Shown here piece by piece: positions 1 to 64,000 of a stretch of DNA of 64,000 nt. Within the stretch, counting starts at the first letter, position 1. Each line of letters begins with the position of its first letter. Source of the DNA: Terrimicrobium sacchariphilum (GTDB lineage Bacteria; Verrucomicrobiota; Verrucomicrobiia; Chthoniobacterales; Terrimicrobiaceae); the NCBI RefSeq assembly GCF_001613545.1, contig NZ_BDCO01000002.1:1798001-1862000 (forward strand), in the 5' to 3' direction. Made by a program: the position numbers and the translations under genes. The notes under the pieces were generated by a model, which saw only the letters and a list, made by a program, of their open reading frames with translations, did no database searches and was not told the DNA's origin.

Positions 1-1
1 C

Positions 2-1663
2 GACGACAAGGAGACCTTCGACATCTACAACCGGGGCGAAACTCTTGGTGTGTTCCAGATGGAAAGCGGCGGCATCACGAACTGCTGTAAGCGCTTCGAT
101 GTCGACAAGATCGACGACATCATCGCCATCGGCGCGCTTTATCGTCCGGGCCCGATGCAGTTCATCGACGACTACATCGCGCGTAAAAAAGGTCTCAACA
201 AGATCGAGTACGCGCATCCGCTGCTGGCCCAGGTCTGCGCCGATACCTACGGCATCATCGTTTATCAGGAACAGGTGCAGAAAGCGGCGAATATCCTGGC
301 CGGCTACTCCCTTGGCGACGCTGACCTGCTCCGCCGGGCGATGGGTAAGAAGGACAAGGAAAAGATGGCCAAGGAGCGCGTGCGCTTCGTCGAGGGCTGC
401 GGCAAGGTCAACAACATCCCGCCTGGAACGGCCGACGCGATCTTTGACTTTATCGCGAAGTTCGCGGAATACGGCTTCAACAAAAGTCATAGTGCCGCCT
501 ACGGATGGGTTTCCTACCAGACGGCCTTCGTCAAGGCTCACTACCCGGTGGAGTTCATGGCCGCCTTGCTCACGCATGACGCCTCGACGACCGACCGCCT
601 CGCCGTCGTCATCGCGGAATGCACGCGCATGGGCATCAAGGTGCTCCCGCCTGATGTGAACAGCAGTTTCCTGTTTTTCACCCCCGAGCTGTTCGGCGAT
701 CAGCGCGCCATCCGGTTCGGCCTCGCCTCCATCAAGAACGTGGGCGCGGGAGCGATGCAGGCGGTGCTGGAGGATCGGGAAAAGAACGGCCCGTTTACCT
801 CGCTGGAGGATTTTTGCTCGCGCCTCGATTCCCGCACGGTGAATCGCAAGATCTTGGAAAGCCTCGTGAAGTGCGGCGCCTTCGATGGCTTCAAGAAGAA
901 TCGTGCCGAGCTCTTCGAGGACATCGAGCAGGCCATGGCCGCTGCTGCCGCCGTGCAGAGGGATCGCGCATCGGGGCAGGTGTCGCTCTTCGATGCGATG
1001 GACACCGCGCCCCAGAAATCCAAGGGTACTGCTCGCAAGGTGGAACCGTGGCCGCAGAATGAGATCCTCGCGCACGAGAAGGAACTGCTCGGCTACTACA
1101 TCACAGGACACCCGCTTGAGGCTTACGCTGGTCACTTCGACAGCATAAAGGTAAGCAAGATCGCCGACGCCCTCCAGGTCGAGGAATCCGCCACCTTCAA
1201 ACTGGCCGGTCTCATCACCTCGGTGGAACGCAAGTTTACCAAGAAAGATGGTCGTCCCTTCGCCATCATCGCTTTGGAGGACTTCACCGGGCAGGTGGAA
1301 CTCACGGCGTGGGATGAGACTTATTCCGAGAATGCCGAACTGCTGGTTTCCGGGACGGTCGTGGCGGTTTCCGCCCGTCTTACGCGGCGGGAGGAATCCA
1401 TCCGCGCCACGGCGAATTCCTTCAAACCGCTCAAGCCCAAGGCGTCAGCCCGCCCGGTGTGTCTGCGTCTTGCCCATGAAAAGCTGAGCGATGCGAGCCT
1501 CGCGTCCGTGCTGGAGGCGGTAAAGCGCCACCCGGGGAAGCGACCTCTGCTGCTGGAGTTCGTTCGCAAGGACGGTCCGCCGGTGGTCATTGAGGCCGAC
1601 GACGATTTTTCCGTCGGCGACGAGGGTGCTTTACAGCGCGAACTGGCGATCTTTGCGGCTTGA
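2..1663 (+). CDS. dnaE: DNA polymerase III subunit alpha, C-terminal part
   Basis: This is the catalytic subunit of the replicative DNA polymerase, cut by the window start. The reading frame is open from base 2, so the true start lies upstream. The visible 554 codons begin in the polymerase core with the family signature around GVFQMESGG, followed by the fingers region (YRPGPMQFI, then QEQVQ). A helix-hairpin-helix region follows at about residues 250-300. Near the C terminus is an OB-fold segment (AGLITSVERKFTKKDGRPFA), as in bacterial DnaE. The gene ends in TGA and galE follows after 53 bp in the same direction with no evident terminator. The long ORF on the opposite strand here is a GC-driven shadow. 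Confidence 0.97.
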   Translation, partial: DDKETFDIYNRGETLGVFQMESGGITNCCKRFDVDKIDDIIAIGALYRPGPMQFIDDYIARKKGLNKIEYAHPLLAQVCADTYGIIVYQEQVQKAANILAGYSLGDADLLRRAMGKKDKEKMAKERVRFVEGCGKVNNIPPGTADAIFDFIAKFAEYGFNKSHSAAYGWVSYQTAFVKAHYPVEFMAALLTHDASTTDRLAVVIAECTRMGIKVLPPDVNSSFLFFTPELFGDQRAIRFGLASIKNVGAGAMQAVLEDREKNGPFTSLEDFCSRLDSRTVNRKILESLVKCGAFDGFKKNRAELFEDIEQAMAAAAAVQRDRASGQVSLFDAMDTAPQKSKGTARKVEPWPQNEILAHEKELLGYYITGHPLEAYAGHFDSIKVSKIADALQVEESATFKLAGLITSVERKFTKKDGRPFAIIALEDFTGQVELTAWDETYSENAELLVSGTVVAVSARLTRREESIRATANSFKPLKPKASARPVCLRLAHEKLSDASLASVLEAVKRHPGKRPLLLEFVRKDGPPVVIEADDDFSVGDEGALQRELAIFAA

Positions 1664-1716
1664 GGGAAGTTTCGGAATTGCCTCATGACCAGCCTTCCAG
1701 CTAGGTTTCCCGGCGC

Positions 1717-2691
1717 ATGAGTACCATTTTCGTCACCGGCGGTGCCGGTTACATCGGCAGCATCTGCGTCGAGCAGCTGCTCAACGAAGGCTATCGCGTA
1801 GCCGTCTTTGACAATCTCACTGAAGGCCACCGCAAAGCCGTCGATACCCGCGCGGATTTCTTCCAGGGCGACCTTTCGGACCGGACTGTCCTGCGTCACG
1901 CCTTTGACGAGGCCAAACCCGATGCCGTGATGCATTTCGCTGCCAGCGCGCTGGTGGGCGAGTCGATGTCGAATCCCTCGAAGTATTTCCGCAACAACGT
2001 TGCGAACGGTGTCAATCTTCTCGATGTTGCCGTCGAGTCCGGGGTGAAGAAGTTTGTCTTCTCCTCGACTTGCGCCACCTTTGGCATTCCCGAGCGCGTG
2101 CCGCTCGACGAGACGCTTCCCCAGCAGCCGATCAACCCTTACGGCGAATCGAAGCTCCTTTTCGAAAAGATCCTCCGTTGGTACGGGCAGATTCATAATC
2201 TGAATTTCACCGCCCTGCGTTACTTCAACGCCGCGGGCGCGACGGAGAAATTCGGCGAAGATCACCGCATCGAGACGCACCTGATCCCCAACGTGCTCAA
2301 GGTCGCTCTCGGCCAGAAGGAGTCCGTCGACATCTTCGGCACGGACTACCCGACGCCGGATGGCACCTGCATCCGCGACTACATCCATATCCTCGACCTC
2401 GCCCAGGCGCACATCCTGGCGCTGAAGTCTGAGAAGTCCGACTTCTACAACCTCGGCACCGGCGGCGGTACTTCCGTCCGCGAGGTCATCGATGCCTGTA
2501 GCGAAATCTCGGGCAAGAAGATCACGGCAATCGAAAAGCCGCGTCGTGCGGGCGATCCTCCGCGACTCGTGGCTGCCTCGGACAAGATCCGCACCGAGCT
2601 CGGCTGGGCTCCAAAGTACCAGGACATCCGCCAGATCGTCAAAGACGCCTGGGCCTGGCACGTCAAGAACCCCGGTGGCTACGGCGACTAG
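1717..2691 (+). CDS. galE: UDP-glucose 4-epimerase
   Basis: This cytoplasmic extended-SDR enzyme interconverts UDP-glucose and UDP-galactose with bound NAD. The 324-residue length is normal. The Rossmann motif GGAGYIGS lies at residues 8-15, the catalytic SST at about 116-118, and the Y142-x3-K146 pair (YGESK) is intact. DGTCIRDYIHILDLA is the substrate-loop signature typical of GalE rather than of dehydratases. The ATG start gives the standard MSTIFVTGG beginning. A strong hairpin follows about 28 bp downstream, so transcription from dnaE/galE probably stops there. Its likely role here is sugar nucleotide supply for envelope glycans. Confidence 0.95.
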   Translation: MSTIFVTGGAGYIGSICVEQLLNEGYRVAVFDNLTEGHRKAVDTRADFFQGDLSDRTVLRHAFDEAKPDAVMHFAASALVGESMSNPSKYFRNNVANGVNLLDVAVESGVKKFVFSSTCATFGIPERVPLDETLPQQPINPYGESKLLFEKILRWYGQIHNLNFTALRYFNAAGATEKFGEDHRIETHLIPNVLKVALGQKESVDIFGTDYPTPDGTCIRDYIHILDLAQAHILALKSEKSDFYNLGTGGGTSVREVIDACSEISGKKITAIEKPRRAGDPPRLVAASDKIRTELGWAPKYQDIRQIVKDAWAWHVKNPGGYGD

Positions 2692-2719
2692 GATCGCCTG
2701 ATCAGTCATTTATCTCATC

Positions 2720-2745
2720 GAAAGGCGGGCGTTTGCCCGCCTTTC
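2720..2745 (+). terminator. Rho-independent-like hairpin after galE
   Basis: Perfect 11-bp inverted repeat GAAAGGCGGGC / GCCCGCCTTTC with a GTTT loop, 28 bp after the galE stop. The T-rich tail is short (GCATTT), so it may act as an imperfect terminator. It sits between galE and the next plus-strand gene. Confidence 0.75.
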
Positions 2746-2817
2746 GCATTTCCGGCAGGGGTGAAAATTTCCTCTCTGGGTATTTGCCGACTGTCTCCCG
2801 CTGTGCTGCATTACCGC

Positions 2818-3822
2818 ATGCTTTTCTCCACGCGTGTGTTTTCGGCCCCTCAGGCCGGTTTTCGGCGAGTCCGGTTTTCCAGTGCAATCCTGGGGGGACT
2901 GGCCGCAATGGCCTGGCTCGGCGGCTGCGCCACGGTCTCCGATCGTCCAGGTGACGGAAAGACGGCGCGGGATGAAACGGTGAAGCTTCAGATCGTGCTG
3001 GATGCGTGGAAATTCGGTCCCGGGGTGGTGGATGGGCATCGCGGCGAGTTTACGGACAAGGCCCTGGAGTTCTACCGCGAGGCCAAGGGCCTGCCGAAGG
3101 GCTACCTGCCCGACACCTCCAACATCCAGCCGTACACCACGTACACGATCACTGCGGAGGATAAGGCCATGATCGGAACCATGGCCGAGAAACCGGAGGA
3201 GCTCGCCAAGCAGAAGCGCCTGCCGTACGTCTCCATGGCCGAACTCCTCGGAGAACGCTTTCATACCACCCCCGGTTTCCTGGCCGAACTGAATCCCGGC
3301 GTGAACATCGAGGCGTTGCCAGTTGGTGCGGTCGTCAAGGTGACGAATGTGCATCGCCCATTCCGGGTGGGGGACTATCCGTCGGCCTACCCGGCGGCGC
3401 CAAAGTCGGTCGCATCGATCCGGCACGTCTATGTGGATACAAAGACGCGAATGCTGGAGGTACGTGATAGTGGAAAGCTGATCGCAGCCTTCCCCATCAC
3501 TCCCGGCTCGGAGGAACATCCGGCTCCGTTGGGTGACTGGAAGGTCGTCAAGGCCGTGCCGTGGCCCTGGTACCGCTATGATGAGGGCGTGCTGGAGCGC
3601 GGCGAGCGCACAAAGGTTTACTACATGCTTCCTCCCGGCCCCAATAGCCCGGTGGGCATTCTCTGGACGGGCCTGAACCGCCCGGGCATCGGCATTCATG
3701 GCACGACTTCGCCGGATACGATTGGCCGTGCGGGCAGCCATGGCTGCATCCGCCTGTCCAACTGGGACGCGGCGACCTTCTACACGCTCGTGCAGAAGAA
3801 CGTGCCGGTCACGATTCGCTAA
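2818..3822 (+). CDS. L,D-transpeptidase (YkuD) lipoprotein
   Basis: Predicted periplasmic peptidoglycan cross-linking or lipoprotein-anchoring enzyme of the YkuD family, 334 residues. The N terminus has a basic segment, a hydrophobic stretch and a lipobox-like LGGC, so it is probably a lipoprotein. Residues of about 130-190 look like a degenerate LysM module (SMAELLGERF, then LNPGVNIEALPVGAVVKV). The C-terminal catalytic domain has the diagnostic GIHG and GSHGCIRLSN motifs, with the nucleophile Cys near residue 310 and its His two residues before. I chose ATG 2818 because it gives a normal signal sequence. A GTG at 2761 in the same frame would add 19 residues. It converges on the AraC gene with only 7 bp between stops. 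Confidence 0.88.
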   Translation: MLFSTRVFSAPQAGFRRVRFSSAILGGLAAMAWLGGCATVSDRPGDGKTARDETVKLQIVLDAWKFGPGVVDGHRGEFTDKALEFYREAKGLPKGYLPDTSNIQPYTTYTITAEDKAMIGTMAEKPEELAKQKRLPYVSMAELLGERFHTTPGFLAELNPGVNIEALPVGAVVKVTNVHRPFRVGDYPSAYPAAPKSVASIRHVYVDTKTRMLEVRDSGKLIAAFPITPGSEEHPAPLGDWKVVKAVPWPWYRYDEGVLERGERTKVYYMLPPGPNSPVGILWTGLNRPGIGIHGTTSPDTIGRAGSHGCIRLSNWDAATFYTLVQKNVPVTIR

Positions 3823-3829
3823 AAGAAGC

Positions 3830-4669
3830 TTAACGCGGCAGCGCTGCCCGCTGGTAGGCGCGGGGACTCATCCCCGCCTGCTTGCGAAACCAGCGGGCGA
3901 AATAATTCTGGTCGGTGAAGCCGAGCGCGTCGCAGGCCTGTTTGATCTTCGGATAGGTCTGCAGCGCACGTTGGGCGCGTTCCATCGCCACGGCGTCGCG
4001 GTATTCGCGCAGGGTGCGGCCTGTTGCCGCTTTGAAGAGGCGGTTCAGGTGATCTGGCTGGTAGCCCATCGCTCCGGCCAGCGCCGCGACCTCGGGTAAC
4101 GGCTTGTCCGCGCCGCGCAGGAGCTTGTCAAAGCGCCTGACGTATCCCGGGAATTCCCCCGTACGCACCGGCAGGATGCCCACACAGCGAAAAAGCGTGT
4201 CGAGGATGCGCAGTACCGAGGCCGCCACGATCAGTCGATGCGCGGGGGCATGCGGATCGCTCAGGCGGGTGAGCTCGGAGAGTTCGCGCCGGACCGCGCC
4301 TGCCTCGGATTGCGTCAGCCTCGCGAGGGAGACGCCGTGTTTGACCGATCCCCGCCAATCCACATCCAGCACGAGACAGAGCGGACGGCGCCCTGTGGAT
4401 TCCCGAAACGAGTGCTCACTGCGGGCAGGAAGGAAAATCACGCTGGCTGGTCCGATTTCCAGGTTGGCCCCGTCGGCGGTCATCACGCCTCGTCCACTCA
4501 GGTAGCAGAGCACCTGCGAGAAGGAATGCGAGTGCCGGGCGAGTTGGTCCACCTCGGGCAGGTGACGGTTCAGCCGCAGACGGCGAATGCGTGCGCCCGG
4601 CAGGCGAACGTCGAGTTCCTGGAAGAGGAGGGGGCGGTACGTTTTCACCGGCAACCAGAAGAAATTCAA
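3830..4669 (-). CDS. AraC-family transcriptional regulator with cupin sensor domain
   Basis: 279-residue DNA-binding regulator. An N-terminal AraC-type cupin (about residues 20-120) probably binds a sugar ligand. The C-terminal double helix-turn-helix (about 185-275) contains DALGFTDQNYFARWFRK and GMSPRAYQRAA, the classic AraC signature. It is transcribed divergently from the SDR-GH88-cupin-oxidoreductase genes, so it is the likely activator of that sugar-catabolic set. A 7-bp inverted repeat lies just upstream of its start. The ligand cannot be named from sequence. Confidence 0.9.
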   Translation of the reverse strand: MNFFWLPVKTYRPLLFQELDVRLPGARIRRLRLNRHLPEVDQLARHSHSFSQVLCYLSGRGVMTADGANLEIGPASVIFLPARSEHSFRESTGRRPLCLVLDVDWRGSVKHGVSLARLTQSEAGAVRRELSELTRLSDPHAPAHRLIVAASVLRILDTLFRCVGILPVRTGEFPGYVRRFDKLLRGADKPLPEVAALAGAMGYQPDHLNRLFKAATGRTLREYRDAVAMERAQRALQTYPKIKQACDALGFTDQNYFARWFRKQAGMSPRAYQRAALPR

Positions 4670-4675
4670 ATGGAG

Positions 4676-4697
4676 ACAAAAAGAAAGTCGTTTTTGT
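4676..4697. promoter_or_regulatory. Inverted repeat in the AraC/SDR divergent promoter
   Basis: The arms ACAAAAA (4676-4682) and TTTTTGT (4691-4697) are separated by 8 nt. They lie 7 bp upstream of the AraC start and 60 bp upstream of the SDR start. They could be an operator. AraC proteins often use direct repeats instead, so the assignment is tentative. Confidence 0.3.
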
Positions 4698-4756
4698 GCT
4701 AAATGGCGCGGGTGGGGCCATGGCGCAGGAAAAGAAGCGCGTGTAAGGTCGCCAGC

Positions 4757-5548
4757 ATGTCAACCCCCGCAGTTGTCCTCGTTACAGGTTCCAGCCGTGG
4801 ACTGGGCCGTGGAGTGGCGGAAAAGCTCGCCGCCTCTGGCTACAGTGTGGCGATCCATTACGCCAATAACAAGCAGGCCGCGGAAGAAACCGCGGAGGCC
4901 TGCCGCAAGCTTGCGCCGATTCCCGAACAGCAGTTTGCCATCGTCGGCGGCAACGTTGGTGTCGCGGCCGACCGCCAGCGCATTCTTGATGAAACGCTCG
5001 CTGCTTTCGGCCATCTCGATGCGCTCGTCAACAATGCAGGCATCGCTCCGCGCATTCGCGCCGACATTGTCGAGGCGACGGAGGAGATTTTCGACGAGGT
5101 CATCGCCGTCAATCTCAAGGGGCCGTATTTCCTGTCCCAGCTCGCCGTCCAGTATTGGCTGAAAAACCCGGGCAAGTCCCGCCTCTCGACCGGCTACAAG
5201 CTCGTCTTTGTCAGTTCGCTTTCCGCCAATACCGCCTCGGTCAATCGCGGCGAATACTGCATCTCCAAGGCCGGTCTCTCCATGGCCTCGCAGCTTTGGG
5301 CCGTGCGCCTCGCCGCCGAGGGCATCCAGGTGCTGGAGCTTCGCCCGGGCATCATGGCCACCGACATGACCTCTGGCGTGAAGGAAAAATACGACAAGCT
5401 CCTCGCCGACGGTATCGTGCCGCAGAAGCGCTGGGGTAGCCCGGATGATGTCGGCCGCGCGGTCGAGTCGATCCTGGGCGGACATTTCCCGTTCTCCTGC
5501 GGGGATGTCATCAACATCGATGGAGGCTTCCACCTTCGCAGACTTTAA
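4757..5548 (+). CDS. Short-chain dehydrogenase/reductase, probable sugar-acid reductase
   Basis: Classical NAD(P)-dependent SDR of 263 residues. The cofactor motif TGSSRGLG is at residues 10-17, NNAG at about 101-104, and the catalytic Ser at about 154 with Y167-x3-K171 (YCISK). The C-terminal DGGFHLRRL is typical of the FabG/KduD-like group. The frame opens at 4703, but ATG 4757 gives the usual MSTPAVVLVTG start. It is first in a plus-strand set with GH88, a cupin and a Gfo/Idh/MocA protein. I infer that it reduces or oxidises a uronate-derived sugar rather than an acyl-ACP. The substrate is not readable from sequence. Confidence 0.88.
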   Translation: MSTPAVVLVTGSSRGLGRGVAEKLAASGYSVAIHYANNKQAAEETAEACRKLAPIPEQQFAIVGGNVGVAADRQRILDETLAAFGHLDALVNNAGIAPRIRADIVEATEEIFDEVIAVNLKGPYFLSQLAVQYWLKNPGKSRLSTGYKLVFVSSLSANTASVNRGEYCISKAGLSMASQLWAVRLAAEGIQVLELRPGIMATDMTSGVKEKYDKLLADGIVPQKRWGSPDDVGRAVESILGGHFPFSCGDVINIDGGFHLRRL

Positions 5549-5554
5549 TTTCGC

Positions 5555-6931
5555 ATGATTACCATTCGCCAAGACCTCACGACCGCCTCGCTGGCGCCGA
5601 AGATCAAGAAACTCTGGGACGCCTCCGCTCCCAAGATCCTCTCGATCGACGCCGCGGAGAAACCCGGCGCCGCGACTCCCGTGTTCACCGTCCAGGGCAA
5701 GTACACCGCCCGCGGCTGGACCGAGTGGACGCAGGGCTTTGTCTACGGCTCCGCCATTCTTCAATACGACGCCACCGGCGATGAATCGTTTCTGACCCTC
5801 GGCCGCGACCGCACCCGCGAGCGCATGGCCCATCACATCACGCACATCGGCGTGCATGACCACGGGTTTAACAACGTATCGACCTACGGCAACCTGCTTC
5901 GCCTCATGGTTGAGGGACGTATTGCCTTTAACCAGCAGGAGAAGGATTTCTACGAGCTCGCGCTTAAGTGCACCGGCGCTGTACAGGCCGCCCGCTGGAG
6001 CCGCATCTCCAATGGCGAGGGTTATATTTACTCATTCAATGGCCCGCACTCGCTCTTTGCCGACACGATCCGTTCGCTGCGCGCCCTGGCCGTTTCCCAC
6101 CAGCTCGGCCATGTCCTCATGGGTGAGCGCGATGCCCGCATTTCGCTTATCGAGCGTCTCATTCAGCACGCTCGTACGACCTCGCAGTTCGCCGTCTTCT
6201 TCGGCGAAGGCCGCGATTACTACGACGAGCGCGGACGCGTGGCCCACGAGAGCGTATTCAATCTCAACGACGGCAACTACCGTTGCCCGAACTCCCAGCA
6301 GGGGTTCTCGCCCTTTACCACGTGGACGCGCGGTCAGGCCTGGATCATCGCCGGGTATCCCGAGCAGCTGGAATGGCTGGCGACCCGCCCGGATGCGGAA
6401 TTCGAGCCCTTTGGCGGCCGCGCCGCGGTGGAGGAGCTTTTCCTCAAGACCGCGCTCGCGAGCTGCGATCATTATATCGAAAACACGCCGACCGACGGCA
6501 TTCCGTACTGGGATACCGGCGCGCCGTTCCTGCACAAGCTCGGCGACTACATGAACCAGCCGGCTCAGATTCACAACGACTGGGAGCCGGTCGACAGTTC
6601 TGCCGCCGCCATCGCTGCTCAGGGTCTCCTCCGTCTCGGTCGCTACCTCCAGCAGAAGGGCGACGCCCGTGGCGATCGCTACTGGCAGGCGGGCCTTACG
6701 GTGGCCGATACGGTATTGGCTGAGCCGTACCTTTCCACCGACGCGAATCATCAGGGCCTCATCCTGCACTCGATCTACCACCGTCCGAACGGTTGGGATT
6801 ACATTCCGGAAGGCAGCAAGATTCCTCTGGGCGAGTCCTCCATGTGGGGTGACTACCACGCCCGCGAACTTGCGATCTATCTCCAGCGCATCATCGAAAA
6901 CAAACCCTACTACACCTTCTTCTCCCTATGA
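5555..6931 (+). CDS. Glycoside hydrolase family 88-like unsaturated uronyl hydrolase
   Basis: Probable (alpha/alpha)6-barrel enzyme that removes the unsaturated 4,5-uronic acid left by polysaccharide lyases. The 458-residue protein has GH88-like features: HDHGFNNVSTYGN, TWTRGQAWIIAGY, EPVDSSAAAIAAQGLL near residue 345, and GESSMWGDYHARELAIY near the C terminus. I see no convincing signal peptide, so it probably acts in the cytoplasm on imported oligosaccharides. It follows the SDR gene by 6 bp and overlaps the cupin gene by 4 nt (ATGA), so the genes are co-transcribed. The family call rests on motif recall and is firm at family level. The exact substrate (pectin, rhamnogalacturonan or glucuronan type) is open. 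Confidence 0.8.
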   Translation: MITIRQDLTTASLAPKIKKLWDASAPKILSIDAAEKPGAATPVFTVQGKYTARGWTEWTQGFVYGSAILQYDATGDESFLTLGRDRTRERMAHHITHIGVHDHGFNNVSTYGNLLRLMVEGRIAFNQQEKDFYELALKCTGAVQAARWSRISNGEGYIYSFNGPHSLFADTIRSLRALAVSHQLGHVLMGERDARISLIERLIQHARTTSQFAVFFGEGRDYYDERGRVAHESVFNLNDGNYRCPNSQQGFSPFTTWTRGQAWIIAGYPEQLEWLATRPDAEFEPFGGRAAVEELFLKTALASCDHYIENTPTDGIPYWDTGAPFLHKLGDYMNQPAQIHNDWEPVDSSAAAIAAQGLLRLGRYLQQKGDARGDRYWQAGLTVADTVLAEPYLSTDANHQGLILHSIYHRPNGWDYIPEGSKIPLGESSMWGDYHARELAIYLQRIIENKPYYTFFSL

Positions 6932-7383
6932 GCATCATCGTATCGGATCTCGCACAGATCGAAGGTCGCCGCTTCCCGGCCCGCCGCCGCACGCAAAATC
7001 TCGTGAATGGCGTGGCCCCGATCAAGGCGACGAACTTCAGCATGGGCAACGTCACCCTCGACCCCAAGGGCGGTCAGGTGCCGTGGCACAATCAGGAACA
7101 GGAAGAAACCTACTTCATCGTCGAGGGAACCGGTGAGTTCTGCCTTGGCACGGAGCGCCAGGTCGTGACGACCGGCCAGATGGTGTACATCCCGTCCGGC
7201 GTGTTTCACCAGCTCACCAACATCGGCGATACTCCGCTGCGCATGATCTACTGCTACGGCCCCGCCGGAGACGTGGCTCACTGGCGTCAGGAGCTTGACG
7301 GCACCCTTCCCAAGGCGGGAGTGGAAGCTCCGCCGCTGCCCGAGGGCGCATGGCCGCAGTGCACCGATAAACCCACTGCCTAA
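6928..7383 (+). CDS. Cupin-domain protein
   Basis: Small single-domain cupin of 151 residues with the two conserved metal-site motifs. Motif 1 runs from [20 protein letters not shown] and motif 2 lies in [20 protein letters not shown], together supplying the usual His/Glu/His ligands. It starts inside the stop of the GH88 gene (ATGA overlap), which suggests translational coupling. Cupins in such clusters act as sugar isomerases/epimerases or as sensors. Which applies here cannot be decided from the sequence. Confidence 0.85.
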
Positions 7384-7414
7384 GCATTACAGAAATCTCA
7401 CACCTAAACTTTCC

Positions 7415-8566
7415 ATGAAAAAACATTCCATCGGCATCATCATGAACGGCGTCACCGGACGCATGGGCACGAATCAGCACTACATCCGGTCGATCCTCGC
7501 CATTCGCAAACAGGGCGGCGTGAAAATCAGCGATGACGAAGTCATCTGGCCCGAACCCGTCCTCGTCGGACGCAGCGTGGCCAAGCTCCAGGCACTCGCC
7601 GCCATGGACAGCGGCGTCCGCTACACCACCGACCTCGACGCCGAACTCGCCAAACCCGAGAACATCATTTACTTCGACGCCCAGACGACGGGCCGCCGCG
7701 CTGACGCGGTGAAGAAGGCCATTGCCGCCGGCAAGCATGTCTATTGTGAAAAGCCGACCGCAGTTTCCACCGAGGCCGCCCTCGATCTCTATCGCGTCGC
7801 CACCAAAGCGGGTGTGAAGAACGGCGTCGTGCAGGACAAGCTCTGGCTGCCCGGCCTTCTCAAGGTCAAGCGTCTCCAGGAGCAGGGCTTCTTTGGCAAG
7901 ATCCTCAGCGTGCGCGGCGAGTTCGGTTACTGGGTGTTCGAGGGACACAACATCCCGGCCCAGCGCCCGAGCTGGAACTACCGCAAGGAAGACGACGGCG
8001 GCATCATCGTCGACATGCTCTGCCACTGGCGCTACGTCATCGACAATCTCTTCGGTGAGGTGAAATCGCTGACCTGCCTCGGCGCGACCCATATCCCGGA
8101 ACGCGTGGACGAGCAGGGCAAGACCTACAAGTGCACCGCCGACGATTCCGCCTACGCGACCTTCGAACTCGCGAACGGCGTGGTCGCTCATTTCAACTCA
8201 AGCTGGAACGTCCGAGTGCGTCGCGACGACCTCCTGACTCTCCAAATCGACGGAACCCATGGTTCCGCCGTGGCGGGTCTTCGCGAGGTGTGGATTCAGC
8301 ACTACGGCAACACGCCGAAGCCGGTTTGGAACCCCGACATCGCGCAGCCGATCGACTTCTACGGTGGCTGGTCCAAGGTGCCGGAGCAGGAAAACTACGA
8401 CAACGCCTTCAAGGTGCAGTGGGAACTTTTCCTCCGCCACATCGTGCTCGACGAGCCATTCCGCTGGACGCTGCTCGAAGGCGCAAAAGGCGTACAGATG
8501 GCCGAGCTCGGTCTGGAAAGCTGGGCCAAGCGTACCTGGCTGGACGTGCCTAAGCTTTCCGCCTAG
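7415..8566 (+). CDS. Gfo/Idh/MocA-family oxidoreductase
   Basis: NAD(P)-dependent sugar or sugar-acid dehydrogenase of 383 residues. The N-terminal dinucleotide fold has GVTGRMG near residues 11-17, and CEKPTA at about 111-116 carries the family's conserved EKP lysine. The C-terminal alpha/beta substrate domain includes [15 protein letters not shown] with its putative catalytic Asp/His. The frame opens at 7295, inside the cupin gene. ATG 7415 fits the family start and leaves a 31-bp gap. It is the last gene of the SDR-GH88-cupin group and probably completes conversion of the released uronate. Confidence 0.88.
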
Positions 8567-8608
8567 GCATCGCCCTACCGGGTTTATTGTTTTGTGGAGT
8601 GGGCCGCG

Positions 8609-8767
8609 TCAGCCGACGGGCTGCGCGGCTTCCCGCTCCTGTTTTTTATCTTTCCGTTCGTCCTTCGGGGATTCCACCTCGCGGCGAACCTCTTCGTAGA
8701 ACTCCTGGGATTCGGTTTCAGGGCCATGCAGGTCCTTCTCGGGGATATTGACGAAGTCTGCTTTCAT
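8609..8767 (-). CDS. Small highly charged hypothetical protein (52 aa)
   Basis: This short reading frame runs MKADFVNIPEKDLHG to AAQPVG and is rich in Glu, Lys, Arg and Asp with almost no hydrophobic core. AGAGG lies about 6 nt before the ATG, a good ribosome binding site, and codon use resembles its neighbours. It occupies the space between the Gfo/Idh/MocA gene (convergent) and the MocR gene (same strand, 81 bp upstream). I recognise no family. It may be a soluble, partly disordered small protein. The overlapping plus-strand ORFs have no support. Confidence 0.5.
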   Translation of the reverse strand: MKADFVNIPEKDLHGPETESQEFYEEVRREVESPKDERKDKKQEREAAQPVG

Positions 8768-8848
8768 AGCACCTCTAACGAAAGGCCGTTTCCGGCTTTT
8801 AGCCAGTGGGGGAAAGTGCTGATTGGCCTATCGGGCCGAACTCGCCAT

Positions 8849-10324
8849 TTAGTCGAGCAGTTTTGCTACGGCCCGCACGCCACGGCGGAGTTCCTCAGGC
8901 TCCACAGCGGCGAAGCCGATTTGCACGGCGTTTCGCTTCTTCCAGTTCGTTGCCCATCGTGAAAGCGGCATGAGAGCAACGCCGGCACCACGCGCGGCGA
9001 GGCAGAACTGTTCATCATCAAAACCTTTGGCCAGCCAGCCCACGGTTTGGAGGCCGCAGCGAGCGGGCTGGATTTTCAGCCGGTCGCCCCATTCCGCTTC
9101 AGCTGCGTTCGTTAGCGTGGCGAGATGCTCGGCATAGATTTGCCGCATCCGGCGGAGGTGTCGGTCGAAATGTCCCGCTCCGATAAAGTCTGCGAGTACT
9201 GCTTGCGCCAGGGGGGCGGTGAAGCGATCGAGGAGTGATCTCGCCTCGGTCATCGCGTCGACGAGATGCGGCGGCACCACGACATAGGCCATGCGCAGGG
9301 AGGGAAAGAGCATCTTGCTGAAGCTGCCGGAGAAAATCACATTGCTGTCCGGAGCGAGGCTGCGCAGGGCGGCGAGCGGGCGACCATCGAAACGGAATTC
9401 ACTATCGTAGTCGTCCTCAAAGATCCATGCGCCAGTTGAGCGAGACCATTCGATCAACTGCAAGCGGCGATTGAGAGGGAGAGCCACACAGAGCGGAAAC
9501 TGATTGGCCGGGGTCACGTAGGCGAAACGTGCGCGGGGAGCGAGAGAAAGGCCTTCCTCCACCTGGAGACCATGGTGATCCACCGGTACCGGGACGACCC
9601 GGGCTTCCGCGGCTCGGAGGATTCCTGCTGCGCCGGGGTAACCCGGGTCTTCCACCCAGGCTTCGTCTCCTGGGTCCAGGGTGAGCCGGGCGATCAGATC
9701 CAGCGCAGGCTGAATGCCCGAGAAGATGAAAATCTGCGCCGGATCGCATACGACACCCCGGGTGGCTGCGAGATGAGATGCGATTCCCTCCCGCAACGAA
9801 CGCAGACCAGCGACGTCGCCGGCCTGGAGAATTTCCCGTGTCGCCAGACGCATTCGTCGGGAAATAAGGCGGCTCCAGAGATCGGCGGGAAAGTGGCGGA
9901 CGGAAGGGCGGTTGGCCGTAAAGGCGCGGACTTCGCGTAAGGCTTCCGGCGTTTTCGGAAAGGGAGAGTTCATCAAGAGCCGGCTCCGCTGAGAGAGCCT
10001 GCCGGGAACAAACCTCTCGCTCGAGACACTTGCCTTGGGAGCTTCAAAGAAGCGATCCGGGAGGTGGCGGTGCACCGAGGTTCCAGACCCGGGGCGGCTT
10101 TCCAGATAACCCTCGGCGATCATCTGCTCAAAGACGGCGACCACCGTTCCCCGGGAAACTCCGCTATCCCGGGCGAGCGTACGGGTCGGCGGCAGTTGGG
10201 TTCCCGCCCGCAGTCGACCTTCCAAGATCGCGCTGCGGAGTTCCCGATACAGCCAGTCGCCCAGCTTTTCATTCGCCCTGGGCGGACGGATAGGGAGGGA
10301 CTGCGGGCGAGGGGTGCGGCTCAT
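8849..10324 (-). CDS. MocR/GabR-type regulator (GntR HTH fused to class I aminotransferase fold)
   Basis: 491-residue PLP-dependent transcription factor. A winged-helix GntR domain (about residues 15-85, with TRTLARDSGVSRGTVVAVFEQ) is joined to a fold-type-I aminotransferase domain (about 120-491). PLP-site features are present: FEDDYDSEFRFDG, and SGSFSKMLFPSLRMAYV with the Schiff-base lysine. The frame extends to 10399, but ATG 10324 gives MSRTPRPQSLP and leaves room for the divergent promoter. It is divergent from the AhpD-like and NmrA-like genes, and a long inverted repeat sits 8 bp upstream of its start. It likely controls itself and those two genes. Confidence 0.92.
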   Translation of the reverse strand: MSRTPRPQSLPIRPPRANEKLGDWLYRELRSAILEGRLRAGTQLPPTRTLARDSGVSRGTVVAVFEQMIAEGYLESRPGSGTSVHRHLPDRFFEAPKASVSSERFVPGRLSQRSRLLMNSPFPKTPEALREVRAFTANRPSVRHFPADLWSRLISRRMRLATREILQAGDVAGLRSLREGIASHLAATRGVVCDPAQIFIFSGIQPALDLIARLTLDPGDEAWVEDPGYPGAAGILRAAEARVVPVPVDHHGLQVEEGLSLAPRARFAYVTPANQFPLCVALPLNRRLQLIEWSRSTGAWIFEDDYDSEFRFDGRPLAALRSLAPDSNVIFSGSFSKMLFPSLRMAYVVVPPHLVDAMTEARSLLDRFTAPLAQAVLADFIGAGHFDRHLRRMRQIYAEHLATLTNAAEAEWGDRLKIQPARCGLQTVGWLAKGFDDEQFCLAARGAGVALMPLSRWATNWKKRNAVQIGFAAVEPEELRRGVRAVAKLLD

Positions 10325-10331
10325 GGATAGT

Positions 10332-10359
10332 GGTCCAGTCCATAAATGGAAACTGGACC
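10332..10359. promoter_or_regulatory. Nested inverted repeat between MocR gene and AhpD-like gene
   Basis: The outer arms GGTCCAG (10332-10338) and CTGGACC (10353-10359) enclose the inner arms TCCAT (10339-10343) and ATGGA (10346-10350). It lies just outside the MocR start codon and 42 bp before the divergent AhpD-like start. This is the expected place for an autoregulatory MocR operator, which is an inference from position and symmetry. Confidence 0.55.
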
Positions 10360-10401
10360 TTACGGGGAGACCAATATTCGCCGAGATTCCCCTCAGCAAC
10401 C

Positions 10402-10869
10402 ATGAATACCCGACTCAACTACAAAAAACACGGGCCCGACGCGGTAAAGGCAATGTGGGACGTTTCACTGTTTGTTCGGCAATGCGGCCTCGAATCTCGT
10501 CTGCTGCACCTCGTCTTCCTGCGGGCATCCCAGATCAACGGATGCGCCTTCTGCATCGACATACACGTGGAGGAGGCCATCGCGGATGGGGAAAATCCGA
10601 CGCGGCTCCACCTGCTTTCCGTCTGGCGGGAAACGCCTCTTTTCAGCGACCGCGAACAGGCGGCCCTGGAATGGACCGAGGCCGTGACCCGAATCACGGA
10701 GGGCGGTCCCTCGGATGCCGTGTACGAGCGGGCGATGAAGCACTTTACCGAGGAGGAGTTGGTGAACCTCAACCTCGCCGTCGTGACGATCAACGGGTGG
10801 AATCGGTTCTCCATCGCCTTCCATGTCCCTCCGGCTCTCAAGAGCTTCTCCGGCCATGCCAACCCTTAA
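10402..10869 (+). CDS. AhpD-like / carboxymuconolactone decarboxylase-family protein
   Basis: 155-residue all-helical protein of the AhpD-like superfamily. The redox signature is present as GCAFCIDIH (CxxC followed by His) near residues 49-57, and the downstream helices EREQAALEWTEAVTRITE-like and NLNLAVVTINGWNR match the family. Such proteins are peroxidase-linked or small-molecule redox enzymes. ATG 10402 gives the natural MNTRLNY start. The NmrA-like gene follows after 13 bp, so the two form an operon divergent from the MocR regulator. Confidence 0.88.
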   Translation: MNTRLNYKKHGPDAVKAMWDVSLFVRQCGLESRLLHLVFLRASQINGCAFCIDIHVEEAIADGENPTRLHLLSVWRETPLFSDREQAALEWTEAVTRITEGGPSDAVYERAMKHFTEEELVNLNLAVVTINGWNRFSIAFHVPPALKSFSGHANP

Positions 10870-10882
10870 CCCAAAGACAAAA

Positions 10883-11632
10883 ATGAAAATCCTCATCGCA
10901 GGCGGAAACGGACTCATCGGAAAGAAACTCGCAGTTCTTCTCGAAAGAACAGGAAATGAAGTTGTGGCGGCCTCGCGTTCTTCCGGCGTGGATTTGATGA
11001 CGGGGAAAGGACTTGATGCGGCAATTCGAGGCGTCGACGCGGTCGTGGACGTGCTGAACTCTCCCTCCTTCGAGGACCAGGCGGTCCTCGAGTTCTTCCA
11101 GGCAACCACGACCCATCTCCTCCAGGCTGAGGCTGCCACAGGTGTGAAACACCACGTGGCACTCTCGGTCGTCGGGAGCGATCGGGTGCCGGATTCCGGA
11201 TACCTGCGCGCCAAGTCTGCTCAAGAGAACCTCATCAAGGCCGCTAACGTGCCGTTTACCATCTTACGCGCTACGCAGTTTTTTGAGTTCGCGCCAGGGA
11301 TTGCCCAGTTTTCGGTGGTAGACGGAAAATATCGCCTGCCAACGGCCCTCATGCAGCCCGTGGCGGCGGATGATGTGGCGGCCTGTCTGGTAGAGGTGGT
11401 TTCTGCCGCGCCGCGGAACGGAATCCTGGAACTCGGCGGCCCCGAGAAGATCCGGCTCCATGAGTTCGTCGATCGCTATCTGAAGGCGACTGAGGTGCCC
11501 CATACGATTGAGATTGATCCGACCGCGACCTATTTTGGAGCGGCAATCGATGATCGCAGTCTGGTTCCACAAGGTCATGCCGTTTTGGGGAATCTTCGGT
11601 ATCAGGACTGGTTGGAGAACCTCCGCTTCTAG
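10883..11632 (+). CDS. NmrA-like atypical SDR / NAD(P)-binding protein
   Basis: 249-residue Rossmann protein with GGNGLIGKK at residues 7-15. It lacks the canonical YxxxK pair in the usual place, as in NmrA/HSCARG-like and YwnB-like proteins. The central segment has LRAKSAQENLIKAANVPFTILRATQFFEF, the typical signature of this group. It probably senses or uses NAD(P)H. It follows the AhpD-like gene by 13 bp and is likely under control of the divergent MocR regulator. No terminator is obvious after it. Confidence 0.85.
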   Translation: MKILIAGGNGLIGKKLAVLLERTGNEVVAASRSSGVDLMTGKGLDAAIRGVDAVVDVLNSPSFEDQAVLEFFQATTTHLLQAEAATGVKHHVALSVVGSDRVPDSGYLRAKSAQENLIKAANVPFTILRATQFFEFAPGIAQFSVVDGKYRLPTALMQPVAADDVAACLVEVVSAAPRNGILELGGPEKIRLHEFVDRYLKATEVPHTIEIDPTATYFGAAIDDRSLVPQGHAVLGNLRYQDWLENLRF

Positions 11633-12461
11633 CAAGGGCATTAACCCGTTCTCCTGCGCCTTTATGTTGGTCGGCGGAGATACGCTTGGCATGTTGCGAC
11701 AGCCGCCCATTCCGCCGCTCAATACCTGAGGAGTTCTTCAACTTGTCGGCACCTTTCTTGGATGTTCCCGAAGAGCTGCCCAGGGCTTCTCGTTGGGTCG
11801 GTTCGAACTCTGAGGGTTTCCGAATGATGCGCGCTTCCCCAGAGTGAACTGCATAGTCGGCATGGTCTGTCCGTGGGCTGAATCTTTCTTATTTGCTTTC
11901 AGTTAGGCAGTTATGGTGTTTTTCATGGTTTATTCTTAAATATGCATGTCTGCGTATATGCTTTCATACAAATATGCATCTTTGCACATATGCGACCGTG
12001 GAATTTCTCTAGTTTCACGCTGTGCTGAAGGGCGCATTCGCTCTCGTGCGAACGGAGAGATTTGGGAATGATTTTGCTTATTTAAATAACGCATAAACGC
12101 CTGTTCGCATCAATGCGTTCAAATTGGCGAACGATTAATGCCGGCCATTCGTTGAATTCGCACTTGGCCGGATGTCCGCGGAGCCGGCAAGAAGCAGGGC
12201 AACCACGAGAGTCCCGGCGCTGGCTTTCGCATAATGTGCCAGGTGAATGAGGACCCGGTTTAGGGATTAAGAGCTCTCAATTGCGAAGGATGTCCCCGAC
12301 TGGAGAGAAGCCGACGAGGGGATACCGGGGAAGGATGAAAGCCTCGGGAGTACTCGCATTGGTGGTCCCCAACGAAGATTACCGGACGCAGATGCTATGC
12401 TCACCAAGGGGCGACCCAACAAGCGAACGCCTACCTCGCCTCTGAGGCGAGATCCTATCGG
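11633..12461. other. Gene-free stretch of 829 bp
   Basis: I find no credible reading frame here. The part at about 11,880-12,130 is visibly AT-rich compared with its surroundings and contains the 16-bp-periodic ATATGC motif. Just beyond lie several GTTCGC/GCGAAC elements (about 12,040-12,135) and a CCGGCC/GGCCGG inverted pair (about 12,140-12,175). The last 250 bp look like decayed or structured sequence that I do not recognise. Confidence 0.6.
11940..11993. repeat. Four ATATGC motifs at an exact 16-bp period
   Basis: ATATGC begins at 11940, 11956, 11972 and 11988, each 16 bp after the previous one. The first and third extend to ATATGCAT and share a following TGC (TCTGC, TTTGC). The units are otherwise diverged, so this is a phased motif array and not a perfect tandem duplication. 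Confidence 0.75.
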
Positions 12462-12914
12462 CTACAGCTCTCCAGATCGCAGCTTGCTCCGGGCTTCCAT
12501 CAGGATCTTGCCCAGCATGTTCTTTCCGCTCCCGTCTCCGCCATTGCCCCAGTAACTGTCCCGTGGGGTATGTTCGACGAGGAGGCTGTCTCCCGTGGAG
12601 AGCAGGACATCGCGGACGGATTGATGCTGTCGGACTTTCTCCGCGATGGCACGGCGCATGACGTCGTCCTTGATCTCTTCCCAATCCGGGCGGAGCGGGA
12701 CATCCCGGCTGCGGCCCAGGTCGGCGGCTTCCCGTGGTGTCTCGGCGGCACGGATACATTCGCGGTAGGCCTCGTCGTGGAATTTCTGCGCTTGGAAATA
12801 ATGCTCCGTCGTCGGCCAGACCTTCCCCTCCACCTCGATCGGGAGCCGGGCGAAGTTCGTCAGGAGGCCAAAAGCCTCGTTCGGTTTGTAAAAGCAGACA
12901 GACGTCGGATTCAT
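12462..12914 (-). CDS. NADAR-domain (YbiA-like) protein
   Basis: 150-residue protein of the NADAR/YbiA family. Known members hydrolyse N-glycosidic bonds in damaged riboflavin intermediates or ADP-ribosylated nucleobases. Seen here are FYKPNEAFGLLTNFARLPI, the conserved PTTEHYFQAQKF (about residues 38-49), and C-terminal YWGNGGDGSGKNMLGKILM, which matches the family's closing motif. It starts 4 nt inside the end of the CorC-like transporter gene (12911-12914), so it is co-translated with it. A small palindrome (12435-12451) lies just after its stop, without a T-tract. Confidence 0.88.
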   Translation of the reverse strand: MNPTSVCFYKPNEAFGLLTNFARLPIEVEGKVWPTTEHYFQAQKFHDEAYRECIRAAETPREAADLGRSRDVPLRPDWEEIKDDVMRRAIAEKVRQHQSVRDVLLSTGDSLLVEHTPRDSYWGNGGDGSGKNMLGKILMEARSKLRSGEL

Positions 12915-14227
12915 GATTGCTCTTGTTCGCTGACACGCGTAATTCTGACGCGCCGGATTCCAGAGGCCTGAACAACAACGATTTCGACGCGGAACTCCTC
13001 CAGCTTCAGCTCGGCATCCCGGGCGATGGCTTCCGGGAACTGCCGCTTGATCCACGTCTCAACCGTCTCCCGGGGTTGGTACTCAAAGTTCCATCCTGTC
13101 TCCGCACGCAGTTCCCGCATGGAGAGGCTTCCGTCGACAAGGATCGAATTCTCGGTCTGCTCGTAGATGGGCCCCCGCTCGATATCGAGTTCATCGCGGA
13201 TTTCGCCGACGATTTCCTCAAGCGCGTCTTCAAAGGTGATGATGCCCGCCATTTTCTCGTCGGCGTCCAGCACGACGGCAAGGTGGCTGCGGGAACTCCG
13301 GAAAAGCTCCAGCAGGGTCGGCAGGGGAGTGCGCGGGGTGAAAGTCAGCACGGGCCGGATCAGCGGCTGGAAAGATGCCTCTGGACCGAGCGCCTGGATC
13401 TGCCAGAGCCATTCCTTCACCAGTACCATCCCCAGCACGTCATCAATGCTGCCCTGACAGACCGGATAGCGACTATGCCCGCTGGCCTGGGCGATGCGCA
13501 GGTTTTCCTCCGTCGGCTTGTCGGCCCACAGGGCGATCACCTGATCGCGAGGCAGCATCACCTGCTGGGCGGTCACGTCGCGCAGGCGAAGGGAACGCAC
13601 CATGATCTTGTTGATCAGGGCGTCGGAGCGATGGACGTGGCGGGAATGGCTCAGGACGTACTCCAGCTCGTCGGCAGAGAAGCCATGTTCCCCCTCCGAT
13701 GCGGGCTGAAGCCCCGCCCAGCGCAGGAAGGTGTTGGCCGTTCCGTTCAGGATATAGATGAACGGGTAGAAGATATAATGAAAGACCAGCAGCGGAGCAG
13801 CCACCCCGAGCGAGACCTCGCGTGGGCGCTGGATAGCGAGCGACTTCGGTGCAAGCTCACCCAGGACGATGTGCAGAAACGTGATCGTCGCAAAAGCCAG
13901 CGTAAAGGCGAGCGTATGGTGGAAACTGACCGGAATGCCGAGCCAGTGAAAAATCGGCGTGAGCCAATGGGCGAGGAAGGGTTCGCCCAGCCAGCCGAGG
14001 CCGAGACTGGAAAGTGTGATGCCGAGCTGGGTGGCGGAGAGGCAGGCATCGAGGTTGTTGACCGCCTTGAGCGCCATCGGTACCCGCCAGTCGCCTTGGC
14101 GAAGCATGGGTTTCAGCTGACTGGCCCGGATCTTGACGATGGCAAACTCCGCCGCCACGAAAAAGCCGTTGGCGAACACGAGGAGGAGGATGACCAGCAA
14201 CTGCCAGCCGAGAGTAAGTAAGGTCAT
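12911..14227 (-). CDS. HlyC/CorC-family CNNM transporter
   Basis: 438-residue inner-membrane protein of the hemolysin C/CorC type, linked to Mg2+ or Co2+ transport. An N-terminal CNNM domain with about four membrane segments (residues 5-195, including FANGFFVAAEFAIVK) is followed by a CBS pair (about 210-330, with MLPRDQVIALWAD and ITFEDALEEIVGEI). A CorC_HlyC domain closes the protein (about 350-435). The length and domain order are standard. It is divergent from speA across 189 bp and coupled by overlap to the NADAR gene. Confidence 0.92.
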   Translation of the reverse strand: MTLLTLGWQLLVILLLVFANGFFVAAEFAIVKIRASQLKPMLRQGDWRVPMALKAVNNLDACLSATQLGITLSSLGLGWLGEPFLAHWLTPIFHWLGIPVSFHHTLAFTLAFATITFLHIVLGELAPKSLAIQRPREVSLGVAAPLLVFHYIFYPFIYILNGTANTFLRWAGLQPASEGEHGFSADELEYVLSHSRHVHRSDALINKIMVRSLRLRDVTAQQVMLPRDQVIALWADKPTEENLRIAQASGHSRYPVCQGSIDDVLGMVLVKEWLWQIQALGPEASFQPLIRPVLTFTPRTPLPTLLELFRSSRSHLAVVLDADEKMAGIITFEDALEEIVGEIRDELDIERGPIYEQTENSILVDGSLSMRELRAETGWNFEYQPRETVETWIKRQFPEAIARDAELKLEEFRVEIVVVQASGIRRVRITRVSEQEQS

Positions 14228-14416
14228 CTAGATCAGGGGCGAACCAAGAGGCATTTTCTGCCGCCTGTCCCTCAAAACAAGCTTCGATACTGCGATTTTC
14301 ATCACCTCGTGAGCCGCAGATTTTGTACCAGATTTGGCCTAAAGGAAAAAAATCGCGAGGCGGGCCGATAAGATGCATTGAAATGTAGGCCCGGAGCCTG
14401 TTATGTGCGCGCGACC

Positions 14417-16342
14417 ATGTCTGATTTTGGTCGAGAAGATGCCATTGCTCTCTACAACGTGGATCGTTGGGGCGGAGGGTACTTTACCGTTAATAAACGC
14501 GGCAACGTCACTGTGATGCCGAATGGGTCGAGCGACCAGAAAATCGATCTCACCGAGATCATCCGCGAAGCCAAGTCGCGAAATCTCAGTTTTCCGCTGA
14601 CCGTGCGTTTCCACGACCTCCTGCGTGATCGGGTGGAGACGATCAACCGCGCTTTCGCCGATGCCATCGCGGAATCCGGTTACCAGAACGTCTACCGCGG
14701 CGTATTTCCCATCAAGGTGAACCAACTGCGTGAGGTGGTGGAGGAGATCCTGGATGCGGGCAAGCCATGGCATTTCGGCATCGAGGCGGGCAGCAAGCCT
14801 GAGCTCATTGCCGCCATGGCGCTGCACAGCGACCCTGAGAGCCTGATTATTTGCAACGGCTACAAGGACACGTCGTTCATTCGCAATGCCCTCGTCGCTC
14901 GCAAGCTCGGCAAGATCGTCATTCTCGTGGTCGAGAAGCTCGAGGAGCTCAAACACATTCTCAAGGTAGCTGCCGACATGAACGTCGAGCCGATGATCGG
15001 CCTTCGTGTGCGCTTGCTTTCCAAGGGCGCTGGCAAATGGGCCACCAGCGGTGGTGAGAATGCGAAGTTTGGCCTGTCGACCGCCGACCTTGTACGCGCC
15101 AGCGACATGCTGGCCGAGAACGGACTTTCCCAGGCTCTCAAGCTCGTCCATTTCCACGTCGGCTCGCAGGTGCCCGATATCGGCACGATCAAGCGCGCGG
15201 TGAAGGAAGCCTCCCGCTTCTACGCCAAGCTCTCCAAGATGGGCCACCAGATCGAGTACCTCGATGTCGGCGGCGGTCTGGGCGTTGACTACGACGGCTC
15301 GCGCACGACCTTTGACAGCTCGACCAACTACTCGCTGAACGAATACGCCCGCGATATTGTTTACAGTGTCATGGAGGTGTGCAACGCCGAGCATGTCGCG
15401 CATCCCACCATCGTGAGCGAAAGCGGACGCGCCATTGTGGCCCACCATTCCGTGCTCATCGTTGAGACCTTTGGCTCGATTGAGAAAAACTCCATTAGCA
15501 CCGATACGGTGACCGCCGAACCGGGCGACCCGCCGCTGGTGCAGGATATCATCGAACTTTCCGAGAACATCGGGAAAAAGAACCGCCTGGAGAGCCTGCA
15601 CGACGCGCAGGAAATCCGTGAGCGTGCGCAGTCGATGTTTGACCTCGGTATGCTCGACCTTCGCGCCAAGGCTCGCATCGAGACCGTCTACTGGCAGATT
15701 GCCGAGGAGGTCGTCGCGATGTTCCGCGGGATGCGTTACATCCCCGAGGAAGTGAAGGAAATGGAAGTCGCGCTCGGCGACCAGTTCCTGTGCAACTTCA
15801 GCGTTTTCCAATCGCTCCTCGATCACTGGGCGCTCGGCCAGCTTTTCCCGGTCATGCCGATTTCGCGACTCAACGAACTTCCCGACCGTAACGCCACGAT
15901 GGTCGACATCACCTGCGACTCGGATGGCAAGGTGAGCAAGTTTGTCGACCTTCAGGACGTGAAGGAAACCCTGCCTGTGCATCGCTGGGTTCCCGGCGAG
16001 CCCTACTATATGGGTTTCTTCCTCGTAGGCGCCTATCAGGACATCATGGGCGACATGCACAATCTCTTTGGCCGCGTCAATGAGATGCACATCTATCTCG
16101 ATGAGGACGAGGATGCCGGCTACTATGTCGAGGAGGTGCTCCCCGGTAGCACGATCGGGCAGGTGTTGACCCTCACGCAATGGGACACCAATGAGCTGGC
16201 CCGCCGCATCAAGGCCCAGGTCGACGCTGCCATCAAGGGCGACCGGCTCAAGCCTAATGAGGCGATGAAGCTTCTCGACGACTACGAAAAGAGTTTAAAT
16301 ACCTACACCTACCTGAATTTCGACGACCAGAACACGAAGTGA
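14417..16342 (+). CDS. speA: Biosynthetic arginine decarboxylase
   Basis: PLP enzyme that converts arginine to agmatine, the first step of the arginine route to putrescine. The 641-residue length fits SpeA. The PLP lysine is K100 in FPIKVNQ, with HFHVGSQ and DVGGGLGVDYDGS at about 235-300 forming the barrel phosphate site, and a C-terminal Orn/DAP/Arg decarboxylase sheet domain. ATG 14417 gives MSDFGREDAIALYNVDRWG. It overlaps gcvT by 4 nt (GTGA). Agmatine deiminase at 32.9 kb would use its product. Confidence 0.95.
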   Translation: MSDFGREDAIALYNVDRWGGGYFTVNKRGNVTVMPNGSSDQKIDLTEIIREAKSRNLSFPLTVRFHDLLRDRVETINRAFADAIAESGYQNVYRGVFPIKVNQLREVVEEILDAGKPWHFGIEAGSKPELIAAMALHSDPESLIICNGYKDTSFIRNALVARKLGKIVILVVEKLEELKHILKVAADMNVEPMIGLRVRLLSKGAGKWATSGGENAKFGLSTADLVRASDMLAENGLSQALKLVHFHVGSQVPDIGTIKRAVKEASRFYAKLSKMGHQIEYLDVGGGLGVDYDGSRTTFDSSTNYSLNEYARDIVYSVMEVCNAEHVAHPTIVSESGRAIVAHHSVLIVETFGSIEKNSISTDTVTAEPGDPPLVQDIIELSENIGKKNRLESLHDAQEIRERAQSMFDLGMLDLRAKARIETVYWQIAEEVVAMFRGMRYIPEEVKEMEVALGDQFLCNFSVFQSLLDHWALGQLFPVMPISRLNELPDRNATMVDITCDSDGKVSKFVDLQDVKETLPVHRWVPGEPYYMGFFLVGAYQDIMGDMHNLFGRVNEMHIYLDEDEDAGYYVEEVLPGSTIGQVLTLTQWDTNELARRIKAQVDAAIKGDRLKPNEAMKLLDDYEKSLNTYTYLNFDDQNTK

Positions 16343-17406
16343 GCGCACGCCGCACCCCATTATATGATAGCCATCTCGCCGCAGGCGGCCGGATGGTGGA
16401 CTTTGCCGGCTGGGAGATGCCGGTTCAATACACCGGAATCCTCCAGGAACACTCCACGGTACGAACCGCTTGTGGAGCTTTCGACATCTCCCACATGGGC
16501 GAGTTTTTCGTCTCGGGTGCGGGTAGCGTAGCCTGGCTCGATGGCCTGCTGACCAACAAGGTCGCGGCGCTGGAGATCGGGCAGGCACAATATTCGCTCA
16601 TGCTCAACGAGCAGGGCGGTGTGATCGACGATTTGATCGTCTACCGCATGGGCGAGGAGAGTTTTCTCATCATCGTCAACGCAGCTAAGATCGACGAGGA
16701 CGAGGCCTGGATGCGGAAGCATCTCGTTCCCGGCATCGAGTTTGCCAACAAGAGCGACGACTACGCTGCTCTGGCGATTCAAGGGCCCAAGTCGGGCGCG
16801 GTTTACGAGGCGCTCTTTGGGCAGCCTCTTCCGGAGCAACGCAATCGCATCGTGGTGCATGGCGACATTTACGCCGTGATCACAGGATACACGGGCGAGG
16901 TGGGATTTGAGATCGTGGTTCCCGCTACCAAGGCTGCCGAGTACTGGGACAAGGTGCTCGCCGCCGGAGCTGTACCGGCGGGCCTGGGCGCACGCGATAC
17001 CCTGCGCCTGGAGATGTGCTATCCGCTCAATGGCTCCGACCTTTCGCCGGAGCATACCCCCTTGGAGGCCGGACTCGGCTTTTTCGTGGATGTGCTCAAA
17101 GGCGACTTCATCGGCCGCGAGCGTCTGCTCGAGCAGAAGTCCAAGGGACTGACACAACGCCTCTCCGCTATCGAGGTCATTGGAAAGTGTCCGCCGATTC
17201 GTTCGCACTACCCGGTGCTCGCCTTCGGCAAGAAAGTGGCCGAGACGACCAGCGGCGCGCTTTCGCCCAGTCTCCAAAAGGGAATCGCCCTCGCGTATCT
17301 GCCAATCGAGCTTGCCAAGGTCGGGCAGGAACTTGAAATTGAAGTTCGCGGAAAAGCGTACAGCGCCGTCGTAGTGAAGAAACCTTTTTACCAGCCGAAA
17401 CCATGA
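16339..17406 (+). CDS. gcvT: Glycine cleavage system T protein (aminomethyltransferase)
   Basis: Transfers the methylene group from the lipoyl-bound aminomethyl intermediate on GcvH to tetrahydrofolate, releasing ammonia. The 355-residue length is normal. Motifs include [13 protein letters not shown] at about 15-27, SHMGEF, and ALAIQGPKS. The C-terminal half has [21 protein letters not shown]. It starts with GTG inside the speA stop (GTGA) and ends overlapping gcvH (ATGA), so it is translationally coupled on both sides. Confidence 0.95.
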
Positions 17407-17783
17407 ATGTTCCCGATGATTTGAAATATGCCGAAAGCCACGAATGGATCCGAGTCGAAGGAGACATCGGTACGGTGGGAATCACGGATCATGCGCAGGA
17501 AGAGCTGACCGATATCGTCTTTGCCGAGCCTCCGAAAGTCGGCGAGACCTTCGGCGTCAAGTCGGCTGCGGCCGTGGTGGAATCCGTCAAGGCGGCCAGC
17601 GACATTTACACTCCGGTTTCCGGTGAGATCGTGGAGATCAATCCCGCCATCGTCGACAATCCGGCTCTGCTCAACACCGACCCGCATGGCGAAGGCTGGA
17701 TCTTCAAGATCAAGCTCTCCAACCCGTCCGAACTCGACGCGCTTCTCGACGCTGCTGCTTATCGTGAGCTGATCGCGAAATGA
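17403..17783 (+). CDS. gcvH: Glycine cleavage system H protein
   Basis: Lipoyl carrier protein of 126 residues that shuttles the aminomethyl group among P, T and L proteins. The lipoylated lysine is K63 in [10 protein letters not shown]. The N terminus [17 protein letters not shown] and the C-terminal [18 protein letters not shown] are standard. It overlaps gcvT and gcvP by 4 nt each. Confidence 0.97.
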
Positions 17784-20602
17784 GCGGGGTGCCATTCGCC
17801 CGCCGTCACATCGGTCCCTCGGCAGCCGAAGTCGCAGAAATGCTCCACACCATCGGTGTGGAGACGCTCGACGCCCTCATCGATCAAACCGTGCCGGCGG
17901 AAATCCGCCGCCGCGAGTTGCTCAATCTCCCGGACGCCCGCTCGGAGGAAAAGGCCCTCAGCGATCTCGCCGAGATCATGGAGCACAATGAGCTCAAGCA
18001 GAGCCTCATTGGCATGGGCTACGCGAATACGCATCTTCCCGCGGTGATCCGCCGCAAGATCCTGGAGAATCCTGGCTGGTACACAGCCTACACGCCGTAT
18101 CAGGCGGAAATCTCCCAGGGTCGCATGGAGGCGCTGCTCAATTTCCAGACGATGATCTGCGACCTCACGGGGATGCAGATTTCCAATGCCTCCCTGCTCG
18201 ACGAGTCCACCGCCGCCGCCGAGGCGATGGCGATGGCTCGCGACATCAAGGGCGGCGACACGCTTTACGTCGCGGAGGATTGCCATCCGCAAACCATCGC
18301 GCTGCTGCGCACTCGCGCGGAGCCCATGGGCATCCGCGTTGTCGTGGGCTCGGTCCACCAGCTTCCCTCAGAACCCGTTTTTGGTGTGGTTGTTCAATAC
18401 CCGGCGACCGACGGCGTGATTCACGACCTGCGTTCCGTGGTGGAAAAAATCCACGCGGCAGGAGCTGTTGCCATCGTGGCGGCGGATCTTCTTGCTCTCA
18501 CGCTGATCACTCCTCCGGGAGAATGCGGCGCGGATATCGTGGTCGGCTCGGCCCAGCGCTTTGGCGTTCCCTATGGCTACGGCGGACCTCATGCCGGTTT
18601 CCTCGCCACCAAGGATGAGTTCAAACGCAAGATGCCGGGCCGTTTGATCGGCATCTCCCGCGACGCGGAGGGCCGTCCGGCCCTGCGTCTCACCTTGCAG
18701 ACTCGCGAGCAGCACATCCGTCGCGAAAAGGCGACGAGCAACATCTGCACGGCTCAGGTTCTGCTGGCTGTCATTGCCTCGATGTACGCGGCCTATCATG
18801 GCCCGGAGGGGCTGAAAGGTATCGCCCGGCGCATCCATGGAACGACCCGTAAACTCGCGGCTGCCCTGCAGGCGAGGGGATGGGCGGTTCATCAGGGGCC
18901 CTACTTCGACACCATTCGGCTATGGCTGGCGGGTGACTATGCGAAGGACCTCCTGCGTCTGGCCGAGTCTCGCGGCATCAATCTCCGCAAGCTCGACGAG
19001 CACGCGATCACGCTGACGCTGGACGAAACCTGCGACGACATCTCGGCCCTGCTCGATCTCTTTGAGTTGACGCCTGAGGACGTGGCTGCCGAGGTCGCCG
19101 AGATCATTCCCGCCGCCCAGCAGCGTACGAGCGAGTTTCTTACCCATCCGGTCTTCAATTCCTATCATACGGAAACGGAACTGCTGCGCTACATCCAGCG
19201 CCTCGAGTCGCGCGACTTGTCGCTCACGACCTCGATGATTCCACTCGGCTCCTGCACGATGAAGCTGAATGCGGCAGCTGAGATGTACCCGGTCACCTGG
19301 GAAAAGGTCGGCGGTTTGCATCCCTTCATCCCGAAGCATCAGGCCAAAGGGTATCATCTCATGTTCCGACAGTTGGAGCGCTGGCTCGCTGAGATCACGG
19401 GCTTTGCCGCCGTTTCGCTCCAGCCGAATGCCGGTTCCCAGGGCGAATACGCGGGCCTGCTCGCGATCCGCGCCTACCTTCATTCCAAGGGCGAAACCCA
19501 GCGCAATATCTGTCTGATCCCGACCTCCGCGCATGGCACCAATCCCGCCAGCGCCGTCATGGCCGGTCTCAAGGTGGTGGCGGTGGCGTGTGATGCGCTC
19601 GGCAACATCGACGTGGCCGACCTCGACAAGAAGATCGAGGCGCACCGCGATTCCCTCGCCGCGCTCATGGTGACTTATCCGTCAACGCATGGCGTCTTCG
19701 AGGAGGGCATCAAGGCGATCTGCGCCAAGGTTCACGCCGCAGGCGGTCAGGTTTACATGGACGGCGCCAACATGAATGCCCAGGTCGGCCTCTGCCGTCC
19801 GGGCGACATCGGCGCGGACGTCTGCCACCTGAATCTCCATAAGACCTTTTGCATTCCGCACGGCGGAGGCGGTCCCGGTGTCGGGCCGATCTGCGTCGCG
19901 GCGCATCTGGCTTCCTTCCTGCCCGGTCACTCCGTGATCAGCCTCGGACGCGAACACACCGTTGGCGAAATCGCCCAGGCCCCTTGGGGTAGCGCGAGCA
20001 TCCTCGTCATATCCTGGATGTACATCGCCATGATGGGACCGAACGGTCTCGTCGAGGCGACCGAAGCCGCCATTCTCAACGCGAACTACATCGCCGCCCG
20101 CCTGGAGAAGTATTTCCCGATCCTTTACAAAGGATCGCAGGGCCGCGTTGCGCACGAGTGCATCGTGGACTTCCGCGAGTGGAAGCAGCGCGCCGGGATC
20201 GAGGTGGAGGATGTGGCCAAGCGCCTGATGGATTACGGCTTCCACGCTCCGACCATGAGCTGGCCGGTACCCGGCACGCTCATGATCGAGCCAACCGAGA
20301 GTGAATCCAAGGCCGAGCTGGATCGTTTCTGCGATGCGCTCATCGCCATTCACCAGGAGCTCGTCGAGATCGAGCTGGGAACGCTTTCCAAGACGGACAA
20401 TCCGCTCAAGAACGCTCCGCACACGGCGCAGGCCGTGATCGCTGACGACTGGGCGCATCCGTACAGCCGCGAACGCGCCGCCTATCCGGTGCCGCGCTTG
20501 CGCGAGCACAAGTTCTGGCCCGCCGTTGCCCGAGTGGACAACGTCTACGGCGACCGCAACATCATGTGCTCCTGCCCTTCCGTCGAGGAAGTCGCAGGTT
20601 GA
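17780..20602 (+). CDS. gcvP: Glycine dehydrogenase (decarboxylating), single-chain P protein
   Basis: PLP enzyme that decarboxylates glycine and loads the lipoyl arm of GcvH. At 940 residues it is the fused one-chain form, equal to GcvPA plus GcvPB. The N-terminal catalytically silent half spans about 1-440. The C-terminal half carries the PLP lysine K688 in [18 protein letters not shown], and [10 protein letters not shown] at about 490 is the family signature. The last 58 nt overlap the end of a convergent gene on the opposite strand. No L-protein gene is seen in the window. Confidence 0.96.
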
Positions 20603-23436
20603 GTCCCGCTGCTCGGGGGAACTCCACCGCCTGGTGAGAGGTTCCCTCCGGGCTGGGCGAGGCTCTGGAATTCCGGCTCATTCCTCCACGACTTGAAGAA
20701 GTCGTCATTGAGGATTTGCTCACGCATGCTGACGCCGCCGATCTCGATGGCTTTTCGTGCAGTGTCGTAGAATTCCTTCTTCTTGTTTAGCGAATAATAG
20801 ACGCGGGCGAGCAGGAGGAAGTTTTGCGCATTGGTCGGTTCGATCCGAATCAATCGTTCTGCCGGCGCCAGAGCATCCTGCCACTTGCTATTTACTCCGT
20901 AGTAGGTGACAGCAATTCTCAGCATAGCGGGATCGTCCGCCAGGTCGTTGGTACCTTTGTTGACGACTGCCTCAGCCTTTTCCGACTCTCCGACTCGGGA
21001 ATAGAGCTCGATCAGCTTGTCGACGATTTCGCGGTTGCGGGGCTGCTGTGCGAGGGTGTCCTTGAGCCCGCGTATCTCTCCCTCTGTTTTCTTGCGTTCC
21101 TCAGCCATGATGGCGAGACGCCAGAGCGGGAGATTGTTGTAGTCCTTTTCCAGCGCCTTCTGGAAGAGCGCGATGCTGGTGTCGAAGTCTCCCTTGTCCC
21201 ACAGCAGGCGAGTCAGCACTGCAATGACTTCGATGTTTTCCGGCCAGAGCTCAAGCGCTTCAAAATACGCACGGATCGCCTCATCCTTCATTTTGCGATA
21301 CTTGTAGATGTTGCCAATCGTCTGTCGCAGTTTCGAGAAGGAACGCTGGGCGTCGTAGTCGCTGGCGTATGAGGGATCGTTGAGGAGTTTGGCTTTGTAA
21401 TCCTTCCAAAAGGCAAAATCCCTGGCGACCGCTTCTGGCGGGATGCGGTCCAGCTTTGTCTTGCTTAGCTGGTAAACAAGGCCATGCGGTATCGCGTAGT
21501 CATAGGTCCACGGGATGGAGAAGCTCTCCTCGATGAAGAAGTCGTGCCGGTCCTTGTTTTTCTCCCAAATCCATTTCAGGATGGCTCCCATTTCAAAGGA
21601 GTAATCTGCCTGCTCTTCCTTGGAGGCCGTCTTTTTTGCATCTTCGGTGATGACCTTGCACTCCTCGGGAGAGGGGAGAGCTATGGTTTCCTGCGGGTAG
21701 GTGTTTTCCCGGCCCAGCCATTTCTCAAAGGCGTTCTTCGGCTTCGGACGCGCGGTCGTGTAGTGATCCCGCAGATACTTCATGTAGTTGGACTCACCGA
21801 GCGCGTTCTGGGTGATGATGTAAAGGTCGCGTCGATCAAAGCCCGGGTCACGCTTGAGCGCAGCTGGCTGCGGGCTTTCCCCGAAAATCATGTACGTCGG
21901 GACGAAGCGCCCGGGATCCGAACCGCCAATCACGATGGACCCCTTGGGCAGGTCCTTCAGCATGTCATGGCCAAACATCCAGCCAAACCAGTGATTTCTC
22001 TGGCTGGCCTCGGAGAAATTCACCAGGAAACCGTAGGCCGGCATGATCGGAAGGAGCGCCGTGATCCAGATGAGCTTCGTCCGTCTCCGCGTCAATGCAT
22101 CGAGCAGGTAGCCGCCGCCCATCACGCACAGCAGTGAGAAGATGAGGTTGGTATAGGTGTGATACGGCATTTGCAGCCACCACCCGTCAGCGTCGATCTT
22201 GGCACCGTCCAGGATGGGCTGAAGGAACGCGGCGAGAACAAATGCGATGTGTAGCAGATAGATCCAGGTGCGGCGGTTGAGCGACAGTCGGAGGGCAGCC
22301 AGGATGGAGCAAAAGTAAAAGATGATGCTGAATGGCGTGAAAGACCGGTTGAGCTGAAGCCAGAAGAATCCAGCCCACTCCACGAGCACTTCCCGCTTGC
22401 TGCGTTCCACCTCTCCAGCCTTGGGCTTCGTTTGCTCGCCCGGATAGGTGCCCATGAAGCGCCCGAGAGTCTTGATGCTCTGTTCTGTCAGCGGCCCTTG
22501 ATATTGGGAGCGGTTGATGGAATAGAAGAATCCCTGCGCCTCTCGCGTGTAGCTCCAGTTCATCGGCGGATTCGTGGACGATGCCAGCGGCATGTACACA
22601 TAGGAAAGAAGTCCCGCGATTACCGCAAAGGGAAGAAATGCGATCAACTTGACCCGGATGCGCAGTCGTCGCTTCCAGAGCAGAAATGCTCCTCCGATTG
22701 CAACGCAATAGGCGAGGCGGATGGCGGTTTTAAGGACCAGGACATCGCCTGAAAGGATGGCAAAGCCCAGATAAACAAGGAGCGCCGTGACCATGGCAGC
22801 GAGCAGCCAGTCCCAAAATGCACGGCGGCGCAGGAGGAGGATGAGGAGAAAAGGCAGCGGGGAAAGGACGAGCGTGAGATGGTGATTGCCAAATGAGAGA
22901 GCCAGGACAAAGAAGGCTCCGATCATGAGGCTGTCCCGTTGCGGGCCATGCACCCACCGGTAGAGCAGCAGGAGAAAGATCGCCGTCATCAGGGCATGCA
23001 GGCCGTAGACCTCCGCGATGACTGCCTGCGACCAAACCGAGAAGCTGAAGGCAAGAGTCAGGGCGAAAGAGCCGGATATGACGATGTTGGCCCAGCGTTG
23101 ACCGGCTTCCCCGAAAAAGCCCATCCATCGCAGGATGTTGTTGCTCATCATGGCGGCGATGCCGACAGCTCCCGCCGTGCAAACTCCGCTCCACACAGCG
23201 ACCTCCCAGGCCATGTTGCCGAGTGGCAGAAGTTGGAAGAGCCAGGAGGTGAATGTCCACAGCGGATATCCGGTCGGATGCGGCACGCCGAAATGCCCTG
23301 CGGCGACGAGAAACTCCCCTGAGTCGAGCAAGGTGACATTGGGGGCTGCGGTGTAACCATATACCGCCAGGGAGACGAGGAATGCTCCCAATCCACAGAG
23401 CCAGTCGGCGCGGGAGAAAATTCGACGCTTATTCAT
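20545..23436 (-). CDS. DUF2723-family membrane protein with C-terminal TPRs
   Basis: 963-residue predicted inner-membrane GT-C-fold protein. The N-terminal DUF2723 region (about residues 10-175) has [22 protein letters not shown], whose acidic residues in the first loop resemble protein O-mannosyltransferases. About ten membrane segments reach residue 490. A soluble region follows, with TPR-like helices at about 700-920 ([41 protein letters not shown]-like). It ends in a Pro/Gly/Ser-rich tail that overlaps gcvP. It starts 8 nt inside the preceding YfhO-Dpm1 gene and is the last member of the long leftward operon. Probable role is glycan transfer at the membrane, with substrate unknown. Confidence 0.82.
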
Positions 23437-26400
23437 GATTCGATTCCTTGGGAGTCTGGGCTGGATTCTTCGTCGCGAGGCCCAGTTGGAGGGTGCGCAG
23501 AGCTGCCTCGATCGCGATGCCGATGGTCATCTTGGTCTCTCCATCGCGGCGCTCGGTGAACACGATCGGGACCTCGACGAGCCTCGCTCCTGCCTGCCAG
23601 AGGAAATAGTGGAGTTCGACCTGGAAGCCATAGCCCTCGGTCTTGAATTTCTTCCAATCCAGCGGACGAAGCACAGAGGTGCGAATCGCCTTGAAGCCGC
23701 TGGTCGCATCGGTCAGCGGGAGTCCGGTGACTGCGCGGACATAGCGCGATGCCGTCGTGCTCAGGAGCAGTCGATGCTCCGGCCAGTTCATGACGCGCAC
23801 ACCGTGGAGATATCGGGAGCCGATCGCGACATCTGCTCCCCCATCGAGAGCGTCGATCAGGTGAGGCACATCTGCCGGATCGTGAGAAAGATCGGCGTCC
23901 ATCTCGAGGCAAGCCTCGTAGCCATGCTCTATACCCCAGCTAAAGCCATCGCGATATGCGCTGCCCAGCCCGAGCTTGCCTGATCGAGCGAGGAGATGGA
24001 TGCGCTGGCCAAATAGTTCGTGCTTCTTTACCCAGTCGCCAGTGCCGTCGGGAGAGTTGTCATCGACGATGAGGACATCCACTCTCGAGTCTGCCGACAG
24101 CACCTTGGCCAGCGTGACGGGGAGGCTTCGGATTTCGTTGTAGGTCGGGATGATCACGACTGCCCGACGGATGGGAACCCGCTCTGCCGGACCCGCGTTG
24201 GGCGAGGTTATCCCAGTCGGTCTATCCGATATCAGAAGCGATTTGAAGCCGGGTGCGGGAGATTTTGGTAAAAGTCCGATGGCGACAACACCCAACCACC
24301 CGAGCCATCCCAGAGCACTGAGTGCCAGGCTTGCGCCGTACCACCAGGGAGGCGCAAACCGAAACTCCACGCTTTTGGCGCCCGGAGGCACGTAGAGCCC
24401 GAGAAGAGCGCCATCGACCTCGTCCGTCCCTGCCGTGCGGCCGTCGATGGTTGCCCGCCAGTCCGGATGAAAGGCGAGAGGTAATACAAGCCAGCCCGGG
24501 GAGGGAACCGTGGGCAGCGAGATCGTACGGTATCCGAACCGGGTTTCCGGGGAAACCGGCGAGAGGCTGGGCATCGAAGGATTGGACCTTTCATTCAAGA
24601 CGTAACCATCATTTTCCAGTCGACCGATCCTGCCAGGGATCGGCTCATCCTGGGGCAGGACGGCGATCGATTCCACCTTGGCGAGCCGCAGGGAGGCCTG
24701 GGCAAACTCGGCCATCTTGACGTCGCCATCGACGTATTCGTGCGCCATGAAGGCGGGGAAGAGCGCGGCCGGATTTTCCAACACGAGAAAATGCTCGTTT
24801 TCAAATGCGGTCGGGAGCATCCGGGAGAACTTCGCCTGCGTTTCCGTATCGAGATCAGGGTCCTTTTTGTCGATCAGGACGTAAGCGATGCCGCCGATCT
24901 TGAGATAGGCTTGCAGGTAATCGGGAGAGATCCATGCGACGGACTGCAGGTAGCTCATTCCGCGCTGCATGAGATAGGCGTTGAAGGCCTCATTGTTAAG
25001 CCCTCGACCGGAAAGATGGGGCGTCAGCAGATAGAAATATCGGCCCGACATGGGATAGACCCATCCCGCCTTCGGGGCTTTTTTCAGGAATTCCTGCGTA
25101 GCCAGAAAGTCTGTGAACGTCTGGCGATCCAGCGGACTCTGGAAGAATGGCTTGAAGTAGGCCGAGGTGTCGGCAACTGCCAGGACAAGAGCTGCGGCGC
25201 CCACCGCCCATTTGGGAAAGCGGGAAGGCAGGATCAGGTAAAGCAGATATCCCGCGGTGCCGGTCGCTCCCGCGAGAAAGAAAATCCCGATGATCTGGGA
25301 GAAATCATGAGGAGCTCTGAGGTCGGCGTAAAAGGGAAGCCAGCCGATCAGGCGGAATCCCGGCACGAGGAGATAGATCGCGCAAAAGACCGCTCCGATG
25401 CCTGCGCGCCCGGCAAGGCTCCTGGGCAGGAGGGAAAAGATAATCCAGGGTTGGATGAGAAAGAGCACCCATGAAATGGGCACCGCCACATCGTTGGCCG
25501 TGACGGCGAGTTTCAGGAATTCCAACTGGCCAGTGAGAATCGAGAACGGCCCGAAGGACAGCCAGTGCAGAAAGAGAAACAGGGCGATGCAGAGCCGGCA
25601 GGCCTTTCCTGCCACGCTGTCGTAGAGCGCTGCAGGCTTGAGCAGAAGGACGGCTCCCAGAATGATTGCGGGAACGAGCCCGAGATAGTTGCCGCCCTGC
25701 GCCGTCGTCGGAGCGAAGACTGCTTTCATGCCGGAGGAGAGCAGCCCATCCCGGTCCAGCCACAGCAGGTTCGATTTCAGGGAAAAGGCACGCAGCCAGC
25801 CCTGGAAAGGGGCGATTTCAAAAAGCGTGACAAAGCGCATTTCCCGTACGGCCGGCAGGTTGGGCAGCACGCCGAGGAGGGAGATGACGATGATTGCCAG
25901 CAACCACGGCGCGGCCGCGACATGCCACGTGCGCTGCTTCCAGAGAATCACTATGGCGAGGTAGAAAAACAGGGCGGGAGCGAGGAGCGCTGCGGCCTTT
26001 CCATACGTGAGGAGGAGGAGGGAAAGAGCCCCGCTGAATAGCAGGGCATTTAGGAAGGTGGAGCGCTCCGCCATCGCTGTGGCGCTCCACATGACAAAAG
26101 GAATGACAGCAAAAGCCGCGACAAACACCATATGCTCCACCCCACCGAGGCGGACATAGATCGATGCGGTGAGGAGGAATGCAAAGGAGGCTATCGTTCC
26201 GGACAGAGGATTGCCGGTGAGGCGACGAATCCAGCCGCAGACGCCGAACATCGCAATGAGCAGGCAGAGCATCCCGCCCACCTTTGGTCCAGCAAAGATG
26301 CCACCGATGGCCGACGCGGCCAATAGCCACAGGCTCGTCACTGTATGGCTGATCAACGGCGCAAGCGAACTGCCTTGCAGAAAATTCGATGTCCACCAGG

Positions 26401-26557
26401 CCGGTCCGCTCCCGCTGTTCCAGCCGTCCTTGATGTCAATAGCGCGGGCGACGTTTGCCAGCATCTCCTGGTTGGAAGGAGGTTGCGCTATCCAGAATGC
26501 TCCCAGGATACTTAAGAGAACGACCGGAAAAAGCCATTTCAGCCAGCCACGCTTCAT
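23429..26557 (-). CDS. YfhO-like membrane protein fused to Dpm1-like GT2 glycosyltransferase
   Basis: 1042-residue fusion. Residues 1 to about 770 form a multi-spanning GT-C/YfhO-like part with at least eleven hydrophobic segments and a YfhO-style C-terminal soluble portion (AFHPDWRATIDGR, AKSVEFRFAPPWW). Residues of about 797-1042 are a GT2 domain of the polyprenyl-phosphate mannosyl/glucosyl synthase type: VVIIPTYNEIRSLP, VDVLIVDDNSPDGTG, CLEMDADLSHDP (DxD region), and a GSRY-containing acceptor segment. A single polypeptide could therefore make a polyprenyl-phosphate sugar and use it across the membrane, which is inference. It lies 33 bp after the GT87-like gene and overlaps the DUF2723 gene by 8 nt. 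Confidence 0.85.
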   Translation of the reverse strand: MKRGWLKWLFPVVLLSILGAFWIAQPPSNQEMLANVARAIDIKDGWNSGSGPAWWTSNFLQGSSLAPLISHTVTSLWLLAASAIGGIFAGPKVGGMLCLLIAMFGVCGWIRRLTGNPLSGTIASFAFLLTASIYVRLGGVEHMVFVAAFAVIPFVMWSATAMAERSTFLNALLFSGALSLLLLTYGKAAALLAPALFFYLAIVILWKQRTWHVAAAPWLLAIIVISLLGVLPNLPAVREMRFVTLFEIAPFQGWLRAFSLKSNLLWLDRDGLLSSGMKAVFAPTTAQGGNYLGLVPAIILGAVLLLKPAALYDSVAGKACRLCIALFLFLHWLSFGPFSILTGQLEFLKLAVTANDVAVPISWVLFLIQPWIIFSLLPRSLAGRAGIGAVFCAIYLLVPGFRLIGWLPFYADLRAPHDFSQIIGIFFLAGATGTAGYLLYLILPSRFPKWAVGAAALVLAVADTSAYFKPFFQSPLDRQTFTDFLATQEFLKKAPKAGWVYPMSGRYFYLLTPHLSGRGLNNEAFNAYLMQRGMSYLQSVAWISPDYLQAYLKIGGIAYVLIDKKDPDLDTETQAKFSRMLPTAFENEHFLVLENPAALFPAFMAHEYVDGDVKMAEFAQASLRLAKVESIAVLPQDEPIPGRIGRLENDGYVLNERSNPSMPSLSPVSPETRFGYRTISLPTVPSPGWLVLPLAFHPDWRATIDGRTAGTDEVDGALLGLYVPPGAKSVEFRFAPPWWYGASLALSALGWLGWLGVVAIGLLPKSPAPGFKSLLISDRPTGITSPNAGPAERVPIRRAVVIIPTYNEIRSLPVTLAKVLSADSRVDVLIVDDNSPDGTGDWVKKHELFGQRIHLLARSGKLGLGSAYRDGFSWGIEHGYEACLEMDADLSHDPADVPHLIDALDGGADVAIGSRYLHGVRVMNWPEHRLLLSTTASRYVRAVTGLPLTDATSGFKAIRTSVLRPLDWKKFKTEGYGFQVELHYFLWQAGARLVEVPIVFTERRDGETKMTIGIAIEAALRTLQLGLATKNPAQTPKESNHE

Positions 26558-26590
26558 AAGGAACTCCTGCTATCGTTGGAAAGGATCGTG

Positions 26591-27901
26591 CTAGACATGC
26601 GAAGGGGAACCGGGCTTGGGACGGAGTGCCACCATGATCATGACGAACACCGCCAGCATGTAGTAGTAGTTGCAAAACGCCTGTTTGCCGAAGAGGAACA
26701 TCACAGAGTGAATTGCGACCAGGGTAAATGCCCAGTCCCAAAGTGTGCAGGAGCGCTTCACCAGAAGATAGAGGGCGCCTGCACTGAGAATGGCGATGTA
26801 GATCGCGAGCAGCAGAAGTCCAGGCAGCCAGAAACCGAGTGTTCTTTTGCAAAGTGCGACGATCGACAAGGCATCGTCCCGGAATGGCATTCCGATGAGA
26901 AGGTCGATCGTGCTGGTGTGGAAGCCTTTGATATCCCAGAGGAGGAATGGGCCGAAAATGAGTGCGCATGTGAGGGCCATCACCCCGGCGCCTTGCAGGG
27001 CTTTTCTCCACCCGACTGAACGAAGGATGTAGATCAATGAGGGTACGGCCACGAGGAAGCCGTATTGTTTTGTTGTGACGATCACTCCGAGCACGGCGCA
27101 GGCGAGCAGCCAGCGCTGTTTGATCAAGAGGACGGCAGTGAGCACTGTCAGGGCGGCGGGAATGGTGTCCACCCAGGCTTGTTCCAGCATGAAAAGCCCG
27201 ACAGGGAAGCTGAGAAAGAGCAGAGCGCCTTGCTGGCTTTCCGTGACATTGCGACCCGCTGTGCGGTTGAGCCAGTAAAAGCAGACAGCAGCGAGCGCGG
27301 TGCAGATCACCGTCGCGTATCGGATGTCACCCAGCAGCCATGTCGGGATGGTAAAGAGAAGCAAACCCGGCCAGTAGGTGAAGCGGGGCACGTAGTCGTA
27401 GGCTCCAGAGTACATATCCGGAAACTCGATCGAGTACGGGTTCTGCCCGGTGAAAAGATATCCGACAGCGTCCCGGTCGATCATGAAGACATCGATCTGA
27501 GGATCTGGCGATGCCATGAGGGTGAGAAACTGCGTGTAAAACAGCAGAATGATCACGGCCACGAATGCCCAGTACCGACGCCGCTCCGAGAGCGCCAGGC
27601 CGACGGCATACACGATCAGCGCGATAAGCAGGGTGAGCTTGATCGCGAAATAACTGGCGACCATGGGCATCGCGACCGGCACATACATGATCCTGGGTTG
27701 GATGATGGCGAGACCGATAAAAAGCAACGTCGCTCCCGAGATGACCTTGGGCACACTCTCTTCCCGATATTTTGCGAGCCGGTAGCTGAAGAAAAAGAGG
27801 ATCGTCGCCAGAGCCAGCACGACGATCGCGCCCCAATGGTACATGCCGCGCGAAACCCACAGCACGATACCTAATGCAAGCGTGTAAAAGACGGGAATCA
27901 T
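26591..27901 (-). CDS. GT87/DUF2029-like polytopic glycosyltransferase
   Basis: 436-residue protein with about eleven hydrophobic segments. The periplasmic loop at about 133-165 has PQIDVFMIDRDAVGYLFTG followed by QNPYS, the acidic first-loop pattern of GT87-like polyprenol-phosphate mannosyltransferases. No signal peptide is needed. It follows def by 9 bp and precedes the YfhO-Dpm1 fusion by 33 bp. It probably works with the fusion protein in building a surface glycan. The family call is by topology and loop motif. Confidence 0.72.
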   Translation of the reverse strand: MIPVFYTLALGIVLWVSRGMYHWGAIVVLALATILFFFSYRLAKYREESVPKVISGATLLFIGLAIIQPRIMYVPVAMPMVASYFAIKLTLLIALIVYAVGLALSERRRYWAFVAVIILLFYTQFLTLMASPDPQIDVFMIDRDAVGYLFTGQNPYSIEFPDMYSGAYDYVPRFTYWPGLLLFTIPTWLLGDIRYATVICTALAAVCFYWLNRTAGRNVTESQQGALLFLSFPVGLFMLEQAWVDTIPAALTVLTAVLLIKQRWLLACAVLGVIVTTKQYGFLVAVPSLIYILRSVGWRKALQGAGVMALTCALIFGPFLLWDIKGFHTSTIDLLIGMPFRDDALSIVALCKRTLGFWLPGLLLLAIYIAILSAGALYLLVKRSCTLWDWAFTLVAIHSVMFLFGKQAFCNYYYMLAVFVMIMVALRPKPGSPSHV

Positions 27902-27910
27902 CCCTCCGGT

Positions 27911-28432
27911 CTAGAAATTAAGCGCCTTGCGATCCTTGTCCGACATGCGATCGATGAAAAGCACGCCCTGCAGGTGGTCATACTCGTGCTGGACCGCGCG
28001 AGCGAGGAGTCCATCAGCTTCAAAGTTCAGGGCCTGACCCTCGGCATCGATGGCCTTGACCTTGACCCGAGGCGGGCGATCGATGTCGGCGCGTATGCCG
28101 GGAAAGCTGAGGCAGCCCTCGACTCCAGCCTTGGGTTTGCCGATGAGTTCCAGCTCGGGATTGATAAGGACCATGGGCATGTACTCTTCCAGAGCGACCT
28201 TTTTGCCATCCACCCACATGGTACTCGGGCGGTCCTTGATGCCGTCGACATCGATGACGCAAAGCTGGAGGGGGCGGCCGACCTGCTGGGCCGCGAGTCC
28301 CACGCCATCGGCCTCATACATCGTTTCGAGCATGTCGGAGATCAGTTGCAGAAGATCGCGGTCGATCTTTTCGATATTGCGTCCTTTGGCTCGCAGGGCG
28401 GGATGCCCATATTCGACTATCTCGAGGATCAT
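27911..28432 (-). CDS. def: Peptide deformylase
   Basis: Metalloenzyme that removes the N-formyl group from nascent proteins; 173 residues. All three signature motifs are intact: GVGLAAQQVG at about 43-52, EGCLSFP with metal ligand C107, and QHEYDHLQG with H149, E150 and H153. It lies 2 bp after exbD and 9 bp before the GT87-like gene, an unusual setting because def is more often beside fmt. Confidence 0.96.
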   Translation of the reverse strand: MILEIVEYGHPALRAKGRNIEKIDRDLLQLISDMLETMYEADGVGLAAQQVGRPLQLCVIDVDGIKDRPSTMWVDGKKVALEEYMPMVLINPELELIGKPKAGVEGCLSFPGIRADIDRPPRVKVKAIDAEGQALNFEADGLLARAVQHEYDHLQGVLFIDRMSDKDRKALNF

Positions 28433-28434
28433 GG

Positions 28435-28854
28435 TCAGGGAGTGTTTGGCGGTTGGGTGAATGCCGGGATATTGCTGATGCCCGCCTCTTTGAGGGCATC
28501 GAGGACCTGCACGACCACGCCGAATGGCGCTTCACGATCGGCCTTCATTGCTATGGATCGCTCCGGATGTTGTTGCCGGGCTTGCTTGAGCGTGTCGGCA
28601 AGTGAGGCGAGAGCAACAGGCTTGCCGTCCAGCGTGATGGCATCGGCATTTTTGACTTCCAGGAGGACGGGGGCGTTTTTCTCGGCTGGTCCGGCTTCGG
28701 CCGTCTTTGAGTCAGGGAGATTGATCTTCATCGTCGGCTGGTTCTTTTGGAACGTCGTCGTGACGATGAAAAAGATGAGCAGGATGGCCAGGATGTCGAT
28801 CAGCGAGACAATGATGACCGAGGGCGCCTTTTTCTTTCGGGTATAGAACCGCAT
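28435..28854 (-). CDS. exbD: Biopolymer transport protein ExbD/TolR
   Basis: 139-residue single-span inner-membrane protein of the proton-driven TonB or Tol motor. A basic N terminus precedes the helix SLIDILAILLIFFIVTTTF (residues 17-35), whose conserved Asp (D20) carries protons. A periplasmic domain follows. It is 16 bp after exbB and 2 bp before def, part of a tonB-exbB-exbD unit. Confidence 0.92.
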   Translation of the reverse strand: MRFYTRKKKAPSVIIVSLIDILAILLIFFIVTTTFQKNQPTMKINLPDSKTAEAGPAEKNAPVLLEVKNADAITLDGKPVALASLADTLKQARQQHPERSIAMKADREAPFGVVVQVLDALKEAGISNIPAFTQPPNTP

Positions 28855-28870
28855 GGACCGGTCTCCTGGT

Positions 28871-29512
28871 TTATGCGCCGTGCTGGGGATAGCACTTGGC
28901 GATGAGATCGGAAACCATCGACTCCATCTCCACGCTCATAACCTCGATACGGCGTTGAAAGTGATTATAGGTAACCAGGCAGGGAACCGCCACTCCGAGG
29001 CCCGCGATCGTGGTGTTCAGCGCTTCAGCAATTCCCCGTGCGACCAGCACGGGATCGGACCCGATGGAGGCAAAGATGCCTACCAGACCGGAGAGAGTAC
29101 CGAGCAAGCCGAGCAGCGGAGCGATGCCGGTGGCGATCTCCAGGACGACGAGACCGGCTTCCAGCCGCGCCACCTCGTGGCGGGCTCGAGTCTGGACGGC
29201 TTCGATCGTCTCGCCGCGCGGCCAGGAGAGGTGGCTGATCACGGTATTTACGATACGACCGAGAGCGGAGGGGTTCTGTTTGATGAGCTTTTGCAGCGGC
29301 TCAAGGCTGTCGCCCGGTTGCAGGCGCTCAATTTCTGCGCTGATTGACGGGGGAAGAACCGCGTTTCGGCGAATGGCAGTACCTCTCAGGATCATTACCG
29401 TGACAGAGATCACGGATAGGATCAGCAGGAGGAGCATGAAGAAGCCTCCCTTGATGAAGAAATCCAGGGCTCCTTGAATGATCGAGGCGAGCGGGAGTAG
29501 TTCCATGGTCAA
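28871..29512 (-). CDS. exbB: MotA/TolQ/ExbB proton channel family protein
   Basis: 213-residue inner-membrane protein with three hydrophobic segments, at about 18-40, 115-140 and 155-180. The conserved region LEIATGIAPLLGLLGTLSGLVGIF near residue 125, with ARGIAEALNTTIAGLGVAVP following, is diagnostic of ExbB/TolQ. Its start codon overlaps the tonB stop (ATGA). With exbD and tonB it forms a complete energy-transduction complex. Confidence 0.93.
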   Translation of the reverse strand: MTMELLPLASIIQGALDFFIKGGFFMLLLLILSVISVTVMILRGTAIRRNAVLPPSISAEIERLQPGDSLEPLQKLIKQNPSALGRIVNTVISHLSWPRGETIEAVQTRARHEVARLEAGLVVLEIATGIAPLLGLLGTLSGLVGIFASIGSDPVLVARGIAEALNTTIAGLGVAVPCLVTYNHFQRRIEVMSVEMESMVSDLIAKCYPQHGA

Positions 29513-30576
29513 TTACCGAGAATAGTAAACGAGTATTCGATTTCAATGCGCCCGCCCTCGAGCAAGGGGACGAGTTCCGGCGGGATGCGCGGGATCTCAG
29601 CATCACTGATTGCCCGTACACTGCAAGACGCAAAGCTTTCATTGGAGGTGTTTTCCAGCACCTTCAATTGCTCGATTTTTCCGTCCTGCCGGACGACGAA
29701 GCTCACCCTCAGAGTACCCACATTAAGCAGGCTCATGTCCTGCCTCACGTAGTAGTACCAGCGGGAGCCGATGGCGTCCGAAATCATCTTTTTGTACCTG
29801 CCCAGAGGCGTTCCCGTGGCTTCCAGAGAGGCGCGGCCGCGGTTGGAGATATTGCCCTTGAGCCGTGTAATACGTGTCTGCGGTTGGTAACCGGGAGCGC
29901 CCGGGGGTTGGGGAGGCTGCTGCGGCTGCGGGGGCTGTTGGGCAGTCTGCTGTGTTGGCTGCTGCTGAGGTTGTTGAGGCTGTGGCGGAGTTGGTCGCGG
30001 GGTCGGCGTGGCTGTAGGAGTAGGCTCCAGCAGGGCAAGGGGTGTGGTTTGCCGGGGAGTCATTACCGGGCGCGGCGTGGGGGTCGCTGTCGGTTGGGGC
30101 GTTGGCTGTTGTTGCGCCTGCTGCGATTGCGGTTGTTGGGCCTGCTGTTGCTGAGAAGGCGGAGGCACCTGCTGGCCGGGCCTCTGGCTATCCGTATACT
30201 CGCGGTTACGCAATTCCATGCCCGGCGAATCCTCGCCGTCCTGGGTCGGGATGGGAGCCTGGACGGAGCTGGTTTGCTCGGATGCTCCCTTGGTATCCCG
30301 ATCCGATTCAAAGGGGGAGTTCTTGGGCGGAGTTTCCGACGGCTGGGAATCGGTGCTGTCGACGAAGATGGGCTTGGTCACCTGGGGCGGAGGTGTCGGA
30401 GGAGGGGGCTCGACAATGGTGAGTTCAACTGTCTGATCCTCAGGAACGGGCGCGGGGCGGTACATGATAGCCGCAGCCACCATGAGGATGAGCAGCAGAT
30501 GCAGGAGGATGGAGATCGCGAGGGCAATCGCGACCTTGCGCCTTTCCGGCGTATCTTCTCCGTACAACCACTTCAT
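29509..30576 (-). CDS. tonB: TonB-like energy transducer with Gln/Pro-rich linker
   Basis: 355-residue periplasm-spanning protein. A single N-terminal membrane anchor (about residues 18-40) is followed by a proline-rich segment (EPPPPTPPP). A long Gln/Pro/Thr-rich linker spans about 120-250, and a TonB C-terminal domain lies at about 265-355 (GTLRVSFVVRQDGKIEQLKVLE, ending IEIEYSFTILGN). The frame extends upstream to 30729, but ATG 30576 gives the anchor at the right place and a 4-nt overlap with the upstream DNA glycosylase gene. The linker is longer and more repetitive than in enterobacterial TonB. Confidence 0.88.
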   Translation of the reverse strand: MKWLYGEDTPERRKVAIALAISILLHLLLILMVAAAIMYRPAPVPEDQTVELTIVEPPPPTPPPQVTKPIFVDSTDSQPSETPPKNSPFESDRDTKGASEQTSSVQAPIPTQDGEDSPGMELRNREYTDSQRPGQQVPPPSQQQQAQQPQSQQAQQQPTPQPTATPTPRPVMTPRQTTPLALLEPTPTATPTPRPTPPQPQQPQQQPTQQTAQQPPQPQQPPQPPGAPGYQPQTRITRLKGNISNRGRASLEATGTPLGRYKKMISDAIGSRWYYYVRQDMSLLNVGTLRVSFVVRQDGKIEQLKVLENTSNESFASCSVRAISDAEIPRIPPELVPLLEGGRIEIEYSFTILGN

Positions 30577-31412
30577 GCTGCGGGCAGAGTCTTGGTGATT
30601 CGGGCGTGGTGGAAAAGATATTGCTGCACATATCCCGCGTAGATGCCGAATTTCCGGGCGGAATATTTCTCCAGGGTGAGGTTCGAACCCTTGCGTTTGC
30701 GCATGGCGAGGAGGATGCGACCGATCCACACATCGACGGGCACGGCATCCAGACGTTCGTAGGCAAAGAGCAGGATGCAGTTGGCCACCTTGCGTCCGAC
30801 TCCGGGGAGAGTGCAGAGAGCCTTGCGTACTTCCGGGGTGGGCAGCGATGCAATGGCCTCAAGGTCGATGGTTTCTTCCGCCACAGCGCGCGCGGTGCCG
30901 AGGAGTCCCTTGGCACGGAACCCCAGTTTACAGTCCCGCAAATCCTCCTCCTTCAAGGCGGCGAGCGCGTCTGGAGTGGGATACGCGTTGATCAAGGAGC
31001 CTGGAACCTTTTTCCCATACCGTTCGCGCAGGGTGAGGGAGATTTGCCGGATATGGCTCACCTGCTTCATCGGAGAGGTAATAAAGGTGCCGACGCACTC
31101 CCAGCGAGGCTGGCGGATGATGCGCAACCCGCGGCACGAGTGCAGAGCCGCAGTACTGAAGGAGTCCTTGGGGAACTCCTCGTAGATGACCTCCAGCGGG
31201 TGATCGAAAGAGAAGTACCTGGCTATCAACTCCTCCCTCCCTTCTTCCACGAGGAGCCACTCGCCGTCCTGCTCGATGTAAAAAGGCGTGCGATCCGCCA
31301 GCACCTGCCAGCCTTTTCCGACCGGCATGGCATGAAAGACCTGACCGCTTTCCAGCGTACGCTTCAGATCGAATTCCCGAGCCCGGACCTTACAGCAGGG
31401 CGGGATCGCCAT
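30573..31412 (-). CDS. 8-oxoguanine DNA glycosylase (Ogg1-type)
   Basis: 279-residue bifunctional base-excision repair enzyme of the HhH-GPD superfamily. An N-terminal OGG_N-like sheet domain (about 1-100) precedes the helical domain. The catalytic lysine is K168 in LGFRAKGL, the hairpin is LPGVGRKVA at about 202-210, and the essential Asp is D227 in VPVDVW. All match the eukaryotic-style Ogg1 layout. I chose ATG 31412, which overlaps miaB by 23 nt; the frame opens further upstream at 31478 within miaB. Its end overlaps tonB by 4 nt. Confidence 0.9.
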   Translation of the reverse strand: MAIPPCCKVRAREFDLKRTLESGQVFHAMPVGKGWQVLADRTPFYIEQDGEWLLVEEGREELIARYFSFDHPLEVIYEEFPKDSFSTAALHSCRGLRIIRQPRWECVGTFITSPMKQVSHIRQISLTLRERYGKKVPGSLINAYPTPDALAALKEEDLRDCKLGFRAKGLLGTARAVAEETIDLEAIASLPTPEVRKALCTLPGVGRKVANCILLFAYERLDAVPVDVWIGRILLAMRKRKGSNLTLEKYSARKFGIYAGYVQQYLFHHARITKTLPAA

Positions 31413-32748
31413 ACAGGGTGGATGTCGAGGCGGAGACGATCTGCACGTCGAAGACCTGGCCGATGTGCCGGGGAGCACCCTCGAAGACGACCACCTTGTT
31501 CGTACGGGTGCGGCCGGTCAGGCGTTCCGCGTTGGTCTTGCTCGGGCCTTCGCAGAGGATTTCCACCCGCTGGCCGACATGGGCATCCAGCTTTTCCCGG
31601 GACGATTTGTTGATGACAGAAAGAAGGTCCTGGTTGCGGGCTTCCTTCACGTCTTCCGGTAGCTGGTCACCCATGGTTGCCGCCGGGGTGTCACGCCGGG
31701 GCGAATACCGAAAGATAAACCCATGGTCAAACCCGACGGTCTCAGCCAGCTGCCTTGTCTGCTGGTAATCCTCCTCGGTCTCGCCGGGAAAGCCGACGAT
31801 GATGTCCGTGGTGATCGCGATTCCCGGTCGTGCTTCACGCAGACGCTCAACCAGCTTGAGGTATTTTTCGGCGGTATAGCCGCGGCGCATGGCCTTCAGG
31901 ATGCGGTCGGATCCGCTCTGCAGGGGCAAATGTACGTGCTCGACGAGCTTGGGCAGACGGTTGAAGGCGTTGACCAGATCCTCCCGGAACCCAATGGGGT
32001 GAGGGGAGGTGAAGCGCACTCTGGCGATCTCCTCCACCGCGCAGACCGCCTCGATCAACTGGACGAACGGGCTGATCCCGTCGCGTTTCTCAAATTCATG
32101 CCGACCGTAAAGATTGACGATCTGGCCGAGAAGGGTGACTTCGCGAACCCCTTGGGCAGCCAGTCCGCGTACCTCGGTCACGATGTCTTCGATGGTCCGG
32201 CCGCGCTCGGCGCCCCGGGTCTGCGGCACGATGCAAAACGCGCAATGCATGTTGCACCCTTGCATGATCGAGACAAACGCCGTGGCCTGCTGGGCGGCAT
32301 CGAGATGCTCTCGGATATGCGATTGCGAGCCCGCCTCTTCCTCAACATCCACGATAGCGAGGCGCTCATTGTCCATGCGTGTCTCCATCTTGCGGCGGAT
32401 CAACTCGTCCACATAATCCGCCACGCGGTGAAATTTCTGCGTTCCCGCGACGAGGTCCACATTCGGTGAGGTTTTCAGCAACTCCTCACCACGACTTTGG
32501 GCCATGCATCCCAGATAACCAAAGACCAGATGCGGGCGTTTTTCGCGCAACCGTTGCAGCATTCCCATTTTTCCAATGGCCTTTTGCTCGGCCATGTCGC
32601 GAACGCTGCACGTATTCAGCAGGATCACGTCGGCGTCCTGCTCATCGTTCACCATCTGATAACCCCGGGCGACGAGGGAGCGGGCGACATGGTCGGAGTC
32701 GCGCTCGTTCATCTGGCAGCCGTAGGTTTTGATGTAGACGTTTGGCAT
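31390..32748 (-). CDS. miaB: tRNA-2-methylthio-N6-dimethylallyladenosine synthase
   Basis: Radical-SAM methylthiotransferase that modifies A37 of tRNAs; 452 residues. The N-terminal UPF0004 domain binds one Fe-S cluster through C11, C47 and C81. The radical-SAM motif CNMHCAFC has C165, C169 and C172. A TRAM domain closes the protein (about 380-450). It is the first gene of a long leftward run and is divergent from agmatine deiminase across 117 bp. Confidence 0.96.
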   Translation of the reverse strand: MPNVYIKTYGCQMNERDSDHVARSLVARGYQMVNDEQDADVILLNTCSVRDMAEQKAIGKMGMLQRLREKRPHLVFGYLGCMAQSRGEELLKTSPNVDLVAGTQKFHRVADYVDELIRRKMETRMDNERLAIVDVEEEAGSQSHIREHLDAAQQATAFVSIMQGCNMHCAFCIVPQTRGAERGRTIEDIVTEVRGLAAQGVREVTLLGQIVNLYGRHEFEKRDGISPFVQLIEAVCAVEEIARVRFTSPHPIGFREDLVNAFNRLPKLVEHVHLPLQSGSDRILKAMRRGYTAEKYLKLVERLREARPGIAITTDIIVGFPGETEEDYQQTRQLAETVGFDHGFIFRYSPRRDTPAATMGDQLPEDVKEARNQDLLSVINKSSREKLDAHVGQRVEILCEGPSKTNAERLTGRTRTNKVVVFEGAPRHIGQVFDVQIVSASTSTLYGDPALL

Positions 32749-32865
32749 CGGGAGAAACGATCAGAATACCCACGCCACGGCAAATTTCCAGCCCCGTTGC
32801 AGGGCTTTTCGATGTTACAAAAAACGGCTTGTTTTCATTTGGTGAACCCGGGGTACATTCTACCC

Positions 32866-33909
32866 ATGTCCACGAGTACCCCCGCCAAACAGGGATACGC
32901 CATGCCCGCCGAATGGCAGCCGCACGAAGCCACCTGGATTTCGTGGCCGCATCCCGAAGGCAACAGTTTTCCCGGCGCCTACGCCAAGGTCATTCCCGCC
33001 TTTGTCAAGATGGCGGAAGCTCTCGCCCACTCCGAGATTGTCCGTATCAACGTCAAGGATGCGGAGCAGGAAAAACAGGTGCGCGGGCTGCTCAAGGGCG
33101 CCCCGCCGGAGCGCCTGGAGTTTTTCCATATCGCCACGAACGAGCCGTGGTGCCGCGATCATGGCCCGATCTTTGTGGTAAAGAAAGACGCGCCCAGGCT
33201 GGCTGCGATCAACTTCGGCTTCAACGCCTGGGGCTACAAGCTCTCGCCCTTCGAGGAGGACGATGAAGCCGCCACTCACATGGGGAAGAAGCTGGGCGTG
33301 CCGGTTTTCGAATATGATGATTTCATCCTCGAGGGCGGCTCCATCGAGGTGAATGGCAAGGGAACCGTGCTCACCACGGAATCCTGCCTGCTCAACCCGA
33401 ACCGCAACTCGCATCTCAATCGCAGCGAGATCGAAACGAAACTCCGCGAATGCCTCGGCGTGTCTCAGGTGCTCTGGCTCGGTGATGGCATCGAGGGCGA
33501 CGATACCGACGGGCATGTCGACGACATCACCCGGTTTGTCTCCGAGGATACGGTGGTGACTGTCGTGGAGGAGGATGAGGATGATCCGAACTTTGAACCG
33601 TTGCGTGTGAATTTTGAGCGCCTTCAGACGATGAATCTCAAGGACGGGAGTCCGCTCAATGTCATCAAACTCCCCATGCCAGCCCGCATCGCCCGCGACG
33701 GGCAGCGCCTGCCCGCGAGCTATGCGAATTTCTACATCGCCAACACCAGCGTGCTGCTGCCGGTCTATCAGGATACCAACGACGCCTGGGCGGCCTCGGT
33801 CTTGAAGGAGGTCTTTCCGACCAGGGAGATCGTTCCGATCGATTGCCGGGAGCTCATATGGGGGTTGGGAGCCTTCCATTGCCTCACCCAACAACAACCG
33901 GCAGTGTAG
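32866..33909 (+). CDS. aguA: Agmatine deiminase
   Basis: Converts agmatine to N-carbamoylputrescine in polyamine synthesis; 347 residues. Family features are MPAEWQPHEATWISWPH at the N terminus, NEPWCRDHGPIFV, GDDTDGHVDDITRF with the catalytic Asp/His, and the nucleophile C339 in GAFHCLTQQQP. The frame is open from 32497, but ATG 32866 gives MSTSTPAKQGYAMP and avoids running into miaB. SpeA at 14.4 kb supplies the substrate. The amidase that would finish putrescine synthesis is not in the window. Confidence 0.95.
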   Translation: MSTSTPAKQGYAMPAEWQPHEATWISWPHPEGNSFPGAYAKVIPAFVKMAEALAHSEIVRINVKDAEQEKQVRGLLKGAPPERLEFFHIATNEPWCRDHGPIFVVKKDAPRLAAINFGFNAWGYKLSPFEEDDEAATHMGKKLGVPVFEYDDFILEGGSIEVNGKGTVLTTESCLLNPNRNSHLNRSEIETKLRECLGVSQVLWLGDGIEGDDTDGHVDDITRFVSEDTVVTVVEEDEDDPNFEPLRVNFERLQTMNLKDGSPLNVIKLPMPARIARDGQRLPASYANFYIANTSVLLPVYQDTNDAWAASVLKEVFPTREIVPIDCRELIWGLGAFHCLTQQQPAV

Positions 33910-33936
33910 GCAGGTGAGAAAGACTGAGAAAAGGTC

Positions 33937-33964
33937 TTGCCAAGTTTGCTGATTTCGATACTTT
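33937..33964 (+). promoter_or_regulatory. Possible sigma-70 promoter for rpsN
   Basis: TTGCCA (33937-33942) is separated by 16 bp from TACTTT (33959-33964), which ends 14 bp before the rpsN ATG. The -35 box is close to consensus but the -10 box is weak. No Shine-Dalgarno sequence is evident between it and the start, so the leader would be very short. Confidence 0.3.
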
Positions 33965-33978
33965 GGGCGTTCACCCTT

Positions 33979-34248
33979 ATGGCAAAGAAATCATGGCATG
34001 AGCGCGACAGCCGCAAGCGCAAGACAGTTGAGAAGTACGCCGAGCTCCGAGCTGAGCTCAAGGCGAAGGGCGATTACGCCTCGCTTTCCCAGCTGCCGCG
34101 TGATGCCAGCCCGACCCGTCTGGTCAATCGCTGCCTGGTGAGCGGACGTCGCCGCGCTTACATGCGCCGCTTCAAGATCTCCCGCATCACCTTCCGCGAA
34201 CTGGCCTCCTCCGGCATGATCCCCGGAGTGACCAAGTCGAGCTGGTAA
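33979..34248 (+). CDS. rpsN: 30S ribosomal protein S14 (zinc-free form)
   Basis: 89-residue small-subunit protein. It is the longer C-minus form without the paired CxxC zinc motifs: only one Cys lies in [18 protein letters not shown]. The C-terminal [22 protein letters not shown] is the standard ending. ATG 33979 ([10 protein letters not shown]) is preferred over an in-frame upstream start at 33937. It stands alone, outside the ribosomal-protein operon, and is followed by a strong terminator. Confidence 0.96.
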
Positions 34249-34268
34249 TCCTAAAATAATCCCTTTTG

Positions 34269-34307
34269 AAACGCCACCAGGCGCAAGCCCGGTGGCGTTT
34301 TCATTTT
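34269..34307 (+). terminator. Rho-independent terminator after rpsN
   Basis: Perfect 10-bp stem AAACGCCACC / GGTGGCGTTT (34269-34278 and 34291-34300) with a 12-nt loop, followed by TCATTTT. It lies 20 bp after the rpsN stop. Confidence 0.88.
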
Positions 34308-34344
34308 GCCTGCATCTCCCGGTGGGATATGCAATGGTACTCGC

Positions 34345-34590
34345 ATGCCGATCTACGAATACGTGGCAGTTGAGGGAGGTTGTCCGGTTTGCCGCAAGGG
34401 CTTTGAGCTTCGACGCCCTGTGTCACGCCCTGCTCTCACGCAGTGCCCGGTCTGTCGTGGCCCGGTAAAAAAGGTGATCTCTTCGGTCAACACCCCTGCG
34501 ATTTCCAAACCGCTCTCGGTTTCCGATGCCAAAAAGGCCGGATTTGCCGTCTACGAAAAGCGGGACAAAGGCGTTTACGAAAAGCTTTAG
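34345..34590 (+). CDS. FmdB-type zinc-ribbon protein
   Basis: 81-residue protein beginning MPIYEYVAVEGGCPVC with a second QCPVCRGPVKKVISS, giving the two CxxC pairs of the FmdB/CxxC_CxxC_SSSS family. The spacing between pairs is normal and the C terminus is charged. Homologues are called putative regulators, with no firm function. It is a short gene after the rpsN terminator and 45 bp before the STAS protein. Confidence 0.88.
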   Translation: MPIYEYVAVEGGCPVCRKGFELRRPVSRPALTQCPVCRGPVKKVISSVNTPAISKPLSVSDAKKAGFAVYEKRDKGVYEKL

Positions 34591-34635
34591 CCCGGTGCGA
34601 TTGACACCCGGCATCCGGGCCTCCATCGTGCCCCC

Positions 34636-35922
34636 GTGTCTGATCTCGTTATCTCCACGGAAAAGGTTGGCTCTGTTTCTCTACTACGTCTCGTCGGGCG
34701 TTTGGATGCCCATGGCGCAGACTTGGCCGAGCCCGCTTTTCAAGCGGTCGATCACAAGACGGCCGTGGTTATCGACCTGGGCGGTGTTCCTTACCTGAGC
34801 AGCGCAGGCATACGGCTTTTCGTCGCGCTGCAAAAGAATCTCCAGTCCCAAGGCGGCAAGCTTGTCCTGGCCGAGGTGCAGCCTTATTGCCGCGACGTGC
34901 TGAAAGTTTCCGGGCTCGATCAATTTTTTACGATTGAAGAAACGGTTACCCGGGCATTCCTGGAACTCGGGGAGAAGAACTCTGTTTTCACCCGACCGGC
35001 GGGACGGTTCGTTTATCAGCATGGAGAGGACCGTATGGGTGCCATCGAAGTGCTGGGTGACATTGGCAACGTCCTGGCTTCACGGATCACCCCGGCCCTT
35101 ATGGCCGGTAAAAAGTTCTCCTCCAAGGAATACTCGATCGGCTTGGGCGCTCTCGGTCCCAGCGATGAGGATGTCCTGCCTCTGCTCGGCGAAATGATCA
35201 CCATTGGCGGCACCATGGTCTGGCTGCCGACGGATGGCAACGATACCCCGGATTTCCTCGTTCCCCAGCAGGATAGTGACAGCGTGCTCATTCGCACCGG
35301 ATTCAATGTCTCGCTGGCGGGAGAGTTTAACGAGTATGTGGAGTTTGAAGCGGCGTCGGAAAATGGTGCGACCCTGGGTGAGATTTACGAATCCCTGATG
35401 GCTCTGGCGCGGGAGCGTCGGCCGGATTTTCGCGGCGCCCTCGGCTTGGCCATGCGGGCGGAGGTGGGAGAGCTTTACGGTTGCGGAGTCGTGAAATCTC
35501 CCATCGCGGCGAACGCTCCGGAAAACGGCAAACTCATCACCGACCCGGAGAACTACGAGAAGTGGTTCGAGTATGATCAGACTCCGCGATTGCGCGATGT
35601 CTCCGCCTTGATTTGCGGGATCGGCGTTGACCAGTCGGCTGATCTCTCGGTTTTTGATTCCAAATACCTCAACTCGGCTTTCTATATCAATCCCGGCAAT
35701 GCGGACTCTACCGGCCTGAAGCTCCATAACCACGGCGTCTGCTTCCGGCCGTTTCCGCTGGGAGAGAAACCCTGGAGCCTTGAGCGGGAAATCCAGCGTA
35801 TCGTAAACGATGGGGATTTCGTCGACATGAGACATCTCTTTGATCGCACCACGATCCAGTGGGCGCTGATCGGGGTGGTCTATGTGGAGGATTTCCGTCC
35901 GGATTCGTCGCAATCCGTCTAG
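34636..35922 (+). CDS. STAS-domain protein with large uncharacterised C-terminal domain
   Basis: 428 residues from a GTG start. Residues of about 5-108 are an anti-sigma-factor-antagonist STAS domain: VDHKTAVVIDLGGVPYLSSAGIRLFVALQK, with the Ser-Ser of the phosphorylation site intact. The remaining 300 or so residues contain GALGPSDEDVLPLLGEMITIGGT, AALGLAMRAEVGELYGCGVV-like and QWALIGVVYVEDFRPD segments and match nothing I can name. They look like a soluble alpha/beta domain, possibly phosphatase-like but without the PP2C aspartates. Its stop codon interleaves with that of the convergent SpoIIE-phosphatase gene. It is probably a partner-switching component. Confidence 0.8.
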   Translation: MSDLVISTEKVGSVSLLRLVGRLDAHGADLAEPAFQAVDHKTAVVIDLGGVPYLSSAGIRLFVALQKNLQSQGGKLVLAEVQPYCRDVLKVSGLDQFFTIEETVTRAFLELGEKNSVFTRPAGRFVYQHGEDRMGAIEVLGDIGNVLASRITPALMAGKKFSSKEYSIGLGALGPSDEDVLPLLGEMITIGGTMVWLPTDGNDTPDFLVPQQDSDSVLIRTGFNVSLAGEFNEYVEFEAASENGATLGEIYESLMALARERRPDFRGALGLAMRAEVGELYGCGVVKSPIAANAPENGKLITDPENYEKWFEYDQTPRLRDVSALICGIGVDQSADLSVFDSKYLNSAFYINPGNADSTGLKLHNHGVCFRPFPLGEKPWSLEREIQRIVNDGDFVDMRHLFDRTTIQWALIGVVYVEDFRPDSSQSV

Positions 35923-37349
35923 GCGGGAAAGTCGATTGTGAGGAAGGAGTAGTCGTCGTCCAAGGCCTCCTGCCGGCTGAAGCTACGGATCCAGGTCAGG
36001 AGCTCGTCAGGCAGCTTTTCACTGGCGCGATGGGAGTTCAGGAAGGGGAGAAACTCCGTTTCAAAATCGAGCATTTCCTCCTTCTCCCGGCGAATCTCAT
36101 AGGCACCATCACAGAAGACACAGAGCCGGGAGCCCGGGGGCACCTGTGTGTCCTCGCTATGAAATGTCGCTCCCGGCATCGCTCCAATCAGCATCCCGGG
36201 TGAGCGCAGCAGACGAGGCGCATCCTCGCCGGGGACGAAAAGTACAGCTGGAGGATGGCCTCCCGAGGTGTGGCGCAGACGGGCGGTGCCCTTGTGATAG
36301 ACGCCGTACCAGATGGTGAAGTACATGTTGTTGTGCCGCTCCATCGGAAACGTGTCGTTCAAGCCGCGGAGCACCTCGGCGGGCTCGCGGAAGTCGACAT
36401 TCTGAAGCGACATCGTGCGCATCACATTGATGGCTGCCACGGACAACAAGGCGGCGCCGACACCATGGCCGCATACGTCGAGCAGGTAGATGGCAAAGTG
36501 GTCCTCGTCGATCCAGTGATAGCCGAAGGAATCGCCGCCAAGCTCGGTGGAGGGATTATAGGCCCAGCGGATGTGAAATGGATCGTCGGTTGGCTCGGGC
36601 AGGATGCTGGAGACATAGCGGGCGGCCTCCTGGAGCTCGGATTGCAGGCGTTTGCGCGTCTCGTCGATCTGCTCGAGGTAGGCTTGCTCCTGATCTCGGA
36701 AGCGCTTTTTCTCGAGACATGCGCCGACCCGGGCGCGTAGCAGAGTGGGGTCGAAGGGCTTGGGAAGGTAATCTTCCGCTCCCGCCTCAATGCATCGGAC
36801 GACGCTTTTGAGCTCATCGAGGGCCGAGATCATGATGACAGGGATGTGGCGGAGGTTGGGATCGGCTTTGATTCGGCCCAACGTTTCATACCCATCGAGT
36901 TCCGGCATCAGGACATCAAGGAGCACGACGTCGAACGGTTTTTCCGCGAGCAAGGCGAGCGCTTCGAGCCCATTCTGTACCTCGCTGGTGCGATGCCCCT
37001 GGCGTTCCAATGTGCGCGCCAGGAGATGGCTGTTTTCCGCATTGTCGTCAACGATGAGGAGATGGCCCGTGATCGCAGGGGGCGTGACGGAGTCGACTGG
37101 TATTGACTCGTCTTGCGCGGTGATGAGTGCCGGCGGGCGCGGGGAGGGGGCATCGTCGCTGAGGGATTCCGTGATCATCTCCAGCAGGCGACGCGCGGCA
37201 TCCTCGATGCGCTGGAGGTCGCTGAGTTCCGTGATACCCTGATCCACCAGATCCTCCCGTAAAAGCTCGCCGTAGCCGATGATATGATTGATCGGCGTGC
37301 GGAGGTCGTGCCGGAGCTTCGACAGCGACGCTTTATCAAACTCGGGCAT
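35919..37349 (-). CDS. DHp-REC-SpoIIE phosphatase response regulator
   Basis: 476-residue signalling protein. Residues of about 5-60 resemble a histidine-kinase dimerisation domain (SKLRHDLRTPINHIIGY, putative phospho-acceptor H14), but no HATPase domain follows. Residues of about 96-212 are a receiver with D145 and K197. After a coiled coil (about 215-248) comes a PP2C/SpoIIE phosphatase with metal ligands D273 and D291 (GGDSFGY, LDVCGHGVGAALLS) and a terminal DDDYSFL. It probably dephosphorylates a STAS protein, likely the convergent neighbour. It is 1 bp after the single-REC gene. Confidence 0.88.
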   Translation of the reverse strand: MPEFDKASLSKLRHDLRTPINHIIGYGELLREDLVDQGITELSDLQRIEDAARRLLEMITESLSDDAPSPRPPALITAQDESIPVDSVTPPAITGHLLIVDDNAENSHLLARTLERQGHRTSEVQNGLEALALLAEKPFDVVLLDVLMPELDGYETLGRIKADPNLRHIPVIMISALDELKSVVRCIEAGAEDYLPKPFDPTLLRARVGACLEKKRFRDQEQAYLEQIDETRKRLQSELQEAARYVSSILPEPTDDPFHIRWAYNPSTELGGDSFGYHWIDEDHFAIYLLDVCGHGVGAALLSVAAINVMRTMSLQNVDFREPAEVLRGLNDTFPMERHNNMYFTIWYGVYHKGTARLRHTSGGHPPAVLFVPGEDAPRLLRSPGMLIGAMPGATFHSEDTQVPPGSRLCVFCDGAYEIRREKEEMLDFETEFLPFLNSHRASEKLPDELLTWIRSFSRQEALDDDYSFLTIDFPA

Positions 37350-37350
37350 T

Positions 37351-37740
37351 TTATTTCACCGGGGCAGCCTTGCCCACGCGGATCAACTGGGCCTCGATCT
37401 TGGCCAGCAAACGGTCAAGTTCGATCGGCTTGGTGTCATAGTCGTCGCATCCTGCCGCGAGAGCCTGTTCACGATCTCCGGCCATGGCATGAGCAGTCAG
37501 AGCGATGACCGGGATGCTTGTGGTGGCATCGTTTGCCTTGATCTGGCGCGTTGCTTCCCAGCCATCGACTTTCGGCAGGCTCATGTCCATCAGGATGACG
37601 TCTGGAGACGAGCCTGTCGCGTGCGCGATGCCTTCTTCTCCGTCTACGGCTATGACCACCTCGTATCCGCGACGGGAAAGTCTGCGGGAAAGCATGTCAC
37701 GGTTGAGTTCGTTGTCTTCCACCAGGAGGATCTTCGCCAT
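37351..37740 (-). CDS. Single-domain response regulator
   Basis: 129-residue CheY-like receiver with the acid pair E8-D9, phospho-acceptor D52 (ILMDMSLPKVDG), T/S at about 82 and K104 (YDTKPIE). There is no output domain. It lies between the hybrid kinase (20 bp upstream) and the DHp-REC-SpoIIE gene (1 bp downstream) and is probably a phospho-relay or diffusible receiver in that pathway. Confidence 0.93.
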   Translation of the reverse strand: MAKILLVEDNELNRDMLSRRLSRRGYEVVIAVDGEEGIAHATGSSPDVILMDMSLPKVDGWEATRQIKANDATTSIPVIALTAHAMAGDREQALAAGCDDYDTKPIELDRLLAKIEAQLIRVGKAAPVK

Positions 37741-37760
37741 ATATACGTCTTGAGATGGTA

Positions 37761-40268
37761 CTAAACTTTGCGGGATGCTTCCAGCATCGCCGTGATGTCC
37801 CGGAGGAGCTTCTCACGGTCGACGGCGCCTTTTTGTAAAATGGAGTTCACCCGCCCGGCGAGTTGGGCACGTTCTTCCGGGGTGAGATCTTTGGCGGTAA
37901 TCACGACCACGGGGATGCCGGCGTAGTCGGGTGTCTTGCGCAGGAGGTCGAGAAACTCGAAGCCATCCATCACTGGCATCATCAGATCGAGCAGGATCAG
38001 AGCAGGCTTTTCCTCTGCGATCAGGTCGAGCGCCTCGCGACCGTTGGACGCTTCCTGGTAGCGGATTTTTTCCTTCTCGAGGATGCGGCCTATCAGCGTG
38101 CGATTGCTCTCCTCATCCTCCACGACGAGGATGTAATCCTTTGGATGTCCTCCGAGCTTTAGCAGCACCTGTCGGAGTTGTTCCTGGTTGACCGGCTTGG
38201 TGAGGAACTCCGAAGCACCCAGGCTGAAACCCAGGTTTCGATCTTGAAGCATCGTCACCATGATCACCGGGATGGAGCTTGTTGCCGGGTCGGATTTCAG
38301 TTTGCTCAGGACCGACCAGCCATCCATGCCGGGCATCATAACGTCGAGGGTGATCGCGATTGGAGGTTGCTTCCGCACGAGTTCCAGAGCATCCGCACCA
38401 CTTTGGGCCACGACCACGGAGTATCCGGATTTTTCCAGCGTCCGCTTCAGGATCTCGGCGGAATCCTGGTCGTCATCCACGATCAGGACGTTTTGCTGTT
38501 GCTGAGCCTTTGCCGGGGTCGGGGCGGCTCCCGGTGTGGTGAACTCCTGCGGCACCTTGGGAGCTGTGACCGGAAGATCAACCGTGAACTCCGTGCCCTT
38601 GCCCGGTTCGCTCGTCACGCGGATGTCCCCCCCGAGCATCGTGCAGAACTTGCGGCTGATGACAAGGCCGAGACCTGTGCCGCCGTATTTACGCGTCGTG
38701 GAAGCATCGGCCTGACTAAAGGCCTGAAAGAGCCTGCCGAGCTGTTCCTGGGTCATGCCGATGCCTGTATCCGCCACGGCAAAAAGAATGCGCTCTTCGG
38801 GTGCCGGGGTGCGTCGGACGGTCAGGGATATACGACCATTCTCGGTGAACTTTGCCGCATTGCTTAGCAGATTGAAAAGCGTCTGCCGGACCTTTGTTAG
38901 GTCGGTATGAATGATCCCGCAGTCGCTGGCGATATCGAGATCGAGCGAGTTGCCATTCTTTTCCACCAGAGGCTGTATGGTGGCCACGACATCTTCCACC
39001 ATTCCCTGGACCGCAAAATCCTCGAGGAAGAGTGTCATCTTGCCCGCCTCGATCTTCGACAGATCGAGGATGTCGTTAATCAAAGCCAGAAGGTGTTTAC
39101 CTGCCCCGCGGATTTTTTGCAGATCGGGAGTGAATTCTTTCAGGTCCATGTCCTCCGCCTCTTCGATCAGCATCTCGCTATAGCCGATGATGGCATTCAT
39201 CGGAGTGCGAAGCTCATGGCTCATATTGGCCAGGAAGGTGCTCTTCGTGCGGTTGGCAGATTCTGCGGAGTCCCGCGCCCGTAGAGCCTCCTGCCGGCTG
39301 GCTTCCGTCTGGGTGAGTGCATCGGAAAGCCGGGAGGCCAGCCAGAAGGAGACGATCAACACGCCGAGGATAATGGCGCTCGCGAGCCCGTAGACCTGCC
39401 AGATGATGGCGATCGTACGGGCCGAGACGTCAGGCAGATACATCGCCGCCACCACATCGTAGTCCCATGGCTGGAAGGTCGCGATGCGAACATGCCATTG
39501 CGACGAGAGCCTTTCGTGTTTGGCGACGCGCTTGGCGAGGGCCGAGACATTCTCACCCGCAGCATTTTGCGTATGAAAAACCACCTCGTCGTCGTGATCG
39601 AGCAGTGCGAAGAATCCATTCTCCAGCACTCCCCGGGTCTCCAGCGCATCGCGGATCGTCGAAAGCGTCTCGAGAGCGTAACCGACATAATAAATACCGA
39701 TGATCTCGCCGTTTGCCGCGCGTATTGGCTCGTACCCGGTGATGTAGGGCTTGCCCAGGATTTCCGTGACTCCGAAAAAGCTCTGCCCCTTGAGAATGGT
39801 CTCGATCACAGGACCGGTGGGGTCGAGGACGGTGCCGGTGGCGCGGGTTCCATCCTTGTGCAGGACATTCGTGCTGACACGGACAAACTCATTGCCGCGT
39901 TTCTCAAAGATCGTCGCGGTACCGCCCATGATGGCTCGCACCTTGTCCACCAATGAGGTGTCCATGCCGACGAGATGGTCTCCAAAAGACAGTCGGAGTC
40001 CCTTTGGGGTTTGTGCCAGGTGGGCCGGTCCCATTTCGGAGCCGAGCAGCTTCAGCAGGCGCATGGAGGAGTGCACCAGCTCGAGGTAAATGCGGTTGAT
40101 GGCGTCGAGCACATCATCGACATGATCCATCTTGGCCATCATCTGCTCCTCGGCCTCGTGGCGGATGTAATTCGACAATCGCTTGAAACCGACCAAGCCC
40201 GCACCCGCGACTGCGAGCGCCACAAAAAGGAACCAAAGGACAACGTTGGTGCGGAGAGAGCGTTGCAT
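37761..40268 (-). CDS. Membrane Cache-domain hybrid sensor histidine kinase with two receivers
   Basis: 835-residue sensor. A TM helix (about 8-28) and another (about 286-311) flank a periplasmic Cache3/Cache2 sensor (about 35-282, with ATIFEKRGNEFVRVSTNV and GYEPIRAANGEIIGIYYVG). HisKA spans about 340-410 with H351 (NMSHELRTPMNAIIGYSEM), and HATPase_c about 455-568 with intact N, G1 and G2 boxes. REC1 has D642 and REC2 has D761. The frame extends upstream to 40364, but ATG 40268 puts the TM helix at the N terminus. It heads the kinase-REC-SpoIIE operon. Confidence 0.92.
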   Translation of the reverse strand: MQRSLRTNVVLWFLFVALAVAGAGLVGFKRLSNYIRHEAEEQMMAKMDHVDDVLDAINRIYLELVHSSMRLLKLLGSEMGPAHLAQTPKGLRLSFGDHLVGMDTSLVDKVRAIMGGTATIFEKRGNEFVRVSTNVLHKDGTRATGTVLDPTGPVIETILKGQSFFGVTEILGKPYITGYEPIRAANGEIIGIYYVGYALETLSTIRDALETRGVLENGFFALLDHDDEVVFHTQNAAGENVSALAKRVAKHERLSSQWHVRIATFQPWDYDVVAAMYLPDVSARTIAIIWQVYGLASAIILGVLIVSFWLASRLSDALTQTEASRQEALRARDSAESANRTKSTFLANMSHELRTPMNAIIGYSEMLIEEAEDMDLKEFTPDLQKIRGAGKHLLALINDILDLSKIEAGKMTLFLEDFAVQGMVEDVVATIQPLVEKNGNSLDLDIASDCGIIHTDLTKVRQTLFNLLSNAAKFTENGRISLTVRRTPAPEERILFAVADTGIGMTQEQLGRLFQAFSQADASTTRKYGGTGLGLVISRKFCTMLGGDIRVTSEPGKGTEFTVDLPVTAPKVPQEFTTPGAAPTPAKAQQQQNVLIVDDDQDSAEILKRTLEKSGYSVVVAQSGADALELVRKQPPIAITLDVMMPGMDGWSVLSKLKSDPATSSIPVIMVTMLQDRNLGFSLGASEFLTKPVNQEQLRQVLLKLGGHPKDYILVVEDEESNRTLIGRILEKEKIRYQEASNGREALDLIAEEKPALILLDLMMPVMDGFEFLDLLRKTPDYAGIPVVVITAKDLTPEERAQLAGRVNSILQKGAVDREKLLRDITAMLEASRKV

Positions 40269-40399
40269 GTCAGGTCGTTGCAGACGGCTTCGCCTGCGTG
40301 GCGCAACCTTACGAGACGGCTGGGAGGGAACAAGTCGAAATCTTTTTCCGCGTTCGCTCGCCAAGTTGCTATCCTGCGATTATAAGTAAATTAAATATC

Positions 40400-40798
40400 A
40401 TGCACGACTCTGAAACGGTACGGCTCGGTGTAGTGGGAGCCCATTTGCGAGGTTTGCCGCTGAATCATCAGCTCCTTGAGCTGGGAGCCCAGTTTGCCGA
40501 GCAGACGGTTACTGCACCGGAATATCGATTCTATGCTCTCCCGGGAACTACCCCGCCTAAGCCTGGACTCGTGCGTTCGCTCCAGAATGGCGGTTCAATC
40601 GAAATCGAGATCTGGAATCTGGGTTTCACCAGTTTCGGTCGCTTTGTGGCCGCCGTTCCCTCGCCTCTCGTGATCGGCAACGTGAAGCTCGCCTCCGGCG
40701 TCTTTGTGAAAGGGTTCCTTTGCGAGGAATACGCCATTGCCGGTGCTCAGGAAATCACGAGCCTCGGTTCCTGGCGGAACTTTGTCGCTGGCTCTTGA
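40400..40798 (+). CDS. Stand-alone allophanate hydrolase C-terminal-like protein
   Basis: 132-residue protein whose whole length resembles the small C-terminal domain of allophanate hydrolase (AtzF): VVGAHLRGLPLNHQL at residues 9-23, YRFYALPGTTPPKPGLVR, and a closing VKGFLCEEYAIAGAQEITSLGSWR. The amidase domain that normally precedes it is absent. The domain is a gamma-glutamylcyclotransferase-like fold in known structures. It is divergent from the hybrid kinase across 131 bp and convergent with gpsA. ATG 40400 is preferred over an upstream start inside the kinase region. Confidence 0.75.
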   Translation: MHDSETVRLGVVGAHLRGLPLNHQLLELGAQFAEQTVTAPEYRFYALPGTTPPKPGLVRSLQNGGSIEIEIWNLGFTSFGRFVAAVPSPLVIGNVKLASGVFVKGFLCEEYAIAGAQEITSLGSWRNFVAGS

Positions 40799-40801
40799 GC
40801 T

Positions 40802-41818
40802 TTACCCCTGGCGGTGATCCCGGTCAGATTCCGGCTTGGGAGGGCGGCCCAGCAGTCCCCACATCGCCTCGTGCGGTGGCTTGTTCTCGTAGAGGACGGA
40901 ATAAATCTCGTAGGTGATCGGGGCCTCGATGCCCAGCTTTTGAGCGACCTGCCAGGCGCTGAGCGCGGTCGGTATTCCCTCCGCCACCATCTGCATGGAC
41001 TCCTGGATCTGGGCAGGGGATTCCCCCCGGCCGAGACGCTCGCCGACCTTGCGATTGCGGCTATGGCGGCTGAAGCAGGTCACCATGAGGTCGCCCACGC
41101 CACTGAGGCCGAAAAACGTCTCCCGGCGACCGCCCATTGCGATACCGAGGCGCATCATCTCGGCGAGCGCACGGGTTACAAGGCCTGCCTTGGCGTTGTC
41201 ACCCATGTTGAAGCCATCCGACACTCCCGCTCCGATGGCGAAGATGTTTTTCAAAGCACCGCCGAGCTGGATACCCATCACATCATCGCTCGTGTAGGCG
41301 CGAAATGTCGGCAGGGAGAATACCCGCTGCAGAGGCTCGAGCAGTTCCGGCGATTTTGAGCCGAGTACACCCGCTGCCGGAATGCGCTGGGCCACCTCCT
41401 CGGCATGATTTGGACCGGAAAGCACCGCCACCGGATTCTCGGGAAGGATTTCCTCGATGATCTCGCTCATCAGCTTGCCGGTGTCGTGCTCGAGTCCCTT
41501 CGTGCACGAAACGATGACGGCTTCCTTAGGCAGCCCGAGGCCAGCGAGCTTGCCGCATACCTCGCGGAGGGCCTTGGAGGGAGGTACGAGCAGCATCAGG
41601 TCGGCATCCAAGGTGTCGGCCAGATTCCCTGTGGCATAGACGTTGGGAGGGAGCCGGACGCCCGGCAAATAGTCCTCATTGGTTCGCTGGGAAACCAGTT
41701 CCTTGGTGACCTCGGGGTTATGCGCCCAGAGGCGAACCGCGGTGCGGTTTTCCGCTAGGAGGAGTGCCAGAGCCGTGCCCCAGCCACCTGCTCCAATGAT
41801 GGAAATCTTTTTGTACAT
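40802..41818 (-). CDS. gpsA: Glycerol-3-phosphate dehydrogenase [NAD(P)+]
   Basis: Makes sn-glycerol-3-phosphate from dihydroxyacetone phosphate for phospholipid synthesis. It has 338 codons. The NAD-binding motif GAGGWGTALA is at residues 8-17, the catalytic lysine lies in LGGALKNIFAIGAGVSDG, and SRNRKVG is conserved. The frame extends into plsY, but ATG 41818 gives the family start MYKKISIIGAGGWG. It lies 11 bp after plsY, the next user of its product. Confidence 0.96.
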   Translation of the reverse strand: MYKKISIIGAGGWGTALALLLAENRTAVRLWAHNPEVTKELVSQRTNEDYLPGVRLPPNVYATGNLADTLDADLMLLVPPSKALREVCGKLAGLGLPKEAVIVSCTKGLEHDTGKLMSEIIEEILPENPVAVLSGPNHAEEVAQRIPAAGVLGSKSPELLEPLQRVFSLPTFRAYTSDDVMGIQLGGALKNIFAIGAGVSDGFNMGDNAKAGLVTRALAEMMRLGIAMGGRRETFFGLSGVGDLMVTCFSRHSRNRKVGERLGRGESPAQIQESMQMVAEGIPTALSAWQVAQKLGIEAPITYEIYSVLYENKPPHEAMWGLLGRPPKPESDRDHRQG

Positions 41819-41829
41819 CGTGAACCTCG

Positions 41830-42474
41830 TCAGGTTTGGGGGCTGGGACGCTTCTTTTCGAACTTTTTCTCCGTTCCGGCCAAAAGTCTTTGAATATTCG
41901 GTCGGTGACGCCACAGCGCCATGATGCAAAGAATCCCCGCAACCGAGACGCGCAGCCAGTCACAATGCCCCATCAAAGTCAGCACAGCGGATGCGGTTGG
42001 CAGGGTGATCGATGCGCCGATCGAAGCGACCGAGACATACCGGGTGACAAAAAAGAGAATCAACCAGACGGCGAGACCGCTGATGAAGACCATGATCGGG
42101 AACAGCCCGAGCATCACTCCGGCGGAAGTCGCGATACCTTTGCCTCCTTCGAAGTTCAGCCAGACGGGGAAATTGTGTCCCACCACGCAAAACGCAGCTG
42201 CCACGACCCCCATGGGGATGGCATAGGCCGGGGCGATCGGCTCAACGATGGCCACCGTACCGGCGGTAGCCACGAACCCCTTGAAGGCATCTGCGGCAAA
42301 AACCAGGTATCCCCACTTCTTTCCGAGCACTCGTAGCGCATTGGTGGCACCGATATTTCCGCTACCCTCCTTGCGGAGGTCAACCCCCCGGGCTCGGCCT
42401 ACGAGAAAGCCGCTGGGTATCGAGCCCAGCAGGTATGCACCCACTATGGTGCTGAGTAGCAAGATCCAAAGCAT
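41830..42474 (-). CDS. plsY: Glycerol-3-phosphate acyltransferase
   Basis: 214-residue integral membrane enzyme that transfers an acyl group from acyl-phosphate to glycerol-3-phosphate. The three conserved motifs are present: GSIPSGFLVGRARGVDLR with GSGNIGATNALR, and GHNFPVWLNFEGGKGIATSAG. Five membrane segments are expected. ATG 42474 is chosen over an upstream frame start at 42525. It is co-directional with gpsA (11-bp gap) and divergent from msrB. Confidence 0.95.
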   Translation of the reverse strand: MLWILLLSTIVGAYLLGSIPSGFLVGRARGVDLRKEGSGNIGATNALRVLGKKWGYLVFAADAFKGFVATAGTVAIVEPIAPAYAIPMGVVAAAFCVVGHNFPVWLNFEGGKGIATSAGVMLGLFPIMVFISGLAVWLILFFVTRYVSVASIGASITLPTASAVLTLMGHCDWLRVSVAGILCIMALWRHRPNIQRLLAGTEKKFEKKRPSPQT

Positions 42475-42533
42475 CGGGTGGTAAATGGATGGATGGGCGG
42501 TTGCTCTCAAGCAAAAATGATGCACCTTTTCGT

Positions 42534-43085
42534 ATGACCAAGGCCTTCGCGGCGATAATCCTGAGCATCACTCCACTTTTTTCCGCCATGTCATCCAGCA
42601 TTTCCGATTCTCTTCCCGATCAGGTTACTGTCGTTCTTGCCGACGAAAAAGGGCAGCCTTTGCCACCAAAATCGGTTCCCACCGTGAAAAAGACCGATGA
42701 GGAGTGGCTGACGCAACTCGGACCCGAGCGGTACAAGATCCTCCGGGCTCAGGGAACCGAGATTCCTTTCTGTGGGCTCCTGCTCGATAACAAAAAGAAA
42801 GGGATATATTTCTGTGCGGGTTGCGACCTTCCGCTTTTCAGCTCGGATGCGAAATTTCATTCCGGCACGGGATGGCCGAGCTTTTTCCAACCGTTTGCAA
42901 GGGAGAATGTTCTGGAGTTGCGAGATACCAGTCATGGGATGATCCGCACGGAGATCAGGTGCGCCCGATGTGGCGGCCATCTGGGACATGTCTTTGAGGA
43001 TGGCCCAAAGCCGACGAATCTGCGGTATTGCTTAAACTCCGAATCCTTGGTTTTCCGCGAGTTTCCGGCCAAGGGAGAGCACTGA
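42534..43085 (+). CDS. msrB: Peptide-methionine (R)-S-oxide reductase, probably exported
   Basis: 183-residue MsrB. Residues 1-24 look like a signal peptide (MTKAFAAIILSITPLFSAM), so it probably acts in the periplasm. The zinc pairs are C94/C97 (YFCAGC) and C143/C146 (RCARCGGHLGHVF), and the catalytic Cys is C166 in RYCLNSESLVF. The family core HSGTGWPSFF is intact. ATG 42534 is favoured because it gives the signal peptide. The frame opens at 42489. Confidence 0.92.
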   Translation: MTKAFAAIILSITPLFSAMSSSISDSLPDQVTVVLADEKGQPLPPKSVPTVKKTDEEWLTQLGPERYKILRAQGTEIPFCGLLLDNKKKGIYFCAGCDLPLFSSDAKFHSGTGWPSFFQPFARENVLELRDTSHGMIRTEIRCARCGGHLGHVFEDGPKPTNLRYCLNSESLVFREFPAKGEH

Positions 43086-43136
43086 GCGACCCATAAGGGA
43101 AAGGCCGGGAATGGGGATGCCCGCGAATCTTCGGGC

Positions 43137-43394
43137 ATGGGAATACTCTCTGCAATCATCATTGGGCTGCTCGTCGGAGCGATCGCGAAACTTTTGATGC
43201 CGGGTCGTGATCCGGGTGGGTGGATCATCACCATCCTCTTGGGAATAGCCGGTTCCTTCGTGGCGGGATTTCTGGGCCGTTCTCTCGGCTGGTATCAGGA
43301 CGGCGAACCGGCAGGATTTCTCGCCTCTGTCGGCGGAGCGATCATCATTCTCGTCCTTTACCGTTTGATCGGCGGCCGCCGCCGCTCGGTGTAA
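43137..43394 (+). CDS. GlsB/YeaQ/YmgE-family membrane protein
   Basis: 85-residue protein with three hydrophobic segments. Family features are IIIGLLVGAIAKLLMPGRDPGGW and LLGIAGSFVAGFLG, with a short basic C terminus (GGRRRSV). Members are often called transglycosylase-associated or general-stress membrane proteins, with uncertain function. It lies 51 bp after msrB. Confidence 0.92.
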   Translation: MGILSAIIIGLLVGAIAKLLMPGRDPGGWIITILLGIAGSFVAGFLGRSLGWYQDGEPAGFLASVGGAIIILVLYRLIGGRRRSV

Positions 43395-43423
43395 CGGAGG
43401 TTTTCATCAATCCGAAAGCGGGG

Positions 43424-43460
43424 AGCGTGTCGATCGGCCAGGTTTGGCGATTGACACGCT
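43424..43460 (+). other. 13-bp stem-loop before the tandem DUF5069 gene
   Basis: AGCGTGTCGATCG (43424-43436) can pair with CGATTGACACGCT (43448-43460), including one G-U pair, around an 11-nt loop. No T-tract follows. It lies 30 bp after the GlsB-like stop and 25 bp before the DUF5069 start. It may be a structured leader, a Rho-type stop or a regulator-binding site. Confidence 0.55.
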
Positions 43461-43485
43461 ACAGCGTAGTGGGGATTTACTGGGA

Positions 43486-44409
43486 ATGACGATTATCCCC
43501 GAGTTGCGCAGTCCCTCGGACCCCGTGGGTGGACTGGTTTTCTTTGGCCGCACCTGCGACAAAATCCGGCTTCTCGGCGCAGGGAAGCTTCCCGAGCTGT
43601 ACCTGCCTTTCCTGGGTAAAAACTCCGACCGCGGGATGGACTCTCGGGTCTGCCGCCTGCTTCAGGTAAACTATCGCGATCTGGAGAAGGTTGTTCTCGA
43701 TGGAGCAAGTGATGAGGCTGCGCTTGCCTGGGCTTTTCAGAACGGCACCAAGCCGACGGATGAGGAGATCGAAATTTTCAACGCGTTCGTTCAAAAGCGC
43801 GGCTGGAGGGACGAGGCGACGTCTGTGCTTCGGAAATCCGTAGCCGAGGCAGGCTATCCCGCTGATCAGATTTCCACCTTTGTCGATTACATCGACTACG
43901 ACGAGGGACGTCCGCTTAAGTTTGCCCCGGACCCAGCCCCGCCGACAAAGCAATTACCCGCAGCGAATCCGTTGCCGGAGTTGATCAGCCCGCATACGAA
44001 GCTCGGCGGCGTCGTCTATCTCGCCCGCATGATCAGCAAGATCCGCCTGCACGAGAAGGGCGGGCTGCCGCCAGCCTGGGTGGAAAATCTCGGCGCCAAG
44101 GGGAGCTATTTCGACGGCCGCATCTGTCGCTTTCTTGGGGTGGAGTTTGAAGATCTGGCTGCACAGGTCAAAGCCGGAGCCTCGGATGAGGAAGTGCTGG
44201 CCTGGACGCGAGCCAATGGTCGCAAGTTTTCCGAGGATGCGCTGACGATCTGGAACGCCTTCATGACGAAGCGCGGCTGGCGCGATGCCGGTACGGCGAC
44301 GCTGACTCAACGCCTTGAGGAAGCCGGTTACCCGGCTGGCGCGGCGTTGACCATGTTTGACTTCATCGACCTCGATGAAGGACGTCCTCTGGTCTCGCAG
44401 GGAGCGTAA
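43486..44409 (+). CDS. Tandem DUF5069-domain protein
   Basis: 307-residue protein made of two homologous halves of about 140 residues joined by a Pro/Ala-rich linker at about 148-162. Matching segments are IRLLGAGKLPELYLPFLG and IRLHEKGGLPPAWVENLG, then FNAFVQKRGWRDEATSVL and WNAFMTKRGWRDAGTATL, and finally FVDYIDYDEGRPL and MFDFIDLDEGRPL. DUF5069 proteins are frequent in Verrucomicrobiota, with no known function. Start ATG 43486 gives MTIIPELRSPSD. It is convergent with trpS. Confidence 0.85.
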   Translation: MTIIPELRSPSDPVGGLVFFGRTCDKIRLLGAGKLPELYLPFLGKNSDRGMDSRVCRLLQVNYRDLEKVVLDGASDEAALAWAFQNGTKPTDEEIEIFNAFVQKRGWRDEATSVLRKSVAEAGYPADQISTFVDYIDYDEGRPLKFAPDPAPPTKQLPAANPLPELISPHTKLGGVVYLARMISKIRLHEKGGLPPAWVENLGAKGSYFDGRICRFLGVEFEDLAAQVKAGASDEEVLAWTRANGRKFSEDALTIWNAFMTKRGWRDAGTATLTQRLEEAGYPAGAALTMFDFIDLDEGRPLVSQGA

Positions 44410-44421
44410 CGATGAACGTAC

Positions 44422-44451
44422 GCGGTCGGCTTAGGTCAGGCCGACCGCTTT
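44422..44451. terminator. Hairpin between DUF5069 gene and trpS
   Basis: Perfect 9-bp inverted repeat GCGGTCGGC / GCCGACCGC (44422-44430 and 44440-44448) with a 9-nt loop, then TTT on the plus strand. It spans the trpS stop codon (44431-44433) and so could stop transcription from either of the two convergent genes. Confidence 0.5.
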
Positions 44452-45393
44452 GCGCACCCGCTGCATGACCGGCGTGGCGAGGGCATTGGCCTTCTCCGCG
44501 CCTTCCTTGAGGACACGGTCGACATATCCCGGATCGGCGAGAATCTCGGCGCGGCGCTCCCGCATCGGGGCAAAGTACGTCCAGATCGCCTCAAACAGAC
44601 GCTGCTTGAAGGTGCCATAGCCCACTCCGCCGCTCTGGAACTCGGCGACCATCTGGTCGTAGTCCGCTCCGCTGGCGACGAGCTTGTACAGGGCGAGTAT
44701 GTTGGAGTTTTCGGTCGGCTTGGGAGCCTCGATGGGCGTGGTGTCTGTCTTGAGGCCCATGATCTTCTTTCGGAGAGGCTTTTCCTCTTCAAACATCCCG
44801 ATCGTGTTCCCATAGCTCTTGCTCATCTTTTCGCCATTCACCCCAGGAACGACCGCGGCTTCCTCGCGGATGCTGGGCTCGGGGAGCTTGAGGGTATCGC
44901 CGTAGGCTTCGTTGAACTTGATGACCAGATCACGCGCGACCTCGATATGCTGCTTCTGGTCCTTGCCCACCGGCACGAGATCGCTGTCGTAGATGAGGAT
45001 GTCCGCCGCCATCAGCACCGGGTAGGCGAAGAGGCCATGCGAGGGAATGAACCCTTTCGCCAGCTTATCCTTGTAGGAATGGCAGCGCTCGAGGAGGCCC
45101 ATCGGCGTCAAGACGCTGAGAATCCAAGAGAGTTCGGTTACCGCCGGGACGTGCGATTGACGGAAAAAGCAGGCCTTTTGCGGATCAAGCCCGCAGGCGA
45201 GAAAATCGATGGCGACATCGCGAATGTTTTTGCTGAGGTCGGCGGCATTGCGGACCGTCGTCAGTGCATGGTAGTCCGCGATGAAGTACAGGGCCTCGCC
45301 CTGATCCTGGAGCTCGATGGCAGGACGCATCATGCCAAAGTAGTTGCCGAGATGCAGGGTGCCCGAGGGCTGGATGCCGGAAAGAATGCGCAT
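44431..45393 (-). CDS. trpS: Tryptophan--tRNA ligase
   Basis: Class I aminoacyl-tRNA synthetase of 320 residues, which is normal for TrpRS. The HIGH-type motif is HLGN at residues 14-17 (SGIQPSGTLHLGNYFG), and KMSKSYGN lies near residue 194. It has a 177-bp upstream gap before the ASCH-domain gene and its own promoter is expected there. It is convergent with the DUF5069 gene. Confidence 0.97.
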   Translation of the reverse strand: MRILSGIQPSGTLHLGNYFGMMRPAIELQDQGEALYFIADYHALTTVRNAADLSKNIRDVAIDFLACGLDPQKACFFRQSHVPAVTELSWILSVLTPMGLLERCHSYKDKLAKGFIPSHGLFAYPVLMAADILIYDSDLVPVGKDQKQHIEVARDLVIKFNEAYGDTLKLPEPSIREEAAVVPGVNGEKMSKSYGNTIGMFEEEKPLRKKIMGLKTDTTPIEAPKPTENSNILALYKLVASGADYDQMVAEFQSGGVGYGTFKQRLFEAIWTYFAPMRERRAEILADPGYVDRVLKEGAEKANALATPVMQRVRKAVGLT

Positions 45394-45570
45394 GGGAAGA
45401 AGGAGAAAAAGTTAAGGTCTCGCGGTAGGCCGAGCGAGAGAAAATTCCGCCCGGTAAATGTCCAGGCAGAACGAATCACTCGCCAGCAATGGCTCGGCAG
45501 CGGCGACGGGCGTCCTGGCGCGTCGGTCGCCCGGGCGGTCGAGCGACACAGGCTCGCCTTGCCCCTGCCT

Positions 45571-46017
45571 TCACGGCTCAGTGGTTGCGTCTTTTTCGAG
45601 ACCGCTCTGGGATTCCTCGGGATAGACGTAATTGTATGCACCGTCGGGGAGCATGAGGTACTTGGGATTCACTTCGAGTTCGTAAACGCCGAGCCGGGCG
45701 GGAACGAATCGATTGTAGGCGGCTGGGCGCACGTTGGTGAGTTCCCAAGCTTGAAAACCATTCTGGTATGTCTCCATGCGCGATTTTTCCAGATCCTCGG
45801 GAGTCCAGTCTCGGACGGCGACGATGTCGACCAGTGCCACGATGGCGCCGGCATCATCCGCTGGAGTTTCGTCACTGAGCGGCACGCTGTTCTGGACGAT
45901 GAGCAGATTGTGCAGGGGCAGGGTGGGGGGCTGCCAGTCGCGTACGTCGATCGTCTTGCGACCGGAGCGAATGAGACTGCCTGCGGGAGAGAGGACCGAG
46001 AGTGCCTGGAAAATCAT
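45571..46017 (-). CDS. ASCH-domain-like protein
   Basis: 148-residue protein from ATG 46017. The N terminus (MIFQALSVLSPAGSLIRSGRKTIDVRDW), a central DDAGAIVALVDI strand and a WELTNVRPAAYNRF segment resemble the ASCH fold, a PUA-like RNA-binding or activating-signal domain. The C-terminal 35 residues are charged. It overlaps the annotated end of yraN by 146 nt in another frame. If yraN carries a frameshift, the two would be separated by only 5 bp. Confidence 0.6.
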   Translation of the reverse strand: MIFQALSVLSPAGSLIRSGRKTIDVRDWQPPTLPLHNLLIVQNSVPLSDETPADDAGAIVALVDIVAVRDWTPEDLEKSRMETYQNGFQAWELTNVRPAAYNRFVPARLGVYELEVNPKYLMLPDGAYNYVYPEESQSGLEKDATTEP

Positions 46018-46468
46018 GGAGATCAGTAGATGTAGTTGTCCGGAATCGAAAAGGCATCTCAATATGACGAATCTCCACCGGGTCGGTCATGACGACCTCG
46101 ATCACATCGAAGCGGTAGGTGATATCGGGCATGTCGAGCATGCGCAGCCAGGCCATCGCGCCGCGCAGGATCAGGCGGCGTTTCTTGCGATCCACTGCGT
46201 CCAGCGGGCGGCCTCGCTCTTCGCTCGAGCGGGTCTTGACCTCAATGAAGACGAGCTCGTCGTGCGGGACGTCGCGGGCCACGATATCGACCTCTCCGCC
46301 GCCGGGAGCGCGGAAGTTGCGATAAAGGACCTTGTGCCGGTTGCGGCCGAGATGACGGGCGGCGAGGCGCTCACCCTTCCGGCCGAGCAGGATGTGCTCC
46401 GGCTGCTCAGAAGAGATACTGCTGCGCCACCGGCTCAAAACTCTGGCGATGGATCGGGCAAGGGCCAT
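45872..46468 (-). CDS. yraN: YraN/UPF0102 family protein, probably frameshifted near its 3' end
   Basis: The nuclease-like YraN core is clear: LGRKGERLAARHL, NFRAPGGGEVDIVA with its E-x-D, VFIEVKTRSS with E-x-K, and RHIEMPF near the usual end of the family. The frame then continues for about 60 Arg/Ser/His-rich residues that overlap the ASCH gene and look non-native. One added base after CCTTTTCG would give a short ending IPDNYIY and a stop at 46023, right at the ASCH start. The ATG at 46468 lies inside the end of rnhB, and a later non-ATG start is possible. YraN commonly follows rnhB. Confidence 0.75.
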   Translation of the reverse strand: MALARSIARVLSRWRSSISSEQPEHILLGRKGERLAARHLGRNRHKVLYRNFRAPGGGEVDIVARDVPHDELVFIEVKTRSSEERGRPLDAVDRKKRRLILRGAMAWLRMLDMPDITYRFDVIEVVMTDPVEIRHIEMPFRFRTTTSTDLHDFPGTLGPLSRRQSHSLRSQDDRRTRLAAPHPAPAQSAHRPEQRAAQ

Positions 46469-47015
46469 GCTCCCGGAGCTTAGCGAGATGCTCGGCGGTC
46501 GCATAGCCTTTGTGCTTGGCGAAGCCGTATTGCGGGTAAATCTGGTCCATCTCCTCCATGATCCGGTCGCGCGTGACCTTGGCGATCACGCTGGCGGCGG
46601 CGATGGATTTGCTGAGTGAGTCGCCTCCCACCAACGCGGTATGGGGAATGGGAAAGCGGGGAACGGGCAGACCGTCGATGAGCGCATGATGAGCGGGCAG
46701 GGCATGCTTCGTCACCGCATCTCGCATCGCTTCGTGGGTCGCGCCCAGGATATTCAGCCGATCGACCTCTTCATGGGTGAAGACAGCCACGGTCCACTCG
46801 ACCTCCCCGACCAGAAACGAGTAAAGCTCGTCGCGTTTTTTCGCGGCGAGCTTCTTGGAATCGTCGAGTTCCTTGAGTCGGAACTTCTCGGTGAGGATGA
46901 CGGTGGCTACCACCACCGGGCCGGCGAGGGGACCCCTGCCAGCTTCGTCTATTCCCGCTACTCTCTCGATGCCCTGTTGCCAGAGCGTGCGCTCGTGTTT
47001 GAGCGAACAAGGCAT
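46407..47015 (-). CDS. rnhB: Ribonuclease HII
   Basis: Cleaves RNA in RNA-DNA hybrids, including single ribonucleotides; 202 residues. The active-site signature GIDEAGRGPLAGP carries D23 and E24. A later Asp lies in HHALIDG, and SKSIAAASVIAKVTRDR is conserved. ATG 47015 is chosen because the upstream in-frame part lies inside rplS. It follows rplS by 16 bp in the conserved rplS-rnhB-yraN order. Confidence 0.95.
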   Translation of the reverse strand: MPCSLKHERTLWQQGIERVAGIDEAGRGPLAGPVVVATVILTEKFRLKELDDSKKLAAKKRDELYSFLVGEVEWTVAVFTHEEVDRLNILGATHEAMRDAVTKHALPAHHALIDGLPVPRFPIPHTALVGGDSLSKSIAAASVIAKVTRDRIMEEMDQIYPQYGFAKHKGYATAEHLAKLREHGPCPIHRQSFEPVAQQYLF

Positions 47016-47031
47016 CGCAGAGACGGAAATA

Positions 47032-47391
47032 CTAGGAGCGGGACTGCGGAGACTTCTCCTTGACCGTCGTGGCGCTCTTGCCCTTGCGGCTGCGGAGGTA
47101 GTTGAGCTTGGCGCGGCGGACTTCGCCGTGGCGCTCGATCTCGATCTTGGCGATACGGGGCGAGTGCAGCGGGAATACTCGCTCGACACCTTCTCCGTAG
47201 CTCACGCGGCGCACGGTGAAGTTCGAGTTGATACCGGTGCCTTTGCGGCCGATGACGATACCGCTGTAAACCTGGATACGCTCCTTGTCGCCTTCGATAA
47301 CGCGCGTGTGGACCTTCACAGTGTCGCCAACATTGAAGGCCGGGATCTCTTTCTTGAGCTGCTCGCTCTCGATTTTGTCAATAATGCTCAT
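47032..47391 (-). CDS. rplS: 50S ribosomal protein L19
   Basis: 119-residue large-subunit protein at the 30S-50S interface. [25 protein letters not shown] starts it, and [37 protein letters not shown] is the family core. The same frame runs on upstream through the fba locus, but this is antisense shadow. ATG 47391 is the correct start by comparison with L19 in general. It heads rplS-rnhB-yraN-ASCH, and the usual rpsP, rimM and trmD genes are absent upstream. Confidence 0.97.
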
Positions 47392-47697
47392 GGCGTTAAA
47401 AAGTAGAACGGTCCAGATTGCCGCATCGCTCCCGCTCTGGCAAGCAGGGAATGACGAAAATACATCGCAAGTCCTTCCTGGCTCTCTTCGCACCTGCACA
47501 AAAGTCGTGAAGGAATCACGCGGGGTCTTCAAGGTTTTTGCAATGTTGCAAAAACTGAAAATCTTCAGGGAATACCAAGAATCCTTACGAATTCTCCGAG
47601 GAACGGCGCAAATAATGCTGCCCCTGCCATGCCGATCTATGACAAGATCGGACCGCTGCTCACGCCATGTGAGCTCGTGCAACTCCAACAAACATCT
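47392..47697. other. Divergent promoter region between rplS and fba (306 bp)
   Basis: No gene is supported here. The region holds a perfect 22-bp palindrome (47534-47555) at its midpoint and a small hairpin CCGATC / GATCGG (47633-47652). An in-frame ATG at 47629 could extend the aldolase by 23 residues, but the family start favours 47698. Confidence 0.6.
47534..47555. promoter_or_regulatory. Perfect 22-bp palindrome in the rplS/fba divergent region
   Basis: The arm GTTTTTGCAA (47534-47543) and its exact complement (47546-47555) are separated by TG. The element is 143 bp from each of the two divergent start codons. Both flanking genes read away from it, so a terminator is unlikely and an operator is the better reading. 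Confidence 0.55.
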
Positions 47698-48771
47698 ATG
47701 CCAACTTCTACTTTCCGTCCCGGCGTTCTCTTCGGGGAAGAGGTCAAGGAACTCCTTGATTACGCCAAAGCCAATGAATTTGCCCTCCCGGCCGTCAATT
47801 GTATCAGCACGAACTCCGTGAACGCGGCTTTGGCCGCCGCTCGCGAGGTGAAGTCGCCGATGATGGTCCAGTTCTCCAATGGCGGAGCGCATTTCTTCAT
47901 CGGCAAGGGCATCTCGAAGGAAGGCCAGAAGGGCGCGATCCTCGGCGGTGTGGCCGGCGCGCATTTCGTCGACGCGGCAGCCAAGGCCTACGGCGTGCCG
48001 GTGATTCTCAATACCGACCATTGCGCCAAGAAGCTCCTTCCCTGGGTGGACGGAATGCTCGCCGCCAGCGAGGAGCAGTTTGCCAAGACGGGCAAGCCCC
48101 TTTTCAGCTCCCACATGCTCGACCTTTCCGAGGAATCCCTCGACGAAAACCTCGAGACCTGCGCCAAGTACCTCGCCCGCATGGCCAAGATGGGCATGAC
48201 GCTTGAGATCGAGCTCGGCGTGACTGGCGGTGAGGAGGACGGCGTCGACAACTCCGGCGTGGAAGAGTCCAAGCTCTACACCCAGCCCGAGGAAGTCGCC
48301 CAGGCCTATACGACTCTCAACGCGATCAGCCCGAACTTCACGGTCGCTGCCGCCTTCGGCAATGTGCATGGCGTTTACAAGCCGGGCAACGTGAAGCTGA
48401 AGCCCTCGATCCTCCGCGATTCGCAGGAGTATATCGAGAAGACGCTCGGCACGGGACCGAAGCCGGTGAACTTCGTGTTCCATGGCGGCTCCGGCTCCTC
48501 CCGCGAGGAAATCCGCGAGGCGATCGGGTATGGCGCGATCAAGATGAACCTCGACACCGACCTCCAGTGGGCGTTCTGGGACGGCATCCGCGCCTACGAG
48601 GCCAAGAATCACGGGTATCTCCAGGGACAGATCGGCAATCCGGAAGGTCCCGATTCGCCGAACAAGAAGTACTACGATCCGCGCGTGTGGCTCGCCGCCG
48701 CCGAGGAGTCCTTCACCAAACGGCTCATTTCTTCGTTCGAGGATCTGAACTGCATCAATCGCAACGCCTAA
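47698..48771 (+). CDS. fba: Class II fructose-bisphosphate aldolase
   Basis: Zinc-dependent glycolytic and gluconeogenic aldolase, 357 residues, near the length of E. coli Fba[18 protein letters not shown] at the N terminus, NTDHCAKK with catalytic D107 and zinc ligand H108, [14 protein letters not shown], and FHGGSGSS are all present. I chose ATG 47698 by analogy with FbaA. The frame also has an ATG at 47629. A strong terminator follows. Confidence 0.95.
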
Positions 48772-48794
48772 TCCGCTAAGCGGATCGCTATCTT

Positions 48795-48838
48795 AACGGG
48801 CGGATGGTGCGAAAGTGCGCCATCCGCCCGTTTTCGTT
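48795..48838 (+). terminator. Rho-independent terminator after fba
   Basis: 13-bp stem AACGGGCGGATGG / CCATCCGCCCGTT (48795-48807 and 48820-48832) with a 12-nt loop, leading into TTCGTTT. It lies 24 bp after the fba stop. Confidence 0.88.
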
Positions 48839-48884
48839 TGCGCGCGATTGACAGATGGCTCCGGGCCGCCTACGACCGGGGGCA

Positions 48885-50075
48885 ATGAAGAGTGCGCGTG
48901 CATTTGCCGCCCTGGGTCTGGTGGCGCTCCTGGTTTCGTGTGAGAAGAAATCCGAGAAGGGAGCGACTCCCCCGGTTCCGGTGACCGTTACCCCGATCAC
49001 ACAAAAGGATGTCTATGTGTCCCGGACGTGGGTCGGCCTGCTGAATGGTTATCAGAATGCGGATATCCGTGCTCAGGTGAATGGCTATCTGCTGACCCAG
49101 AACTATAAGGAAGGTTCTCTGGTCAAAAAGGGTACGATCCTCTTTACCATAGATCCGCGCCCCTTCGAGGCCGCTCTCGCCCAGGCTCAGGCCGACTATG
49201 CCAAGGCCGTCGCCCAGGCCACTCTCGCCAAGGTCACTCTTGATCGCCAGACGCAGTTGTATAAGACCAAGGTCATTAGCCAGCAGGAATACGATACCTC
49301 CTACCAGCAGGCACAAGCCGACTTCGCTGCCGTGGCTGCACAGCAGGCTCAGGTCGATACCGCACAGATCAATCTGAACTACTGCACGATTACCGCTCCC
49401 TTTGACGGTATCGTCGGCCTTGCCCAGGCGCAGATCGGTGATCTCGTTGGCCCCAGTGGCTCTGAGGCTGTGCTTACACAAATGTCGCAGGTCAACCCGA
49501 TCAAGGTGAACTTCTCGATCACGGAGGAGCAATATCTGGAAGCGGCTCCGCTGCTGAAGAAGTTGCAGGATACCGCTGCGGCCGATCTGGAGGCTCGCAT
49601 TCAGTTGCGCCTCGCCGACGGGAAGGAGTATCCGCAACTCGGAAAATTTGACTTCGTCAATCGTCAGGTCACCACGAGCACCGGCACGATCCAGATCACG
49701 GCGTTGTTTCCCAACGATGATGACGTGCTTCGGCCCGGCCTCTTCGGGCGTATCACGGCTCCGGTGCAGATGATTCCCGACGCGCTGGTCGTCCCGCAAG
49801 CATCCCTGGTCGAGTTGCAGGGCAAGTACTTCGTCGGCGTGTTGAAGCCGGACAACACCGTGCAGTTCGTACCCGTCAAGCCCGGTCCCTTGGACGGTGA
49901 TTATCAGGTGATCGAGCCGGTGGTGAAGCAATTCAAGCTGGCAGCTGGGGACAAGGTCCTGGTTGGCGGCGTCGAGAAAGTGCGCGGAGATGTGACGGTC
50001 AGCCCTTCTGCCTGGCAGGCTCCCGCGGCAAGCCCGACACCAGGTGCTTCACCCACGCCCACTCCGGCTTCCTAA
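48885..50075 (+). CDS. RND efflux periplasmic adaptor lipoprotein (first pair)
   Basis: 396-residue membrane-fusion protein of the AcrA/MexA type. The N terminus is a lipoprotein signal ending in LLVSC, so it is anchored to the inner membrane. A lipoyl/barrel-sandwich half (NADIRAQVNGYLLTQNYKEGSLVKKG), a helical hairpin (about 100-165) and the second half (YCTITAPFDGIVGLAQAQIGDLV) follow in order. The tail is Pro/Thr-rich. The pump gene follows after 17 bp. ATG 48885 is favoured over an upstream frame start. Confidence 0.93.
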   Translation: MKSARAFAALGLVALLVSCEKKSEKGATPPVPVTVTPITQKDVYVSRTWVGLLNGYQNADIRAQVNGYLLTQNYKEGSLVKKGTILFTIDPRPFEAALAQAQADYAKAVAQATLAKVTLDRQTQLYKTKVISQQEYDTSYQQAQADFAAVAAQQAQVDTAQINLNYCTITAPFDGIVGLAQAQIGDLVGPSGSEAVLTQMSQVNPIKVNFSITEEQYLEAAPLLKKLQDTAAADLEARIQLRLADGKEYPQLGKFDFVNRQVTTSTGTIQITALFPNDDDVLRPGLFGRITAPVQMIPDALVVPQASLVELQGKYFVGVLKPDNTVQFVPVKPGPLDGDYQVIEPVVKQFKLAAGDKVLVGGVEKVRGDVTVSPSAWQAPAASPTPGASPTPTPAS

Positions 50076-50092
50076 TCTTCTAAAGGACCAGC

Positions 50093-53000
50093 ATGTCGAA
50101 TTTCTTCATCCGGCGGCCGATCGTGGCGATGGTCATCGCCATTATCACGGTGATCGTGGGTATTGTCTCGATGCTCGGGCTTCCCGTGGCCCAGTTCCCG
50201 AACATCGTTCCTCCCCAGATTCAGGTCCAGACGACCTATGTGGGTGCTGACGCCTTGACTGTCGAAGCCTCGGTGGCGACCCCCATCGAGCAGGAGATGA
50301 GCGGTGTCGAGGGCATGGAGTACATGTACTCCATCAATGCCAACAACGGCATGATGACGCTGAATACGATCTTCGGCGTTTCGACCATTCCCACGACAGA
50401 CCAGATCCTTGCCCAGATGCGGCAGACCCAGGCCTCGCCGCAGCTCCCGAGCGACGTGCGCAACTACGGTGTCACCGTCGAGCAGGCTCTTTCTTCCCCG
50501 CTGGGCGTCTTCGTCCTTTACTCGCCCAACGGTACCTACGACCCGACCTTCCTCGCCAACTACGCGTACATCAACATCAATGACCCCATGACCCGCGTGA
50601 ACGGCGTGGGTAGTGTCACCATCTTCGGTGCGGGTGAATACGCGATGCGCATCTGGGTAAAGCCCGATCGCCTGGCCACGCTCAATATCACGGTCCCGGA
50701 GGTCATCCGCGCCGTGCAGACCCAGAATAACGTGAATCCCGCCGGCCAGATCGGTGCCGAGCCGGTTCCGAAAGGCCAGGTCTTTACGTTCACGGTCAAT
50801 ACCACCGGCCGTCTCGTCACCGAAGACGACTTCAAGAACATCGTCATCCGCGCCAACAAGGACGGCTCCATCGTGAAGGTGGGGGATGTCGCCCGTGTCG
50901 AGCTCGGCGCCCAGGTCTACAACCTCAAGGGACGCTTTAACGGGCAAAATGCCGCCATTATCGCGGTTTACCAGCTCCCGGGCTCCAATGCCGTCGATAC
51001 GATGAAGGCGGCTCGCGCGCTGATGGAGCAATCTTCCAAGCTGTTCCCGAGCGATCTCAAGTACGCCGTTGCTCTCGACACGACTCTCGCCGTGACGGAA
51101 GGCATGAAGGAAATCGTGAAGACGCTCTTTGAGGCGATGGTGCTCGTTATCATCGTGGTCTTCATCTTCCTGCAAGGCTGGCGCGCCACTCTCATTCCTC
51201 TCATCGCCGTGCCGGTTTCGCTCATTGGTACTTTTGCCGTGTTTCCGATGCTCGGTTTCTCGATCAACACACTTTCGCTGTTTGGTCTGGTGCTGGCGAT
51301 TGGTCTGGTCGTCGACGACGCCATCGTGGTGGTGGAGGCGATCGAGAGTCATATCGAGGAGGGGCTGTCGCCCCGGGATGCTGCCATCAAGGCGATGTCC
51401 CAGGTGCAGGGCCCTGTCGTTGCCATCGCGCTCATCCTGGCGGCTGTCTTCATCCCGACGGTGTTCATTCCGGGCATCACCGGCCAGATGTATCAGCAGT
51501 TTGCGGTCACGATGGCCGTATCGGTGTTGATTTCGGCCTTTAACGCGCTCACCCTCAGCCCGGCGCTCGGCGCTCTGCTTCTGCGTCCCAAGAAGGAGTC
51601 GCACGGCTTGCTGTCGAAATTTTTCGGCGGCTTCAACAAGTTCTTCGGCGTGGCGACCAATGGCTATGTGAGCGTCTGTCACGGCCTCATTCGCAAGCTC
51701 GTGATCAGCCTCATCCTGATCGTCGGCATCGGCCTGCTCGGCGGAGGCATTGCTTCCAAGATGCCATCGGGCTTCATTCCCGAGGAAGATCAGGGTTATC
51801 TCTTTGGCGTGGTCCAGCTGCCGCGAGCCTCCTCGCTCCAGCAGACCAGCGAGGCGGCGACGGATATCGAGAATATCCTGATGAAGACTCCCGGTGTGGA
51901 ATCCGTGACCACGATCGTTGGTTTTAACCTCCTCAGCACGGTGCAGAGCACCTACACGGGATTCTTCTTCATCACGCTGAAGCCATGGGCCGAGCGCACG
52001 ACGCCCGAACTCCAGGTGGATGCCATCCAGCAGCATATCAATCGCGAGGTGGCGGCTTTGCCCAAACCTTCGGCTGCCTTTGCCTTCCCGCCGCCGGCCA
52101 TTCCGGGTATCGGCACCTCTGGCGGCGTAACCTTCATTCTTGAGGATCGCACCGGCGGGCCGGTGGAGTTAATCGCCAAAAACACACAGACCTTCATGGA
52201 GGCTGCGCGCAAGCGGCCCGAACTCGCTTCCCTTTTCACGACGGCTCTATGGGACGTGCCGCAGATTTACCTCGGTGTCGATCAGGCGCAGGCGATGGTG
52301 CAGGGTGTCAGCCTGTCGGACGCCTATCAGACGGTACAGACGTTCTTCGGCGGATATTTCGTCAACTATTTCAATCGCTTCGGTCTCCAGTGGCAGGTCT
52401 ACGTCCAGGCAGAGGGCGACTATCGCACGGATATTTCCAACCTCGGCTTGTTCTACGTCACGAACAAGGATGGTCAGGCTGTGCCGGTGTCGTCCTTTGT
52501 GACGCCAAAGAAGACCTACGGACCGGAGTTCACGATGCGTTACAATATGTATCGCTGCTCGCAGATCAGCGCCTCGGTGGCTCCGGGATACAGTACCGGT
52601 CAGGCCATGAAGGCGTTGGAGGAGGTCTTTGCGCAGACGATGCCGCAGGGGGCAGGATACGATTACTTCGGTATGTCGTATCAGGAGCAACAGGCTGCAC
52701 AAGGCGTGCCGCCTGCCGCCATCTTCGGCCTCTCGCTGCTCTTCGTCTTCCTCATTCTCGCTGCGCAATATGAAAGCTGGTCGCTGCCCTTCAGCGTGCT
52801 GCTCACGACGCCGATCGCGGTATTCGGAGCATTCGCTGGTCTGGCCGCTCGCGGCATGCAGAACAACCTCTATGCCCAGATCGGTCTTGTCATGCTGATC
52901 GGTCTCGCGGCGAAGAACGCGATCCTTATCGTGGAGTTCGCCAAGGATGAGTACGAGAAAGGGAAACCCCTCTTTGAGGCAACGCTGGCAGGCGCCAAGC

Positions 53001-53266
53001 TCCGTCTGCGTCCCATCCTGATGACTGCCTTTGCGTTCATTCTCGGTACGGTGCCCCTGGCCATTGCCACCGGCTCCGGGGCTGTTTCCCGGCGTATCCT
53101 GGGCACCACGGTGATCGGTGGTATGCTTGCAGCCACACTGATCTCGATTTTCCTTATCCCGGCGTCGTTCTACTTCGTTGAGAAATTCTTCGTCGGCAAA
53201 AAGTCGGAGGATGAGGGGGGAGAGACCGCACCCAAGGCTCCAGAGGCTCCCGGGGCATCTGCCTGA
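50093..53266 (+). CDS. RND efflux permease, HAE1 family (first pair)
   Basis: 1057-residue inner-membrane proton-drug antiporter of the AcrB/MexB type. It has the N-terminal helix MSNFFIRRPIVAMVIAIITVI, twelve expected membrane segments in two repeats, and large periplasmic loops. The proton-relay aspartates lie in LAIGLVVDDAIVVVEAIE in TM4. GFIPEEDQGYLFG and the C-terminal half motif GLAAKNAILIVEFAKDEYE are typical of hydrophobe/amphiphile efflux. It forms an operon with the preceding adaptor. No outer-membrane factor gene is nearby. Confidence 0.95.
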   Translation: MSNFFIRRPIVAMVIAIITVIVGIVSMLGLPVAQFPNIVPPQIQVQTTYVGADALTVEASVATPIEQEMSGVEGMEYMYSINANNGMMTLNTIFGVSTIPTTDQILAQMRQTQASPQLPSDVRNYGVTVEQALSSPLGVFVLYSPNGTYDPTFLANYAYININDPMTRVNGVGSVTIFGAGEYAMRIWVKPDRLATLNITVPEVIRAVQTQNNVNPAGQIGAEPVPKGQVFTFTVNTTGRLVTEDDFKNIVIRANKDGSIVKVGDVARVELGAQVYNLKGRFNGQNAAIIAVYQLPGSNAVDTMKAARALMEQSSKLFPSDLKYAVALDTTLAVTEGMKEIVKTLFEAMVLVIIVVFIFLQGWRATLIPLIAVPVSLIGTFAVFPMLGFSINTLSLFGLVLAIGLVVDDAIVVVEAIESHIEEGLSPRDAAIKAMSQVQGPVVAIALILAAVFIPTVFIPGITGQMYQQFAVTMAVSVLISAFNALTLSPALGALLLRPKKESHGLLSKFFGGFNKFFGVATNGYVSVCHGLIRKLVISLILIVGIGLLGGGIASKMPSGFIPEEDQGYLFGVVQLPRASSLQQTSEAATDIENILMKTPGVESVTTIVGFNLLSTVQSTYTGFFFITLKPWAERTTPELQVDAIQQHINREVAALPKPSAAFAFPPPAIPGIGTSGGVTFILEDRTGGPVELIAKNTQTFMEAARKRPELASLFTTALWDVPQIYLGVDQAQAMVQGVSLSDAYQTVQTFFGGYFVNYFNRFGLQWQVYVQAEGDYRTDISNLGLFYVTNKDGQAVPVSSFVTPKKTYGPEFTMRYNMYRCSQISASVAPGYSTGQAMKALEEVFAQTMPQGAGYDYFGMSYQEQQAAQGVPPAAIFGLSLLFVFLILAAQYESWSLPFSVLLTTPIAVFGAFAGLAARGMQNNLYAQIGLVMLIGLAAKNAILIVEFAKDEYEKGKPLFEATLAGAKLRLRPILMTAFAFILGTVPLAIATGSGAVSRRILGTTVIGGMLAATLISIFLIPASFYFVEKFFVGKKSEDEGGETAPKAPEAPGASA

Positions 53267-53279
53267 TATCGTCGACGCC

Positions 53280-54413
53280 ATGAAGTGTTGGGAATTACGG
53301 ACTGTTGCGTCAGTGTTGATCGTGATGGGCCTGGTCGGTTGCGGTCCCAAGCCGGTAGCTACTAAACCACTGCCCCCGGCGACCTACGCGGTCGCTGCGG
53401 AGCAGAATGTCCCTCTTACGATCAACACCTTTGGGAATTGCGTCACTGTCGCCGACGTGACGCTTCAGGCGCAGGTGACGGGAACCTTGACCCGCTTTGC
53501 CATCCAGCAAGGCGCTCTGGTCAAGGAGGGAGACCTCGTCGCGGAGATCGATCCTTCGCCTTTCCAGGCGGCGTTGCAGGAGGCCAAGGGTAGTCTGGAT
53601 TCCGCCCAGGCGCAGCTGGCGAATGCCGATGTCACGCTTCAGCGTCAGCAGCAGCTTTACAAAACGAAGACCATCGATCTGGCTGACCTCCAGAGCGCCG
53701 AAGCCAATCAGCTTCAAGCCCAGGGCAACGTGCTATCGGCTCAGGGGCAACTGGCCAATGCCCAGATCAATCTCGCGTACTGCACCATCAAGTCGCCGAT
53801 TACCGGCAAGGCTGGCATTTACATGGTTGATGCAGGGAATCTTGTGACGGCCAGCAAGACCGAGCTGATCAACATCCAGACGATCGATCCGATCTATGTC
53901 GATTTCACTGTTTCGGAAAACGACTTCAATACGATCCGGAAGTATTTCACCAATGGAGAACTCCCCATCGAGGTGACCATTCCCGGAGCGCCTGACAAAG
54001 TCATCCCCGGCAAACTGACTTTTATTAACAACAGTGTCGCCAGCGACACGGGGACGCTTTCCCTCAGGGGAACTTTTCCGAATGCTGATGCACTCCTCTG
54101 GCCGGGGCTCTTCGTCAATGTCAGCCTGATCCTTACGACGGTCGAGAAGGCGGTGACCGTACCCTCGATGTGCGTGATGGTTGGCCAGACCGGCCCGTAT
54201 GTTTTCAAGGTCAATGCGGATGATACCGTAGCGCTCCAGCCGGTGACTCTCGGCCAGAGGCGCAGTGATTTCGCTGTCGTGACCAAGGGCGTTTCGGCTG
54301 GCGACCGGATCATCACGGCGGGACAGCTGGGACTCGTCACCGGCAAGAAGGTGACCCCCACACTCTGGCAGCCCCCGGCTCCGCTGCCCTCCCGGCAGGA
54401 CGCGGCGAAATAG
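53280..54413 (+). CDS. RND efflux periplasmic adaptor lipoprotein (second pair)
   Basis: 377-residue adaptor with a lipobox-like GLVGC and the core TLQAQVTGTLTRFAIQQGALVKEGD. A helical hairpin is followed by YCTIKSPITGKAGIYMVDAGNLV. Only 13 bp separate it from the first pump, so the four genes are probably one transcript. It resembles MdtA-like more than AcrA-like adaptors, fitting the MdtB/C-like pump that follows 12 bp later. ATG 53280 is chosen over an upstream start inside the pump gene. Confidence 0.92.
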   Translation: MKCWELRTVASVLIVMGLVGCGPKPVATKPLPPATYAVAAEQNVPLTINTFGNCVTVADVTLQAQVTGTLTRFAIQQGALVKEGDLVAEIDPSPFQAALQEAKGSLDSAQAQLANADVTLQRQQQLYKTKTIDLADLQSAEANQLQAQGNVLSAQGQLANAQINLAYCTIKSPITGKAGIYMVDAGNLVTASKTELINIQTIDPIYVDFTVSENDFNTIRKYFTNGELPIEVTIPGAPDKVIPGKLTFINNSVASDTGTLSLRGTFPNADALLWPGLFVNVSLILTTVEKAVTVPSMCVMVGQTGPYVFKVNADDTVALQPVTLGQRRSDFAVVTKGVSAGDRIITAGQLGLVTGKKVTPTLWQPPAPLPSRQDAAK

Positions 54414-54425
54414 TCGCCTCATTCG

Positions 54426-57400
54426 ATGAATCTCTCCGAGCCGTTCATTCGCAAGCCGGTGATGACGACGCTTTGCGCGTTTTCCGCCGCGATCTTCGGC
54501 ATTGCTGCATATTTCCTCCTCCCGGTCAGTGATCTGCCGGATGTGGCGTATCCCGTGATCACGGTGACTACGAACTATCCGGGCGCCAGCCCGGAGATCA
54601 TGGCCGACAACGTGTCGACCCCCTTGGAGATCCAGATGATGCAGATCGAGGATCTGAATCTCATCACCTCCAAGAACCAGGAGGGTACGAGCACGATCGT
54701 TCTGCAGTTTGGCTTGGACAAGCCGATGGGGCAGGCGGAGGCGGAGGTACAGGCGGCCATTCAGCGCGCCATGGGCAATCTCCCCAGCGACCTGCCAGCC
54801 CCTCCGGCATTCCAGACGACGAACCCCAACACCCAGCCCATCGTCTACATCGCTCTCGCGACGGACACGCTCACGCTCGGGGATCTGTACGACTACGCAA
54901 ACACCATGGTCGCGCAGCGCATGATGATGCTCGATGGCGTGTCCAATGCACAGGTCTACGGCTCACCCCGCGCCATTTGCGTCCAGCTTGATCCCAACGC
55001 GCTCTCCGCCCGCCAGATGACGGTGACGGATGTTTCCAACGCGATATCCGCGGCCAACGTCTTTACTCCCGGCGGCGAGATTTACGGGAAATCGCTGCAG
55101 TTCATCATCAACCCCAAGGGGCAGCTGCTTCATTCGGCGGAGTACAACGATCTGGTGATTTCCTACAAGAATGGCGCTCCGGTGCGTCTGCGCGACATCG
55201 GCCATACCGTGGACGGGCTGCAAAAGCAGTACTTGAACATGAAGTTCTGGTCCGCCATCGAGCCTCCTCGCTCTGCCTACACGGTGGTGGCGGTAACGCC
55301 CGCTCCGGGGGCCAATGACGTGCAGGTGGCGCAAAGCGTTCGAAAGACGCTGAACTCCCTCAGGTCCTCGCTCCCGGCCTCCATCGACACTTATATCACT
55401 TTTGATCGTTCGGTGCAGATCGTCGAGAGCATCAATGACGTGAAGCTGACCATCCTGATCGCTTTTGCTCTGGTGGTGCTCGTCGTGTTTCTCTTCCTCG
55501 GTCGGGTGCGGGAGACCGTGGTGCCGGCGGTGGCTCTGCCGCTCGCCCTCCTGATGACCTTTGCGGTCATGTTGCTGCTGGGGTACAGCCTCGACAACCT
55601 CTCGCTCATGGCACTCACGCTTGCCGTGGGTCTGCTCGTGGACGATGCTGTTGTCGTCCTGGAGAATACCGTGCGCCACCTTGAGGATGGCAAACCTCCC
55701 ACGATGGCGGCCCTCCTCGGAGCGAAGGAAATCAGTTTCACCGTGCTCTCGATGACGCTGTCGCTGGCGGCGATCTTCATTCCGATTGTTTTCATGCCGG
55801 GAATCATCGGGCGCATGTTTCACGAGATGGCGATCACCATCGTCGTCGCGATCGTGCTCTCGGGCGTGGTGGCTATCGTCGTCTCTCCGATGCTATGCGC
55901 TCGCATGCTGCGGAAGGCCGAGAAGGAGACAGGCTATCAGCAATGGTTCAATAAGTATTTCGACGGCTTCAAGCGTCACTACAAGACGTCCCTCGGCTGG
56001 ATGATGCGTCACAAGCCTGTGGCCATCGGAATCTGGGTTCTCTCGCTGGGTGTCACGATCTACCTCTTCATCACCATTCCCAAGGGCTTTCTCCCGGTAG
56101 GTGATAGCGGCATGATACGAGGGGTGTTTTTGACCTCGGAGGGGACGTCGCCTGCCCAGATGCAGGACTATCAGGATCGCCTCATGCAGGTTGCGGAGTC
56201 CGTTCCAGGGGTGCGCCAGGCGATCACGGTGACGGGACTGCAAAACAACCAGCTTACTACCTCGATGGGATTGGCGGTGATTTTCTTGAAGCCTGAAAAT
56301 GAACGGGCACCCATCAATGAAATCACCCGCGAGATTATTGCCAAGGTCCGCAGCTCGATCCCGGGCGTGGTGCCGCTCTTGCAGCCATTTCCGACGCTCA
56401 ACATTGATACGGGGGCGACCAACAACACCCAGGGCCAGTTTGCCTACCAGTTGACCGGTACCGATCCTGCCCTGCTTTACAAGGCTGCGGGCGACCTTAT
56501 GGACAAGATGCGCCAGATCCCGGGCTTCGTTGGCGTTTCGAGCGACATGCGTACGAATACGCCCATGCTCGATCTCGAGATCCTGCGGGATCAGGCTTCT
56601 TCGTACGGCGTGACAACCCAGCAGATCGAGCAAACCCTGGCCATAGCCTTCACCCAGGGGCAGGCAAGCCAGATCAAGACTCCGCTCAACGTGTACTGGG
56701 TCATCGTCGAGCTGCTGGATAAATACCGTGCCCAGCTCGACAACCTCGCTCTCCTTTGGGTGAGAAACTCCGCCGGAGACATGGTCCCGCTCAAGTCCCT
56801 GGTCAAGGCCAGCGTCAAGACGGGGCCGGAGTCGATCAACCACATCAACCAGGTGACATCGGTGACCATTTTCTACAACCTGGACCCCAGCTATCCCACG
56901 AGCACGGCTACGAGTGACATTCAGACTGCTGCGGCTCAGGTGCTCCCACCTGCCGTGGCCGGAGCTCCCGCTGGCTCCAGCGCGCAGTTTATCCAGACGG
57001 TGCGCGCGATGGTTGTTCTCCTCATCATCGCCATCTTTGTCATGTATATCATCCTGGGCGTGCTCTATGAGAGCTACATCCACCCGATCACGGTGCTCTC
57101 GACTCTGCCGGTCGCAGGGCTGGGGGGATTGATCACCTTGCGCCTGTTTGACATGACGCTCGATCTCTACGGCTTCATCGGCATCTTCCTCCTGCTGGGC
57201 CTGATCAAGAAGAACGGCATCATGCTGGTCGATTTTGCCATCATGCGACGCAAGGACGGCCTCGGCATCGAGGCTGCGGCCGAGGAAGCGGCTATCGAGC
57301 GTGTGCGCCCGATCCTTATGACGACATTTGCGGCCATCTTCGGCGCATTGCCGATGGCATTCGGGTTTGGGGCCGACGGAGCCTCCCGCCAGCCGCTGGG

Positions 57401-57578
57401 ACTTTGCATTGTAGGCGGTCTGATCGTGGCTCAGGTTTTGACCCTATTTTGTACTCCGGTGTTCTACGTCTACATGGAGTACTTTCAGGAGCGATTCCTC
57501 GATAAAATCTCCTTCTTCAAGAGAGGAGAGGACGAAAAAAATGGGCCTGCGGAAGGCGATTCCAAGGCGATTGCCTAG
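54426..57578 (+). CDS. RND efflux permease, MdtB/MdtC-like (second pair)
   Basis: 1050-residue RND pump. The start MNLSEPFIRKPVMTTLCAFSA and DLPDVAYPVITVTTNYPGASPE match the HAE1 group, and the TM4 proton-relay motif is AVGLLVDDAVVVLENTVRH. GFLPVGDSGMIRG occurs in the pore region and GLIKKNGIMLVDFAI in the second half. It is clearly diverged from the first pump, so it is not a recent duplicate. The operon ends here, followed by a 160-bp gap. Confidence 0.94.
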   Translation: MNLSEPFIRKPVMTTLCAFSAAIFGIAAYFLLPVSDLPDVAYPVITVTTNYPGASPEIMADNVSTPLEIQMMQIEDLNLITSKNQEGTSTIVLQFGLDKPMGQAEAEVQAAIQRAMGNLPSDLPAPPAFQTTNPNTQPIVYIALATDTLTLGDLYDYANTMVAQRMMMLDGVSNAQVYGSPRAICVQLDPNALSARQMTVTDVSNAISAANVFTPGGEIYGKSLQFIINPKGQLLHSAEYNDLVISYKNGAPVRLRDIGHTVDGLQKQYLNMKFWSAIEPPRSAYTVVAVTPAPGANDVQVAQSVRKTLNSLRSSLPASIDTYITFDRSVQIVESINDVKLTILIAFALVVLVVFLFLGRVRETVVPAVALPLALLMTFAVMLLLGYSLDNLSLMALTLAVGLLVDDAVVVLENTVRHLEDGKPPTMAALLGAKEISFTVLSMTLSLAAIFIPIVFMPGIIGRMFHEMAITIVVAIVLSGVVAIVVSPMLCARMLRKAEKETGYQQWFNKYFDGFKRHYKTSLGWMMRHKPVAIGIWVLSLGVTIYLFITIPKGFLPVGDSGMIRGVFLTSEGTSPAQMQDYQDRLMQVAESVPGVRQAITVTGLQNNQLTTSMGLAVIFLKPENERAPINEITREIIAKVRSSIPGVVPLLQPFPTLNIDTGATNNTQGQFAYQLTGTDPALLYKAAGDLMDKMRQIPGFVGVSSDMRTNTPMLDLEILRDQASSYGVTTQQIEQTLAIAFTQGQASQIKTPLNVYWVIVELLDKYRAQLDNLALLWVRNSAGDMVPLKSLVKASVKTGPESINHINQVTSVTIFYNLDPSYPTSTATSDIQTAAAQVLPPAVAGAPAGSSAQFIQTVRAMVVLLIIAIFVMYIILGVLYESYIHPITVLSTLPVAGLGGLITLRLFDMTLDLYGFIGIFLLLGLIKKNGIMLVDFAIMRRKDGLGIEAAAEEAAIERVRPILMTTFAAIFGALPMAFGFGADGASRQPLGLCIVGGLIVAQVLTLFCTPVFYVYMEYFQERFLDKISFFKRGEDEKNGPAEGDSKAIA

Positions 57579-57738
57579 GGGGAGGCATCATTTGCACTTG
57601 TCTGGCGAGCAAAATCGTTCTTATTTACCGCGAAACGCTCAGGTCATTGAACTCTTCGGATAGAAAGCTCGGTTCCCCAGACACAGTCAGGTCCTGCTCC
57701 TACCTAGGTTTTTGATCCCTCTGCAAAGCACTCCACAT

Positions 57739-58107
57739 ATGAAACTCTACGTAGGCAACCTCTCCTTCAAAACCACTGAACAGGCTCTGGAGGAACTCTT
57801 CGCCAGTGTTGGCACTGTTACTGACACCCACCTCGTCATGGATCGTATGACCCAGCGCCCTCGCGGCTTTGGTTTTGTCACCATGAGCACGGAGGAAGAA
57901 GGACAGAAAGCCATCGAATCGCTGAACGGAAAGACCTTCGACGGTCGTCCGATCTCGGTGAGCGTAGCCCGTCCCAAGGAAGACCGTCCTCCGCGGCGTG
58001 ACTTCGGCGGTGAGGGCGGCGGCGGCGGTGGATTCCGTGAGCACCGTGACCGTGATCGCGACCGCGATCGCCGTGGTGGTGGCGGGTACGACCGTCGTCG
58101 TAACTGA
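57739..58107 (+). CDS. Glycine-rich RRM RNA-binding protein
   Basis: 122-residue single-RRM protein. RNP2 is LYVGNL at residues 3-8 and RNP1 is RGFGFVTM at 42-49, with aromatic residues intact for RNA stacking. The C-terminal tail (about 84-122) is rich in Gly, Arg and Asp, with runs of GGGGG and alternating RDRD. Such proteins are cold- or stress-linked RNA chaperones in cyanobacteria and other bacteria. A strong terminator follows. The frame also opens a few codons earlier, but ATG 57739 is the family start. Confidence 0.95.
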   Translation: MKLYVGNLSFKTTEQALEELFASVGTVTDTHLVMDRMTQRPRGFGFVTMSTEEEGQKAIESLNGKTFDGRPISVSVARPKEDRPPRRDFGGEGGGGGGFREHRDRDRDRDRRGGGGYDRRRN

Positions 58108-58146
58108 TCCACGATTCCGGACCTGTCTTAAAGAAAGTTACTTGCG

Positions 58147-58180
58147 AAAGCGCCCGTTGCAAAACGGGCGCTTTTCTTTG
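58147..58180 (+). terminator. Rho-independent terminator after the RRM gene
   Basis: 12-bp perfect stem AAAGCGCCCGTT / AACGGGCGCTTT (58147-58158 and 58163-58174) with a GCAA loop, followed by TCTTTG. It is 39 bp after the RRM stop. Confidence 0.9.
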
Positions 58181-58210
58181 TGAAATTATGTGTTAAGCGG
58201 AGTGGAAAGA

Positions 58211-59200
58211 ATGTTTCTTCCCATCCCTCACCTCATAGTTGAGCCCGACGATGGAGTCAGTCCCGTTCGGGAGTTCATTCGGACAGCCAAGCACTCGCTG
58301 CTGATCAAGCAATTCACCTTTTCCGAGCCATCGCTCCTTCAGGCCGTGGTGGACCGAAAGAACGCAGGCGTCGATGTGCGGGTCATGCTGAACCCGAAGC
58401 GGTCGGGTGGGGATCGCGCCAACGACGCCACTTTCGAGTATTTTCAAAACAACGGCGTAAACATTCAGTGGGCCAACCCCAAGTTTTACGTCACGCACGA
58501 GAAGTCGATCGTGATCGACAAGGAGGCCGCCCTTATCGCGACCTTCAACCTCTGCGAGAAGTACTTCACCCAGACCCGCGACTACGGTGTCGTCACCCAG
58601 GACCCTGAGCGCGTGGCCCAGGTCATCGAGGGCTTTGAGGCCGACTGGGAGCATCGCGACTGGCTGCCGAGCGAGGAGACCGGCTTGCTTTGGAGCAATG
58701 CCAACTCCCGCCTGCACATGGCGCGCTTCATCGATGCCACCGAGAAAACGCTGTGCGTACAGCACCCGAAGTTCGTCGATGCCGTAATCCTCGATCGTCT
58801 CATCGATGCAGCGGATCGCGGCGTGCATGTGCGCGTGCTCTGCGGCGGTCGCCACGGCATCAGTGACTGGGATATTCTGGATACCTTCTCCTCGCTCCGC
58901 GTCCTCAAGCGCTTCGGGGTCAAAGTCCATAAACAGAAGAATCTCCGCCTCCACGCGAAGCTGATCTTGTCTGACAACAAGCACGCGCTGGTCGGATCGA
59001 TGAATATTGATCGTAGTGCTTTCGACCTTCGCCGCGAACTCGGCACGACCATCACCGATGCCTCGATCGTCTCCCGGTTGAGCGAGGTGTTTGAGTCGGA
59101 CTGGGATGGATCGCATCACTACGATGCCCCGGACCCGCTCGCGCCGGAGAAACACACGGAGACCGATTTCCCGCACGATCACGATCTGCGTCATGAGTGA
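58211..59200 (+). CDS. Phospholipase D-like (cardiolipin-synthase-type) protein
   Basis: 329-residue cytosolic PLD-superfamily protein. Both HKD motifs are present: H96, K98 and D103 in THEKSIVID, and H248, K250 and D255 in LHAKLILSD, each followed by the N/S-rich strand (TFNLCEK, VGSMNIDR). No membrane segment is visible, which differs from cardiolipin synthase. The C-terminal tail is His/Asp-rich. Start ATG 58211 is preferred because GGAG lies upstream; a GTG at 58190 is in frame. It overlaps the first chromate transporter gene by 8 nt. Confidence 0.88.
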   Translation: MFLPIPHLIVEPDDGVSPVREFIRTAKHSLLIKQFTFSEPSLLQAVVDRKNAGVDVRVMLNPKRSGGDRANDATFEYFQNNGVNIQWANPKFYVTHEKSIVIDKEAALIATFNLCEKYFTQTRDYGVVTQDPERVAQVIEGFEADWEHRDWLPSEETGLLWSNANSRLHMARFIDATEKTLCVQHPKFVDAVILDRLIDAADRGVHVRVLCGGRHGISDWDILDTFSSLRVLKRFGVKVHKQKNLRLHAKLILSDNKHALVGSMNIDRSAFDLRRELGTTITDASIVSRLSEVFESDWDGSHHYDAPDPLAPEKHTETDFPHDHDLRHE

Positions 59201-59756
59201 GGCCGTGGCCGAGACGCCATCGATCTCCCTGCTTGATCTGGCTTTTACCTTCAACCATATCGCGCTCGCCTCCTTCGGGGGCGGCCTCTCAGCCTGGTCC
59301 CGAGAGGTATTGGTGGTTGAGAAAAAGTGGATGGGGGAGGAGGAGTTCCTCAGTGCCGTCACGATGTGCCGCATCCTCCCCGGGGCCAATCAGGTCAACC
59401 TGGCGGTTTTTGTCGGCACAAAGATGCGTGGCATCCCGGGAGCCATCTCGGCGATTATCGGGCTGACCACCATACCCGTGGTGCTCATCCTGATCCTTGG
59501 TTACGCGTACTTCAAATTTCATGAGGTTCCCGCCTTGCAGGGCGTCCTGCGCGGAGCCACGGCTGCGGCAGTCGCGCTCACGCTTTCGATGGCCGTGAAA
59601 ACTGGAAAGAAATGCCTGGGCAGCGTGGTGGCCGTTGCTCTTTTCCTGGGAGCGTTTCTGCTCAACGGGCTGATCCGCTTCCCGTTGCTCGGTACCGTGG
59701 CGCTCATCGGGCCCCTGGCTCTACTTTGGGCCTGGCCCAAGCCTGCGAAGAAATGA
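59193..59756 (+). CDS. Chromate transporter, first short subunit
   Basis: 187-residue CHR-domain membrane protein. Typical motifs are LASFGGGLSAWSREVLVVEKKW and CRILPGANQVNLAVFVGTKMRG, and four to five hydrophobic segments follow. Short CHR proteins work as pairs encoded side by side, and the partner starts in its stop codon (ATGA). It begins 8 nt inside the PLD-like gene. The true substrate may be chromate/sulfate or another anion. Confidence 0.92.
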   Translation: MSEAVAETPSISLLDLAFTFNHIALASFGGGLSAWSREVLVVEKKWMGEEEFLSAVTMCRILPGANQVNLAVFVGTKMRGIPGAISAIIGLTTIPVVLILILGYAYFKFHEVPALQGVLRGATAAAVALTLSMAVKTGKKCLGSVVAVALFLGAFLLNGLIRFPLLGTVALIGPLALLWAWPKPAKK

Positions 59757-60280
59757 ACGTCAAGACCCTCATTCAGATCATCGCCTTGTTCAGCTCGCTC
59801 TCCCTGCTGTCCATTGGCGGAGGCAATACAGTCTTGCCCGAGATGCATCGCAAGACGGTGCAGGTTTATCACTGGATGAGCGACTCGCAGTTTGCCGATG
59901 TCTTTGCCATCTCGCAGGCTGCACCCGGGCCCAGCATCCTGATCGTGACCCTTATAGGCTACAAGGCAGGGGGCATCCTGGGCGCGATCATCGCAACGAT
60001 CGCGATGATGCTGCCGGCAGGTTTGCTCGTCTACATGGTGACCCGGTTTTGGCAGAATGCGCAAAACTCTCCGCTTCGTCATGCCATCGAGAAAGGCTTT
60101 GCACCCCTCACGGTCGGCCTCGTGCTGGCGAGTGGCTATGTGATGAGCCGTGCCGCCGACCATGGATGGCACGCATACATCCTGACGGGCCTCTGCACGA
60201 TCATCTTTGTCTTTACCAAGGTAAACCCACTGATCGTGGTGGCTGTGGCTGGCCTGATTGGTTACCTGGGCTTGGTTTGA
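59753..60280 (+). CDS. Chromate transporter, second short subunit
   Basis: 175-residue CHR-domain protein, partner of the preceding gene. It carries SLLSIGGGNTVLPEMHRKTV and FAISQAAPGPSILIVTLIGYKAGG. Together the two halves match one full-length ChrA. The final 68 nt overlap the end of a convergent membrane-protein gene on the opposite strand. Confidence 0.92.
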   Translation: MNVKTLIQIIALFSSLSLLSIGGGNTVLPEMHRKTVQVYHWMSDSQFADVFAISQAAPGPSILIVTLIGYKAGGILGAIIATIAMMLPAGLLVYMVTRFWQNAQNSPLRHAIEKGFAPLTVGLVLASGYVMSRAADHGWHAYILTGLCTIIFVFTKVNPLIVVAVAGLIGYLGLV

Positions 60281-61928
60281 GATAGGGCGAGAGGTCGTAA
60301 AGCATGCCGATGCCCGAGCTGTCGGGAGCGGGCATTGTCCCTGTCACGATCGGATCGAAGCTTCGCCGGGCTAGCCAGTCTGCCTGGAGAAGCGCATTGG
60401 CCTCCGCCCACGAGGTCTGGCCGGCAAGAGCTGCCGTGAGCATGGCGTATTTCTTCTCGTATGGGAGTCCATGGCTCCAGAGGTGGCCGTCGTAGCCGCA
60501 TACCACCTTGCGTCCCAGGAGGATCAGCGGATGGTTGTAATCCGGTGTGATGGCAAATCGTGCGTTGGCCGGCAGGTCGATCGTTGCCATTTTCCAGGCA
60601 GCCAGTTCGGACTTGCGGGCGAGAAAGTATCCATGCCGGGAATCCAGCCCTCCGATGAGCGAAATCGCCCCGGAGAAGAATAGCACAAAGCACAGGGCGG
60701 AGCGGCCCAGCCAGTGAATCTGCGAAAGGAGGTTGGTCCAGAGATAAGGCGCCACCACCAGCCATGACCAGATCACGAGCTTGAGGTTGTCCCAGGGCCA
60801 GACGGCAAAAACCACCACCGAGCCGAGCAGAAAGACGGCGGCTGAACTCCACGCAAAAAAACGGGCCTCGGCATCCTTTTTTCGGGCGACCAACACACAG
60901 AGAATGACGACCAGTGGAAGGCTGATCCCAAAGTCGTACCAAAGGACGCGGGCACCTTCCTTCTCCATCATCCAGCCCGGCAACCAGCGCATTGCCGAGG
61001 TGGCGGAAAAGAATCCCGTAATCAGCGCCACCAGGATCGAGGCAGGGATTACGGAAGCTGCCACAAGCTGGAAAATGGACATTCTCTGACCAGGACGGAA
61101 CACAAACAGGCCAAGAAGGATCAGGCTGAGAAAGAGAAACGCATGGATGTTGAAGAGAGGCATCGACGCATACAAAAGCCACTCAACCCAACGGGGCAGG
61201 CTGGGGTGAGCACGGAAATAACGGTCGCGCCACGCGCAGAGAAGCACCAAACCGGCGGGGATCGCGATCAGCAAACCTCGCTGCGTGACAAACATGGACA
61301 GGAACAGGCTCTTCCACACCAGCTCTGTCTGGAAGTCATCAACCGCAAATGTGCGGAAGAAGACGAAGCCTGCCAGCCCTCCATTGAAAAGAAAGGCCGC
61401 AATGGCGAAGGCCCGTCCCCACATCCACAAGGCGCCCGCTGTGAGGGCCGAACCGATCAAGCCGGCCACGATGAGACCGCGGAACGTATCGACTCCCAGC
61501 ACCTCGCCAATGGCATTTACCAAGTCCGCGCCGATGGGATAAGTCAATGGCACGCCTGTAAGGATAAGACTGTCGGGCCAGAAGGGCACTCCGCTGGCCA
61601 GATACCGGATGAGTCCAATGTGAAGGGAAAGGTCTCCGAGGTTATTGGGAGACAGGATGAGGAGGTTGTCTCCTGCGGAATAGATCAGCCAGACGAAGGC
61701 GCGTAGAGAAACGAGGGAAAACACTGCGATCATCGCCCAGTCCCAGGCATTGAGCTTGCGCGGCTCCATGGCCGGAGTGGTGATCCATGCGGCGATGCCT
61801 GCAGCCAGACCCGCCATCGTCGCGACGATGGCAGGCATATAAAACAGCCCCCCTGCGAGCCAGCCGGCGGCAAGCGCGGTGATGGCGGCGGTAACGATGG
61901 CGGCAAGGGAAGCCGAGAGAGTCTTCAT
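60213..61928 (-). CDS. Unrecognised polytopic membrane protein, GT-C-like
   Basis: 571-residue protein with about twelve hydrophobic segments in the first 445 residues and a soluble C-terminal part of about 125 residues. The loop after the third helix has NNLGDLSLHIGLIRYLASG and VPFWPDSLILTGVPLTYPIG, which resembles the acidic first loop of polyprenyl-phosphate-sugar glycosyltransferases. No named family is certain. It overlaps the start of its upstream neighbour's stop by 4 nt (ATGA at 61925-61928) and the second chromate gene by 68 nt at the 3' end. Confidence 0.65.
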   Translation of the reverse strand: MKTLSASLAAIVTAAITALAAGWLAGGLFYMPAIVATMAGLAAGIAAWITTPAMEPRKLNAWDWAMIAVFSLVSLRAFVWLIYSAGDNLLILSPNNLGDLSLHIGLIRYLASGVPFWPDSLILTGVPLTYPIGADLVNAIGEVLGVDTFRGLIVAGLIGSALTAGALWMWGRAFAIAAFLFNGGLAGFVFFRTFAVDDFQTELVWKSLFLSMFVTQRGLLIAIPAGLVLLCAWRDRYFRAHPSLPRWVEWLLYASMPLFNIHAFLFLSLILLGLFVFRPGQRMSIFQLVAASVIPASILVALITGFFSATSAMRWLPGWMMEKEGARVLWYDFGISLPLVVILCVLVARKKDAEARFFAWSSAAVFLLGSVVVFAVWPWDNLKLVIWSWLVVAPYLWTNLLSQIHWLGRSALCFVLFFSGAISLIGGLDSRHGYFLARKSELAAWKMATIDLPANARFAITPDYNHPLILLGRKVVCGYDGHLWSHGLPYEKKYAMLTAALAGQTSWAEANALLQADWLARRSFDPIVTGTMPAPDSSGIGMLYDLSPYLKPSPGNQSGQPQPPRSVGLPW

Positions 61929-63463
61929 CGCGGCGTGATCTCCTTCACCTCAAGCGGCTGGTTCCCGAACCACCTGGAGAAGACCGACCCACGGAAAAAT
62001 ACAGTGCAGAGATCCTGCGAATCTCTCAATCGGAAGTCTCGCCGATAGTAAGGTTCGGTCAGTTTCGATCGCACGGTATCGGCTCGACTCGCCTCCACGA
62101 CCACGACATCGGCGTCGTGGGTTTCCGGGGAGTTATTTTTGTTGTAGTAGCCGAACTGCGGGAAGTCCCCGAGCATCCAGGGCAGGGGGTAGTAGCTGTC
62201 GATGAGGATCTGGCCCGTCACGCCGTAGTAGCGAGGGTCTTCCTTGGCGAGATCGAGCAGGGGTTTTGTGAGCGTCTCCACCTGGCGGTAGGTCTGCACG
62301 TAAACGTACGGCTCTTTTGCGTCGGTGAAGTGGTAGAAATTCAGGCGTAGTGACTGGTAAAGACTTGCGCCGAGCACGATCGCCGACATCGAGACGGTCG
62401 CGAGGAAGTGGCGCTTGGAAAGCCATGCGATAGCGGCGCCGAAAAGCAGGAGAAACGGCCATTGAATCGAGATGATGCACCAGGGTGTTTTGTAGGGGAC
62501 GAGCGAGTAGGCGACCAGTGCACCTGCTCCGTAGATGGCGATGAAGCGCAGCCGGGCATCGGAAGGAAACGCCAGTATCACCGCCATGACAAAGCCGATC
62601 AGGGCGGGCCACTCGTAACGAGCAAACAGCATGAGCCAGTAGGCGTTGATGACCTTGTGGCCGAAGATGGAGACATCGTAGAGGGGTTTGTCGTGGCCCG
62701 CTGCGTCAACGCCAGTGTGTGTCCAGGCGGCGAATGTCTGATAAAGCCCCTTCAGCCCAGGGAAATCGAGGAAGTTCCCCGAGTAGAAAAAGACAATGGC
62801 CAGGACAGCGAGCCCCACGCTGGCCCCCAGATCGCGCTGGGTCCAGCTTTGCCTTGCGATGGGATAAGCCGGTCGGGAGGGAGAGATGTATTGCCAGCCC
62901 CAAAGGGTGAGCGCCGCAAGGCCAAAGGCGGCGACGTGCATGACATAGGTTTCCTTGGTCAGGATCATGCCGCAGATACCGGCGACGAGGGCAAAGAGGT
63001 ATTGTCGTGTGCCATCCCTCCAGAGGCCCAGGATGCCCCAGCAGGTCAGCAGAAGGAAAAGGACCAGCCACGACTCATGGATGGTGTAGCGGCCATAAAA
63101 CACATAGGCAGGGGAAATCGCCATCGCCAGAGCGGCCCAGCGGGTGGCAGGAGCGCCGAGGAATCGCGAGAAACGAAGAGTCATCCATACGCAGGCAATG
63201 CTGACCAGGATGATCGGAAGCCGGATGGCCCAGATTTCCCGGCCAAACAGCGTCTGGGCTGCAAAGACAGCGTAAAAATGCAGAGGACCATGGTAATTTG
63301 TCGGGTCGTAGTGGTAATACCCGAACTTCGCCATCTGATCGGCGAACCAGCCATTGACTCCTTCATCGAAATGAGGCGGCTTGATGTCGAGCAAAACGAA
63401 CCGTAGAAGAGCGGCCAACACCAATATGCCAATCTCAACCCAGGGAATTTTCCGTTCGTTCAC
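61925..63463 (-). CDS. Agl23-like (TIGR03663) membrane glycosyltransferase-family protein
   Basis: 512-residue protein with about ten membrane segments. The first loop has PPHFDEGVNGWFADQM and YYHYDPTNYHGPLHFY, matching the TIGR03663 group of flippase-associated or GT39-like proteins. DEG provides the expected acidic residue. The soluble C-terminal part spans about 390-512. It is divergent from a GT2 gene across 23 bp and coupled to the downstream GT-C-like gene. Probable role is transfer of a lipid-linked sugar to a surface glycan. Confidence 0.85.
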   Translation of the reverse strand: MNERKIPWVEIGILVLAALLRFVLLDIKPPHFDEGVNGWFADQMAKFGYYHYDPTNYHGPLHFYAVFAAQTLFGREIWAIRLPIILVSIACVWMTLRFSRFLGAPATRWAALAMAISPAYVFYGRYTIHESWLVLFLLLTCWGILGLWRDGTRQYLFALVAGICGMILTKETYVMHVAAFGLAALTLWGWQYISPSRPAYPIARQSWTQRDLGASVGLAVLAIVFFYSGNFLDFPGLKGLYQTFAAWTHTGVDAAGHDKPLYDVSIFGHKVINAYWLMLFARYEWPALIGFVMAVILAFPSDARLRFIAIYGAGALVAYSLVPYKTPWCIISIQWPFLLLFGAAIAWLSKRHFLATVSMSAIVLGASLYQSLRLNFYHFTDAKEPYVYVQTYRQVETLTKPLLDLAKEDPRYYGVTGQILIDSYYPLPWMLGDFPQFGYYNKNNSPETHDADVVVVEASRADTVRSKLTEPYYRRDFRLRDSQDLCTVFFRGSVFSRWFGNQPLEVKEITPR

Positions 63464-63486
63464 GCGATTGGGATAATGTCGTTAGG

Positions 63487-64000
63487 ATGACTGTTCAAGC
63501 TCAGCGAGTTTCGATCGTCATTCCGTGTCGGAATGAGGAGTCCCGCCTGCCTCGGACCCTTGCGGCTTTAGGCCAGTTTATCGCCCGGGTCAGCTATCCT
63601 GTCGAGGTCCTGATCGTGGTCGAGCCGGGTCAGGACGGGACGGCGGATCTGGCCCGTTGGATGGAGGAGCAGAATCCTGCCTTCCGGGCCGTCATCCAGC
63701 CCGTTCAGCGCGGGAAGGGATTCGCCGTGAAAACCGGGATGCTTGCTGCCTCGGGCGACATCGTTTTCTTCATGGATGCCGACCTCAGTGTACCTCTGCG
63801 GTGTGTGGAGGAGTTTTTACCCTGTTTTAATCAGGCAGACGTCGTTTTTGGCAGCCGTCGGCATCCGCAGAGTGTGATTGGGCAAAGTCAGCCTTTCTTC
63901 CGGGTTGCCTCGGGGCGGGCGTTCAATCTCGCCCTGCGCATCTGCGGTGTGACCCGGTTCCGCGATACACAATGCGGGTTCAAGGCTTTCCGGGCCGAGG
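63487..64000 (+). CDS. Family 2 glycosyltransferase, N-terminal part
   Basis: The open frame runs to the window end, so 171 codons are seen. It begins MTVQAQRVSIVIPCRNE, with the UDP-sugar motif VSIVIPCRNEESRLPRTL and the DxD region FFMDADLSVPL near residue 100. GSRRHPQS and DTQCGFKAF follow, as in dolichyl- or undecaprenyl-phosphate sugar synthases. It is divergent from the Agl23-like gene, and a purine-rich TTAGG precedes the ATG. It probably makes the lipid-linked sugar used by the neighbouring membrane proteins. Confidence 0.85.
   Translation, partial: MTVQAQRVSIVIPCRNEESRLPRTLAALGQFIARVSYPVEVLIVVEPGQDGTADLARWMEEQNPAFRAVIQPVQRGKGFAVKTGMLAASGDIVFFMDADLSVPLRCVEEFLPCFNQADVVFGSRRHPQSVIGQSQPFFRVASGRAFNLALRICGVTRFRDTQCGFKAFRAE

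Follow-up and report, generated by a model that had tools for sequence, protein, structure and literature searches.

The locus described here raises the question of what a histidine kinase-like DHp domain does at the front of a protein phosphatase that carries no ATPase domain. The protein, whose N terminus reads MPEFDKASLSKLRHDLRTPINHIIGYGELL, is encoded in a 64,000-nucleotide stretch of Terrimicrobium sacchariphilum DNA, which we refer to as the window. The original prediction held that a kinase-like DHp without an ATPase domain, with H14 in a HisKA-like LRHDLRTPIN box, passes straight into a receiver and a PP2C domain, and that the neighbouring hybrid kinase could donate phosphate to it. 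Table 1 includes the features on which our analysis is based.

Table 1. Features of the DHp-receiver-PP2C locus, in positions of the window.
Feature	Positions	Strand	Basis
DHp-receiver-PP2C protein (target), 476 aa	35919-37349	-	Pfam HisKA, Response_reg, SpoIIE; AlphaFold2 mean pLDDT 85.5, pTM 0.60
ATPase-less DHp, HisKA-like helical hairpin, residues 6-62	37164-37334	-	HisKA match, AlphaFold2 helices, no HATPase after it
H14 codon (CAC), predicted phospho-accepting His	37308-37310	-	His conservation in orthologues and wider family
Receiver, about residues 96-210	36720-37064	-	Response_reg 101.4 bits (Pfam, residues 98-208)
Predicted acceptor D145 of the target receiver	36915-36917	-	Residue check
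Long helix connecting receiver and phosphatase, residues 201-249	36603-36749	-	AlphaFold2 model
SpoIIE/PP2C phosphatase domain, residues 281-474	35928-36509	-	SpoIIE 134.9 bits
RecSD, single-domain receiver, 129 aa	37351-37740	-	Response_reg 95.9 bits; adjacency in relatives
Hybrid sensor kinase, Cache-HisKA-HATPase-receiver-receiver, 867 aa	37761-40364	-	Pfam
Hybrid-kinase DHp	39042-39245	-	Closest own-genome relative found for the target DHp
STAS-domain protein, 428 aa, C-terminal part uncharacterised	34636-35922	+	STAS 63 bits; TIGR00377

Domain make-up and gene neighbourhood

The predicted domain and its box were borne out by our Pfam searches. The N-terminal region belongs to HisKA (PF00512), scoring 33.3 bits (E 5e-8, residues 9-62) against a cut-off of 26.9, and H14, D15, T18 and P19 fit the H-D/E-x-x-T/N-P box; no HATPase family was matched in the 476-aa protein at E <= 1. 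The protein is not a histidine kinase, because no ATPase domain follows the DHp, nor is the DHp an HPt domain, because the HPt profile (PF01627) has no match in the protein at E <= 1. It does have a conserved His and no ATPase domain in the same chain, the property of DHp-type phosphotransferases of the Spo0B/ChpT/PhyT kind, and by its sequence looks built to work like one of them. In the AlphaFold2 model the DHp helices comprise residues 6-36 and 43-62, with pLDDT values of 79-82 in the blocks covering residues 11-60. The domains come in the predicted order, and the DHp is followed directly by the receiver except for a disordered linker, residues 67-90 (pLDDT < 50).

Both downstream domains look intact. 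The receiver has D101, D102, D145, S175 and K197, and the phosphatase has D273, D291, D414, D465 and D466, which we take to be the metal-binding Asp residues of PP2C enzymes, the roles of the receiver residues being assumed in the same way; with these residues and the SpoIIE profile match, the domain is a SpoIIE/RsbU-type PP2C. The best Foldseek match of the model was Pseudomonas aeruginosa RssB (3f7a; query TM 0.46, about 396 alignment columns). Among sequence matches RssB (3eq2) ranked first over the receiver plus PP2C, and PleD scored higher over the receiver alone. RssB/HsbR-type phosphatases (3eq2, 3f7a) share the receiver, helical linker and PP2C with the target, but they have nothing that matches its N-terminal DHp. 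HsbR is said to act in a partner switch and reportedly takes its phosphate from a separate HPt protein, HptB.

On the minus strand, the hybrid sensor kinase gene is followed by RecSD and then by the target gene, with one base between the RecSD stop and the target ATG. The hybrid kinase adjoins RecSD in those relatives with a long enough flank, and no HPt domain was found in it (Pfam, E <= 1). We rejected a chance or truncated-gene origin of the DHp, given the conserved N terminus and the complete receiver encoded by the preceding gene. In local alignments with 38 of the 47 HisKAs of the genome (those within the retrieved loci that reached the score used, without duplicates), the target DHp scored 119 with the hybrid-kinase DHp and 86 with the next best, and therefore both DHps may bind the same receivers. 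The STAS gene is convergent with the target gene, the two stops overlapping in CTAG, and its product matches the anti-sigma factor antagonist family TIGR00377 at 64.2 bits (cut-off 53.45). Its adjacency in two close relatives (L031 and L033) and a distant homologue in the L036 neighbourhood make the STAS protein a candidate substrate of the PP2C domain. A partner switch would set the PP2C domain and its STAS substrate against an RsbW-type kinase; HATPase_c_2 is matched at two places elsewhere in the genome, by frames 148 and 141 aa long.

The 4.75-Mb genome matches HisKA 47 times (E <= 0.1) and HATPase_c 60 times (E <= 1). Ten of the HATPase places, weak or unrelated, were omitted, and the other 50 were paired with the HisKA matches. 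Every HisKA but that of the target had a HATPase downstream on its own strand, no more than 800 nt away, and none of the ten omitted places lies within that distance downstream of the target HisKA. For another HisKA, at locus L127, the only HATPase behind it is a sub-cut-off match of 22.3 bits. The genome has two HPt matches, neither of them near the window: one belongs to a 740-aa frame with a HATPase_c match as well, presumably CheA-like, and the other to a 165-aa stand-alone HPt-like ORF. The nearest named relatives of the genome are Spartobacteria bacterium LR76 (93% protein identity) and others labelled Verrucomicrobia, Chthoniobacterales and Chthoniobacter.

Conservation of the histidine in orthologues and in a wider family

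Our orthologue set consists of the query and 17 distinct matches whose alignments start at or before query residue 10; these 18 sequences come from 17 genomes, L091 and L114 sharing one. H14 is invariant in all 18, as are R13, N21, I23, G25, E28, L30, E32 and D44. The majority residue has a mean frequency of 0.67 over the DHp and 0.75 over the receiver; the value is 0.39 for the linker between them and 0.61 for the PP2C domain. The set reaches as far as a MAG labelled Armatimonadetes (L036) and a Rubripirellula, whose box, HDLLSLLN, has the His and has lost the TP. It had been proposed that, were the His not conserved, only a coiled-coil dimeriser would be left; a plain coiled-coil dimeriser is unlikely because the His is kept in 18/18 orthologues and in 69 of the 74 proteins of the wider family described next.

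Special attention was given to DHp-receiver proteins outside the orthologue set. When plasmids were searched with the DHp-receiver region of L036, 100 records were obtained, 71 of them from Sinorhizobium, and among the 40 plasmid matches listed the identity to the L036 module was 45.7 to 47.3%. One of these is encoded on pSymB of S. meliloti (L130; match H21, module 45.7% identical to the Armatimonadetes-labelled member). As at the target locus, a RecSD immediately precedes its DHp-receiver cassette and a hybrid kinase is encoded nearby, divided between two frames in this record; unlike the PP2C of the target, its output is a nucleotide cyclase (Guanylate_cyc). The annotation of this protein is merely "adenylate/guanylate cyclase domain-containing protein".

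We then ran profile searches in five phyla, covering 387 genomes of the organism's own phylum and 398, 294, 244 and 201 genomes of the phyla of a Gammaproteobacteria MAG, of Rubripirellula, of Okeania and of the Armatimonadetes-labelled MAG, respectively. Matches, receiver-only ones included, were found in at least 120, 18, 15, 26 and 23 genomes in the same order; these tallies are lower bounds because only the best few candidates (7 to 14) per genome were scored, and the cut-off was looser in the own-phylum search than in the other four. After the removal of duplicates and canonical kinases, 74 proteins had a HisKA match followed by a receiver with no HATPase between them. Entries sharing their last 100 residues had been dropped (the close pairs L036/L252, L091/L114 and L189/L191 were retained), along with ORFs whose HisKA and receiver are separated by a HATPase, 56 of them being kept as kinase controls, and 32 rows, designated D0, with no match to the HisKA model ahead of the receiver. 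At least six D0 rows have, by eye, a DHp-like N terminus: L188, L209 and L212 with the His, L270 and L273 without it, and L193, which is cut ahead of the His position. Domain names in the wider family come from small self-built profiles rather than Pfam; eight relatives were verified with Pfam.

Behind the receiver, 23 of the 74 proteins carry a PP2C domain, 20 a nucleotide cyclase, 19 a later HisKA and/or HATPase, and 12 no recognised output; some of these 12 stop at a contig or locus end. Since ATPase-less DHp-receiver proteins were recovered in the searches of five phyla, we rejected the notion of a local oddity. The DHp-receiver front end recurs as a cassette combined with different outputs, and the sequences suggest, because other groups join the same front end to different outputs beside similar partner genes, that it is a reusable relay part.

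The position of the His is occupied by H in 69 of the 74 proteins, by Q in two, by D in two and by S in one; adding the five readable D0 rows gives His in 72/79. It is important to note that the HisKA profile was built from 30 seeds that all bear the His; a profile with the His masked recovers 72 of the 74 and no additional proteins. Position +4 is T or N in 71/74. Position +1 is acidic (D/E) in 63/74, against E in 56/56 kinase controls, and position -1 is R in 62/74, against S in 55/56 controls, so the context of the His has diverged from that in kinases. In the cyclase family f16, +1 is A, T or S in seven of eight members (HALRTP, HTLRTP, HSLRTP), the His being present in all of those, and all 11 of the 74 proteins without an acidic +1 retain their His. 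It has been reported (PMC3510030) that in HisKA proteins the acidic +1 residue is needed solely for kinase activity and T/N at +4 solely for phosphatase activity. Read with these roles, our counts indicate that the His and the phosphatase residue have been retained and the kinase residue has been relaxed. They also bear on the idea that H14 is phosphorylated in trans by the ATPase domain of the hybrid kinase, via mixed DHp dimers or direct docking: the likeness of the two DHps and the kinase-type acidic D15 in the target favour it, but the loss of the acidic +1 in proteins that keep their His and the changed -1 position speak against it, and we consider it very unlikely.

Proteins with two DHps in tandem provide a further comparison. 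In 24 such proteins read by eye (L144 was excluded as ambiguous), the first copy has the His in 20 and the second in eight: both copies have it in seven proteins, only the first in 13, only the second in one and neither in three (exact p 0.002). The other 16 second copies are a hairpin-like segment without the His. Seven proteins from the cyanobacterial search that are not part of the 24 (L233, L234, L241-L243, L245 and L246) have a DHp with its His followed by a stretch that still resembles a hairpin but is much decayed and lacks the box. The His-less second copies and the retained helical hairpin would suit a DHp that serves for dimerisation or docking only; set against the invariance of H14 and the bias toward His in first copies, this has in our judgement only a slim chance of being the whole role of the target DHp.

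The main rival to a relay, which we hold to be unlikely, is that the DHp is a phosphatase or sink, or a phosphatase and a relay station both. It would dock phosphorylated RecSD or its own receiver and dephosphorylate it via T18, tuning or resetting the pathway, with H14 used for docking or for positioning water. The retention of T/N at +4 means that a phosphatase role fits as well, and so does the relaxed +1. A phosphatase alone does not readily explain why first copies keep the His and second copies lose it, and PhyT of Sphingomonas melonis was itself first taken for a PhyR phosphatase, no such activity being detected (PMC5898713).

Association with the single-domain receiver

RecSD lies directly upstream in all 17 orthologues with upstream sequence and in 62 of the 73 wider-family members with enough sequence. 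A wider reading raised the number with RecSD in the cluster to 66/73: in L280 and L282 it precedes the hybrid kinase, in L281 it is just downstream, and in L172 it is about 4 kb away. Among receiver-first proteins without a DHp, 10/61 have a RecSD (p 4e-16 against the DHp group), a value that, like the other p values given here, is indicative only because the rows are related, and here the RecSD cut-offs also differed somewhat between the groups (150 bits for the DHp-less controls and 90 bits for the DHp group). The sole accepted match below 150 bits is that of L095, at 139 bits and at a contig end. Scores of the RecSD profile fall into two groups in frames shorter than 260 aa: 105 of the 161 matches lie between 150 and 239 bits, and there is a tail below 140. 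None of its 361 matches in longer proteins reaches 100 bits.

The His of the first DHp is lost in 2/66 proteins with RecSD in the cluster versus 3/7 without (p 0.005); if any DHp of the protein is counted, the figures are 2/66 and 2/7 (p 0.04), a weaker link between His and RecSD. A strict rule that RecSD implies a kept His had to be softened: with 1.5-kb flanks the losses were 1/62 versus 4/11 (p 0.001), and the wider reading changed them to the figures above. L259 and L276 have RecSD in the cluster and a His in neither DHp, and both carry a later kinase module. The ten DHp-less proteins with a RecSD are nine receiver-cyclases (eight from the cyanobacterial phylum, and L203) and one PP2C protein (L038); L038 and L203 were matched over a DHp through an in-frame stop. 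In six pairs of RecSD and receiver-cyclase from the cyanobacterial phylum (L063, L225, L226, L228, L230 and L231), 35-38 nt separate the receivers, which leaves no room for a DHp. Judging by these six pairs, a DHp is not always needed between RecSD and a receiver with an output.

These results modify the proposal that the neighbouring hybrid kinase is the phosphate donor. The kinase looks to belong to the same system, since its DHp is the closest to that of the target among the 38 compared, but RecSD, which comes between the two and is directly upstream in 62/73 relatives, is the likelier direct partner of the target DHp, and it is likely the phosphate carrier from the hybrid kinase to the DHp.

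A proposed relay and the known systems

To reach a response regulator that is a separate protein, hybrid kinases as a rule depend on a His carrier. The operon encodes none unless the DHp is that carrier, and the DHp with its adjacent RecSD would supply the missing step. The reading that we favour, and consider somewhat more probable than its negation, is that the target DHp is a built-in His phosphotransfer station in the order hybrid kinase, RecSD, H14, own receiver, PP2C. The hybrid kinase would autophosphorylate and then phosphorylate RecSD; phosphorylated RecSD, or a receiver of the hybrid kinase, would donate the phosphate to H14; H14 would pass it to D145 of the target receiver, within one chain or between the partners of a DHp dimer; and phosphorylation of D145 would switch the PP2C domain, whose likely substrate would be the phosphorylated STAS protein.

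The relay is supported because the His is kept where autokinase activity is impossible, in every orthologue and in nearly all ATPase-less DHps of the wider family; because RecSD is mostly directly upstream, in a genome with only two HPt matches and beside a hybrid kinase that has receivers but no HPt; and because first copies keep the His more often than second copies and its loss is concentrated in proteins without RecSD. The relaxed +1, the resemblance of the target DHp to that of the hybrid kinase and the PhyT precedent described below count in its favour as well. Against it stand the retained T/N at +4, the six DHp-less pairs of RecSD and receiver-cyclase, L259 and L276 without their His, and the stand-alone 165-aa HPt-like ORF. 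As to its origin, we see an even chance that the cassette was built by copying the DHp of the kinase onto a response regulator, replacing HPt in several phyla, with outputs swapped and second DHps decaying to His-less docking modules.

The proposed station has known counterparts. ChpT and Spo0B, the latter of which we take to be a DHp-type His phosphotransferase that resembles kinases and is a separate protein, are like the target in their four-helix DHp, their relay His and their lack of autokinase activity, which for the target is a prediction. ChpT is a free-standing DHp protein without autokinase activity and has an altered ATPase-like domain (PMC3433190), whereas the target lacks any such domain and carries its DHp in the same chain as the receiver. 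In Sphingomonas melonis, transfer in vitro has been shown from the kinase Pak to the single receiver SdrG, then to a His of PhyT and on to PhyR, the H341A mutant being dead (PMC5898713). As in the relay proposed here, a kinase, a single receiver and a kinase-family His are followed by the receiver of a partner-switching regulator; PhyT, however, is a separate membrane protein, and the target has its His step in one chain with the receiver and effector, relatives having other outputs. Judged by its domain make-up, the target thus differs from PhyT and ChpT in having the His step in cis with its receiver, without an ATPase-like domain and with outputs that have been exchanged. Among the titles and abstract openings covered by our literature search, which had subscription journals and preprints outside its scope, none dealt with an ATPase-less DHp joined to both a receiver and an effector.

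If the relay is true, proteins that are now named only by their output could be placed in relays open to testing, one of them in S. meliloti, a genetically tractable species, and the decayed second DHps would allow relay and docking roles of one fold to be compared in nature.

The STAS-domain gene beside the PP2C gene

The gene of the DHp-receiver-PP2C protein and the adjacent gene of a STAS-domain protein have a CTAG double stop in common. The C-terminal part of the STAS protein, approximately 300 residues, matched no Pfam family above its cut-off. In L036, an Armatimonadetes-labelled MAG, a homologue of this protein (25% identical, residues 1-376) is encoded in the gene neighbourhood of the distant orthologue of the DHp-receiver-PP2C protein.

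Coordinates of the adjacent gene and of the L281 gene row
Feature	Position	Strand	Content
STAS-domain protein gene	window 34636-35922	+	
L281	3558-10301		one gene row: hybrid kinase, two RecSD (stand-alone single-domain receiver) genes, two DHp-DHp-receiver-kinase proteins

An interrupted profile match and apparently doubtful record titles

In L038, a Rubripirellula record, the profile match to the DHp-receiver contains one in-frame stop, and the frame for the receiver and PP2C domains begins downstream of it. Either the assembly is wrong at this stop or the gene is decaying. Receiver-PP2C proteins 40% (L044) and 37% (L051) identical to the target were found in MAG records titled Klebsiella pneumoniae, and these titles appear doubtful.

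Duplication, decay and absence of the DHp

Tandem DHp copies precede the receiver in L136-L142, L104, L143, L172, L224, L266, and L267, where the second copy has lost its His and keeps a hairpin-like segment. This second stretch has decayed further in seven proteins from the profile search of 244 genomes of Okeania's cyanobacterial phylum (L233, L234, L241-L243, L245, and L246). In L281, the His has been lost from all four ATPase-less DHps, and the boxes in the two DHp-DHp-receiver-kinase proteins read RDE and RYE. Finally, in Okeania (L063) and in five loci from the search of its phylum (L225, L226, L228, L230, and L231), a RecSD gene is followed by a receiver-cyclase, with too little space between them for a DHp: the partners are of the same kind as in the DHp cassette, and the relay domain is absent.
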